From Thermoleophilia bacterium (GTDB lineage Bacteria > Actinomycetota > Thermoleophilia > Gaiellales > Gaiellaceae), in the NCBI GenBank assembly GCA_025930955.1, contig JAICNY010000005.1, forward strand, positions 1 to 38,105: a stretch of 38,105 bases of DNA, in the 5' to 3' direction. The position numbers were made by a program, and so were the translations under genes. Position 1 is the stretch's first letter. The number at the start of each line of letters is the position of its first letter. This document shows positions 1-38,105 of this stretch, piece after piece. The notes under the pieces were generated by a model. That model did not search any database, was not told where the DNA came from, and saw only the letters and a program-made list of their open reading frames with translations.

Positions 1-16
1 AGCCGCCAAGCAAAAA

Positions 17-37
17 CCCCGCCTGAGCGGGGCTTTT
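17..37. terminator. intrinsic terminator downstream of tRNA-Gln
   Basis: A six-pair GC stem (17-22 with 27-32) around a four-base loop is flanked by an A-run at 12-16 and a T-run at 34-37. Read on the minus strand it lies just after the tRNA-Gln 3' end and finishes in five Ts. The plus-strand T-run means it could also stop a transcript entering from the left edge. Confidence 0.85.
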
Positions 38-43
38 CTGAGG

Positions 44-114
44 CTGCGGGGCTAGGACTCGAACCTAGACTACCTGATCCAGAGTCAGGCGTCCTACCAT
101 TAGACGACCCCGCA
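44..114 (-). tRNA. tRNA-Gln (anticodon CUG)
   Basis: Reading the minus strand from 114 gives a complete cloverleaf. The seven-pair acceptor stem is TGCGGGG/CCCCGCA. The D arm contains AATGGTA. The anticodon stem CCTGA/TCAGG encloses the loop CTCTGGA, whose anticodon is CTG. The T arm contains GGTTCGAGTCC. The discriminator base is G, usual for glutamine tRNA. CCA is not encoded, so it would be added after transcription. The terminator at 17-37 follows directly. Confidence 0.97.
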
Positions 115-160
115 CCGGGTGTCCATTGTAGCGGCGCCCGCGGTGCGTTTCGCCGGCCGG

Positions 161-1969
161 TCAGGCCGCGGCGCCGGTCGCCCAGTCGCCGTAGAGCGCG
201 AGGTAGCGCCCGCCACGGGCGAGGAGCTCCTCGTGCGTCCCCTGCTCGACGACCTCGCCGTTCTCGAGGACGACGATCAGGTCGGCGTTCCGGATCGTCG
301 AGAGCCGGTGGGCGATGATGAACGCCGTGCGGCCGCGGAGAAGCGTCCCGAGCGCAAGCTCGATCCGCCGCTCCGTTCCGATGTCGACGCTCGAGGTCGC
401 CTCGTCGAGGATGAGGATGCGCGGGTCGGCCAGGAGCGCCCGCGCGAAGGCGACGAGCTGGCGCTGGCCGAGCGAAAGGCGCGAGCCGCGCTCGTTCACC
501 TCGGTCTCGTAGCCGTTCTCGAGCTCGAGGACAAACTCGTGCGCACCCACGGCTCGGGCGGCGGCGGCGACCTCCTCGGGCGTCGCGTCGGGGCGGCCGA
601 AGAGGATGTTCTCGCGGACGGTGCCGGCGAAGAGGAAGCCCTCCTGCGGGACGATCCCGAGCTGGCGGCGGAGGCTCTCCTGCGTCACGTCGCGCAGGTC
701 GTGGCCGTCGATCGTGATCCGCCCCTCGATCGGGTCGTAGAAGCGGGCGAGGAGCTTGGCGATCGTCGACTTCCCGGCGCCGGTGTGGCCGACGAGCGCG
801 ACCGTCGTCCCGGCGGGGACGTCGAGGTCGAGGCCGTGCAGCACCTCGGGCCCGCGCCCGTACGCGAAGCGAACGCCGTCGAACGCGACGTGGCCCTCGG
901 CCGGCGGGAGCTCCTCCGCGGCGGGCGCGTCGAGCACCTCCGGCTCCTCGTCCAGGACGTCGATGATCTTGTCCAGCGCGGCCACGGCGGCGAGGAACGT
1001 GTTGTAGAGCTGCGAGAGCTGCTGCACGGGGTCGAAGAAGTTCGAGAGATAGGCGATGAACGCGAAGAGCGTCCCGATCTCCATGCTCCCGTCGAAGACG
1101 AGGTAGCCGCCGTAGCCGAGCACGACCGCGGTCGCCGCGGACGAGAGGAAGTCGACGAACGGGAAGTAGAGCCCGTTCAGGATCACCGTCTCGTGGTTCG
1201 CCGCCCGGTAGTCGTCGTTCACCTCGCGGAACTGCGCCGCGTTTCGCTCCTCCCGGCGGAACGAGTGGAGGACGCGCATCCCCGAGATGTCCTCCTGCAG
1301 CGCGGCCGTCACGGCGCCGAGCCGCTCGCGGACGCGGCGGTACGCGCGCGAGGAGCGGCGCCGGAAGACCGCCGTCGCGATCGACATGAGCGGGAAGACG
1401 ACGAGCGTCGCGAGCGCGAGGCGCCAGTCGAGGAAGAAGAGGATGATCGCCGAGCCGAAGAGCGTCAGCGAGTTCTGCACGAGGCTCGTCACCCCGTCCG
1501 TAACGAGCTGGTCGAGGGCCTCGACGTCGTTCGTGAGGCGCGAGATGACCGTGCCGGCGCGGTTGCGCTCGTAGTAGCCGAGCGAGAGCCGCTGGAGGTG
1601 GCGGAAGAGCCGCCGGCGCAGGTCGGTCAAGATCCGCTCGCCGACCCAGCCGGTCAGGTACGTCTGGGCCATGCTCGCGCCCCAGTTGAGGAGGCCGGCG
1701 GCGAGGAACGCGGCGACGATCCAGCCGAGGAGCGTGAGGTCTTCGCCGCGGATCCCGTCGTCGATCGCGAGCTTTGCGAGGTAGGGCGGGGCGAGCGCCG
1801 TCGCGGTCGCGGCCAGGAGGGCGACGATCGCGAGGATCGTCCGCCGCCGGTACGGCGCGGTCAGGCGGACGAGCACGCCGATGCGGCGCGCCGTCCGCGC
1901 CCAGCTCCAGTCGTCGACCTGCGCGCCGCGCGCCTGCGTGAGGTGCGAGCCCGGCTGGTGCATCCTCAT
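161..1969 (-). CDS. ABC exporter half-transporter, consensus-Walker B subunit
   Basis: This 602-residue protein has the usual exporter layout: a six-helix ABC type-1 membrane domain (about 40-330) and a nucleotide-binding domain (about 360-595). Walker A is GHTGAGKS at 394-401. Walker B is ILILDEATSS with the catalytic glutamate E523. The signature is LSLGQ (498-502), not LSGGQ. Its start ATG overlaps the upstream exporter's stop as ATGA, so the two are translationally coupled and probably form a heterodimer. The altered signature would face the partner's aspartate-bearing site, leaving this subunit's own Walker motifs to form the active site with the partner's LSGGQ. The likely role is export of lipids, drugs or peptides at the cytoplasmic membrane; the substrate cannot be read from sequence. 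A second in-frame ATG two codons in is a possible start. Confidence 0.93.
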   Translation of the reverse strand: MRMHQPGSHLTQARGAQVDDWSWARTARRIGVLVRLTAPYRRRTILAIVALLAATATALAPPYLAKLAIDDGIRGEDLTLLGWIVAAFLAAGLLNWGASMAQTYLTGWVGERILTDLRRRLFRHLQRLSLGYYERNRAGTVISRLTNDVEALDQLVTDGVTSLVQNSLTLFGSAIILFFLDWRLALATLVVFPLMSIATAVFRRRSSRAYRRVRERLGAVTAALQEDISGMRVLHSFRREERNAAQFREVNDDYRAANHETVILNGLYFPFVDFLSSAATAVVLGYGGYLVFDGSMEIGTLFAFIAYLSNFFDPVQQLSQLYNTFLAAVAALDKIIDVLDEEPEVLDAPAAEELPPAEGHVAFDGVRFAYGRGPEVLHGLDLDVPAGTTVALVGHTGAGKSTIAKLLARFYDPIEGRITIDGHDLRDVTQESLRRQLGIVPQEGFLFAGTVRENILFGRPDATPEEVAAAARAVGAHEFVLELENGYETEVNERGSRLSLGQRQLVAFARALLADPRILILDEATSSVDIGTERRIELALGTLLRGRTAFIIAHRLSTIRNADLIVVLENGEVVEQGTHEELLARGGRYLALYGDWATGAAA

Positions 1970-3771
1970 GCCGTCGCCTCCTCGCGCTCCGTCATCACGC
2001 GGGCCTCGACGAGGCCGTGCTCGACGATCTCGCGGTACACCGGGCTCGTCTCCGCGAGCTCCTCGGCCGGCCCGCGGACGGCGACGCGCCCGTGGTCGAG
2101 GACGACGATCTCGTCCGCGAGGGAGATGGTCGAGAGCCGGTGCGCGACGATGAGCGTCGTCCGGCCGCGCATCGCCTCGCGCAGGCCGAGCCGGATCTGC
2201 GCCTCGGTCGTCGCATCCACCGACGCAGTGGCGTCGTCGAGCACGAGCACGCGCGGGTCGACGAGGATCGCGCGGGCGATCGCGAGCCGCTGGCGCTGCC
2301 CGCCGGAGAGCGTGATGCCCCGCTCGCCGATCACGGTGTCGTAGCCCTCCGGGAGCGCGGAGACGAAGTCGTGCGCCTGCGCCATCCGAGCGGCGCGCTC
2401 GACCTCCTCGTCGGTCGCGCCCGGCACGCCGAAGGCGATGTTCTCGCGGACGGTCGTCGAGAAGAGGAACGGATCCTGCGAGACGATCGCGATCGCGCGG
2501 CGCAGGTCCTCGAGCCGAACGTCGCGCACGTCGGCCCCGTCGAGGAGCACCGCGCCCTCCTGCACGTCGTAGAAACGCGGGACGAGCGCGGTCAGCGTCG
2601 TCTTCCCGGAGCCCGTGTGCCCGATGAGCGCGACCGTCGAGCCCGGCTCGATCGCGACGTCGATCCCGTGCAGCACGGGCCGCTCGGGGTCGTAGCCGAA
2701 CGTCACGCCGTCGAAGACGAGCCGGCCGTCGCCGGGCGGGAGCGGCCGCGCGTCGGGCCGGTCGGCGATCTCCTCCGGCTCGTCGAGGATCTCGAAGATC
2801 CGCTCGCCGGACGCGACCGCGCGCTGCGCCGTCCCGATCCACATGCCGAGCATGCGCAGCGGCATGATCAGCATGAGGACGTAGATGTTGAACGCGATGA
2901 ACGCGCCGAGCTCGAGGTCGCCGTTCACGACGAGCCGCCCGCCGACGAGCAGGACGGCCGCCTGCGCGAGGAGCGGAAGGAACGACAGCACCGGCACGTA
3001 GAACGCCCGCTGGCGCGTCGCGTCGAGCGAACGCGTGAAGACCTCCTCGCTGCGCGCCGCGAACTTCCGCTCCTCTCGCTCCTCCTGCGCGAACGCCTTC
3101 ACGACGTTGACGCCGACGATGTTCTCCTCGGCGACGGTCGTCATGTCCGCCATCCGCTGCTGGACGTCCTTCAGGATCGGGTGCGACGCGCGCGAGTAGC
3201 GGTACGCGATCGCGACGAGGAGCGGCGTGATCGCGAACGGGATCAGCGCGAGCTGCCAGTTGTAGAAGAAGAGGATCGCGCTCGCCGCGACGACCGTGAG
3301 GATGTGCTGGCCGAAGAAGATGAGCCCGTAGCCGAGGAAGAACCGCACGCCCTGGAGATCGACGGTCGCTCGGGACATGAGCTGGCCCGTCTGGTGGCGG
3401 TCGTAGAAGCTCCACGAGAGGCGGAGGAGCCGCGAGTAGAGCGCGTTCCGGAGGTCGAACTCGACGCCGAGCGCCTGGCGGCCCGCGATCAAGCGCCGCC
3501 CGACGAGCATGAGCGCCTTCACGAGACCGGCGAGCGCGATGAGCCCCACGATGAGCTGGAGCAGCCGCTCGTCCTGGTCGGGGAGCGCGTTGTCGATCGC
3601 GTACCCGGTCAGCGCGGGGAGCGCGAGACCGGCCGCCTGCGAGCCGATCGCGAGCACGACCGACGCGACGAGCGACCACTTGTACGGGCGCAGGAACCCG
3701 AGCAGGCGCACGAAGGTGCGCCGGAACGGCGGGCTGGGCTGCGGATCGGTGTTAGCCAAGACTAAGTTCAA
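1966..3771 (-). CDS. ABC exporter half-transporter, degenerate-Walker B subunit
   Basis: This 601-residue exporter has a membrane domain (about 30-320) and a nucleotide-binding domain (about 348-590). Walker A is GHTGSGKT (384-391) and the signature is a canonical LSGGQ (488-492). Walker B is VLVLDDATAS, so the catalytic glutamate is replaced by D513. Paired with the downstream subunit this reproduces the asymmetric heterodimeric exporters such as TM287/288, with one active and one degenerate ATP site. I place the start at TTG 3771 because a TAGACT -10 box ends five bases before it and homology begins soon after. The frame is open to an ATG at 3867, but that 32-residue extension has low complexity and would run past the promoter. 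It is transcribed away from the dsbA-like gene. Confidence 0.9.
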   Translation of the reverse strand: MNLVLANTDPQPSPPFRRTFVRLLGFLRPYKWSLVASVVLAIGSQAAGLALPALTGYAIDNALPDQDERLLQLIVGLIALAGLVKALMLVGRRLIAGRQALGVEFDLRNALYSRLLRLSWSFYDRHQTGQLMSRATVDLQGVRFFLGYGLIFFGQHILTVVAASAILFFYNWQLALIPFAITPLLVAIAYRYSRASHPILKDVQQRMADMTTVAEENIVGVNVVKAFAQEEREERKFAARSEEVFTRSLDATRQRAFYVPVLSFLPLLAQAAVLLVGGRLVVNGDLELGAFIAFNIYVLMLIMPLRMLGMWIGTAQRAVASGERIFEILDEPEEIADRPDARPLPPGDGRLVFDGVTFGYDPERPVLHGIDVAIEPGSTVALIGHTGSGKTTLTALVPRFYDVQEGAVLLDGADVRDVRLEDLRRAIAIVSQDPFLFSTTVRENIAFGVPGATDEEVERAARMAQAHDFVSALPEGYDTVIGERGITLSGGQRQRLAIARAILVDPRVLVLDDATASVDATTEAQIRLGLREAMRGRTTLIVAHRLSTISLADEIVVLDHGRVAVRGPAEELAETSPVYREIVEHGLVEARVMTEREEATA

Positions 3772-3776
3772 CGACG

Positions 3777-3782
3777 AGTCTA
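3777..3782 (-). promoter_or_regulatory. -10 element for the ABC exporter pair
   Basis: On the minus strand TAGACT ends five bases before the TTG at 3771. There is no ribosome-binding sequence between them, so the transcript is probably leaderless. No convincing -35 hexamer is visible. Confidence 0.6.
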
Positions 3783-3880
3783 GCGGCGGTGTTCCGGCGC
3801 CCGGCCTTCCCGCTCGGGAGTTTCCCGCAAGCGCGACCGTGGCCGGTCCGGATGCGCGAGGCCGCACCGAACGCCGACAC

Positions 3881-3911
3881 TAAGGTCCCAGTCCAGGACG
3901 AGCCCAGGAGG
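3881..3911 (+). promoter_or_regulatory. -10 and ribosome-binding site for the dsbA-like gene
   Basis: TAAGGT at 3881-3886 is a plausible -10, giving a leader of roughly 28 bases. AGGAGG at 3906-3911 lies nine bases before ATG 3921. The ribosome-binding site selects this ATG over an in-frame ATG at 3789 that lacks one. This is one of few genes here with a conventional leader. Confidence 0.7.
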
Positions 3912-3920
3912 TACGACGCC

Positions 3921-4724
3921 ATGGCGAGACGGAGCCCTACCCGCGCGCGCGGCGGCAAGGTCGCCCCGACCCCGAAGCCGCCTCCCGTCGGGCAGAAGAA
4001 GGGCGGGACGGGCCTTCTCTCCTGGACGTGGGCCGCCGTCGGCCTCGCCGTCGTGCTCGCCGCCGGCCTCATCCTCGTGAGCGTGCTCACGGGCGACGAC
4101 GAGCCGACGACCTCCGAGATCACGCCGGCCGGGACCGTCGCGGGCGCGGGAGAGGTCGAGCAGCTTCTCAGCGGGATCCCGCAGGACGGGGTCGCGCTCG
4201 GCGACCCCGAGGCGCCCGTGACGCTGCTCGAGTTCGCGGACATGCAGTGCCCGTTCTGCCGCGAGTGGGCCTGGGACGCGTTTCCCACGCTCGTCGAGGA
4301 GTACGTGCGCGACGGACAGCTCCGGATCGAGTTCCGACCGATGGCGTTCATCGGCGAGGACTCCGGCCGCGGTGCCCGCGCGGCGCTCGCGGCGGGCGAG
4401 GAGGACCGCCTCTGGCACGTCGTCGAGCTTCTCTTCCGCGCGCAGGGCGCGGAGAACTCCGGCTGGGTCTCGGACGAGCTGCTCGAGGCGATCGGCTCGT
4501 CGGTCGACCGGCTCGACGGCGGCATGCTCGTGTCGGCGGCGGAAGGCGACGAGACGCTCGACGAGCGGATCGCCGAGTCGACCGCCGAGGCGGACGAGAA
4601 CGGGATCAACTCGACGCCGTCGTTCATGCTCGGCCGGACGGGCGGCGAGTTGCAGAAGATCGAGGTGAGCTCGCTCGGGCCGGAGGGGCTGCGGGAGCAG
4701 ATCGACGCGCTCCTTCGCCGGTGA
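3921..4724 (+). CDS. membrane-anchored DsbA-family thiol-disulfide oxidoreductase
   Basis: The 267-residue protein has a basic, proline-rich cytoplasmic tail (1-30), one transmembrane anchor (about 33-57), an acidic linker, and a thioredoxin-fold DsbA domain (about 90-265). The active site is CPFC at 110-113 and the cis-proline loop is STPS around 231-234, both typical of the family. It should oxidise or isomerise cysteines in exported proteins outside the membrane. Its stop codon overlaps the start of a VKOR gene (GTGA), and VKOR is the established partner that reoxidises DsbA in actinobacteria, which supports a disulfide-forming pair. The start is set by AGGAGG nine bases upstream. Confidence 0.92.
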   Translation: MARRSPTRARGGKVAPTPKPPPVGQKKGGTGLLSWTWAAVGLAVVLAAGLILVSVLTGDDEPTTSEITPAGTVAGAGEVEQLLSGIPQDGVALGDPEAPVTLLEFADMQCPFCREWAWDAFPTLVEEYVRDGQLRIEFRPMAFIGEDSGRGARAALAAGEEDRLWHVVELLFRAQGAENSGWVSDELLEAIGSSVDRLDGGMLVSAAEGDETLDERIAESTAEADENGINSTPSFMLGRTGGELQKIEVSSLGPEGLREQIDALLRR

Positions 4725-5131
4725 GCGAGACCGCCGCCCGTCGTGCGACCGTCGCGCTCGCGCTCGTCGGGGCGGCGGTCGCCGCCTACCTCACGATCAC
4801 CTGGGCGGCCGACGTCGCGCCCGTCTGCACGACGGGCGGGTGCTCCGAGGTGCAGAGCTCCGAGTACGCGGAGATCGTCGGGATCCCGGTCGCGGCCCTG
4901 GGGCTCGGCGCGTACCTCGCGATCCTCGCGACCGCGCTCCGCGGCGGTCCCGGGCCGGCGGCGATCGGTGCTGCGCTGGCGTTCGCGGGGCTGGCGTTCA
5001 GCCTGTACCTGCTCGTGATCCAGGCGTTCGTGATCGAGGCGTTCTGCCTCTGGTGCCTCGTGAGCGACGCGCTGATGCTCCTGCTCGCGGCGGTCGCGGC
5101 CTTCCGGCTGCGCGCCGCCTCGCCGGCCTAG
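4721..5131 (+). CDS. VKOR-family DsbA-reoxidising membrane protein
   Basis: This 136-residue integral membrane protein has about four transmembrane helices and the two cysteine pairs of bacterial vitamin K epoxide reductase homologues: C36/C41 in the periplasmic loop and C109/C112 (CLWC) in the last helix. It is expected to reoxidise the DsbA-like protein and pass electrons to a membrane quinone. The GTG start at 4721 overlaps the previous stop (GTGA). Its length is normal for a single-domain VKOR with no fused thioredoxin. Its TAG stop and the TAG of the convergent gene share the palindrome CTAG at 5128-5131. Confidence 0.92.
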   Translation: MSETAARRATVALALVGAAVAAYLTITWAADVAPVCTTGGCSEVQSSEYAEIVGIPVAALGLGAYLAILATALRGGPGPAAIGAALAFAGLAFSLYLLVIQAFVIEAFCLWCLVSDALMLLLAAVAAFRLRAASPA

Positions 5132-5676
5132 CGCTCTGGAGGGTCGAGGTACGCGCAGGAGCCGTCGGGCGTCTCGGCGACGTAGAGCGTGCCCATCTCG
5201 TCCGCGTCGACGACCGTCGAGCGGTCGATGCCAAGCTGCCGGTACTCGATTCGCACCGTGCTCGAGCCCAACCGCGAGCCGGCCTCCTCGACGGCGGCGG
5301 CGGTGCAGCCCGGCGCCTCCGCGCGCAGGAAGACGTCGCGGAACGTGCCGGGCTCGAGGTCGAACGGCGCAAACGGCTCGGCGGCCTCGATCGTCCCCGG
5401 AACGCCTGCGGGAACGACCAGGGTTTCGGTCGCGGGCGGCCCTTCGAGCGCTGAGATCCGCACCGTGAACCGCCCGTCGTTCGTCACGGGCCCGCCGATG
5501 TGCGGCCGCTCCCCGTTCGCCGGCGTGCAGCAGGCCCCGGTCGGCGCGAAGTCCGGCGGCCGGCCGCGGAGCACGGCGAACGCCGCCGCCACGAGGACGC
5601 CCGCGAGCACGACGAGCACCGAGAGGACGACCCAGAGGCGGCGCGAACGGCGGACCTGCGGCGGCTCGCTCGTCAC
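5128..5676 (-). CDS. hypothetical membrane-anchored extracytoplasmic protein
   Basis: I do not recognise this 182-residue protein. A basic N-terminus (QVRRSRR) leads into one transmembrane helix (about 13-36), followed by an exported domain with cysteines in GACCTPANG, near APGC and in GSCAY. These could form disulfides made by the neighbouring DsbA/VKOR pair, but that link is only positional. The start is taken as GTG 5676. It converges on VKOR with overlapping stop codons and is divergent from ftcD, about 64 bp away. Coding is supported by the coherent membrane topology and GC-rich third positions. Confidence 0.75.
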   Translation of the reverse strand: MTSEPPQVRRSRRLWVVLSVLVVLAGVLVAAAFAVLRGRPPDFAPTGACCTPANGERPHIGGPVTNDGRFTVRISALEGPPATETLVVPAGVPGTIEAAEPFAPFDLEPGTFRDVFLRAEAPGCTAAAVEEAGSRLGSSTVRIEYRQLGIDRSTVVDADEMGTLYVAETPDGSCAYLDPPER

Positions 5677-5728
5677 GGCCCTAGCCTGCGGCGCGGCCCC
5701 GAGCCTGTCAACGCGTCCAAAAGGGACG

Positions 5729-5734
5729 TATCCT
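5729..5734 (+). promoter_or_regulatory. -10 element for ftcD
   Basis: TATCCT ends exactly six bases before the GTG start at 5741, the spacing expected for a leaderless transcript. No Shine-Dalgarno sequence is present. Confidence 0.6.
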
Positions 5735-5740
5735 CGCGCG

Positions 5741-6628
5741 GTGGCGCTCCCGCTCGAGTCCGTCCCGAACGTCTCGGAGGGCCGTGATCCGCGCGCGCTC
5801 GAGGCGCTCCGCGAGGCGTTCTCGGCGCCCGCGCGGCTCCTTGACGTCCACGCCGACCCGGACCACCACCGCTCCGTCTACACGCTCGTCGGGCCGGACG
5901 ACGCGCTCGTCGAGACGCTCCTCGCGGGCGCCCGTCGGGCGGTCGAGGTCGTCGACCTGCGCAGGCACGAGGGCGTGCACCCGCGCATCGGCGCGCTCGA
6001 CGTCTGCCCGATCGTCCCGCTCCGACCGGAGGACGAGGAGCGCGCCCGCGCCGTCGGGCTCGCGCTCGCCGACCGGCTCGCCGGTGAGCTCGGGCTCCCG
6101 GTCTTCTTCTACGGGCGCCTGCGCGACGACGCCCGCGAGCCCGCCGAGCTGCGCCGGGGCGGGACGGAGGAGCTCGCCCGCCGGCTCGCGGCCGCGGAGA
6201 TCGTTCCCGACCGCGGGCCGGCCGAGCTCCACCCGACCGCCGGCGGCGTGATCCTCGGCGTGCGCCGGCCGCTCATCGCGTTCAACGTGAACCTCCGGAC
6301 GCGCGACGTCGAGGTCGCCCGCGCGGTCGCGCGCGTCGTCCGCGAGCGGGACGGGGGCTTCCCCGGGGTGCGGGCGCTCGGGCTCGATCTCCCGACCGCG
6401 GGGCTCGCCCAGGTGAGCATGAACGTCACCAACTGGGAGGCCGCCGCGCTGCACGAGATCGTCGCGCGGATCCGCGCCGAGGCTCATGCGCGCGGGGCGG
6501 AGGTCGCGGGCAGCGAGCTCGTCGGCCTCATGCCCGCAGGCGCCGCGGTGGCCGCCGCCGGCGCCGCGCTGGGCCTCGACGGCTTCGAGAGCTCGCGTGT
6601 GCTCGAGCTGCGCCTCCTGGAGGAGTGA
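5741..6628 (+). CDS. ftcD: glutamate formimidoyltransferase
   Basis: The 295-residue protein begins with the family hallmark ESVPNVSEGRD and contains DPDHHRSVYTLVG and HEGVHPRIGALDVCP, all characteristic of formiminotransferase. It moves the formimino group of N-formiminoglutamate to tetrahydrofolate, releasing glutamate, the last step of one histidine degradation route. It has the N- and C-terminal formiminotransferase subdomains but no cyclodeaminase domain, so 5-formimino-THF would need a separate enzyme. It lies immediately before hutH, hutU and hutI. The GTG start at 5741 follows a -10 box by six bases; the frame is open upstream, but that extension has no recognisable similarity. Confidence 0.94.
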   Translation: MALPLESVPNVSEGRDPRALEALREAFSAPARLLDVHADPDHHRSVYTLVGPDDALVETLLAGARRAVEVVDLRRHEGVHPRIGALDVCPIVPLRPEDEERARAVGLALADRLAGELGLPVFFYGRLRDDAREPAELRRGGTEELARRLAAAEIVPDRGPAELHPTAGGVILGVRRPLIAFNVNLRTRDVEVARAVARVVRERDGGFPGVRALGLDLPTAGLAQVSMNVTNWEAAALHEIVARIRAEAHARGAEVAGSELVGLMPAGAAVAAAGAALGLDGFESSRVLELRLLEE

Positions 6629-6699
6629 TGCACCGCCGAACGTGTCCCGGGCGGTCGAGGCCTGCGCCGGGCGGCGGGAGACGTCGCGGGACGCCGCTC

Positions 6700-6705
6700 T
6701 AGACT
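6700..6705 (+). promoter_or_regulatory. -10 element for hutH
   Basis: TAGACT ends seven bases before ATG 6713, so hutH probably starts its own near-leaderless transcript. The 84-bp gap after ftcD shows no clear operator. Confidence 0.6.
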
Positions 6706-6712
6706 TGGCCGC

Positions 6713-8260
6713 ATGTCCTCGACCCGCACGGTTTCCCTCACGGGAGGAGACCTCGCCGCCGAGGACGTCTGGGCCGTCGCGGTTGTCGGCGCCCCCGCGG
6801 AGCTGAGCGAGGCCGCGCGGGAGCAGATCCGGGCTGCGCGGCGGGTCGTCGAGGAGCACGTGAACCGCGCCGCCGGCGAGAGCACGTACGGAATCAACAC
6901 CGGCTTCGGCCGCTTCGTCGAGAAGACGATCCCGCCGGAGCTCGCGGGCGAGCTCCAGCTGCGGCTCCTGCGGTCGCACGCGTGCGGCGTGGGCGATCCG
7001 TATCCCGACGAGGTCGTCCGGGCCGCGATGCTCCTCCGCGCGAACGCGCTCGCGAAGGGGACGTCGGGAATCCGCCTCGAGACCGTCGAGCTGCTGATCG
7101 CGTGCCTGAACGCCGGTGTCGTCCCGCACGTGCCGAGCCGCGGGTCGGTGGGCGCATCCGGCGACCTGGCTCCGCTCGCGCACCTCGCGCTCCCGCTCGT
7201 CGGTGAGGGCGAGGCGACCGTCGACGGCGAGCGGCTCCCCGGCGCGGACGTGCTCGCGCGCGTCGGACTCGAGCCGGTGCGGCTCGGCGCGAAGGAGGGG
7301 CTCTCGCTCGTGAACGGGACTCAGTTCATGGGCGCGATCGGGGCGCTCGCCGCGGTCCGGTCCGCGCGGCTCGCCCGCGCCGCCGATGTCGCGTGCGCGC
7401 TGTCGCTCGAGGCGCTCCAGGGGTCGCGCGTCGCCTTCCGGCCGGAGATCCAGGAGCTGCGGCCCTTCCCCGGCCAGTCGGCGGCGGCTGCAAACGTTCT
7501 CCGGCTCGTCGAGGGGAGCGCGATCATCGAGGCGCACCGCTGGTGCGACAAGGTGCAGGACGCGTATTCGCTCCGCTGCGCGCCGCAGGTGCACGGCGCG
7601 TGCCGAGACCTGCTCGCGTACGCGGAGCGGACGATCGCGGTCGAGTTGAACGCCGCGACCGACAACCCGATCGTCCTCGTCGACGACGGCGAGCTCGTCT
7701 CGAACGGGAACTTCCACGGGCAGCCGCTCGCGTTCGCCCTCGACGCGACGGCGATGGCCGTGACCGAGCTCGCGTCGATCTCCGAGCGGCGGGTCGAGCG
7801 GCTGACGAACCCGTCCCTCTCCGGCGGCCTCCCCGCGTTCCTGACTCCGGACGGCGGCCTGAACAGCGGCTTCATGATCCCCCAGTACGTGGCGGCGTCA
7901 CTCGTCAGCGAGAACAAGGTGCTCGCGCATCCGGCGAGCGTCGACTCCATCCCGACGAGCGCCGGGCAGGAGGATCACGTGTCGATGGGGAACGCGGCCG
8001 CGCTCACGTGCTGGCAGGCGCTCGCGAACGCGGAGAGCGCGGTTGCGATCGAGTTGCTCGCGGCCGCGCAGGGGGTCGAGTTCCTCGCGCCGCTCGAGCC
8101 GGGGACCGGTACGCGGGCGGCGCGCGCGGCCGTGCGCGCGCTCTCGCCGGCGCTCGTCGAGGATCGCTCGCTCGCGCCCGACATCGCGCGCGTCGGGGCG
8201 GCGATCCGGTCGGGCGAGCTGGTCGCGCGCGTCGAGGACGCGGTCGGAGAGCTCGCGTGA
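6713..8260 (+). CDS. hutH: histidine ammonia-lyase
   Basis: At 515 residues this is a full-length aromatic amino acid lyase. The catalytic tyrosine segment YGINTGFG is at 59-66. The Ala-Ser-Gly triad that cyclises to the MIO electrophile is at 148-150, within [14 protein letters not shown]. Downstream, the [11 protein letters not shown]-type segment and the [11 protein letters not shown] motif are also present. It deaminates L-histidine to urocanate in the cytoplasm. Position beside urocanase, imidazolonepropionase and the formiminotransferase makes histidine the clear substrate rather than tyrosine or phenylalanine. Its TGA overlaps the hutU GTG (GTGA), so the two are coupled. Confidence 0.97.
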
Positions 8261-9957
8261 AGCTCCGGTCGCTCGAGGGGCGCGTCGAAGACCTCTGCGG
8301 CGACCTCTCGCGGATCCGCGCGCCGCGCGGGAGCGAGCTGAACGCGCGCTCGTGGCTGACGGAGGCGCCGCTGCGGATGCTGCTCAACAACCTCGACCGC
8401 GAGGTCGCCGAGAAACCGGAGGAGCTGGTCGTCTACGGCGGCTCCGGCCGGGCGGCTCGGTCGCACGACGCGCTGCGCGCGCTCGTCCGCTCGCTGCTCG
8501 AGCTCGGCGACGACGAGACGCTCCTCGTCCAGAGCGGCAAGCCGGTGGGCATCTTCCGGACGCACCCCGGGGCGCCGCGCGTCCTCATCGCGAACTCGCT
8601 CCTCGTGCCGCGCTGGGCGACGTGGGACGAGTTCCGGCGGCTCGAGGCGCTCGGCCTGACGATGTTCGGCCAGATGACGGCCGGCTCGTGGATCTACATC
8701 GGGACGCAGGGGATCCTGCAGGGCACGTACCAGACGTTCGCGGCCGCTGGGGAGACGCATTTCGGGGCGCCGTCGCTCGCGGGGCGGACGATCCTGACGG
8801 CCGGGCTCGGCGGGATGGGCGGCGCGCAGCCGCTCGCCGCGACGATGGCGGGCGCAGCGATCCTCTGCGTCGAGGTGGATCCTGCGCGGATCGAGCGCCG
8901 GCGCGAGACGCGCTACCTGGACGAGTCGACCGACTCGCTCGACGAGGCGGTCGCACGCGTTCGGGCTGCGGCGGGAGAGGGGCGCGCGCTGTCGGTCGGT
9001 CTGCTCGGCAACGCGGCCGACGTCGTGCCGGAGCTCGTGCGCCGCGGCGAGGACTTCGACCTGGTGACGGATCAGACGGCCGCCCACGACCCGCTCACCG
9101 GGTATGTCCCGTCGGGTCTGTCGGTGGAGGACGCGGCGGCGTTGCGCGCGTCGGATCCGGACGAGTACGTGCGCCGGGCCCGCGAGTCGATCGCGGTGCA
9201 CGTCCGTGCGCTTCTCGAGTACGTCCGCCGCGGGGTGTATGTTTTCGACTACGGCAACAATCTCCGAGGGGAGGCACGCGAGGCAGGAGTCGAGGACGCC
9301 TTCACATATCCGGGCTTCGTCCCGGCGTATATCCGGCCGCTCTTCTGTCGCGGCGTCGGGCCCTTCCGCTGGGCGGCGCTGTCCGGCGATCCGGCCGACA
9401 TCGCGGCGATCGACGCGGCGCTCGGAGGGCTCTTCCCGGACGACGTCCTCCTCCAGCGGTGGCTCGAGCTCGCCCCGGAGCGGGTGGCGTTCCAGGGGCT
9501 CCCGGCTCGGATCTGCTGGCTCGGCTACGGGGCTCGCGCTCGCGCCGGGCTCGCGATCAACGACCTCGTCAGGTCGGGCGAGGTGTCGGCGCCGGTCGTG
9601 ATCGGACGCGACCACCTCGACGCCGGCTCCGTCGCGTCGCCGTACCGCGAGACGGAGGCCATGCAGGACGGCTCCGACGCCATCGCCGACTGGCCGATCC
9701 TGAACGCACTCGTGAACACCGCCGCGGGCGCGACGTGGGTCAGCGTCCACCACGGCGGCGGGGTGGGAATCGGCAACGCGATCCATGCGGGCATGGTCGT
9801 CGTCGCGGACGGCAGCGACGACGCGGCGGAGCGCCTGGAGCGCGTGCTCACGACCGATCCCGGAATGGGCGTCATCCGCCACGCTGACGCGGGCTACGAC
9901 GAGGCGCTTGCCGCCGCGCGGGAGCACCACGTCGCGTTGCCCGGGCTGGACGCCTGA
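8257..9957 (+). CDS. hutU: urocanate hydratase
   Basis: The 566-residue protein carries urocanase landmarks: [10 protein letters not shown] (60-69), the NAD-binding stretch with [20 protein letters not shown] (138-157), [12 protein letters not shown] (183-194), and the conserved catalytic cysteine C364 in [13 protein letters not shown]. It uses tightly bound NAD+ to convert urocanate to 4-imidazolone-5-propionate. The start is the GTG at 8257 that overlaps the hutH stop; the same frame is open far upstream, but only as antisense-free overlap of hutH and without similarity. hutI follows after 12 bp, so hutHUI form one unit. Confidence 0.97.
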
Positions 9958-9969
9958 CCGCCGCCTCCC

Positions 9970-11190
9970 GTGCCGGCGCTCCTAATCCGTGATCTCGCCC
10001 AGGTCGCGTCACCCGCGGGTACGGGGGCACCGCTTCGCGGCGCCGAGCTCCGGCGCGTCGACGTCGTCGAGGACGCGTACGTCCTCTGCCGCGACGGGCG
10101 TGTGGCGGCGGTGGGGCGGATGGCCGAGCTCGAGCCGCTGCGCGACGACGAGGTCGCCGAGCTCGACGGGGGCGGGCTCGTCGCGCTCCCCGGGCTCGTC
10201 GACTGCCACACGCACGCGTGCTTCGCGGGCGACCGCGTTGACGAGTTCGACCTGCGTGCGAGCGGCGCCTCGTACGAGGAGATCCACGCGGCGGGCGGTG
10301 GAATCCTTTCGACCGTCCGTGCCACCCGCGCGGCGGGCGAGGACGCGCTCCGCGCGGCGCTCGAGTCTCGGCGCGCCGCCATGCGCTCGCACGGCACGAC
10401 GACGTGGGAGGCGAAGTCGGGGTACGGGCTCGACCGCGAGACCGAACTGGCGCAGCTCCGGGCGGTCGCGGCCGTGGGCGGCGTCGCCACGTGGCTCGGC
10501 GCGCACGCGGTTCCGCCGGAATTCGCCGACGCGGACGCGTACCTCGACTTCGCGCTCGCGGAGGTCCTGCCGGAGGCGGCGGGGATCGCGGACGCGGCGG
10601 ACGTCTTCCTCGAGCGCGGCGCGTTCGACGCGGCGCAGGCCCGGCGCTACCTCAGCGCCTGCCGTGAGGCGGGGCTGGTCCTCCGCCTCCACGCGGATCA
10701 GTTCACGGAGGCGGGCGGAGTCGAGCTCGCGGTCGAGCTCGGCGCGAGGAGCGTCGACCACCTCGAGGCGACCGGGCCCGACGGCGTGCGCGCGCTCGGG
10801 GGGAGCGACGTGACCGCGGTGCTGCTCCCGATCGCCGCACTCGTCCTCGATCGGCCCCAGCCGCCGGGCCGCGCGCTCGTCGACGCCGGCGCGGCGGTCG
10901 CGCTCGCCACCGATCTCAACCCGGGGAGCGCGTTCGGCGAGAGCCTCCCGCTCGCGTGCGCGCTCGCGTGCACCCAGACGGGCCTCGCACCGGCCGAGGC
11001 GCTCGCGGCGTGCACGGTGAACGCCGCGCACGTGCTCGGGCGCGCCGACCGCGTGGGGCGGCTCGCGCCCGGCTACGACGCGGACGTCGTCCTCCTCGAC
11101 GCGCCCGACTGGCGCTACGTCGCCTACCACGTGTCGGGCGGCGACGTCGCCGTCGTCGTCGAGGGCGGCGAGGTCGCCTGGCGCGGCTGA
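9970..11190 (+). CDS. hutI: imidazolonepropionase
   Basis: This 406-residue amidohydrolase-family enzyme opens the imidazolone ring to N-formimino-L-glutamate, which FtcD then processes. Metal and substrate motifs are visible: DCHTHACFAGDR with H80 and H82, WEAKSGYGLD, HADQF near residue 240, and ATDLNPGS near 315. A small beta-sandwich is formed by both ends, as in other amidohydrolases. The start GTG at 9970 lies 12 bp after hutU. It completes the four-gene route from histidine to glutamate. No hut repressor gene is visible in the window. Confidence 0.96.
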   Translation: MPALLIRDLAQVASPAGTGAPLRGAELRRVDVVEDAYVLCRDGRVAAVGRMAELEPLRDDEVAELDGGGLVALPGLVDCHTHACFAGDRVDEFDLRASGASYEEIHAAGGGILSTVRATRAAGEDALRAALESRRAAMRSHGTTTWEAKSGYGLDRETELAQLRAVAAVGGVATWLGAHAVPPEFADADAYLDFALAEVLPEAAGIADAADVFLERGAFDAAQARRYLSACREAGLVLRLHADQFTEAGGVELAVELGARSVDHLEATGPDGVRALGGSDVTAVLLPIAALVLDRPQPPGRALVDAGAAVALATDLNPGSAFGESLPLACALACTQTGLAPAEALAACTVNAAHVLGRADRVGRLAPGYDADVVLLDAPDWRYVAYHVSGGDVAVVVEGGEVAWRG

Positions 11191-11218
11191 ACCGGGGCGG
11201 CAGCCGACCGGGCGCCGT

Positions 11219-11224
11219 CATAAT
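11219..11224 (+). promoter_or_regulatory. -10 element for the small membrane protein
   Basis: CATAAT ends exactly six bases before ATG 11231, indicating a leaderless mRNA initiated separately from hutI. Confidence 0.6.
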
Positions 11225-11230
11225 CGTCTC

Positions 11231-11653
11231 ATGCCCTCGCGGAAGCAGCGGCGCCGGCGGGAAAAGCTCAAGCGCCATGAGTACGAGTACGTCGTCGAGA
11301 CGGAGGACGGGGAGGAGCTCCACGTCGAGCGGCTCCGCGACGCCGAGCCCGACCGGAACGCCCCCAAGGCCGCCGGCCGGCCCAGGAACGAGGTGCTCGT
11401 CGACCGCAGGGGCCGGCCGATCCAGCGGCCGAGCCTCGGGCGCGTCCTCCGCCGGGCGGCGATCTTCGCGCCGATCCTCTTCGTGTTCGTGTACCTGACG
11501 GCGCAGGACCGGCTGTCGCCGGCCGGCATGGCCTTCAACACCCTCGTCCTCGTCGCGTTCTTCATCCCGTTCAGCTACCTCGTGGACACGATGGTCTACC
11601 GGATGATGATCCGCCGCTACGAGCGCGACCAGGCCGCCAAGCGCGGCCGCTGA
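11231..11653 (+). CDS. small two-TM membrane protein, function unknown
   Basis: The 140-residue protein has a highly basic N-terminus (PSRKQRRRREKLKRHEYEY), a charged region to about residue 70, then two hydrophobic helices (about 76-92 and 100-120) and a basic C-terminal tail. By the positive-inside rule both termini should be cytoplasmic. I recognise no enzymatic motif. It resembles small conserved membrane proteins found beside housekeeping genes in actinobacteria, but I cannot name a family. The start is fixed by the -10 box six bases upstream. It converges on the cupin gene with an 8-bp gap. Confidence 0.8.
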   Translation: MPSRKQRRRREKLKRHEYEYVVETEDGEELHVERLRDAEPDRNAPKAAGRPRNEVLVDRRGRPIQRPSLGRVLRRAAIFAPILFVFVYLTAQDRLSPAGMAFNTLVLVAFFIPFSYLVDTMVYRMMIRRYERDQAAKRGR

Positions 11654-11661
11654 CGAACGCC

Positions 11662-12012
11662 CTACGACTCCGGCGCCGCGCGCCGCTCGCCGCGGTAGTG
11701 CCCGGGCCCGGGCCACGGAGCCAGTAGCAGGAGAAGCTTGGCCCCGCCCGGCGCGCGGACGGAGTGCCGCTCGTCAGGGTCGAAGCGCACGAGCGTCCCG
11801 ACCGGCGCCTCGACCGTCTCCTCTCCCGCCGAGAACTGGGCCGTCCCGTCCACGACGACGATCCAGGCGTTCTCCTTCACCTGGTGGTCGCCGAGCTCCT
11901 GGCCCGGCTCCAGCCCGACCAGTACGGCCCGGGCCTCGTTCTCGCTTCGCAGGACGACGGGCGAGCGGCTGCCTTCCGGGGTCGCGATCTCAGGGAGACG
12001 CCACGTCTGCAC
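11662..12012 (-). CDS. small single-domain cupin protein
   Basis: At 116 residues this is a lone cupin_2 beta-barrel. It has the first motif around GQELGDHQVKENAWIVV, where the usual metal histidines are partly replaced, and the second around VRFDPDERHSVRAPGG with one histidine. Only some of the four usual metal ligands remain, so it may bind a small molecule without acting as a metal enzyme. The GTG start at 12012 gives an N-terminus MQTWRLPE. It is divergent from the metallo-beta-lactamase-fold gene with a shared promoter region of 44 bp. Confidence 0.82.
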   Translation of the reverse strand: MQTWRLPEIATPEGSRSPVVLRSENEARAVLVGLEPGQELGDHQVKENAWIVVVDGTAQFSAGEETVEAPVGTLVRFDPDERHSVRAPGGAKLLLLLAPWPGPGHYRGERRAAPES

Positions 12013-12023
12013 GAGCGCGGGAA

Positions 12024-12029
12024 ACCCTA
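12024..12029 (-). promoter_or_regulatory. -10 element for the cupin gene
   Basis: On the minus strand TAGGGT ends 11 bases before GTG 12012, implying a leader of about five bases. It lies back to back with the -10 box of the next gene at 12041-12046. Confidence 0.45.
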
Positions 12030-12040
12030 CAGGACCCGGA

Positions 12041-12046
12041 TAGACT
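12041..12046 (+). promoter_or_regulatory. -10 element for the MBL-fold/hisS/aspS unit
   Basis: TAGACT ends ten bases before ATG 12057, so the transcript has at most a few untranslated bases. hisS and aspS follow by 4-bp overlaps and probably depend on this promoter. Confidence 0.55.
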
Positions 12047-12056
12047 CAACCGCCTG

Positions 12057-12698
12057 ATGGCCCTCGACGTGACCCGCCTCGAGCTCGGCCCGATCGGGAC
12101 GAACTGCTACCTCGTCCGGGCGCCCGGCTCCGCCGAGGCGGTCGTCGTCGACCCGGGTGCCGACGCCGCCGAGATCCGTCTCGAGCTCGCCCGGCGCGGC
12201 GCGGCCTGCGCCGCGATTCTCGTGACGCACGGCCATTGGGACCACCTCGGCGGAATCGCCGACCTCGCGGAGGGAACGGGCGCGCCGGTGCACATGGCCG
12301 AGGACGAGCGCGCCCTCCTCGAGCACGTCAACGACTACGTCCCGCCGGGGATGCGCCTGCGGCCGTACACGCCCGACGTGCTTCTCGCCGGCGACGAGAC
12401 GCTCCAGCTCGCCGGCCTTACCTTCGAGACCGTCCGCGTCCCGGGTCACTCGCCCGCGCACCTCGCCTTCGCGACCGAGGGCGCGCTCTTCTCCGGCGAC
12501 GTCCTCTTCGCCGGCTCCGTCGGGCGTGCCGACCTCCCCGGCGCGGACTGGGAGCTCCTGCTCTCGTCGATCGCGACGCTCGCCGAGCGGTTCCCGCCCG
12601 AGACGGTCGTCTACCCGGGCCACGGCCCCGCGACGACCATCGGCGACGAGCTCGAGACGAACCCGTTCCTCGCCGAGCTCCGGGCCAGCCGGCGGTGA
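12057..12698 (+). CDS. metallo-beta-lactamase-fold hydrolase, glyoxalase II-like
   Basis: The 213-residue protein has the zinc motif THGHWDHLGG (H58, H60, D62, H63), the third-histidine motif GHSPAHLAF, the bridging aspartate in FSGDVLF, and the terminal PGHGPATTI histidine. Together these form a binuclear metal site. The small size fits the hydroxyacylglutathione hydrolase-like group, but the glutathione-binding C-terminal domain of true GloB is absent, so the thioester substrate is unknown. It precedes hisS with a GTGA overlap, a pairing seen in many bacteria. Confidence 0.9.
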   Translation: MALDVTRLELGPIGTNCYLVRAPGSAEAVVVDPGADAAEIRLELARRGAACAAILVTHGHWDHLGGIADLAEGTGAPVHMAEDERALLEHVNDYVPPGMRLRPYTPDVLLAGDETLQLAGLTFETVRVPGHSPAHLAFATEGALFSGDVLFAGSVGRADLPGADWELLLSSIATLAERFPPETVVYPGHGPATTIGDELETNPFLAELRASRR

Positions 12699-13948
12699 AG
12701 CTCGAGGCGCCGAAGGGCACGCTCGACGTCCTCCCCGCCGAGCAGCCGCTGCGCGACGCCGTCGTCGGCGCCGCGGAGACGGTTGCAGCCCTGGCGGCGT
12801 ACGGCCGCATCCTGACGCCGACGTTCGAGGACACGGAGCTCTTCGTCCGCACGTCGGGCGGCGGCTCGGACGTCGTCCAGAAGGAGATGTACACGTTCGA
12901 GGACCGCGCGGGCCGCTCGCTCACGCTGCGCCCGGAGGGCACCGCGCCGGTCGCGCGCGCGTACGTCGAGCACGGCCTGCACCGCGAGCCGCAGCCGGTG
13001 AAGACGTTCTACGTGGAGCCGATGTACCGCTATGCCGCCCCGCAGAAGGGACGCTACCGCGAGTTCTGGCAGATCGGCTTCGAGGCGATGGGCTCGGACG
13101 ACCCCGCGCTCGACGCCGAGCTGATCGGCCTCTTCCGCGAGATCGAACGGCGTCTCGAGATCGGCGGCACCCGCCTCGAGCTCAACTCGATCGGCGACCG
13201 CGAGTGCCGGCCCGCGTACGTCGAGCGGCTCCGCGCCTACCTCGCCGACCACGACGCCGACCTCGACGAAGACGCGCGCCGCAAGGCCGAGGCGAGCCCG
13301 CTCCGCGTCTTCGACACGAAGAGCCCGCGCGTGCGCGAGGCGCTCGCCGGCGCGCCGACGATCGCCGACTCGCTCTGTGAGCCCTGCCGCGAGCACTTCG
13401 CCGCCGTCCGCTCCTATCTCGACGCCGGCGGGATCGACTACGAGCTCGTCCCGACGCTCGTCCGCGGTCTCGACTACTACACGCGTACGGTCTGGGAGTT
13501 CGTGAACGAAGGGCTCGGCGCCGCGCAGGCGACGATCTGCGCGGGCGGGCGCTACGACTACCTCGTCGAGGAGATCGGCGGCCCGCCGACGCCCGGCGTC
13601 GGCTGGGCTGCGGGCGTCGAGCGCGTCGGCATGTCGGCCGGGATCGAGCCCGAGCCGCTCGCGCTCGACGTCTTCGTCGTCTGCGACGAGGAGGCCGACC
13701 GGCCGCGCGTCCTCGCGGAGGTCGCCAAGCTCCGCGCCGCCGGCCTCCGCGCCGACGCGGACCACGCCGGCCGCTCGCTCAAGGGCCAGATGACCCAGGC
13801 CGGCCGGACACGGGCGCGCACGATCGTCCGCGTGGAAGGAGAATCCGCCACCGTGCGCGCCGACGGCGCCGACGTCCCCGAGCCGATCGAGATCCGGCAG
13901 ATCGCCGCCACCCTGGCGGCGAACGCGGGACGCGAGACCGAGGCGTGA
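12695..13948 (+). CDS. hisS: histidyl-tRNA synthetase
   Basis: This 417-residue class II synthetase opens with the expected KGTLDVLPAEQ. Motif 2 lies around LRPEGTAPVARAYVEH and the following YREFWQIGFEAMG. The histidine-specific motif LVRGLDYYTRT is centred on R257. A C-terminal anticodon-binding domain follows from about 325. It charges tRNA-His in the cytoplasm. Starting at GTG 12695 gives a normal length and a GTGA overlap with the hydrolase gene; it ends with another GTGA overlap into aspS. The coupled hisS-aspS order is common in bacteria. Confidence 0.97.
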   Translation: MKLEAPKGTLDVLPAEQPLRDAVVGAAETVAALAAYGRILTPTFEDTELFVRTSGGGSDVVQKEMYTFEDRAGRSLTLRPEGTAPVARAYVEHGLHREPQPVKTFYVEPMYRYAAPQKGRYREFWQIGFEAMGSDDPALDAELIGLFREIERRLEIGGTRLELNSIGDRECRPAYVERLRAYLADHDADLDEDARRKAEASPLRVFDTKSPRVREALAGAPTIADSLCEPCREHFAAVRSYLDAGGIDYELVPTLVRGLDYYTRTVWEFVNEGLGAAQATICAGGRYDYLVEEIGGPPTPGVGWAAGVERVGMSAGIEPEPLALDVFVVCDEEADRPRVLAEVAKLRAAGLRADADHAGRSLKGQMTQAGRTRARTIVRVEGESATVRADGADVPEPIEIRQIAATLAANAGRETEA

Positions 13949-15687
13949 CCACGCACTGGCGCGACCTCATGTGCGGCGACGTCCGCCCCGAGCACGTCGG
14001 CCGGCGGCTCACTCTCGCCGGCTGGGCGGACGGCCGCCGCGACCACGGTGGGCTCGTCTTCGTCGACCTTCGCGACCGCACCGGGATCTGCCAGCTCGTC
14101 CTGAACCCGGAGACCGACCCGCAGGCGGCCGAGACCGGCCATCAGCTCCGCAACGAGTTCGTGCTCCGCGCCGAGGGCGAGGTCGTCCGTCGCGCGCCCG
14201 AGAACGTGAACCCGAACATCCCGACCGGCGAGGTCGAGCTCCAGGTCGACCGGCTCGAGATCGTGAGCCGCTCGACGCCGCTGCCGTTCCAGCTCGACGA
14301 GGAGGGCGTCGACGAGACGCTCCGCCTCCGCTACCGCTGGCTCGACCTCCGCCGCGAACGGATGCAGCGCAACATCGCGAAGCGCGCCCAGATGGTCGGC
14401 GTCATCCGCCGCACGATGGAGGAGGCGGGCTTCGTCGACATCCAGACGCCGATCCTCTTCAAGCCGACTCCGGAGGGGGCGCGCGACTTCGTCGTCCCGA
14501 GCCGCCTGCAGAAGGGCCGCTTCTTCGCGCTCCCGCAGTCGCCGCAGATCCTGAAGCAGCTCCTCGTCGTGGCCGGGTTCGACCGCTACTACCAGATCGC
14601 GATCTGCTTCCGGGACGAGGATCTCCGCGCCGACCGGGTGCAGGAGATCACGCAGCTCGACGTCGAGCACGCGTTCCCCGACCAGGAGTTCCTCTTCGGG
14701 CTCATGGAAAGGATGCTCGCGCGCATCTGGAGCGACTGCATCGGCGTCGAGCTCGAGACGCCGTTCCCTCGCATGACGCACGACGACGCGATCGCACGCT
14801 TCGGCAGCGACAAGCCCGACCTGCGCTTCGGGCTCGAGCTCGAGGACGCGACCGAGGTGACGCGCGGCTCCGGGTTCGGCGTGTTCGCGAACGCGCCGTG
14901 CGTGCGGTTCCTCCGCGTGCCGCAGGCGTTCTCGCGCTCCGAGCTCGCAGCGCTCGAGGAGGTGGCGAAGGAGTGGGGGGCGAAGGGGCTCGCGTACCTC
15001 GTGACCGACGAGGCGGGCGAGGTGCGCTCGCCGATCGCGAAGTTCCTCTCCGAAGGCGAGCTCGAGGCGTTCCGGTCCGACCCGGGCACGACGCTCCTCT
15101 TCGGCGCGGACGAGCCGGCCGCGGTCGCGCGCGCGCTCGGCGCGCTCCGGCTCCACCTCGGGCGCGAGCTCGGTCTCGTGGACGAGGACGCGTGGCGTCC
15201 GCTCTGGGTGACCGACTTCCCGATGTTCGAGTGGGACGCGGACGAGGAGCGCTGGAGCGCGGTCCACCATCCGTTCACCCGCCCCGCGCCCGGCTCGGAG
15301 GAGCTCGTGCGCACCGACCCGGGCGCGGCGCTCGCCCACGCCTACGACTGCGTGATCAACGGGATCGAGATCGGGGGCGGCTCCTTCCGGATCCACGAGC
15401 CCGAGCTCCAGGCGGCCGTCTTCGACACGCTCGCGCTCTCGCCGGAGGAGCAGCGGACGAAGTTTGGATTCCTCCTCGACGCCCTCGCCATGGGCGCGCC
15501 ACCGCACGGCGGGATCGCGTTCGGGATCGAGCGGATGCTCATGGGGCTCCTCAAGGAGCCGAACCTCCGCGACGTCATCGCCTTCCCGAAGAACCAGGCC
15601 GGCGTCGACCCGATGAGCGGCGCGCCGAGCGAGGTGACGGAGGAACAGCTGCGCGAGCTTGGAATCCGGCTCGTGGAGAAGGCCTGA
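13945..15687 (+). CDS. aspS: aspartyl-tRNA synthetase, probably nondiscriminating
   Basis: The 580-residue bacterial-type AspRS has an N-terminal OB anticodon domain (1-105), the class II core with RYRWLDLRRERMQ, QSPQILKQLLVVAGFDRYYQ and CFRDEDLRADRVQEITQLD, an inserted GAD domain (about 290-400), and motif 3 GIAFGIERMLMGL near the end. In the OB domain the segment GRRDHGGLVF has H34 where discriminating enzymes usually carry leucine. That histidine marks enzymes that also charge tRNA-Asn, so Asn-tRNA may be made by GatCAB amidation. The second known determinant is not clear here, so this is inference. Confidence 0.96.
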   Translation: MTTHWRDLMCGDVRPEHVGRRLTLAGWADGRRDHGGLVFVDLRDRTGICQLVLNPETDPQAAETGHQLRNEFVLRAEGEVVRRAPENVNPNIPTGEVELQVDRLEIVSRSTPLPFQLDEEGVDETLRLRYRWLDLRRERMQRNIAKRAQMVGVIRRTMEEAGFVDIQTPILFKPTPEGARDFVVPSRLQKGRFFALPQSPQILKQLLVVAGFDRYYQIAICFRDEDLRADRVQEITQLDVEHAFPDQEFLFGLMERMLARIWSDCIGVELETPFPRMTHDDAIARFGSDKPDLRFGLELEDATEVTRGSGFGVFANAPCVRFLRVPQAFSRSELAALEEVAKEWGAKGLAYLVTDEAGEVRSPIAKFLSEGELEAFRSDPGTTLLFGADEPAAVARALGALRLHLGRELGLVDEDAWRPLWVTDFPMFEWDADEERWSAVHHPFTRPAPGSEELVRTDPGAALAHAYDCVINGIEIGGGSFRIHEPELQAAVFDTLALSPEEQRTKFGFLLDALAMGAPPHGGIAFGIERMLMGLLKEPNLRDVIAFPKNQAGVDPMSGAPSEVTEEQLRELGIRLVEKA

Positions 15688-15762
15688 ACGGACTCGTCCC
15701 GAGACGAAGCACCGAGCCGCCGGGTCGCGCTGGCGGTCCACGGCGGCGTCCTCGGTTCCGCC

Positions 15763-15778
15763 CGTAGCCTCGGCTACG
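15763..15778. other. intergenic hairpin after aspS
   Basis: The 236-bp gap between aspS and the next gene holds a perfect seven-pair inverted repeat, CGTAGCC at 15763-15769 and GGCTACG at 15772-15778. A GTTC/GAAC pair outside extends it imperfectly. There is no T-run. The gap also has two near copies of a motif ending CCGAGACGA or CGAGACGA (around 15690-15707 and 15829-15848). It may act as a U-tract-less terminator for aspS or belong to a dispersed repeat. Confidence 0.5.
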
Positions 15779-15861
15779 AACGAAGCGCTGCGTCCTTGCC
15801 GTGAAACCGCCCATCGCGCCCCAGCAGCGAGTCGTCATTCCGAGACGAGCCCTAAACTCGG

Positions 15862-15916
15862 TTGCCGTCCGCGCCGACGAGTAGCAATACTGACCGCACC
15901 CTCACGACCTAGGAGG
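15862..15916 (+). promoter_or_regulatory. promoter and ribosome-binding site of the DivIVA-like gene
   Basis: TTGCCG at 15862-15867 and AATACT at 15886-15891 are separated by 18 bases and look like a housekeeping promoter. AGGAGG at 15911-15916 then lies seven bases before GTG 15924 and ten before ATG 15927. This gene therefore has a conventional leader. Confidence 0.6.
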
Positions 15917-15923
15917 TCGACCC

Positions 15924-16847
15924 GTGATGTCCTCGAACGAACCGAGCCGGGCTTCCGCCGCGCCGGCGCTCACCGCGATGCCGCAGGTGCAGGACCTGCC
16001 CGTCGCGGAGCACGGGTACGACCGCGCGAAGGTCGAGGAGTCGTTCGAGGCGTTCCGCCGCCACGTGACGTCGCTCCAGGCGCAGCTCCGCGTTCTCCAG
16101 GCGGCCCCGCGCGGCGCAGGGTCCGAGCCGACCGGCCAGGCCGTGCGGATGGACGCGCTCCATCTCGTGCGCGCCGCGGCCGAGTTCGCCGACACGATCG
16201 AGCGCGACGCCCAGGAGGCGGCCGCGAAGCAGATCGCCCGCGCCGAGAAGGAGATCCGCGAGCGGCACATGTCCGTGCAGCAGGACGAGGTCGAGGTGCA
16301 GCGGATCCGGCAGGAGACGGAGCGCCAGCGGGTCGAGATCGTGAACGCGGCGCGCGCCGAGGCGCGCGAGATCCTCGCCAAGGCGAACCGGGACTCGACG
16401 CAGGAGCTCCGCGAGGCCGAGTCGTCCGGGGCCCGGCTGCTCGAGCAGGCGCGCCACCAGGCGACCGAGCTCACGAACGCGGCGCGCGCCGAGGTCGAGC
16501 AGACGCTCGAGTGGGCGCGGGCGCAGGGCGAGGTCATCATCCAGCGCGCCCGCCTGGGCGCCGAGCAGCTTCTCGGGGCGGCCGGCCACGGCGACCCCGC
16601 GATCGCGGACGCGGTCGAGGCGATCGTCCGCTCCGCGCAGGGCGCGGGCGGGCCGTCGCCGGGCGAGTCGCCCGGCGCCGCGAGCGCCGGGTCGGGCACG
16701 CAGGAGCGGTGGACGCCGAGCGCCGTCCCGCAGCAGGAGCCCGCCGCCGAGCCGGAGCCTGCGGCGGAGGAGTCGCAGCAGGCCCAGGACGAGGAGAGCA
16801 CCGAGGACGCCCCCGGGCAGGGAGACGAGAGCCCGACGTCGAGGTAG
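15924..16847 (+). CDS. DivIVA-like coiled-coil protein
   Basis: The 307-residue protein has a short variable head, then AEHGYDRAKVEESFEAFRRHV (about 29-48, given here in part), which resembles the GYD-type lipid-binding head of DivIVA/Wag31. A long charged coiled coil (about 82-215), rich in E, A, R and Q, follows. The tail from about 235 is low-complexity and rich in P, E, Q and S. DivIVA-type proteins sit at poles or septa and organise envelope growth; the envelope-type gene next to it fits that idea. The start is GTG 15924 or ATG 15927, both within reach of the AGGAGG. DivIVA assignment is by pattern only; an unrelated coiled-coil protein is possible. Confidence 0.72.
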   Translation: MMSSNEPSRASAAPALTAMPQVQDLPVAEHGYDRAKVEESFEAFRRHVTSLQAQLRVLQAAPRGAGSEPTGQAVRMDALHLVRAAAEFADTIERDAQEAAAKQIARAEKEIRERHMSVQQDEVEVQRIRQETERQRVEIVNAARAEAREILAKANRDSTQELREAESSGARLLEQARHQATELTNAARAEVEQTLEWARAQGEVIIQRARLGAEQLLGAAGHGDPAIADAVEAIVRSAQGAGGPSPGESPGAASAGSGTQERWTPSAVPQQEPAAEPEPAAEESQQAQDEESTEDAPGQGDESPTSR

Positions 16848-16892
16848 CGCGAGGCGGAGCGCCGCAGCGTGCCGGGCGCCCCGGGTAACGGA

Positions 16893-16906
16893 CACGACCG
16901 GTCGTG
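16893..16906. promoter_or_regulatory. 14-bp perfect palindrome over a start codon
   Basis: CACGACCGGTCGTG is its own reverse complement. Its last three bases are the GTG start of the RlpA-like gene. It could be an operator for a dimeric regulator or an RNA hairpin that hides the start; nothing in the window identifies a binding protein. Confidence 0.4.
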
Positions 16907-17329
16907 AGGGGTCAGTTTCTCGAGCGCCTGCTCGCGCTCGCGGCGGTCGCGCTGCTCGCGATGCTCGTCAGCCTCGCGCTCAGCCGGGACCGCGACGGCG
17001 AGGGTGGCGGGTCGGCGTCGCCGCCGCCGACGGTGTCGGAGACCTGGACGGAAGCGCCCGCCGGCCCCGTCGCCGACGATCGCTACGGCGGCACGACGAC
17101 GTGCGGCGCCGAGCTGACGCGGGAGCTGCGCGGCGTCGTTCACCCGGTGCTGCCGTGCGGGGCGCGGATCGTCGTCGCATTCGGAGGGCGCGAGGCGGAG
17201 ACGCAGGTGGTCGACCAGGGCCCGGTCGGGGCGGGGGAGGAGTTCTCGCTGACCGCGCCGCTCGCGGCCGAGCTCGGCGTCGACGGCCTGCAGACCGTGC
17301 GCTGGCGCTTCTCCACGGGAACGGGGTAG
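16904..17329 (+). CDS. RlpA-like double-psi beta-barrel exported protein
   Basis: This 141-residue protein has an N-terminal signal anchor (about 8-27), a low-complexity linker, and a double-psi beta-barrel domain (about 59-137). The barrel shows the RlpA pattern: YGGTTTCGAELT, LPCGARIVV and VVDQGPV, ending with LGVDGLQTVRW. D104 corresponds to the catalytic aspartate of RlpA lytic transglycosylases, and C67/C85 could form a disulfide. It may bind or cleave peptidoglycan outside the membrane, but no SPOR domain is present. The start codon GTG is embedded in a palindrome. It follows the DivIVA-like gene by 56 bp. Confidence 0.78.
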   Translation: MRGQFLERLLALAAVALLAMLVSLALSRDRDGEGGGSASPPPTVSETWTEAPAGPVADDRYGGTTTCGAELTRELRGVVHPVLPCGARIVVAFGGREAETQVVDQGPVGAGEEFSLTAPLAAELGVDGLQTVRWRFSTGTG

Positions 17330-17348
17330 CGGCCGCGCGGAGAGGCGC

Positions 17349-17354
17349 TAGAGT
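17349..17354 (+). promoter_or_regulatory. -10 element for the structured RNA
   Basis: TAGAGT lies six bases before position 17361, where the long terminal helix of the RNA begins. That spacing predicts transcription starting at or within a base of the helix. Confidence 0.55.
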
Positions 17355-17360
17355 GCGGGT

Positions 17361-17528
17361 GCGTGCTCGACCGCGTGCGTGGCCTCGCGCGCAATGTAGA
17401 ACCAACAGCTACTGAGAGGGAGCCCGCGTTCGGCTCGGCATGACGTCCGGCCGGCAGGGCACCCACCTGGCTTGCCAGGTTCCTCACGCGCGAGGCTTCA
17501 TCGGCGGGGTGGTGCACGCATCTTTTTT
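17361..17528 (+). ncRNA. structured small RNA, candidate 6S RNA
   Basis: This roughly 168-base intergenic segment folds into one long rod. The ends pair over seven bases (17360-17366 with 17514-17520). A perfect ten-pair helix (GCCTCGCGCG at 17382-17391 with CGCGCGAGGC at 17487-17496) lies inside it. A large central bubble contains a small 3'-side hairpin, ACCTGG-CTTG-CCAGGT at 17465-17480. Seven Ts (17523-17529) follow the closing helix, so the closing helix doubles as terminator. Rod shape, length, bubble and 3'-side hairpin match 6S RNA, which binds the RNA polymerase holoenzyme. Primary sequence alone does not prove it. SRP RNA and RNase P signatures are absent. Confidence 0.6.
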
Positions 17529-17554
17529 TGCGCGGCGCCCGCCCGCCCGTGGGC

Positions 17555-17560
17555 TACCGT
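17555..17560 (+). promoter_or_regulatory. -10 element for mnmA
   Basis: TACCGT ends exactly six bases before ATG 17567, just after the terminator of the small RNA. This suggests a separate leaderless transcript. Confidence 0.55.
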
Positions 17561-17566
17561 GGACGC

Positions 17567-18853
17567 ATGGTCGAGGCAGTCGGAAACGCCGTCCGCGGAG
17601 GCGATCTCGCGTGGATTCGCCTGACGGTCGACCGCGGCCGCATCGTCGGCGCGGCGGGCGACGGGCCCGGCGTGGCCGCGCTCGCGCGGGAGATCCGCGG
17701 GCGCGACGCGCTCGGGGCCGCCGCGGTCGCGGCGACGCCGCTCGCTGCGGACGCCCTCGCCGAGGCGCTCGCGCCGGTCGCCGCCGGCCGTCCGCCTCGC
17801 GACTGCGCTCGGGTCGCCGTTGCCATGAGCGGCGGCGTCGACAGCGCCGTCGCGCTCCTCCGCGTCCGCGAGGCGGGCGCCGAGCCGGTCGGCGTGACGC
17901 TCCGGCTCTGGACCGACCCGGCAGGCCCGGACGGCGAGCGTGTGTGCTGCTCCCCGTCGGCGGTCGTCGCCGCGCGGGAGACGTGCCACGGGCTCGGAAT
18001 CCCGCACTTCACGCTCGACCTCCGGGAGGAGTTCCGGCACGCGGTCGTCGGCCCGTTCGTCGCGGGCTACGCGCGCGGCGAGACGCCGAACCCGTGCATT
18101 CGCTGCAACGGGAGCTTCCGCTTCGCCGAGCTGCTCGGGTTCGCCCGCCGAATCGGCGCCGAGCGGCTCGCGACCGGCCACTACGCCCGCCTGCGCGAGC
18201 ACCGCGGGCGGCTCCTCCTCGCGCGCGGCGCGGACGCCGAGAAGGATCAGTCGTACATGCTCGCACGCCTCGACCTGCGCCACCTCGGCCGGGTCTCGTT
18301 CCCGCTCGGCGATTGGACGAAGGGCGAGACGCGCGCGTACGCCGCCGCGCACGGGCTCGCCGCCGCCGGTCGCGCCGAGAGCCAGGAGGCGTGCTTCCTC
18401 GCCGGCGGCGACTACCGCGACTTCCTCGAGCGCCACGGTCTCGCAACCGCGGACGGTCCGGTCACCGACGAGGCGGGCCGGGAGCTTGGCCGCCACGCCG
18501 GCTACTGGCGCTTCACGCCCGGCCAGCGGAAGGGCCTCGGCGTCGCGGGCGCCCGGCCGCTCTACGCGCTCCGAGCGGAACCGCGGACGAACACGGTCGT
18601 CGTCGGCCCGCGCGAGCGGCTCGGGCGGCAGGCGATCGGCGTGCGGAACGGGCGCCTCTTCGTCCCCGTCGCGCGCGCCGAGGTGAAGCTCCGCTACCGC
18701 TCTCCGAGCGCGCCGGCGCGCGTCGAGCCGCGCGCGCGGGGCTTTCGCCTGCGCCTCGACAGCCCCGCGTACGGTGTCGCGCCGGGCCAGGCGGCGGTGC
18801 TCTACGAGGACGATGCGGTGGTCGGCGCGGGGCTCATCGCGTCGGCGTCGTAG
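17567..18853 (+). CDS. mnmA: tRNA-uridine 2-sulfurtransferase with N-terminal NifU-like domain
   Basis: The C-terminal 345 residues are MnmA, which thiolates U34 of tRNA-Lys, -Glu and -Gln. The PP-loop is SGGVDS (88-93). The catalytic cysteine C177 lies in TPNPCIRCN and the second, C276, in ESQEACFLAG. ATGHYAR, KDQSYML and FTPGQRKGLG are also present. Ordinary MnmA begins just before the PP-loop, but here about 80 extra residues precede it. GNAVRGGDLAWIRLTVDRGR followed by a G-P-G-V-A-A segment resembles the IscU/NifU scaffold, with the usual cluster cysteines replaced; only C80 could be equivalent to one. The extension has a normal start six bases after a -10 box, so it is part of the gene. 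Confidence 0.93.
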   Translation: MVEAVGNAVRGGDLAWIRLTVDRGRIVGAAGDGPGVAALAREIRGRDALGAAAVAATPLAADALAEALAPVAAGRPPRDCARVAVAMSGGVDSAVALLRVREAGAEPVGVTLRLWTDPAGPDGERVCCSPSAVVAARETCHGLGIPHFTLDLREEFRHAVVGPFVAGYARGETPNPCIRCNGSFRFAELLGFARRIGAERLATGHYARLREHRGRLLLARGADAEKDQSYMLARLDLRHLGRVSFPLGDWTKGETRAYAAAHGLAAAGRAESQEACFLAGGDYRDFLERHGLATADGPVTDEAGRELGRHAGYWRFTPGQRKGLGVAGARPLYALRAEPRTNTVVVGPRERLGRQAIGVRNGRLFVPVARAEVKLRYRSPSAPARVEPRARGFRLRLDSPAYGVAPGQAAVLYEDDAVVGAGLIASAS

Positions 18854-18868
18854 ACCCGGCGCCGTGTC

Positions 18869-18874
18869 TACACT
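18869..18874 (+). promoter_or_regulatory. -10 element for the rsbW-like/sigma factor unit
   Basis: TACACT precedes a leader of about 60 bases. The leader contains a six-pair hairpin CCACGG-CTCC-CCGTGG (18877-18892) and AAGGAGG at 18928-18934, seven bases before ATG 18942. No sequence matching the GGGTAT-type SigB/SigF promoter was seen, so autoregulation is not evident. Confidence 0.5.
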
Positions 18875-18876
18875 GA

Positions 18877-18892
18877 CCACGGCTCCCCGTGG
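18877..18892 (+). other. leader hairpin before the rsbW-like gene
   Basis: A perfect six-pair stem with a CTCC loop sits at the expected 5' end of the mRNA. It may stabilise the transcript or tune its translation. It has no T-run and so is unlikely to be a terminator. Confidence 0.45.
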
Positions 18893-18941
18893 CCCTGTCC
18901 ATCTGCTTCGGAGGGCGGGAGCGACCCAAGGAGGCGTTCAG

Positions 18942-19340
18942 ATGCGCGAAGCGATCACCCTCACCGTCCCGTTCGAGCGCCCGTACCAGGGGGTCGTCCG
19001 GCTCGTGCTCGGAGGGCTCGCCGCGCGGCTCGACCTCCCGTACGAGACCCTCGAGGACCTCCAGCTCGCCGTGGAGACGATCCTCGGAAACGACGCGTAC
19101 GCCGTGGGGCACGAGGTGAGCGTCGAGGTGCAAGTCGACGGCTCGATCCTCGCCGTCGCGGTCGGCCCGCTCGAGCCGGGCGCGCTCGAGCACGATCTCG
19201 AGGCGTCCGACGACGTGCAGGGCGTCGCGCTCGGCCGGTTGCTCGCGGCGACGATGGGCGAGCACGAGCTCGAGGCGCGCGACGGTCAGGGCTGGCTCCG
19301 GATGCGCAAGCCGATCCCCGCGGGAGAGCCCACGGCGTGA
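18942..19340 (+). CDS. RsbW/SpoIIAB-like anti-sigma factor
   Basis: The 132-residue protein has the fold signature of the small HATPase anti-sigma kinases: a beta-rich start (REAITLTVPFERPYQGVVR), the helix LPYETLEDLQLAVETILGND, a strand around VSVEVQVDGSILAVAVG, and a last helix near VQGVALGRLLAATMGEHEL. Its stop overlaps the start of a SigB/F/G-type sigma gene (GTGA), the normal arrangement for an anti-sigma/sigma pair. The ATP-binding boxes are poor: the N-box spacing is altered and the D-x-G-x-G motif is not apparent. It may therefore bind the sigma factor without being an active kinase. No anti-anti-sigma gene is adjacent. AAGGAGG fixes the start. Confidence 0.8.
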   Translation: MREAITLTVPFERPYQGVVRLVLGGLAARLDLPYETLEDLQLAVETILGNDAYAVGHEVSVEVQVDGSILAVAVGPLEPGALEHDLEASDDVQGVALGRLLAATMGEHELEARDGQGWLRMRKPIPAGEPTA

Positions 19341-20113
19341 ACGTCCCGCCCGAGAAGAACGACCGCGAGCTTCTCCGCCGCTACCACCACCAGGGCGACG
19401 TCGAGGCGCGCCAGCGGCTGATCGAGCAGTACCTGCCGCTCGTGCGCTCGCTCGCCCGCCGCTACTCGTACCGCGGGGAGCAGCTCGAGGACCTCGTGCA
19501 GGTCGGCTGCATCGGCCTCATCAAGGCGATCGACCGCTTCGACGTCGACCGCGGCGTCGAGCTGACGACGTACGCGACGCCGAACATCATCGGCGAGATC
19601 AAGCGGCACTTCCGCGACAAGGGCTGGGCGGTGCGCGTGCCGCGAGGCCTTCAGGAGCTGAACGTCCGGCTCTCGCGGCTCATGGAGGAGCTGACCGTCC
19701 AGTACGAGCGCTCGCCGACGATCGCCGAGCTCGCGAAGGCCGCCGACGTCGAGGAGGAGGAGGTGCTCGAGGCCCTCGAGACCGGGCAGGCGTACGCGAC
19801 GCTCTCCCTCTCCGCGCCCTCCGGCGGCGGAGACGACGGGGACGACCTCGATCCGCTCGAGTCGCTCGGCGAGATCGAGAAGGAGTACGAGGTGAGCGAG
19901 GACCGCGCCCTGCTCGCCCCGGGCTGGAAGGTGCTCGACGACCGCGAGCGGCGGATCCTCGAGCTGCGCTTCTTCGAGGGCCTGACCCAGTCCCAGATCG
20001 CCCAGCAGGTGGGGATCTCGCAGATGCACGTGTCGCGCCTCATCCGGCGCTCGCTCGAGAAGATCCGCGAGGAGATCGCGGTCGACGCGAGCGACCTCCA
20101 CCCGAACGCCTGA
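19337..20113 (+). CDS. RNA polymerase sigma factor, SigB/SigF/SigG type
   Basis: This 258-residue group 3 sigma factor has region 2 (about 5-85) with ARRYSYRGEQLEDLVQVG and YATPNIIGEIKRHFRDKGW, region 3 with VPRGLQELNVRLSR and SPTIAELAKAADVEEEEV, and region 4 with LDDRERRILELRFFEGLTQ and a helix-turn-helix ending VGISQMHVSRLIRRSLEKI. It should direct core polymerase to stress or developmental promoters. The overlapping upstream gene encodes its probable anti-sigma factor. The start is GTG 19337. It ends the unit; a repeat and a hairpin follow before alaS. Confidence 0.93.
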   Translation: MNVPPEKNDRELLRRYHHQGDVEARQRLIEQYLPLVRSLARRYSYRGEQLEDLVQVGCIGLIKAIDRFDVDRGVELTTYATPNIIGEIKRHFRDKGWAVRVPRGLQELNVRLSRLMEELTVQYERSPTIAELAKAADVEEEEVLEALETGQAYATLSLSAPSGGGDDGDDLDPLESLGEIEKEYEVSEDRALLAPGWKVLDDRERRILELRFFEGLTQSQIAQQVGISQMHVSRLIRRSLEKIREEIAVDASDLHPNA

Positions 20114-20119
20114 GTCGTC

Positions 20120-20146
20120 CGGCGCGGCTTCGGGGTCGGCGCGCCG
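20120..20146 (+). terminator. candidate terminator hairpin after the sigma factor gene
   Basis: A perfect seven-pair GC stem (CGGCGCG at 20120-20126, CGCGCCG at 20140-20146) encloses a 13-base loop, starting seven bases after the stop codon. There is no T-run, so it would have to act in the U-tract-less manner proposed for actinobacteria. Confidence 0.4.
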
Positions 20147-20147
20147 C

Positions 20148-20243
20148 CCGGACCAGCGCCCCCCATCGGGGGAGCGAGCGTCCCAGCACGAACGCTATCG
20201 CGAAAGCCCGCACGTGTCCGTGCCGGAATGGGCGCGAAAGCGT
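20148..20243. repeat. intergenic dispersed hairpin repeat, copy 1
   Basis: The first 50 bases (20148-20197) are identical to 25016-25065. After a divergent stretch of about 25 bases, a second shared block starts with CCGGAATG at 20223 and continues with CGAAAG and GTG. The identical part contains two hairpins: CCCCC-CATC-GGGGG, and AGCGT-N10-ACGCT. It sits between the sigma factor stop and the alaS promoter. Confidence 0.85.
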
Positions 20244-20293
20244 GACGATCCGCCCACGTCCCAGCCGCGTCCGGGCCCCGGCCGACCGCGGGG

Positions 20294-20299
20294 TACGAT
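20294..20299 (+). promoter_or_regulatory. -10 element for alaS
   Basis: TACGAT ends exactly six bases before GTG 20306. No ribosome-binding sequence is present, so alaS is probably translated from a leaderless mRNA. Confidence 0.6.
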
Positions 20300-20305
20300 C
20301 GCACG

Positions 20306-22870
20306 GTGCACACCTCCGACGAGCTTCGCGAGGGCTTCCTCTCGTTCTTCGAGGGCAAGGGACACCTGCGCCGCCCCTCGGGGTCGCTCGTGCCCGCGAC
20401 GTACGACCCGTCCGTCCTCCTCACGACGGCCGGCATGCAGCCGCTCAAGCCGTACTTCCTGGGCCTCGAGCAGCCGCCGGCCCCGCTCCTCACGACCGTC
20501 CAGAAGTGCTTCCGCACGACGGACATCGACGAGGTCGGTCTCACCGCGCGCCATCTGACCTTCTTCGAGATGCTCGGGAACTTCTCGATCGGCGAGTACT
20601 TCAAGGACGGCGCCGTCGACCTCGCCTGGGAGTTCGTCACGGAGCACCTCCGCTACCCGGAGGACCAGGTCTGGGCAACCGTCTTCGCCGGCGACCCCGA
20701 GCTCGGGCTCGACCGCGACGAGGTGGCCGTTCACGCCTGGGAGCGCGTGGGCATCCCGGCCGCGCGGATCGTCGACCTGCCGCGCTCGGACAACTTCTGG
20801 CAGGCGGGGCCGACGGGGCCGTGCGGGCCCTGCTCCGAGCTCTACTACGACTGGGGCCCCGAGCTCGGCTGTGACCGGCCCGACTGCGCGCCCGGCTGCG
20901 AGTGCGACCGCTTCCTCGAGTTCTGGAACCTCGTCTTCATGGAGTTCGACCTCGCCGCCGACGGCACGCTCACGCCCCTCCCGAAGCAGAACATCGACAC
21001 GGGCGCGGGCGTCGAACGGAACGCCGCGATCCTCCAGGGCGTCCACTCGGTCTACGAGACGGACGGCTTCCGCACGCTCATGGGCTGGGTCGAGGCCGAG
21101 ACCGGCACGCGCCACGGCGACTCGGAGGACGCGACGAAGGCGCACCGCGTCCTCGCGGACCACGGGCGCGGGATGACGTTCCTCGTCGCCGACGGCGTCA
21201 CCCCGTCGAACGAGGGGCGCGGCTACATCCTCCGCCGCGTCGTCCGGCGCGCGATCCAGCACGGAACCCGCATCGGGCTCGAGAGCCCGTTCCTCGGTCG
21301 CCTCGCCGACGTCGTCTGCGAGCAGCTCGCGCCCGCCTACCCGGAGCTCGCCGAGCACCGCGACGCGGTCCGCGACGTCCTCACCGCGGAGGAGGAGCGC
21401 TTCGCGCGCACGCTCGAGCGCGGCCAGCGGCTCTTCGACGAGATCGCGGAGCGCGGCGAGATCCGAAGCGACGACCTCTTCAAGCTCCACGACACGTACG
21501 GCTTTCCGGTCGAGCTGACGCGCGAGCTAGCGCGCGAGCGCGGGATCCCGCTCCACGACGAGGAGTTCGATCGCCTGATGGAGGAGCAGCGCGAGCGCTC
21601 GCGCTCGGCGGCCGTCGGGGGCGGCGCTGGGGCGGAGCGCGCGGCCGAGCTCGCCCGCGAGGCGGGGTTCACGACCGAGTTCGTCGGCTGGGAGAAGACC
21701 GACGTCCTCACGCAGATCGGCGCGCTCGAGCCGCTCGAGGAGGGGACGTTCCTCGCGAAGCTCCGCGAGTCCCCGTTCTACCCCGAGGGCGGCGGCCAGG
21801 TGAGCGATCAGGGGTGGATCGAGAAGGACGACGGTGCCCGTGCCGAGCTCGTCGCCGCCTACCGCTTCGGTGACGACCAGGCGCTCGTCTTCGCGGGCGA
21901 GGGATTCGCGGCCGGCGACCGGGTGCGCGCGGTCGTCCCATGGCGTGTCCGCTTTCCGACGATGGCGAACCACACAGCGACGCACCTCTTGCACAAGGCG
22001 CTCCGGGAGACGCTCGGCGACCACGTGCGCCAGGCGGGTTCCGCGGTGCGCCCGGACAAGCTCCGCTTCGACTTCACGCACGGTCAGGGGCTCACGCAGG
22101 ACGAGCGCGAGCGCGTCGAGGAGCTCGTGAACGAGCGAATCTTCCAGAACCTCCCCGTGCACACGTTCGTGACGCCGCTCGACGAGGCGAAGCGCCTCGG
22201 CGCCATGGCGCTCTTCGGCGAGAAGTACGGCGACGTCGTCCGCGTGGTCGAGATCGGCTCCGGGGACGAGGCCTGGTCGCGCGAGCTCTGCGGCGGCACG
22301 CACGTCCGCACGACCGCGGAGATCGGGCCGTTCGCGCTCCTCTCCGAGGGCTCCGTGGGAAGCGGCGTCCGGCGGATCGAGGCCGTCACCTCCGGCGAGG
22401 CGTTCGCACTCCTCCGCGCGCGGGCCCGCGAGGCCGAGGAGCTGCGCGGGGAGCTCGAGCGCGCCCGCAAGGAAAAGCCCAAAGAGGAGCTCGCGGACGG
22501 CGGTGGGCTCGAGGTCGTCGACGAGCGGCGCAACCGGGCGGGGGACGTCGAGGTGATTGTGATCGAGGCAGCGGGCGCAGGCGCTGACGAGCTCCTCGCC
22601 CTCTCCGACCGGCTCATGCAGGCGAACCCGCCCGCCGCGGTCGTGCTCGGCGCGCGGGACGACGGGCGCGTCCACCTCGTCGTGAACCTCGACCGCTCGC
22701 TCCCCGAACGCGGCCTCGACGCGGTCGCGGTCGTGCGTGCGGCGGCGGCGCTCGTCGGCGGCGGCGGGGGCGGTCGCCCGACGATGGCGCGCGCCGGCGG
22801 CAAGGACCCGGCCAGGCTCCCGGAGGCGCTCGCCGCGGCCGAGCGCGCGCTCCTCGAGGCGCTGTCCTAG
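20306..22870 (+). CDS. alaS: alanyl-tRNA synthetase
   Basis: At 854 residues this is full length. The class II aminoacylation core (1-240) includes TTAGMQPLKPYFLG, VQKCFRTTDIDEVG and FFEMLGNFSIGEYFKD, followed by the tRNA-recognition domain to about 450. The editing domain has HTATHLLH (H556, H560) and CGGTH (C662, H666), the four zinc ligands that clear mischarged Ser- and Gly-tRNA-Ala. A C-Ala domain with a coiled coil (about 700-750) and a glycine-rich end completes it. It heads the ruvX-mltG-aroE series, the same order as in mycobacteria. A cysteine cluster CDRPDCAPGCECD around 192-204 is an insertion also seen in many bacterial AlaRS. Confidence 0.98.
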   Translation: MHTSDELREGFLSFFEGKGHLRRPSGSLVPATYDPSVLLTTAGMQPLKPYFLGLEQPPAPLLTTVQKCFRTTDIDEVGLTARHLTFFEMLGNFSIGEYFKDGAVDLAWEFVTEHLRYPEDQVWATVFAGDPELGLDRDEVAVHAWERVGIPAARIVDLPRSDNFWQAGPTGPCGPCSELYYDWGPELGCDRPDCAPGCECDRFLEFWNLVFMEFDLAADGTLTPLPKQNIDTGAGVERNAAILQGVHSVYETDGFRTLMGWVEAETGTRHGDSEDATKAHRVLADHGRGMTFLVADGVTPSNEGRGYILRRVVRRAIQHGTRIGLESPFLGRLADVVCEQLAPAYPELAEHRDAVRDVLTAEEERFARTLERGQRLFDEIAERGEIRSDDLFKLHDTYGFPVELTRELARERGIPLHDEEFDRLMEEQRERSRSAAVGGGAGAERAAELAREAGFTTEFVGWEKTDVLTQIGALEPLEEGTFLAKLRESPFYPEGGGQVSDQGWIEKDDGARAELVAAYRFGDDQALVFAGEGFAAGDRVRAVVPWRVRFPTMANHTATHLLHKALRETLGDHVRQAGSAVRPDKLRFDFTHGQGLTQDERERVEELVNERIFQNLPVHTFVTPLDEAKRLGAMALFGEKYGDVVRVVEIGSGDEAWSRELCGGTHVRTTAEIGPFALLSEGSVGSGVRRIEAVTSGEAFALLRARAREAEELRGELERARKEKPKEELADGGGLEVVDERRNRAGDVEVIVIEAAGAGADELLALSDRLMQANPPAAVVLGARDDGRVHLVVNLDRSLPERGLDAVAVVRAAAALVGGGGGGRPTMARAGGKDPARLPEALAAAERALLEALS

Positions 22871-22884
22871 CGCCGCAGGCTCGC

Positions 22885-22890
22885 TAGACT
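22885..22890 (+). promoter_or_regulatory. -10 element for ruvX-mltG-aroE
   Basis: TAGACT ends nine bases before GTG 22900, giving a leader of at most about three bases. The three genes that follow overlap by four bases each. Confidence 0.55.
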
Positions 22891-22899
22891 GGCCCGCTC

Positions 22900-23304
22900 G
22901 TGAAGATCCTCGCGCTCGACTACGGATCGGCGCGCACCGGGGTCGCCGTCTCGGATCCGACGGCAACGCTCGCACGACCCCTCGGCGTCGTCGAGCGGGC
23001 CGCGAGCGACGCCGGCCTCGCGCGCCTCGCCGAGCTCGCCGGCTCCGAGGCCGTCGATCGGATCGTCGTCGGGCTCCCGGTCACGCTCCGCGGCGAGCGG
23101 GGCGCGCAGGCCGACGAGACCGAGCGCTTCGTCGTCGCGCTCGAGGAGGCGGTCGACGTCCCCGTCGAAACGTGGGACGAGCGCTTCACGACTCGTCTCG
23201 CGGCGGGATCCGCCGCCGCCGGCGCGCGCGCCGAGGAGGACGCGCTCGCCGCTGCCCACCTCCTCGCCTCGTACCTCGAATGGCTGAGCGCGAGCCGTAC
23301 GTGA
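22900..23304 (+). CDS. ruvX: RuvX/YqgF-family resolvase-like nuclease
   Basis: The 134-residue RNase H-fold protein starts with ILALDYGSARTGVAVSD, where the aspartate is the first catalytic acid. It continues with DRIVVGLPVTLRGERG, VETWDERFTTRLA carrying the conserved glutamate, and the final acid in AEEDALAAAHLL. The family is known as a putative Holliday junction resolvase and in E. coli as a 5' processing nuclease of pre-16S rRNA. Position between alaS and mltG is the standard one. The start is GTG 22900; the stop overlaps the mltG start. Confidence 0.95.
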   Translation: MKILALDYGSARTGVAVSDPTATLARPLGVVERAASDAGLARLAELAGSEAVDRIVVGLPVTLRGERGAQADETERFVVALEEAVDVPVETWDERFTTRLAAGSAAAGARAEEDALAAAHLLASYLEWLSASRT

Positions 23305-24194
23305 GGCACCGCTCCGGCGGGAGCCCGCGCGCGGCGACCTTCGCGGCGCTCGGCGGTGTGCTCCTCGCGGCGGCAATCGTGGCCGGGCTCGCCTGGGGGG
23401 TCACGCGGGCGATCCGCGAGGAGCCGCCGCCTCCTCCGCCTCCTCCGCCCGCGGCCGCGACGGAGCCGCAGCTTCCGACGCTCAGGATCGTCTTCCCCGA
23501 GGGGTTCACGCGCGCCCAAATGGCCGAGCGGATCTCCGCCGTGAACCGGATCGCCAAGCGCGAGAAGGATATCGAGCCGGCGCTTCGCGCGCCCGCTTAT
23601 CTCCGGGCCACGCGGCGCGGGCCGGTGCCGGACGACTTCGAGGACGCGAACTACCCGAACCTCGAGGGCTTCCTCTTCCCGGCGACGTACGAGTTCACCG
23701 AGGAGACCACGTCGCGGCAGCTCGCCCGGATGCAGCTCGAGGCGTTCGCGACGGCGTGGGAGAAGGTCGACCTCGAGTACGCGAGCTCGAAGAACCTCAC
23801 CGCGTACGACGTCCTCATCATCGCGTCGATGGTCGAGAAGGAGGTGCAGGTCCCGCGCGAGCGACCGCTCGTCGCGGCCGTCATCTACAACCGGCTCGCC
23901 GCCGGGATGCCGCTCGGGATCGACGCGACGATCCGCTACGGGCTCGGCATCCCGCCCACGCAGGCGATCCTGCAGAGCCAGCTCGAGACGGACTCGCCGT
24001 ACAACTCGCGTCTCCGGGCCGGCCTGCCGCCGACGCCGATCGCGAACCCGGGCCTCGCGTCGATCCAGGCGGCCGCGCACCCGGCCGAGGTCGACCACCT
24101 CTTCTTCATCCGCAAGGCCGACTGTAAGAGCCACTTCTTCACGGCGAGCGAGCAGGAGTTCCTGAGCTACCCGCGCGACGGGCTGAACTGTTGA
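23301..24194 (+). CDS. mltG: endolytic murein transglycosylase
   Basis: The 297-residue protein has a short basic cytoplasmic tail, one transmembrane helix (about 13-36), a linker with nine consecutive prolines (42-50), and a YceG domain. LEGFLFPATYEF and IIASMVEKEVQ are visible; E179 matches the catalytic glutamate. RYGLGIP, SPYNSRLRAGLPPTPIANPG and DHLFFI follow. It cuts nascent glycan strands at the membrane and so ends their growth. I choose GTG 23301 because it overlaps the ruvX stop as GTGA, the pattern used throughout the window; an in-frame ATG at 23280 would add seven residues. It lacks the N-terminal LysM region seen in some relatives. Confidence 0.94.
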   Translation: MRHRSGGSPRAATFAALGGVLLAAAIVAGLAWGVTRAIREEPPPPPPPPPAAATEPQLPTLRIVFPEGFTRAQMAERISAVNRIAKREKDIEPALRAPAYLRATRRGPVPDDFEDANYPNLEGFLFPATYEFTEETTSRQLARMQLEAFATAWEKVDLEYASSKNLTAYDVLIIASMVEKEVQVPRERPLVAAVIYNRLAAGMPLGIDATIRYGLGIPPTQAILQSQLETDSPYNSRLRAGLPPTPIANPGLASIQAAAHPAEVDHLFFIRKADCKSHFFTASEQEFLSYPRDGLNC

Positions 24195-25000
24195 TCGCGG
24201 GCGGGACGCGGCTCGTCGGGCTCGTGGGGAGCCCGGTCGCGCACTCGCTCTCGCCGCGCATGCAGAACGCCGCGTTCGCCGCGCGCGGGCTCGACTGGGC
24301 GTACGTCCCGCTGCCGGTCGAGGCGGGGCGGCTCGAGGCGGCGCTCACAGGCCTCGTCGCGCTCGGCTTCGCCGGGGCGAACGTGACGATCCCCCACAAG
24401 ACGGGGGCGATCGCGTTCTGCGACGAGCTCGACCCCGTGGCCGAGCGCGCGGGCTCGGTGAACACGCTCGTCGTCTCCGAGGACGGTCGCGTGCTCGGCT
24501 CGTCGACCGACGGGCTCGCCGTGACGGAGGCGGTGGACGTGCGCGGCGCCCGCGCCTTGCTGCTCGGCGCGGGGGGCGCGGCGCAGGCGGTCGCGACCGC
24601 GCTCGTGGACGGCGGCGCGGGCTCGCTCGTCGTCGCGGCGCGGCGGAGCGAGCGGGCGGAGGCGCTCGCCGCGCGCCTGCGGACGGTCGCCCCTGCGGCC
24701 GACGTGGAAGCCGCTCGCGAGTGGCCGCCCGAGGCGGGCGACGCGACGCTCCTCGTGCACGCGACGCCGGTGCGCGACGAGCCGCTCGTCGCGGTCGGAG
24801 CGAGACAGGCCGTCGTCGACCTCGCGTATCGGCCGGACGGCCGGCCGACGGCGCTCGTGGAGGCGGCGCGCGCGGCCGGGTGCGAGGTGGTGGACGGCCT
24901 CGAGGTGCTCGTCCGGCAGGGCGCGGCGTCGTTCGAGCGATGGACCGGGGCGGAGGCGCCGCTCGAGGTCATGCGCGCGGCGATTCGCTCGGCCGGCTGA
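24191..25000 (+). CDS. aroE: shikimate dehydrogenase
   Basis: The 269-residue enzyme reduces 3-dehydroshikimate to shikimate with NADPH. It has the substrate signature GSPVAHSLSPRMQNAAF, catalytic K70 in NVTIPHK, N91 and D107 (STDG), then a Rossmann domain with GAGGAAQAV around 124-132. The start is TTG 24191, which overlaps the mltG stop as TTGA. Next to aroC, aroK-aroB and aroQ it forms most of the shikimate pathway. The neighbouring repeat begins 15 bp after its stop. Confidence 0.95.
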   Translation: MIAGGTRLVGLVGSPVAHSLSPRMQNAAFAARGLDWAYVPLPVEAGRLEAALTGLVALGFAGANVTIPHKTGAIAFCDELDPVAERAGSVNTLVVSEDGRVLGSSTDGLAVTEAVDVRGARALLLGAGGAAQAVATALVDGGAGSLVVAARRSERAEALAARLRTVAPAADVEAAREWPPEAGDATLLVHATPVRDEPLVAVGARQAVVDLAYRPDGRPTALVEAARAAGCEVVDGLEVLVRQGAASFERWTGAEAPLEVMRAAIRSAG

Positions 25001-25015
25001 CGCCGCGCGCGGCCG

Positions 25016-25111
25016 CCGGACCAGCGCCCCCCATCGGGGGAGCGAGCGTCCCAGCACGAACGCTACCGGGGCGCGCGGCGAGCGTCATCGTCCGGAATGC
25101 GCCGAAAGTGT
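25016..25111. repeat. intergenic dispersed hairpin repeat, copy 2
   Basis: This copy matches 20148-20243: 50 identical bases at 25016-25065, then a second conserved block from CCGGAATG at 25092. The two hairpins are retained. It lies between the aroE stop and the aroC promoter, so both copies occupy an operon end followed by a leaderless promoter. Confidence 0.85.
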
Positions 25112-25161
25112 GCCGAGCGGGTGCCCGGCCGCCGCGCTCGAGCGTCCGCGGCATGCCGAAG

Positions 25162-25167
25162 TAGGCT
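25162..25167 (+). promoter_or_regulatory. -10 element for aroC-aroKB
   Basis: TAGGCT ends exactly six bases before GTG 25174, consistent with a leaderless transcript. Confidence 0.55.
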
Positions 25168-25173
25168 TGTCGC

Positions 25174-26274
25174 GTGCCCTTCGTGCTCACTACGGCGGGT
25201 GAGTCGCACGGCCCCGCGCTCGTCGGGATCCTGACGGGCGTGCCGGCGGGGCTCGTCCTGGACCGGGACGCGATCGACGCCGATCTCGCGCGCCGCCAGC
25301 AGGGGTACGGGCGGAGCCCGCGGCAGCGCATCGAGCAGGACCGCGTCGAGGTGCTCGCCGGCCTTCGGCACGGCCGGACGCTAGGGACGCCGATCGCGCT
25401 CGTCGTCCGCAACGCTGACCACGAGAACTGGCGGTGGGGGATGAGCCCCTGGCCCCCCGAGGGCGAGCCGGCGGGCAAGGGGAAGGAGGCGGTCACGCTC
25501 CCGCGCCCGGGGCACGCCGACCTCGCGGGGGTGATGAAGTACGGGCTTGCCGACGTGCGCGATGCGCTCGAGCGCGCAAGCGCGCGGCACACCGCGGCGA
25601 TCGTCGCGGCGGGCGGCGTTGCGAAGGCGTTCCTGCGGGAGCTCGAGATCGAGGTCGAGGGACACGCGGTCGAGGTCGGCGGCGCGACCGGCGAGGACGA
25701 CATGCGCGCCGCCGTCGACGCGGCGAGGGCCGATCGCGACACGCTCGGCGGAATCGTGGAGATCCGCGCGCGCGGGGTCCCGCCCGGCTTCGGCTCGTAC
25801 GCGACGAAGGAGGAGCGGCTCGACGCGCGCCTCGCGGCCGCGCTCATGGGGACGCAGGCGGTGAAGGGCGTCGAGATCGGCGAGGGGCGCGCCCTCGCCG
25901 GCCGCCGCGGCTCGGAGGCGCACGACGAGATCCTCCGCGACGAGGCGGGCTATAGACGCGAGACGAACCGCGCCGGCGGGATCGAGGCGGGCGTCTCGAA
26001 CGGGGAGGAGATCGTCGTCCGCGCCGCGATGAAGCCGCTCCCGACGCTCATGCGAGCGCTCCGCTCCGCCGACCTCGAGACCGGCGAGCCGGCGCAGGCG
26101 CTCGTCGAGCGCTCGGACGTCGCCGCGGTCGAGGCGCTCGCAATCGTCGCGGAGGCCTGCGTCGCGCTCGAGCTCGCCCACGCGGCACGCGAGAAGTTCG
26201 GCGGCGACGCGATGGACGACGTCCGCGCCGCGCGGCGCGCGTACGTCGAGCGCATCCCGTGGTCACCGCGGTAG
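25174..26274 (+). CDS. aroC: chorismate synthase
   Basis: The 366-residue enzyme makes chorismate from 5-enolpyruvylshikimate-3-phosphate using reduced FMN. Family signatures are clear: TTAGESHGPALVGI at the start, RRQQGYGRSPRQRIEQD, the RHTAAIVAAGGVAK helix with its catalytic histidine, and the NRAGGIEAGVSNGEEI segment. Length is standard for the bifunctional-independent bacterial form without a flavin reductase domain. The start is GTG 25174. It overlaps the aroK-aroB gene by 16 bases. Confidence 0.97.
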   Translation: MPFVLTTAGESHGPALVGILTGVPAGLVLDRDAIDADLARRQQGYGRSPRQRIEQDRVEVLAGLRHGRTLGTPIALVVRNADHENWRWGMSPWPPEGEPAGKGKEAVTLPRPGHADLAGVMKYGLADVRDALERASARHTAAIVAAGGVAKAFLRELEIEVEGHAVEVGGATGEDDMRAAVDAARADRDTLGGIVEIRARGVPPGFGSYATKEERLDARLAAALMGTQAVKGVEIGEGRALAGRRGSEAHDEILRDEAGYRRETNRAGGIEAGVSNGEEIVVRAAMKPLPTLMRALRSADLETGEPAQALVERSDVAAVEALAIVAEACVALELAHAAREKFGGDAMDDVRAARRAYVERIPWSPR

Positions 26275-27680
26275 GGCCCGGGGCGCTCGGGCGCCATCTC
26301 GCGCTCGTCGGGTTCATGGGCGCGGGGAAGTCGACCGTCGGTGCGCGCGTCGCGCGGCTCGCGGAGCGCCCGTTCGTCGACACGGACGCCGAGATCGAGC
26401 GCCGCCACGGGCCGATCCCGGCGCTCTTCGAGGAGCGCGGCGAGCCGGAGTTCCGGCGGCTCGAGGAGGCGCTCGTCACCGAGGCGCTCGCGCGCGACGA
26501 GCCTGCGGTTGTCGCGCTCGGCGGTGGCGCGATCCTCTCGGAGACGACGCGTGCGCTCCTCCGCCGGCGGGCGTTCGTCGTCCGGCTCGCCGTCGACGTG
26601 GACACGGCCTGGGCCCGCGCCCGCCGCTCCGACCGGCCGCTCGCGCGCGACGAAGCGAGCTTCCGGGGGCTGTTCGGCGAGCGCGCGGCGCTCTACGCCG
26701 ACGTCGCGGAGGCCGAGGCAGCCGACGCGGACGGCGTCCTGACGGCGGCCCTCGCCGTTCGCGTCGCGCGCGGCTCGCTCGCCGGCGCGCTCGCCGCGGC
26801 GGCGCCCGGCGCGACCGTCGTGGCCGACGAGCGCCTTCCCGGGCTCGCCTGGTGGGACGACCTCGGGCCCGACGTGCCGGTGCTGGCCCTGCCTTCCGGC
26901 GAGCCGGCCAAGACGCTCGACGTCGTCCGGCGCCTGTGGGAGGAGCTCGGCGTCGGACGCGACGGAACCGTCGTCGCGATCGGCGGCGGGACGACGCTCG
27001 ACGCGGCGGGCTTCGCGGCGGCCACGTACCTACGCGGCGTCGACTGGATCGCCGTTCCCACGACGCTCGTCGGCCAGGTGGACGCCGCGATCGGCGGGAA
27101 GACGGGGATCGATCTCGCGAAGGGCAAGAACCTCGTCGGCGGGTTCCACCTCCCGCGCGCGGTCGTGGTCGACCCCGACGTGCTCGCGACGCTGCCCGGG
27201 GCCGAGCGCCGGCAGGGCATGGCCGAGGTCGTGAAGACGGGTCTCCTCACCGGCCGCGCGCTGTGGGAGTTGCCCGAGGAGGAGATGGTGCGCGCGTGCG
27301 CCGCGTTCAAGTGCGGGGTCGTGCTCTCCGACCCATACGAGCGCGGGCGGCGGGCGATCCTCAACCTCGGCCACACGTTCGCGCATGCGCTCGAAGCGGC
27401 GTCGGGCTACGGGCTCGCCCACGGGGATGCGGTCGCGCTCGGGCTGCTCGCGGCGCTCCGGCTCTCCGGGCAGCCGACGGACGTCGTCGAGGACGTGCTC
27501 CGCCCGCAGCCGGTGCGCGTCGACCGCGAGACGGCGTGGGCCGCGCTCGGCCGCGACAAGAAGGGGCGCGCCGGCCGGCCGCGGCTCGTGCTCCTACGCG
27601 CACCGGGCGAGCCCGAGTGGGGCGTCGAGCTGCCCGAGCAGGAGGTCCGCGCGGCGCTCGACGCGCTCATCGCCGACTGA
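26259..27680 (+). CDS. aroKB: fused shikimate kinase / 3-dehydroquinate synthase
   Basis: This 473-residue protein joins two pathway enzymes in one chain. Residues 1-165 are shikimate kinase: P-loop GFMGAGKST (18-26), DTDAEIERRHG, the substrate arginine in EFRRLEE, and ALGGGAI. Residues from about 168 are dehydroquinate synthase: SGEPAKTLD, GGGTTLDAAGF, PTTLVGQVDAAIGGKTGIDL, and metal ligands in MAEVVKTGL, NLGHTFAHALE and AHGDAVALG. The synthase half has about 300 residues and is short at its N-terminus. In most actinobacteria aroK and aroB are separate neighbours, so this looks like an in-frame fusion. The aroC stop lies inside its first codons, and GTG 26259 is the only sensible start. Confidence 0.94.
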   Translation: MVTAVGPGALGRHLALVGFMGAGKSTVGARVARLAERPFVDTDAEIERRHGPIPALFEERGEPEFRRLEEALVTEALARDEPAVVALGGGAILSETTRALLRRRAFVVRLAVDVDTAWARARRSDRPLARDEASFRGLFGERAALYADVAEAEAADADGVLTAALAVRVARGSLAGALAAAAPGATVVADERLPGLAWWDDLGPDVPVLALPSGEPAKTLDVVRRLWEELGVGRDGTVVAIGGGTTLDAAGFAAATYLRGVDWIAVPTTLVGQVDAAIGGKTGIDLAKGKNLVGGFHLPRAVVVDPDVLATLPGAERRQGMAEVVKTGLLTGRALWELPEEEMVRACAAFKCGVVLSDPYERGRRAILNLGHTFAHALEAASGYGLAHGDAVALGLLAALRLSGQPTDVVEDVLRPQPVRVDRETAWAALGRDKKGRAGRPRLVLLRAPGEPEWGVELPEQEVRAALDALIAD

Positions 27681-27784
27681 CACGAACTCGACACGAAGCG
27701 GCACGGACACGTGCGCTTCTCGCCGATGCGATGAATCGAAGGGGTGGGGGCCGTCCCGCGCGATGAGCCGAGCATGAAACGTCC

Positions 27785-27800
27785 ATGAGAGTTCCCTCAT
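27785..27800. promoter_or_regulatory. inverted repeat upstream of aroQ
   Basis: ATGAG at 27785-27789 and CTCAT at 27796-27800 form an inverted repeat with a six-base spacer, ending 23 bases before the -10 box of aroQ. It is a possible operator. Otherwise the 155-bp gap after aroKB shows no gene or strong hairpin. Confidence 0.3.
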
Positions 27801-27823
27801 CGTGGCCGCACCATGCGCGGCAC

Positions 27824-27829
27824 TAGACT
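27824..27829 (+). promoter_or_regulatory. -10 element for aroQ-pepQ
   Basis: TAGACT ends exactly six bases before GTG 27836. No Shine-Dalgarno sequence lies in that space. Confidence 0.6.
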
Positions 27830-27835
27830 CGCCGC

Positions 27836-28264
27836 GTGCAGATCGCCGTCCTGAACGGGGTGAACCTGAACGCGCTCGGCGACCGCGACCCTGCGCTCTA
27901 CGGCGGGCTCAGCCTCAACGAGCTCGAGAACCGGATCTATCGCTGGGGGCGCGAGCTCGGGCTCACCGTCCGCTGCCAGCAGACGAACCACGAGGGGAGC
28001 TTCGTCGACTGGTGCCACGAGGCGCGAACGTGGGCGGACGGCGTCATCGTGAACCCGGGCGCCTGGTCGCACTACAGCTACGCGATCCGCGACGCGGTCG
28101 AGCTCTTCGAGTGCCCGGTCGTCGAGGTCCACCTCTCCGACATCGCGAAGCGCGAGGAGTGGCGGCGCCAATCCGTCCTCGAGGACGTCGTCGCTACGCG
28201 CGTGATCGGGAAGGGCCCGGAGGGCTACCGCGAGGCGCTCGTCCACCTGGCGGAGCGCCGGTGA
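27836..28264 (+). CDS. aroQ: type II 3-dehydroquinate dehydratase
   Basis: The 142-residue enzyme dehydrates 3-dehydroquinate to 3-dehydroshikimate. It starts with IAVLNGVNLNALGDRDP, where R17 is the essential arginine, and Y22 is the catalytic tyrosine. N73 and H79 in NPGAWSHYSYAIRDA and H99 in EVHLSDI complete the active site. The usual GPNLN is GVNLN here and the usual THTS is SHYS, mild departures. Length is normal for the dodecameric type II family. Its stop overlaps the peptidase start as GTGA. Confidence 0.95.
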   Translation: MQIAVLNGVNLNALGDRDPALYGGLSLNELENRIYRWGRELGLTVRCQQTNHEGSFVDWCHEARTWADGVIVNPGAWSHYSYAIRDAVELFECPVVEVHLSDIAKREEWRRQSVLEDVVATRVIGKGPEGYREALVHLAERR

Positions 28265-29322
28265 GCGCCGCCCGGCGGGATCGCCTCCGCGCCGAGCTGG
28301 CGCGAAGCGGCCCGGACACGCTCCTCGTCACCACCCCGGCGAACGTCAGGTACCTGACGGGCTTCGAGAGCTCGAACGCGGCCGTCCTCGTCGGCGAGGA
28401 CGCGGCGACGCTTCTCACGGACGGCCGCTACGTCGAGGCGGCGCGGGCGATCGAGGGGGTCGAGCTCGTCCAGTCCTCGCGCGATCTCGCCTCCTTCCTC
28501 GGCGAGCGGCTCGGCGACCTCGTTTCCGGCCCCGTGGCGTTCGAGTCCGGCCACCTGACCTACGCCGCCTGGCAGGCGCTGTCCGGAAGCGGCATCGAGC
28601 TCGTTCCGACGGCGGGCGTCGTCGAGCGCCTCCGCGCGGTGAAGGAGCCCAGCGAGCTCGACGCGATCCGGCGCGCCGCAGCGGTCACGAACGCCGTGTA
28701 CGAGCGGCTCGCCGAAGATGGAGGCGTCCTCGGCGCGACCGAGGCCGAGCTCGCGTGGAAGCTCGCGGGCTTCGTCCACGACGCGGCCGCCGACGGACTC
28801 GCCTTCGAGACGATCGCTGCGGCCGGGCCGAACGCGGCCCTCCCGCATCACCATCCCGGCGGCCGACGAATCGAGCCCGGCCAGACGCTGATCGTCGACC
28901 TCGGCGCGGCCCTCGACGGCTACGCGTCCGACTGCACCCGGACCTTCGCCACGGGCCCGCTGCCCGACGAGCTCGCCCGCGCGTACGCGGCCTGCCGCGA
29001 GGCCCAGGCCGAGTCGCTCGCCGCGGTTCGAGCCGGCGCGTCCGCGCGCGACGTGGACGCCGTCGCCCGGCGCCGGCTCGAAGCGGAGGGCTACGAGGTC
29101 CTCCACGGGCTCGGCCACGGGGTCGGGCTCGAGGTGCACGAGGCGCCCCGGCTCGCGGACACCTCGGACGCGGTGCTCGAGGCGGGGAACGTCGTGACGG
29201 TCGAGCCGGGCGTCTACCTCGCTGGCGTCGGCGGCGTCCGCATCGAGGACCTCGTGATCGTGACCGAGGACGAGCCCGAGGTCCTGACGGCGTTCACGAA
29301 GGAGCTCGTGACGCTCGCGTAG
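28261..29322 (+). CDS. pepQ: M24-family Xaa-Pro peptidase
   Basis: The 353-residue protein has a creatinase-like N-domain (1-120) with NVRYLTGFESSNAAVLV, and the pita-bread metallopeptidase domain. All five metal ligands are visible: D in LIVDLGA, D in YASDCTRTF, H in LHGLGHGVGLEVHE, E in VTVEPGVYL, and E in GVRIEDLVIV. It should cut Xaa-Pro bonds in small peptides in the cytoplasm. It precedes efp in many actinobacteria, as here. The start is GTG 28261 at the GTGA overlap with aroQ; the frame is open further upstream through aroQ. Confidence 0.93.
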   Translation: MSAARRDRLRAELARSGPDTLLVTTPANVRYLTGFESSNAAVLVGEDAATLLTDGRYVEAARAIEGVELVQSSRDLASFLGERLGDLVSGPVAFESGHLTYAAWQALSGSGIELVPTAGVVERLRAVKEPSELDAIRRAAAVTNAVYERLAEDGGVLGATEAELAWKLAGFVHDAAADGLAFETIAAAGPNAALPHHHPGGRRIEPGQTLIVDLGAALDGYASDCTRTFATGPLPDELARAYAACREAQAESLAAVRAGASARDVDAVARRRLEAEGYEVLHGLGHGVGLEVHEAPRLADTSDAVLEAGNVVTVEPGVYLAGVGGVRIEDLVIVTEDEPEVLTAFTKELVTLA

Positions 29323-29333
29323 CGGTCGGGCCG

Positions 29334-29375
29334 AACGAAAGGCGCCGGCGACCGGGGAGCGGCCGGCGCCTCGTT
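29334..29375 (+). terminator. long hairpin between pepQ and efp
   Basis: A strong stem forms from AACGA plus GGCGCCGGC (29334-29338 and 29341-29349) with GCCGGCGCC plus TCGTT (29362-29375): fourteen pairs with a two-base bulge and a 12-base loop. It begins 12 bases after the pepQ stop and ends 13 bases before the efp -10 box. There is no T-run, so it would be a U-tract-less terminator. Confidence 0.6.
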
Positions 29376-29388
29376 GCGCGGTCGTCAC

Positions 29389-29394
29389 TACAAT
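29389..29394 (+). promoter_or_regulatory. -10 element for efp
   Basis: TACAAT ends eight bases before GTG 29403, predicting a leader of zero to two bases. Confidence 0.6.
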
Positions 29395-29402
29395 CCTCGC
29401 CC

Positions 29403-29969
29403 GTGGCCGAGCAGGTCTCCACGAACCAGTTCAAGAACGGGATGCACGTCCAGGTGGACGGGCAGATCTGGCGGATCGTCGAGTTCCAGCACGTGAAGCC
29501 CGGCAAGGGCGGCGCGTTCGTCCGCACGAAGCTGAAGAGCGTCGAGACCGGCTCCGTCGTCGACAAGACCTTCCGCGCGGGCGAGAAGATGCCGCGGATC
29601 CGCACGGAGACGAAGAGCGTCCAGTACCTCTATGACGCGGGCGACGAGGTCGTCTTCATGGACGAGGGCTCGTTCGAGCAGATCAACCTGCTCCGCGCCG
29701 ACGTCGGGGACGAGCTGCCGTACCTGCAGCCGTCGTCCTCGGTCCAGCTCCTGCTCGTGGACGGGAAGCCCGCCGGGATCCAGCTTCCGGCGTCGGTCGA
29801 GCTCCAGGTGACGGAGACCGAGCCCGGCGTCCGCGGCGACACGGTCTCGAACGTGACGAAGCCCGCGACTCTCGAGACGGGGGCGGTCGTCCAGGTCCCG
29901 CTCTTCGTCGACGTCGGCGAGCGGATCAAGGTCGATCCGCGCGAGGGCCGCTACATCTCCCGCGCTTAG
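29403..29969 (+). CDS. efp: translation elongation factor P
   Basis: The 188-residue protein has three beta-barrel domains of normal length. It begins VSTNQFKNGMHVQVDGQIWR and carries the tip loop HVKPGKGGAF, where K35 corresponds to the lysine modified in some bacteria. The third domain contains KPATLETGAVVQVPLFVDVGER and ends in the GRYISRA signature. EF-P relieves ribosomes stalled at polyproline; the nine prolines of MltG nearby would be such a substrate. The start is GTG 29403. Its TAG stop supplies the first three bases of the next gene's -10 box. Confidence 0.97.
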   Translation: MAEQVSTNQFKNGMHVQVDGQIWRIVEFQHVKPGKGGAFVRTKLKSVETGSVVDKTFRAGEKMPRIRTETKSVQYLYDAGDEVVFMDEGSFEQINLLRADVGDELPYLQPSSSVQLLLVDGKPAGIQLPASVELQVTETEPGVRGDTVSNVTKPATLETGAVVQVPLFVDVGERIKVDPREGRYISRA

Positions 29970-29972
29970 ACT
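29967..29972 (+). promoter_or_regulatory. -10 element overlapping the efp stop codon
   Basis: TAGACT begins with the efp stop codon TAG (29967-29969) and ends exactly six bases before ATG 29979. The next gene can therefore be transcribed on its own as a leaderless mRNA. Confidence 0.6.
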
Positions 29973-29978
29973 GCGCCC

Positions 29979-31802
29979 ATGGCCGCGCTCGTCGACACGA
30001 CGATCCGGCTCCTCTCCCAGGAGCCGCTCGCGGGGCGCGTCCAGACGGCGCGGCTTCTCGAGGTCGCCGACGGGCTCGACCGGGCGGGGTTCGCGGCGCT
30101 CGAGGTGACCGGCGGCGGCTGCTTCGACGCGGCCGTGCGGCGCGGCGTGGAGAGCCCGTGGGAGCGGATCCGGACGCTGCGCGCGCGCTGTGAGACGCCG
30201 CTCGGGATGGCGCTCCGCGGCCGCTTCCTCGTCGGGTCGCGCCCGCTCTCGAGCGACGTCGTGCGCCGCTTCGTGAAGACGGCGGCCGCGAACGGGATCG
30301 ACGTCTTTCGGATCCACGATCCGCTGAACGACCTCACGAACCTCCGCGAGGCGGCCGAGGCGATCCACGCGGCCGAGAAGGAGCTCTCCGTGGGGCTCGT
30401 GCACAGCCCCGGGCCGGCCGACGCGACCGACGCACTGCTCGAGCGCGCTCAGCATCTCGCCGACCTCTCGCCCGCCCGCGTCCTCATTCACGATCCGACC
30501 GGGTCGCTCGACCCCGCGACGGCCCGCGAGCTCGTCGAGCGTGTCCGGGAGCTGAGCGGGTTGCCGGTCGGGCTGTACGTCCAGGGCGCAGGGGGCTCGG
30601 CGCTCGCCTCGGCGCTCGAGGCCGCGCGCGCCGGCGCCGACCTGATCGCGTGCGCGATCTATCCGGTCGCGCTCTCGCTGTACCGAGTTTCGGCGGAGTC
30701 GGCCGCGCGCTCGCTCGCCGGGCTCGGCCAGGACCCGGGGGTCGACCTCGACCTGCTCTGGGAGGTGTGCGAGCTCGTGGACGACGCGATTGGCGAGGAG
30801 CCGGTGGCGCCGCTCTCGCCGCGCGTCGCGGTGCGGGCGGCCGAGCACAGCCTGCCGGCCGGGCTCGTCGCCGAGCTCGACGCCCATCTCCGCAGCCAGT
30901 CGTTCGGCGACCGGCTCGACGCGGTCCTCGAGGAGCTGACCGCGATCCGCCGGGAGGCAGGCTGGCCCCCGCTCGCGTCGCCGATCGGGCAGGTGCTCGG
31001 CTCGCAGGCACTCATCCATGTGCTCTCGGGGGCGCGCTGGCAGCTCGTCGTGGACGAGCTCCGCGACCTCGTGGAGGGCCGCTACGGGTCGCCGCCGGGC
31101 GAGATCGACCCGGCCGTGCGGCGCGCCATCAGCCTCGTCCGCGAGGCCGGGCCCGCGGACGGGGAGCCGCCCGTGGAGCTCGACGCGCTCCGCGAGCACG
31201 CCGAGGGCATCGCCGCGAGCGAGGAGGAGCTGCTCCTGCTCGCGCTCTTCGGCGACCAGGCGGAAGGCCTCCTGCGCGCGATCCGCGCCCGCGGCCGCCG
31301 CGACGAGGACGCGGCCGGCGGGCTGGGGCGCAGCGAGTCGGAGCGGCTCCGCGACCTCATCCGGGTCGTCCAGGAGTCCGGGATCGGCGAGCTCACGATC
31401 GAGGAGGGCGAGTGGCGCGTGACCGTCCGCCGCCAGGCGGAGGGCGCGACCGTCGCGGCGCAGGCGCCGCTCGTCCCGGCCGCGGCGGACGACGGCGACG
31501 GCCTCCCGGAGGCCCCGCTCCCGCCGCCCGTGAGCGACATGATCCGCGTCGAGGCCCCGATGGTCGGGACGTTCTACCGCGCCCCGTCGCCGGGCGCGCC
31601 GCCGTTCGTCGAGGCGGGCGATCTCGTCACACCGGGCCAGACGCTCTGCATCCTCGAGGCGATGAAGCTCATGAACGAGGTGAAGGCGGACAGCGAGGCG
31701 CTCGTTCGCACGATCTGCGTCGAGAACGCGCAGGCGGTCGAGTACGGCGAGCTGCTCTTCGAGCTCGAGCCCCTGAACGGCCGCCCGCTCGACGCGGTGT
31801 AG
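29979..31802 (+). CDS. degenerate PycB-type carboxyltransferase fused to biotin carboxyl carrier (AccB)
   Basis: This 607-residue chain has three parts. Residues 1-250 align without gaps to the TIM barrel of pyruvate carboxylase/PycB (DTTIR, ALEVTGGGCFD, NGIDVFRIHDPLND). Residues 280-385 match the PYC/OADA domain (SPIGQVLGSQALIHVLSG). Residues 450-607 are AccB, with SERLRDLIRVVQESGIGELT and the biotin site EAMKLMNE (K563). In the barrel every known metal ligand is replaced: Asp of DTTLRD by L11, the carbamylated Lys by H171, and the two His of HxH by Y200 and Q202. It is thus probably inactive as a carboxyltransferase. efp upstream and accC-nusB downstream place it where accB normally lies. 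A shorter start giving AccB alone is not indicated. Confidence 0.9.
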   Translation: MAALVDTTIRLLSQEPLAGRVQTARLLEVADGLDRAGFAALEVTGGGCFDAAVRRGVESPWERIRTLRARCETPLGMALRGRFLVGSRPLSSDVVRRFVKTAAANGIDVFRIHDPLNDLTNLREAAEAIHAAEKELSVGLVHSPGPADATDALLERAQHLADLSPARVLIHDPTGSLDPATARELVERVRELSGLPVGLYVQGAGGSALASALEAARAGADLIACAIYPVALSLYRVSAESAARSLAGLGQDPGVDLDLLWEVCELVDDAIGEEPVAPLSPRVAVRAAEHSLPAGLVAELDAHLRSQSFGDRLDAVLEELTAIRREAGWPPLASPIGQVLGSQALIHVLSGARWQLVVDELRDLVEGRYGSPPGEIDPAVRRAISLVREAGPADGEPPVELDALREHAEGIAASEEELLLLALFGDQAEGLLRAIRARGRRDEDAAGGLGRSESERLRDLIRVVQESGIGELTIEEGEWRVTVRRQAEGATVAAQAPLVPAAADDGDGLPEAPLPPPVSDMIRVEAPMVGTFYRAPSPGAPPFVEAGDLVTPGQTLCILEAMKLMNEVKADSEALVRTICVENAQAVEYGELLFELEPLNGRPLDAV

Positions 31803-31852
31803 CCGTGGCCGCCGTGGCCACACGTCGCCGGGGCCGGCCGCTCGCCACCCAC

Positions 31853-31878
31853 CGCTTCGAGCGTAACCCGGCGAAGCG
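31853..31878. other. hairpin between the AccB fusion and accC
   Basis: CGCTTCG (31853-31859) and CGAAGCG (31872-31878) form a perfect seven-pair stem with a 12-base loop. The 136-bp gap also has a nine-base tandem duplication (CCGTGGCCG/CCGTGGCCA, 31803-31820). No clear promoter or T-run is present, so a role in attenuation or mRNA processing is only a guess. Confidence 0.45.
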
Positions 31879-31938
31879 CGCGCATGGTGACGTCGTCGTG
31901 CCGGAAGCGTGGCGACTCGTCCACGGGCGGGCCCGACG

Positions 31939-33293
<1,355 letters not shown>

Positions 33294-33297
<4 letters not shown>

Positions 33298-33668
33298 CGT
33301 CGCGCCGGGAGGCCAGGCGCGCGGCGGTGTTCATGCTCTTCCAGTGGGATGTGACCGGACGGCCGCTCGGCTCGCTCTACGAGGGGGACGTCGACCCGTT
33401 CACGCGCGACCTCGCCGAGGGGGTCGCGAAGCGCGCGCCCGAGCTCGACGCCCGGCTTACCGCCGCGGCGACCGGCTGGCCGGCCGACCGCCTGGGCGCG
33501 GTCGAGCGGAACGTCCTGCGCGTCGCGCTCTTCGAGCTCGACCGGGGGGAGCCGCCGACCGAGGTCGTGATCGACGAGGCGGTGCGGCTGACGAAGCGCT
33601 ACGCCTCCGACGAGGCGGCGCGGCTCGTGAACGGGATCCTCGGCCGGATCGCGCGGGAGGCGGCATGA
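33294..33668 (+). CDS. nusB: transcription antitermination factor NusB
   Basis: The 124-residue all-helical protein begins TSRREARRAAVFMLFQWDVT, contains AVERNVLRVALFEL with the typical R-N-x-L-R core, and ends VVIDEAVRLTKRYASDEAARLVNGILGRI (quoted only in part by family), the NusB signature. It binds boxA RNA with NusE in rRNA antitermination complexes. It is translationally coupled at both ends by ATGA overlaps, with accC before it and a small XseB-like gene after it. Confidence 0.95.
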
Positions 33669-33862
33669 GCGGGGTCGGGCCGGAGCCGGGCGGGCGGCTG
33701 GAAGGGCTCCTCGCCGAGCTCGAGGAGACGCTCGCGGCGATCGAGAAGACGGAGGAGTCGGAGGAGGCGGTCGAGCTCCTTGCGACGATGGCCGAGCTCG
33801 CGCGCGAGGTGCAGGCGGAGATCGACCGCCTGCGCGCCGACGCACCCGATGCACCGGCCTGA
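33665..33862 (+). CDS. small acidic helical protein, XseB-like
   Basis: This 65-residue protein is mostly one or two amphipathic helices: LEGLLAELEETLAAIEKTEE, then EEAVELLATMAELAREVQAE. Size, heptad pattern and position between nusB and ispA recall exodeoxyribonuclease VII small subunit. However, the GELPLEE-like turn of XseB is replaced and no xseA is present in the window, so the match is weak. The ATG at 33665 overlaps the nusB stop (ATGA) and its end overlaps ispA by 14 bases, so it is clearly a translated member of the unit. An alternative is a coiled-coil partner protein of unknown role. Confidence 0.7.
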   Translation: MSGVGPEPGGRLEGLLAELEETLAAIEKTEESEEAVELLATMAELAREVQAEIDRLRADAPDAPA

Positions 33863-34688
33863 CGAGCTGCGGCGGCTCGTCGAGGCGCGGCTCGGGAAGC
33901 TCGCGTTCTCGCCCGACCTCGGCGCGCTCGAGGAGGCGCTGCGGTACTCCCTCCTCGCGGGCGGGAAGCGGATCCGGCCGGTGCTCTGCCTCGCGGCGGG
34001 GGAGGCGCTCGGCCGCCGGCCGGACGAGCTCGTGGACGCCGCCTGCGCGCTCGAGCTCGTGCACACGTTCTCGCTCGTGCACGACGACCTGCCCGCGCTG
34101 GACGACGATGACCTGCGGCGCGGCCGGCCGAGCGCACACGTCCGCTTCGGCGAGGACGTCGCGATCCTCGCGGGGGACGCGCTCCTCACGGAGGCCTTCC
34201 GGCTCGCGCTCGCGTACCCGGCGCCGGATGTCGCCCGTGTGCTCGCCGACGCGACGCTCGGGATGATCGGCGGCCAGTACCTCGACGTGACGACGAACGG
34301 GGGGCTCGACGCCGACGGGCTCGCCGAGCTCCACGCGCTGAAGACGGGGCGCCTGATCCGTGCGTCCGTCCTGGCCGCAACGGCCGTCGCAGGCCTCGGG
34401 GAGGCCGAGCGCGAGCCGTGGGCCGCGCTCGGCGCGGAGCTCGGGCTCCTCTTCCAGATCGTCGACGACCTCCTCGACGCGACCGCGACGACGGAGGAGC
34501 TCGGGAAGACCGCCGGGAAGGACGAGGCGTCCGGAAAGGTCACGTACGTCTCGCTCCACGGGCTCGAGCGCGCGCGTGCGCTCGCGGACGAGACGCGGGC
34601 GCGGGTCGAGGACCGGCTGGCCGCCCTCCCGGTCGACACGACCGTCCTCGCGGAGCTCGCCGGCTCGATCCGCGACCGGCGCGCCTGA
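33849..34688 (+). CDS. ispA: short-chain polyprenyl diphosphate synthase
   Basis: The 279-residue trans-prenyltransferase has YSLLAGGKRIRPVL, the first aspartate-rich motif HDDLPALDDDDLRRGRP (starting at D79), KTGRLI and the second motif QIVDDLLDAT (DDLLD 206-210). The insertion in the first motif and the aromatic F75 five residues before it fit type II farnesyl or geranylgeranyl diphosphate synthases of bacteria. It joins IPP with allylic diphosphates for quinone and cell-wall lipid carriers. The start is ATG 33849, inside the preceding gene. Product chain length cannot be fixed from sequence. Confidence 0.93.
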   Translation: MHRPDELRRLVEARLGKLAFSPDLGALEEALRYSLLAGGKRIRPVLCLAAGEALGRRPDELVDAACALELVHTFSLVHDDLPALDDDDLRRGRPSAHVRFGEDVAILAGDALLTEAFRLALAYPAPDVARVLADATLGMIGGQYLDVTTNGGLDADGLAELHALKTGRLIRASVLAATAVAGLGEAEREPWAALGAELGLLFQIVDDLLDATATTEELGKTAGKDEASGKVTYVSLHGLERARALADETRARVEDRLAALPVDTTVLAELAGSIRDRRA

Positions 34689-35395
34689 TGCTCCACCGGC
34701 GGGCCGGCGACGAGCTCGTCGTCGTCGGGCAGCCCGCGCACGCGCTCGTCGCGGGCGCGCTCGCCCGCGCGTGGGCGGACCCGTTCGCGCCGCGCGACGC
34801 CGTCTGCCTCGCGGCGGAGCAGCACGACGTCGGCTGGACCGGGTGGGAGCTCGCGCCGGAGCTCGACGCGGCGACCGGGCTTCCGTACACGTTCGCCGAC
34901 CTGCCGGTGCCGCGCCGGCTCGCGCTCTGGGCCGGCGCCGGCAAGCGGCTCGTGCCGCAGTCGCGCTACGCGGCGCTCCTCGTGTCGCTTCATGGAACGC
35001 TCCTCGTCGAGCGCTTCCCGCCGCCCCCGGAGCACGCGGCGATCGTGGACGCGTATCTCGGTCGCGAGCGGGCCTTCCAGGAGACCCTGCGCAGGTCGCT
35101 CGGCGCCGGCCCCGTCGAGCTCGCTCGGAACCGGGAGCTCGTCTTCACGTGGGACGCGCTCTCGCTCGCGCTCGTGCACGGCGTGAGCGACTCGCGGGCC
35201 GTCGCCGGCTTCACGCTCTCGGCCGACGGGCCGCATGTGCGCGTCGCGCCGTGGCCGTTCAGCGAGCCGCAGTTCGCCGTCTCGTTCGAGGGCCGCGTGC
35301 TCGGCGGGACGTTCACGGACGAGTCGGCCATGCGTGCGGCGCTCGACGCCGCGCCCTGGGTCGTCGTCGAGACCCCGCTCCGTCCGGCTACGTGA
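34688..35395 (+). CDS. DUF3891-family protein
   Basis: The 235-residue protein matches the DUF3891 pattern: an N-terminal HALVAGALARAWAD segment, then AEQHDVGWTGWELAPELD, a FADLP segment, and SRYAALLVSLHGTLL. The conserved histidines and aspartate (HD of EQHD, and SLH) suggest an HD-domain-like metal site, but no activity is established. The start ATG shares a base with the ispA stop (TGATG), so it is coupled to ispA. It converges on a membrane protein gene, overlapping it by eight bases. A role in isoprenoid metabolism is not shown by anything but position. Confidence 0.85.
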   Translation: MLHRRAGDELVVVGQPAHALVAGALARAWADPFAPRDAVCLAAEQHDVGWTGWELAPELDAATGLPYTFADLPVPRRLALWAGAGKRLVPQSRYAALLVSLHGTLLVERFPPPPEHAAIVDAYLGRERAFQETLRRSLGAGPVELARNRELVFTWDALSLALVHGVSDSRAVAGFTLSADGPHVRVAPWPFSEPQFAVSFEGRVLGGTFTDESAMRAALDAAPWVVVETPLRPAT

Positions 35396-35747
35396 ACGCG
35401 TCGAAGACCCGGTCGAGCACGAAGTTCACGACCCAGACGACGAGCGCTCCGAGGACGGCGGCCCAGAAGAAGTCGTCCACCTCGAAGCCCGGGACGATCT
35501 GGCCGGTCAGCCAGACCATGAACGCGTTGATGAAGAGGAGCAGGATCCCGAACGTGAGGAGGACGGCCGGGAGCGTCAGCAGGATGACGAGCGGCCGCAG
35601 CACGAGGTTGACGATGGCGAAGACGAGCGCCGCGAGCGCGAGCGCCCAGAAGTCGTCGTACGCGATGCCCTCCACGAGCTCGGCAGCGACCCAGAGAGCG
35701 GCGAGGTTCGTCACCCACCAGACGGCGATCCGGACGAGCAGGAGCAC
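35388..35747 (-). CDS. four-TM membrane protein, phage holin family 4 superfamily-like
   Basis: The 119-residue, very hydrophobic protein has four predicted helices (about 2-22, 32-52, 56-78, 90-112), the N-terminal RIAVWWVTNLAALWVAAELV pattern, and the central LRPLVILLTLPAVLLTFGI and FINAFMVWLTG segments that characterise the widespread PhageHol_4/DUF360 membrane family. Despite the family name most members are chromosomal and of unknown function, and nothing phage-like is nearby. The GTG start lies six bases after a TAGATT -10 box. Only its last bases overlap the DUF3891 gene. Confidence 0.88.
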   Translation of the reverse strand: MLLLVRIAVWWVTNLAALWVAAELVEGIAYDDFWALALAALVFAIVNLVLRPLVILLTLPAVLLTFGILLLFINAFMVWLTGQIVPGFEVDDFFWAAVLGALVVWVVNFVLDRVFDAFT

Positions 35748-35753
35748 GGCGCG

Positions 35754-35759
35754 AATCTA
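35754..35759 (-). promoter_or_regulatory. -10 element for the four-TM protein gene
   Basis: On the minus strand TAGATT ends exactly six bases before GTG 35747, the same leaderless geometry as on the plus strand. It is divergent from the tlyA promoter 65 bp away. Confidence 0.6.
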
Positions 35760-35823
35760 CAAGAAAGCTGAAAACCTCGTCCACAGCCGCACGCGCGGGC
35801 AGGGAATCGGCGGGGCAGGCGAC

Positions 35824-35829
35824 TAAGCT
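35824..35829 (+). promoter_or_regulatory. -10 element for tlyA-nadK-recN
   Basis: TAAGCT ends seven bases before GTG 35837. The two following genes are spaced by four and three bases and probably share this promoter. Confidence 0.5.
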
Positions 35830-35836
35830 GGCCTCC

Positions 35837-36601
35837 GTGAAGAAGCGGCTGGACGTCCTCCTTGTCGAGCGCGGCCTCGCGGAGAGCCGCGCGCAGGCGC
35901 AGGCGCTCGTCCTCGCCGGACGCGTGAAGGGCCACGAGAAGGCCGGCGAGCAGGTCGAGGAGGCGGCGCCGCTCGAGGTCGCGCCGGGCCCGCGCTTCGT
36001 CTCGCGCGGGGGCGAGAAGCTCGCGAACGCGCTCGACGCGCTCGACCTCGACGTGGCCGGGGAGCATTGCCTCGACGTGGGAGCCTCGACCGGCGGCTTC
36101 ACCGACTGCCTCCTCCAGGCCGGCGCGGCCCGGGTCTGCGCCCTCGACGTCGGCTACGGCCAGCTGCACCCGAAGCTGCGCGACGACCCGCGCGTGACCG
36201 TCCTCGAGCGGACGAACGTCCGCCGCCTCGACTGCGCCGCCCTTCCGTTCGCGCCGACGTTCGTCGTCTGCGACGTCTCGTTCATCGGGCTCGACAAGGC
36301 GCTTCCGGCCGCGCTCCGCTGCGCCGCGCCGGGCTGGCGCGCGCTCGCGCTCGTGAAGCCGCAGTTCGAGGCCGGGCCGGCCGACGTCGGCAAGGGCGGC
36401 GTCGTCCGCGACCCCGCCGTCCACCGCCGCGTCCTCCGTGAGGCGGTCGAGCGGGCGCCCTCGTGGGGCGCGGGCGTCCTCGACGTCGTGGACTCAGGGC
36501 TCCCCGGGCCGAAGGGCAACAGGGAGTTCTTCCTCTACCTCGCCGCCGAGCCCGCGGGCTCGGCGCTCGACGATGCTCGAATCGAGTCCGCGGTCGGCTG
36601 A
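35837..36601 (+). CDS. tlyA: TlyA family rRNA 2'-O-methyltransferase
   Basis: The 254-residue protein joins an S4 RNA-binding domain (1-60, KKRLDVLLVERGLAESRAQA) to an FtsJ-like methyltransferase. The SAM motif is DVGASTGGFTD (80-90), followed by ALDVGYGQLHPKLR, CDVSFIGLDKALP, LVKPQFEAGPADVGKGG and NREFFLYL. The K-D-K-E tetrad of 2'-O-methyltransferases is present. The mycobacterial homologue methylates C1409 of 16S and C1920 of 23S rRNA, which gives capreomycin sensitivity. At this length it resembles the dual-specificity type. The order tlyA-nadK-recN is conserved in actinobacteria and firmicutes. Confidence 0.95.
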   Translation: MKKRLDVLLVERGLAESRAQAQALVLAGRVKGHEKAGEQVEEAAPLEVAPGPRFVSRGGEKLANALDALDLDVAGEHCLDVGASTGGFTDCLLQAGAARVCALDVGYGQLHPKLRDDPRVTVLERTNVRRLDCAALPFAPTFVVCDVSFIGLDKALPAALRCAAPGWRALALVKPQFEAGPADVGKGGVVRDPAVHRRVLREAVERAPSWGAGVLDVVDSGLPGPKGNREFFLYLAAEPAGSALDDARIESAVG

Positions 36602-36605
36602 GGCG

Positions 36606-37379
36606 GTGCGCCGGGCGGCCGTCGTCCCGCACGGGAAGGCGGAACGGCTCGGCGACGCGCTCGCCCGGCTCGAGCGGGTCGCGGCCGACGCCGGCGTCGA
36701 GCTCGTCGACGCGGACGGCGAGCCGGACGTCGCGATCGTCCTCGGCGGCGACGGCACGATGCTCCGGGCGCTCCACGCGTTCCTCGGCACGGACGTACCC
36801 GTCTTCGGGGTCAACTTCGGCCGCGTCGGGTTCCTGACGAGCGTCGACGAGTCGCAGCTCGAGGACGCCGCGGCACGCGTCTTCGCCGGCGAGTACCGCG
36901 TGGCCGAGCTCGCGACGCTCCGCGCGGACGTGGGTGGGCGCTCGTACCCGGCGATCAACGACGCCGTCGCCACGAGCGGGCGCCTGGGGCGCATTATCGA
37001 GCTCGGGTGGGACATCGGCGGGGAGGATCTCGGCGCGCATCGCTGCGACGGCGTCATCTGCGCCAGCCCGTCCGGCTCGACCGCGTACAACCTCTCGAAC
37101 GGCGGCCCGGTGCTCATGTGGGGGCTCGACGCGATGGCGATCTCGTTCGTCGCGCCGCATACGCTCCACGCCCGGCCCCTCGTCGTGCCGCGCGGGCTCG
37201 TCCTCGGGGTCGAGAACCGCACCGACGGCGTGCCGGTCGCCGTGCTTGCGGACGGGCACCGGATCGGCGAGCTCGCGCCCGGCGAGCGCCTCGAGGTCGG
37301 CCTCGGCGAGCAGCGAACGCGCCTCGCGCTCCTGCCGGAGGTCACGTTCTTCACGCGCTACCACGAGGTCTTCCCGTAG
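36606..37379 (+). CDS. nadK: NAD kinase
   Basis: The 257-residue enzyme phosphorylates NAD+ to NADP+. It has the GGDG motif at 47-50 (VLGGDGTMLRA), GVNFGRVGFLT, and the second signature CASPSGSTAYNLSNGGPVL, followed by PHTLHARPLVVP. I use GTG 36606, four bases after tlyA, because the protein then begins at the conserved first strand (RRAAVVPHGK). An in-frame ATG at 36573 would add 11 unconserved residues and overlap tlyA by 29 bases. recN starts three bases after its stop. Confidence 0.95.
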   Translation: MRRAAVVPHGKAERLGDALARLERVAADAGVELVDADGEPDVAIVLGGDGTMLRALHAFLGTDVPVFGVNFGRVGFLTSVDESQLEDAAARVFAGEYRVAELATLRADVGGRSYPAINDAVATSGRLGRIIELGWDIGGEDLGAHRCDGVICASPSGSTAYNLSNGGPVLMWGLDAMAISFVAPHTLHARPLVVPRGLVLGVENRTDGVPVAVLADGHRIGELAPGERLEVGLGEQRTRLALLPEVTFFTRYHEVFP

Positions 37380-37382
37380 GCC

Positions 37383-38105
37383 GTGCTCCGCGGCCTCCGC
37401 ATCGAGAGCTTCGTCCTCATCCGCGAGGCCGAGCTCCGCTTCGCGCCCGGCCTGAACGCCGTCACGGGCGAGACGGGCGCCGGCAAGACGATCCTCGCGC
37501 AGGCGCTCGGCCTCCTGCTCGGCGCGCGCGGCGATGCCGGATACGTCGGCCCGGGCGCGACCGAGGCGTACGTCGAGGCCGAGCTCGACCTGCCCGAAGG
37601 CGTCCTCGACGACCCGGCCCTCGCCTCGATCGCCGAGCTTCGACCCGACGACGAGCCGACGCTCGTCGCCGCACGGCGGGTCTTCGCGGACGGCCGCACG
37701 CGCGCGTACGCATGGGGGAGGAGCGTCCCGCGTGAGGAGCTCGCGGAGCTCGTCGAGCGGCTCCTCGCCATGTCCGGCCAGTTCGAGCAGCGGCGGCTCG
37801 CGCGGCCGTCGTTCCAGCTCGACCTCCTCGACGCGTTCGCCGGGGACGAGCAGCTGCGCCGCCGCGCCGAGCTCGCGCGCGCGTGGCGGACGCTGCTCGC
37901 GGCGCGCCGGGCCCGGGACGAGCTCGCGGACGCCGCGTCGGGGCGCGAGGCGCGCCTCGCCGAGCTGCGTGAGCTCGTCGCCCGCGCGGACGGCCTCGGG
38001 CCCGGGGACGAGGAGCGGCTGCGTTCGGAGCGCGAGCGGCTGCGGCACACGACCGAGCTCGCCGAGGCGGCCGGGGCGGCGGCGGAGGCGCTCGATCCCG
38101 AAGCC
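37383..38105 (+). CDS. recN: DNA repair protein RecN, 5' part
   Basis: The reading frame from GTG 37383 stays open for 241 codons to the window edge, so the gene is cut off here. It starts LRGLRIESFVLIREAELRF, has Walker A GETGAGKT (29-36), a Q-loop region around RVFADGRTRAYAWGRSVP, the conserved LLAMSGQFEQRRL segment, where other RecN have GQHEHQ, and PSFQLDLLDAFAG. From about residue 155 a long coiled coil rich in R, A, E and L begins. RecN is an SMC-like ATPase used in double-strand break repair. The signature and Walker B half lie outside the window. Confidence 0.94.
   Translation, partial: MLRGLRIESFVLIREAELRFAPGLNAVTGETGAGKTILAQALGLLLGARGDAGYVGPGATEAYVEAELDLPEGVLDDPALASIAELRPDDEPTLVAARRVFADGRTRAYAWGRSVPREELAELVERLLAMSGQFEQRRLARPSFQLDLLDAFAGDEQLRRRAELARAWRTLLAARRARDELADAASGREARLAELRELVARADGLGPGDEERLRSERERLRHTTELAEAAGAAAEALDPEA

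Follow-up and report, generated by a model that had tools for sequence, protein, structure and literature searches.

The gene in the accB position of the window (the whole stretch of 38,105 nucleotides of Thermoleophilia DNA analyzed here) raises the question of why a biotin carrier should be fused to a carboxyltransferase barrel that no longer has its metal ligands. A sequence-only reading of this DNA had described, between efp and accC, a single chain of 607 residues made of a barrel, a PYC/OADA domain and a complete AccB, and had proposed that the barrel is a pseudoenzyme retained as a structural or allosteric part of an acyl-CoA carboxylase, or as a sensor of its substrate. In the current study, this proposal is examined through profile matches, orthologues, selection, trees, gene content and predicted structures.

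Architecture and genomic setting

The open reading frame and the profile matches agree with the single-chain architecture (Table 1). In Pfam, the barrel gives a weak HMGL-like match at residues 4–267 (29.7 bits against a cut-off of 29 bits), followed by matches to PYC_OADA at residues 289–436 and Biotin_lipoyl at residues 524–596. Among the NCBIfam profiles, that of PycB (NF006761) spans the whole chain with 398.6 bits, just below its cut-off of 402, and that of oadA scores 326.7 bits, below its cut-off of 756.5; TIGR00531 (AccB) is matched at residues 456–597, over model positions 5–155 of 156, with 134 bits (above its cut-off of 115.2). By inference from E. coli AccB, the helix and hairpin at the start of the AccB part are expected to be the AccC-binding element. 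The fusion fills the slot X in the gene order aroC-aroKB-M24 peptidase-efp-X-accC-tlyA-nadK. An 859-residue frame opposite the whole gene (29388–31967, minus strand) is unsurprising at so high a G+C content and was not taken as a gene.

Table 1. Positions in the window of the fusion gene, its domains and diagnostic codons, and its neighbors
Feature	Position	Strand	Evidence
accB-slot gene, 607 aa: pseudo-carboxyltransferase barrel, PYC_OADA and complete AccB	29979..31802	+	ORF, Pfam, NCBIfam, gene order
PycB/OadA-type TIM barrel without metal ligands, aa 3–285	29985..30833	+	Pfam, alignment, models, omega
PYC_OADA domain, aa 286–440; sole one found in the genome	30834..31298	+	Pfam
AccB N-terminal helix and beta hairpin, aa 451–485	31329..31433	+	TIGR00531 from residue 456; model
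Biotinyl (BCCP) domain, aa 521–598, with EAMKLMNE	31539..31772	+	Pfam, NCBIfam
Codon of the biotin lysine K563	31665–31667	+	EAMKLMNE motif
AccC biotin carboxylase, presumed partner of the fusion	31909..33297	+	Pfam, NCBIfam, gene order
efp, conserved upstream neighbor; start approximate	29412..29969	+	Pfam, gene order
Codon L11, replacing the metal aspartate	30009..30011	+	Alignment
Codon H171, replacing the carbamylated lysine	30489..30491	+	Alignment
Codons Y200-V201-Q202, replacing the metal-binding His-x-His	30576..30584	+	Alignment
Codon A298, replacing the Thr/Ser proton relay; PGGMxS to PAGLVA	30870..30872	+	Alignment

By sequence and fold, the closest solved structure is PycB of the two-subunit pyruvate carboxylase of Methylobacillus flagellatus (5KS8; PMC5059739), which likewise carries barrel, PYC_OADA and biotin domain on one chain with the biotin carboxylase separate. 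The window chain differs from PycB in lacking the metal ligands and the proton relay, in lying in the efp-accC slot beside AccC, and in its C-terminal part, where a complete AccB takes the place of the PycB linker and BCCP. Its TIGR00531 match, its slot, its AccC neighbor and the presence of AccD/AccA in the genome are those of the AccB (BCCP) of a bacterial acetyl-CoA carboxylase, although an ordinary AccB is without the approximately 450 extra N-terminal residues that form the pseudo-carboxyltransferase. Transcarboxylase 5S and the oxaloacetate decarboxylase alpha subunit share the barrel fold (TM 0.84–0.85) but are active metal enzymes and lack the N-terminal region of AccB. The central domain of eukaryotic acetyl-CoA carboxylase is also a large non-catalytic portion of such an enzyme (PMC4833862); it is a different domain and is cited as an analogy only, with no homology claimed. 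A search of the open-access literature turned up neither a pseudo-carboxyltransferase AccB nor a carrier common to pyruvate and acetyl-CoA carboxylases. The component families are known; the arrangement and the repeated loss described below appear to be new.

Loss of the catalytic residues

The barrel was aligned with Propionibacterium shermanii transcarboxylase 5S, oxaloacetate decarboxylase and the two-subunit pyruvate carboxylase, and the alignment is free of gaps around the site. The metal ligands D23, K184, H215 and H217 (5S numbering) align with L11, H171, Y200 and Q202 of the window chain, and the Thr/Ser of the PGGMxS/T motif (T882 in R. etli pyruvate carboxylase) has become A298. Comparison with solved relatives thus confirms the earlier claim that all four ligands are gone from an otherwise gap-free site. 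Also as claimed, the chain still has R10, Q14 and R80, the pyruvate-contacting residues in known enzymes.

The same state was found throughout the order to which the window belongs. Across 63 sequences from three families, with relatives 46–73% identical to the window chain, position 11 is Leu, Ile or Val, position 171 is His, Asn, Leu, Asp or Ser and never Lys, position 200 is Tyr or His, and position 202 is Gln in 63/63; position 298 is Ala in 54 of the 63, and R10, Q14 and R80 are invariant wherever they are covered. The group with intact sites has R-D-x-x-Q, K, H-x-H and S/T at the corresponding positions. Such uniform ligand loss is far beyond chance or sequencing error, and the orthologues rule out a local oddity of one genome. 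The alignment of relatives by which the sequence-only reading was to be judged therefore gives four uniformly non-catalytic positions, together with a conserved fold and a conserved K563.

A site stripped of one chemistry may have acquired another, and the pocket could hold new ligands, for example at H113, H171 and Y/H200. At position 113, where the intact group has phenylalanine, 58 of 62 sequences have histidine, and H113, H171, H200 and Q202 occur together in four close relatives of the window chain. However, position 171 is leucine in three sequences of family f3 and Asn, Asp or Ser in another ten, no conserved acid or lysine has taken over from the lost ligands, and the proton relay is gone; we consider a re-wired enzyme very unlikely.

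Intact orthologues and other inactive sites

Intact PycB-AccB fusions with the same domains are found in other Thermoleophilia, Coriobacteriia and Clostridia, and they keep the full catalytic site that the window's order and family f5 do not. Within the class, assigned as Thermoleophilia because the named Thermoleophilia genome L006 sits inside f9 in the tree, the full active site is present in the same-slot genes of f9, f6 and most of f7. The intact fusion also occupies this slot in Coriobacteriia and other Actinomycetota, and in Clostridia the fusions adjoin accC. Gene order is alike in intact and inactive ("dead") types, and the intact relatives in the same slot provide built-in controls. 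In f6, four loci (L142, L143, L144, L147) have an intact fusion that no longer adjoins accC, and in two genomes (G098, G109) the biotin carboxylase lies on a separate contig from the fusion.

The inactive sites are not all alike. In f5, D11 is kept, and Q14, GG45-46, R80, the lysine and the His-x-His are lost; a third dead site, in the f7 genomes G142 and G105, has Ser for the aspartate, keeps the lysine and has D-x-D for His-x-His. An apparent loss of the barrel in f5 lineage g92 was rejected, as the barrel was found at a contig edge adjoining efp. Three f5 genomes (G066, G086 and G108, the last with its dead fusion read directly) encode, in a single long frame of 1135–1394 residues, a pyruvate carboxylase distinct from the fusion, which is consistent with replacement of the lost activity.

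Selection and predicted fold

The inactive barrel is under strong purifying selection. For the dead barrel, codon models gave omega values of 0.019–0.047 (window's order) and 0.028 (f5), as compared with 0.008–0.020 for the intact barrel; the biotin domains of the two dead groups gave 0.033–0.064 and 0.013, respectively. Because the tree lengths are large, synonymous sites are probably near saturation and the absolute values rough. Constraint on the dead barrel is as tight as that on the biotin domain, and some two to three times weaker than that on the intact barrel. Of the 283 barrel columns, 81 show no variation in the dead group (43 of these in a way specific to it), and at ten positions invariant in the intact group a different residue has become fixed; 38 of the 93 intact-invariant columns (approximately 41%) are kept, where the intact set includes one dead sequence (L009), counted there in error, that lowers the intact counts by one and affects none of the conclusions. 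Mean column entropy is 0.99 for the dead barrel and 1.00 for the intact barrel. Neutral decay is excluded by omega and column conservation, and the relaxed selection that would have marked the barrel as simply decaying was not seen.

The AlphaFold2 models of the window chain and of an f5 chain (mean pLDDT 87.5 and 86.4, respectively) both match the OadA carboxyltransferase 2nx9 with a TM of 0.85 (target-normalized), and the window model matches transcarboxylase 5S with a TM of 0.84; these matches cover barrel and PYC_OADA. The TIM barrel plus PYC_OADA fold is thus retained in the predicted window chain. With its catalytic residues lost across orthologues and its fold under purifying selection, the barrel is, as judged from sequence comparison, probably a conserved pseudoenzyme.

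Conservation of this kind bears on whether the barrel might be a passive relic, stuck upstream of AccB and unremovable without loss of translation or folding. AccB is C-terminal and presumably essential, and the fused barrel, dead or alive, is present in every checked lineage that keeps AccB-AccC, as a relic would be. Drift would then be expected, yet omega is 0.02–0.05 with the 81 invariant columns, and differently dead lineages have kept the fold alike, which makes a relic highly improbable.

The conserved pocket could instead act as a sensor, in which the metal-free barrel would bind a small carboxylate (pyruvate, oxaloacetate or similar) via R10, Q14 and R80 and regulate AccC or the carrier, so that the supply of pyruvate would be linked to fatty-acid synthesis. 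The 43 dead-specific invariant columns and the invariance of the three residues in the window's order would also fit a working ligand pocket. On the other hand, about two-fifths of the intact-invariant columns are kept anyway, so that the three kept residues are weak evidence (against this background their retention is statistically not strong), and an allosteric link is not known. Because f5 kept the barrel and lost Q14 and R80, sensing is less likely as a general answer; a substrate-sensing pocket is possible in the window's order, and the case is weaker for f5. Overall, we regard a sensor as unlikely, and the narrower version, in which the former pyruvate site of a shared-carrier ancestor became a metal-free pyruvate/oxaloacetate pocket controlling acetyl-CoA carboxylase, as slightly less likely still.

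Number of losses

A tree of six neighboring genes places f5 next to the window's order (support 99) and nests the dead f7 pair within intact f7. In the tree of the AccB part, f7 holds together (97) and a single clade of all dead forms is rejected (AU p 0.025), and the AccC tree gives the same result (99; AU p 0.0135). In the barrel tree, by contrast, the dead types cluster apart from the intact ones, and a grouping of the dead f7 pair with other f7 is rejected (AU p 0.001). Because these three other data sets disagree with the barrel tree, we read its dead grouping as a probable long-branch effect from relaxed sites. The best supported history would have the catalytic residues lost at least twice, namely in the window's order together with f5 and in a branch of f7. 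Taken at face value, the separation of all dead types in the barrel tree would suggest an ancient paralogue, a dead copy that arose once by duplication and was then sorted among families, which would change the history only. The nesting of the dead f7 pair within intact f7 by AccB part, AccC and neighboring genes argues against it, as does the finding of one fusion-type copy per compared genome, in the efp slot, and we judge a single ancient duplication to be quite improbable.

Gene content and carrier sharing

The genome of the window (95% complete) encodes adjacent AccD and AccA (contig C144), along with three biotin carboxylases and three further acyl-CoA carboxyltransferases. No complete AccB-type carrier other than the fusion was found in it, nor was another PYC_OADA or a PEP carboxylase. 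In six genomes with intact fusions (G065, G075, G102 and G124 of f9; G098 and G109 of f6), the fusion is the sole biotin/lipoyl domain detected, alongside one biotin carboxylase and one PYC_OADA, and the acyl-CoA carboxyltransferases are AccD and AccA only. With a single biotin domain, one carrier would therefore have to suffice for both carboxylations, and we infer from this gene content that the intact fusion serves pyruvate and acetyl-CoA carboxylation alike. The fusion is absent in families without a strong AccA match (f4, f8 and f10–f12, a few genomes excepted).

A probable pseudo-carboxyltransferase scaffold for acetyl-CoA carboxylase

The residue loss, the selection on the barrel, the status of the fusion as the sole complete AccB found in the genome and the presence of AccC and AccD/AccA support the core of the earlier proposal. 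In our probable, though by no means certain, explanation, the fusion acts as AccB in a four-part acetyl-CoA carboxylase with an obligate pseudo-carboxyltransferase scaffold, and it descends from an active PycB-AccB ancestor. AccC would charge biotin on K563, and the carboxyl group would be passed to acetyl-CoA by AccD/AccA, whose genes lie elsewhere in the genome. The barrel and PYC_OADA would have lost metal binding and pyruvate carboxylation and would together serve as an obligate scaffold, probably bringing two chains together as a dimer and keeping AccC and the carrier arm in place. In the two-subunit pyruvate carboxylase, carboxyltransferase dimers are joined to a biotin carboxylase dimer via a linker that runs from barrel to biotin domain (PMC5059739); in the window chain, the AccB N-terminal helix and hairpin occupies the place of that linker. 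Most simply, the barrel dimer would go on organizing the AccB-AccC assembly now that the pyruvate chemistry has gone, with AccDA carrying out the transfer. The scaffold role is reached by elimination, and the partner contacts are proposed.

The ancestor was probably a carrier common to both carboxylations: an active fusion in the same slot, which would have delivered carboxybiotin to its own barrel for pyruvate and to AccDA for acetyl-CoA. On at least two occasions the pyruvate chemistry would then have disappeared, the fold being kept by the essential function of AccB and by a barrel-based assembly. The A298 replacement, the intact same-slot orthologues, the repeated loss and the probable shared-carrier ancestor go beyond what had been read from the window itself. 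If this explanation is right, a catalytic domain became part of a different, essential enzyme on at least two occasions, and there are bacteria in which one biotin carrier serves pyruvate and acetyl-CoA carboxylase, physically tying anaplerosis to fatty-acid synthesis. The labels "pyruvate carboxylase subunit B" and "oxaloacetate decarboxylase" given by automatic annotation are misleading for the whole group.

Related loci with divergent arrangements

Genome G111 encodes a second, divergent fusion next to a biotin carboxylase (L236; C70:33482-34768), in which the Asp and His-x-His are kept, the carbamylated lysine is replaced by Ser and R111 by Trp; the same genome also encodes transcarboxylase 5S. 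Five f7 genomes (G068, G083, G094, G116 and G122; loci L255, L256 and L249-L254) have AccD and AccA, with strong AccA matches, and no biotin carboxylase, giving just weak carbamoyl-phosphate-synthase-like matches. Where the locus could be read in these genomes, efp is followed by asp23-nusB-dxs with X and accC gone, and elsewhere there is an operon for a 12S-5S-1.3S transcarboxylase. These bacteria may make malonyl-CoA by transcarboxylation, without ATP-dependent carboxylation of biotin.
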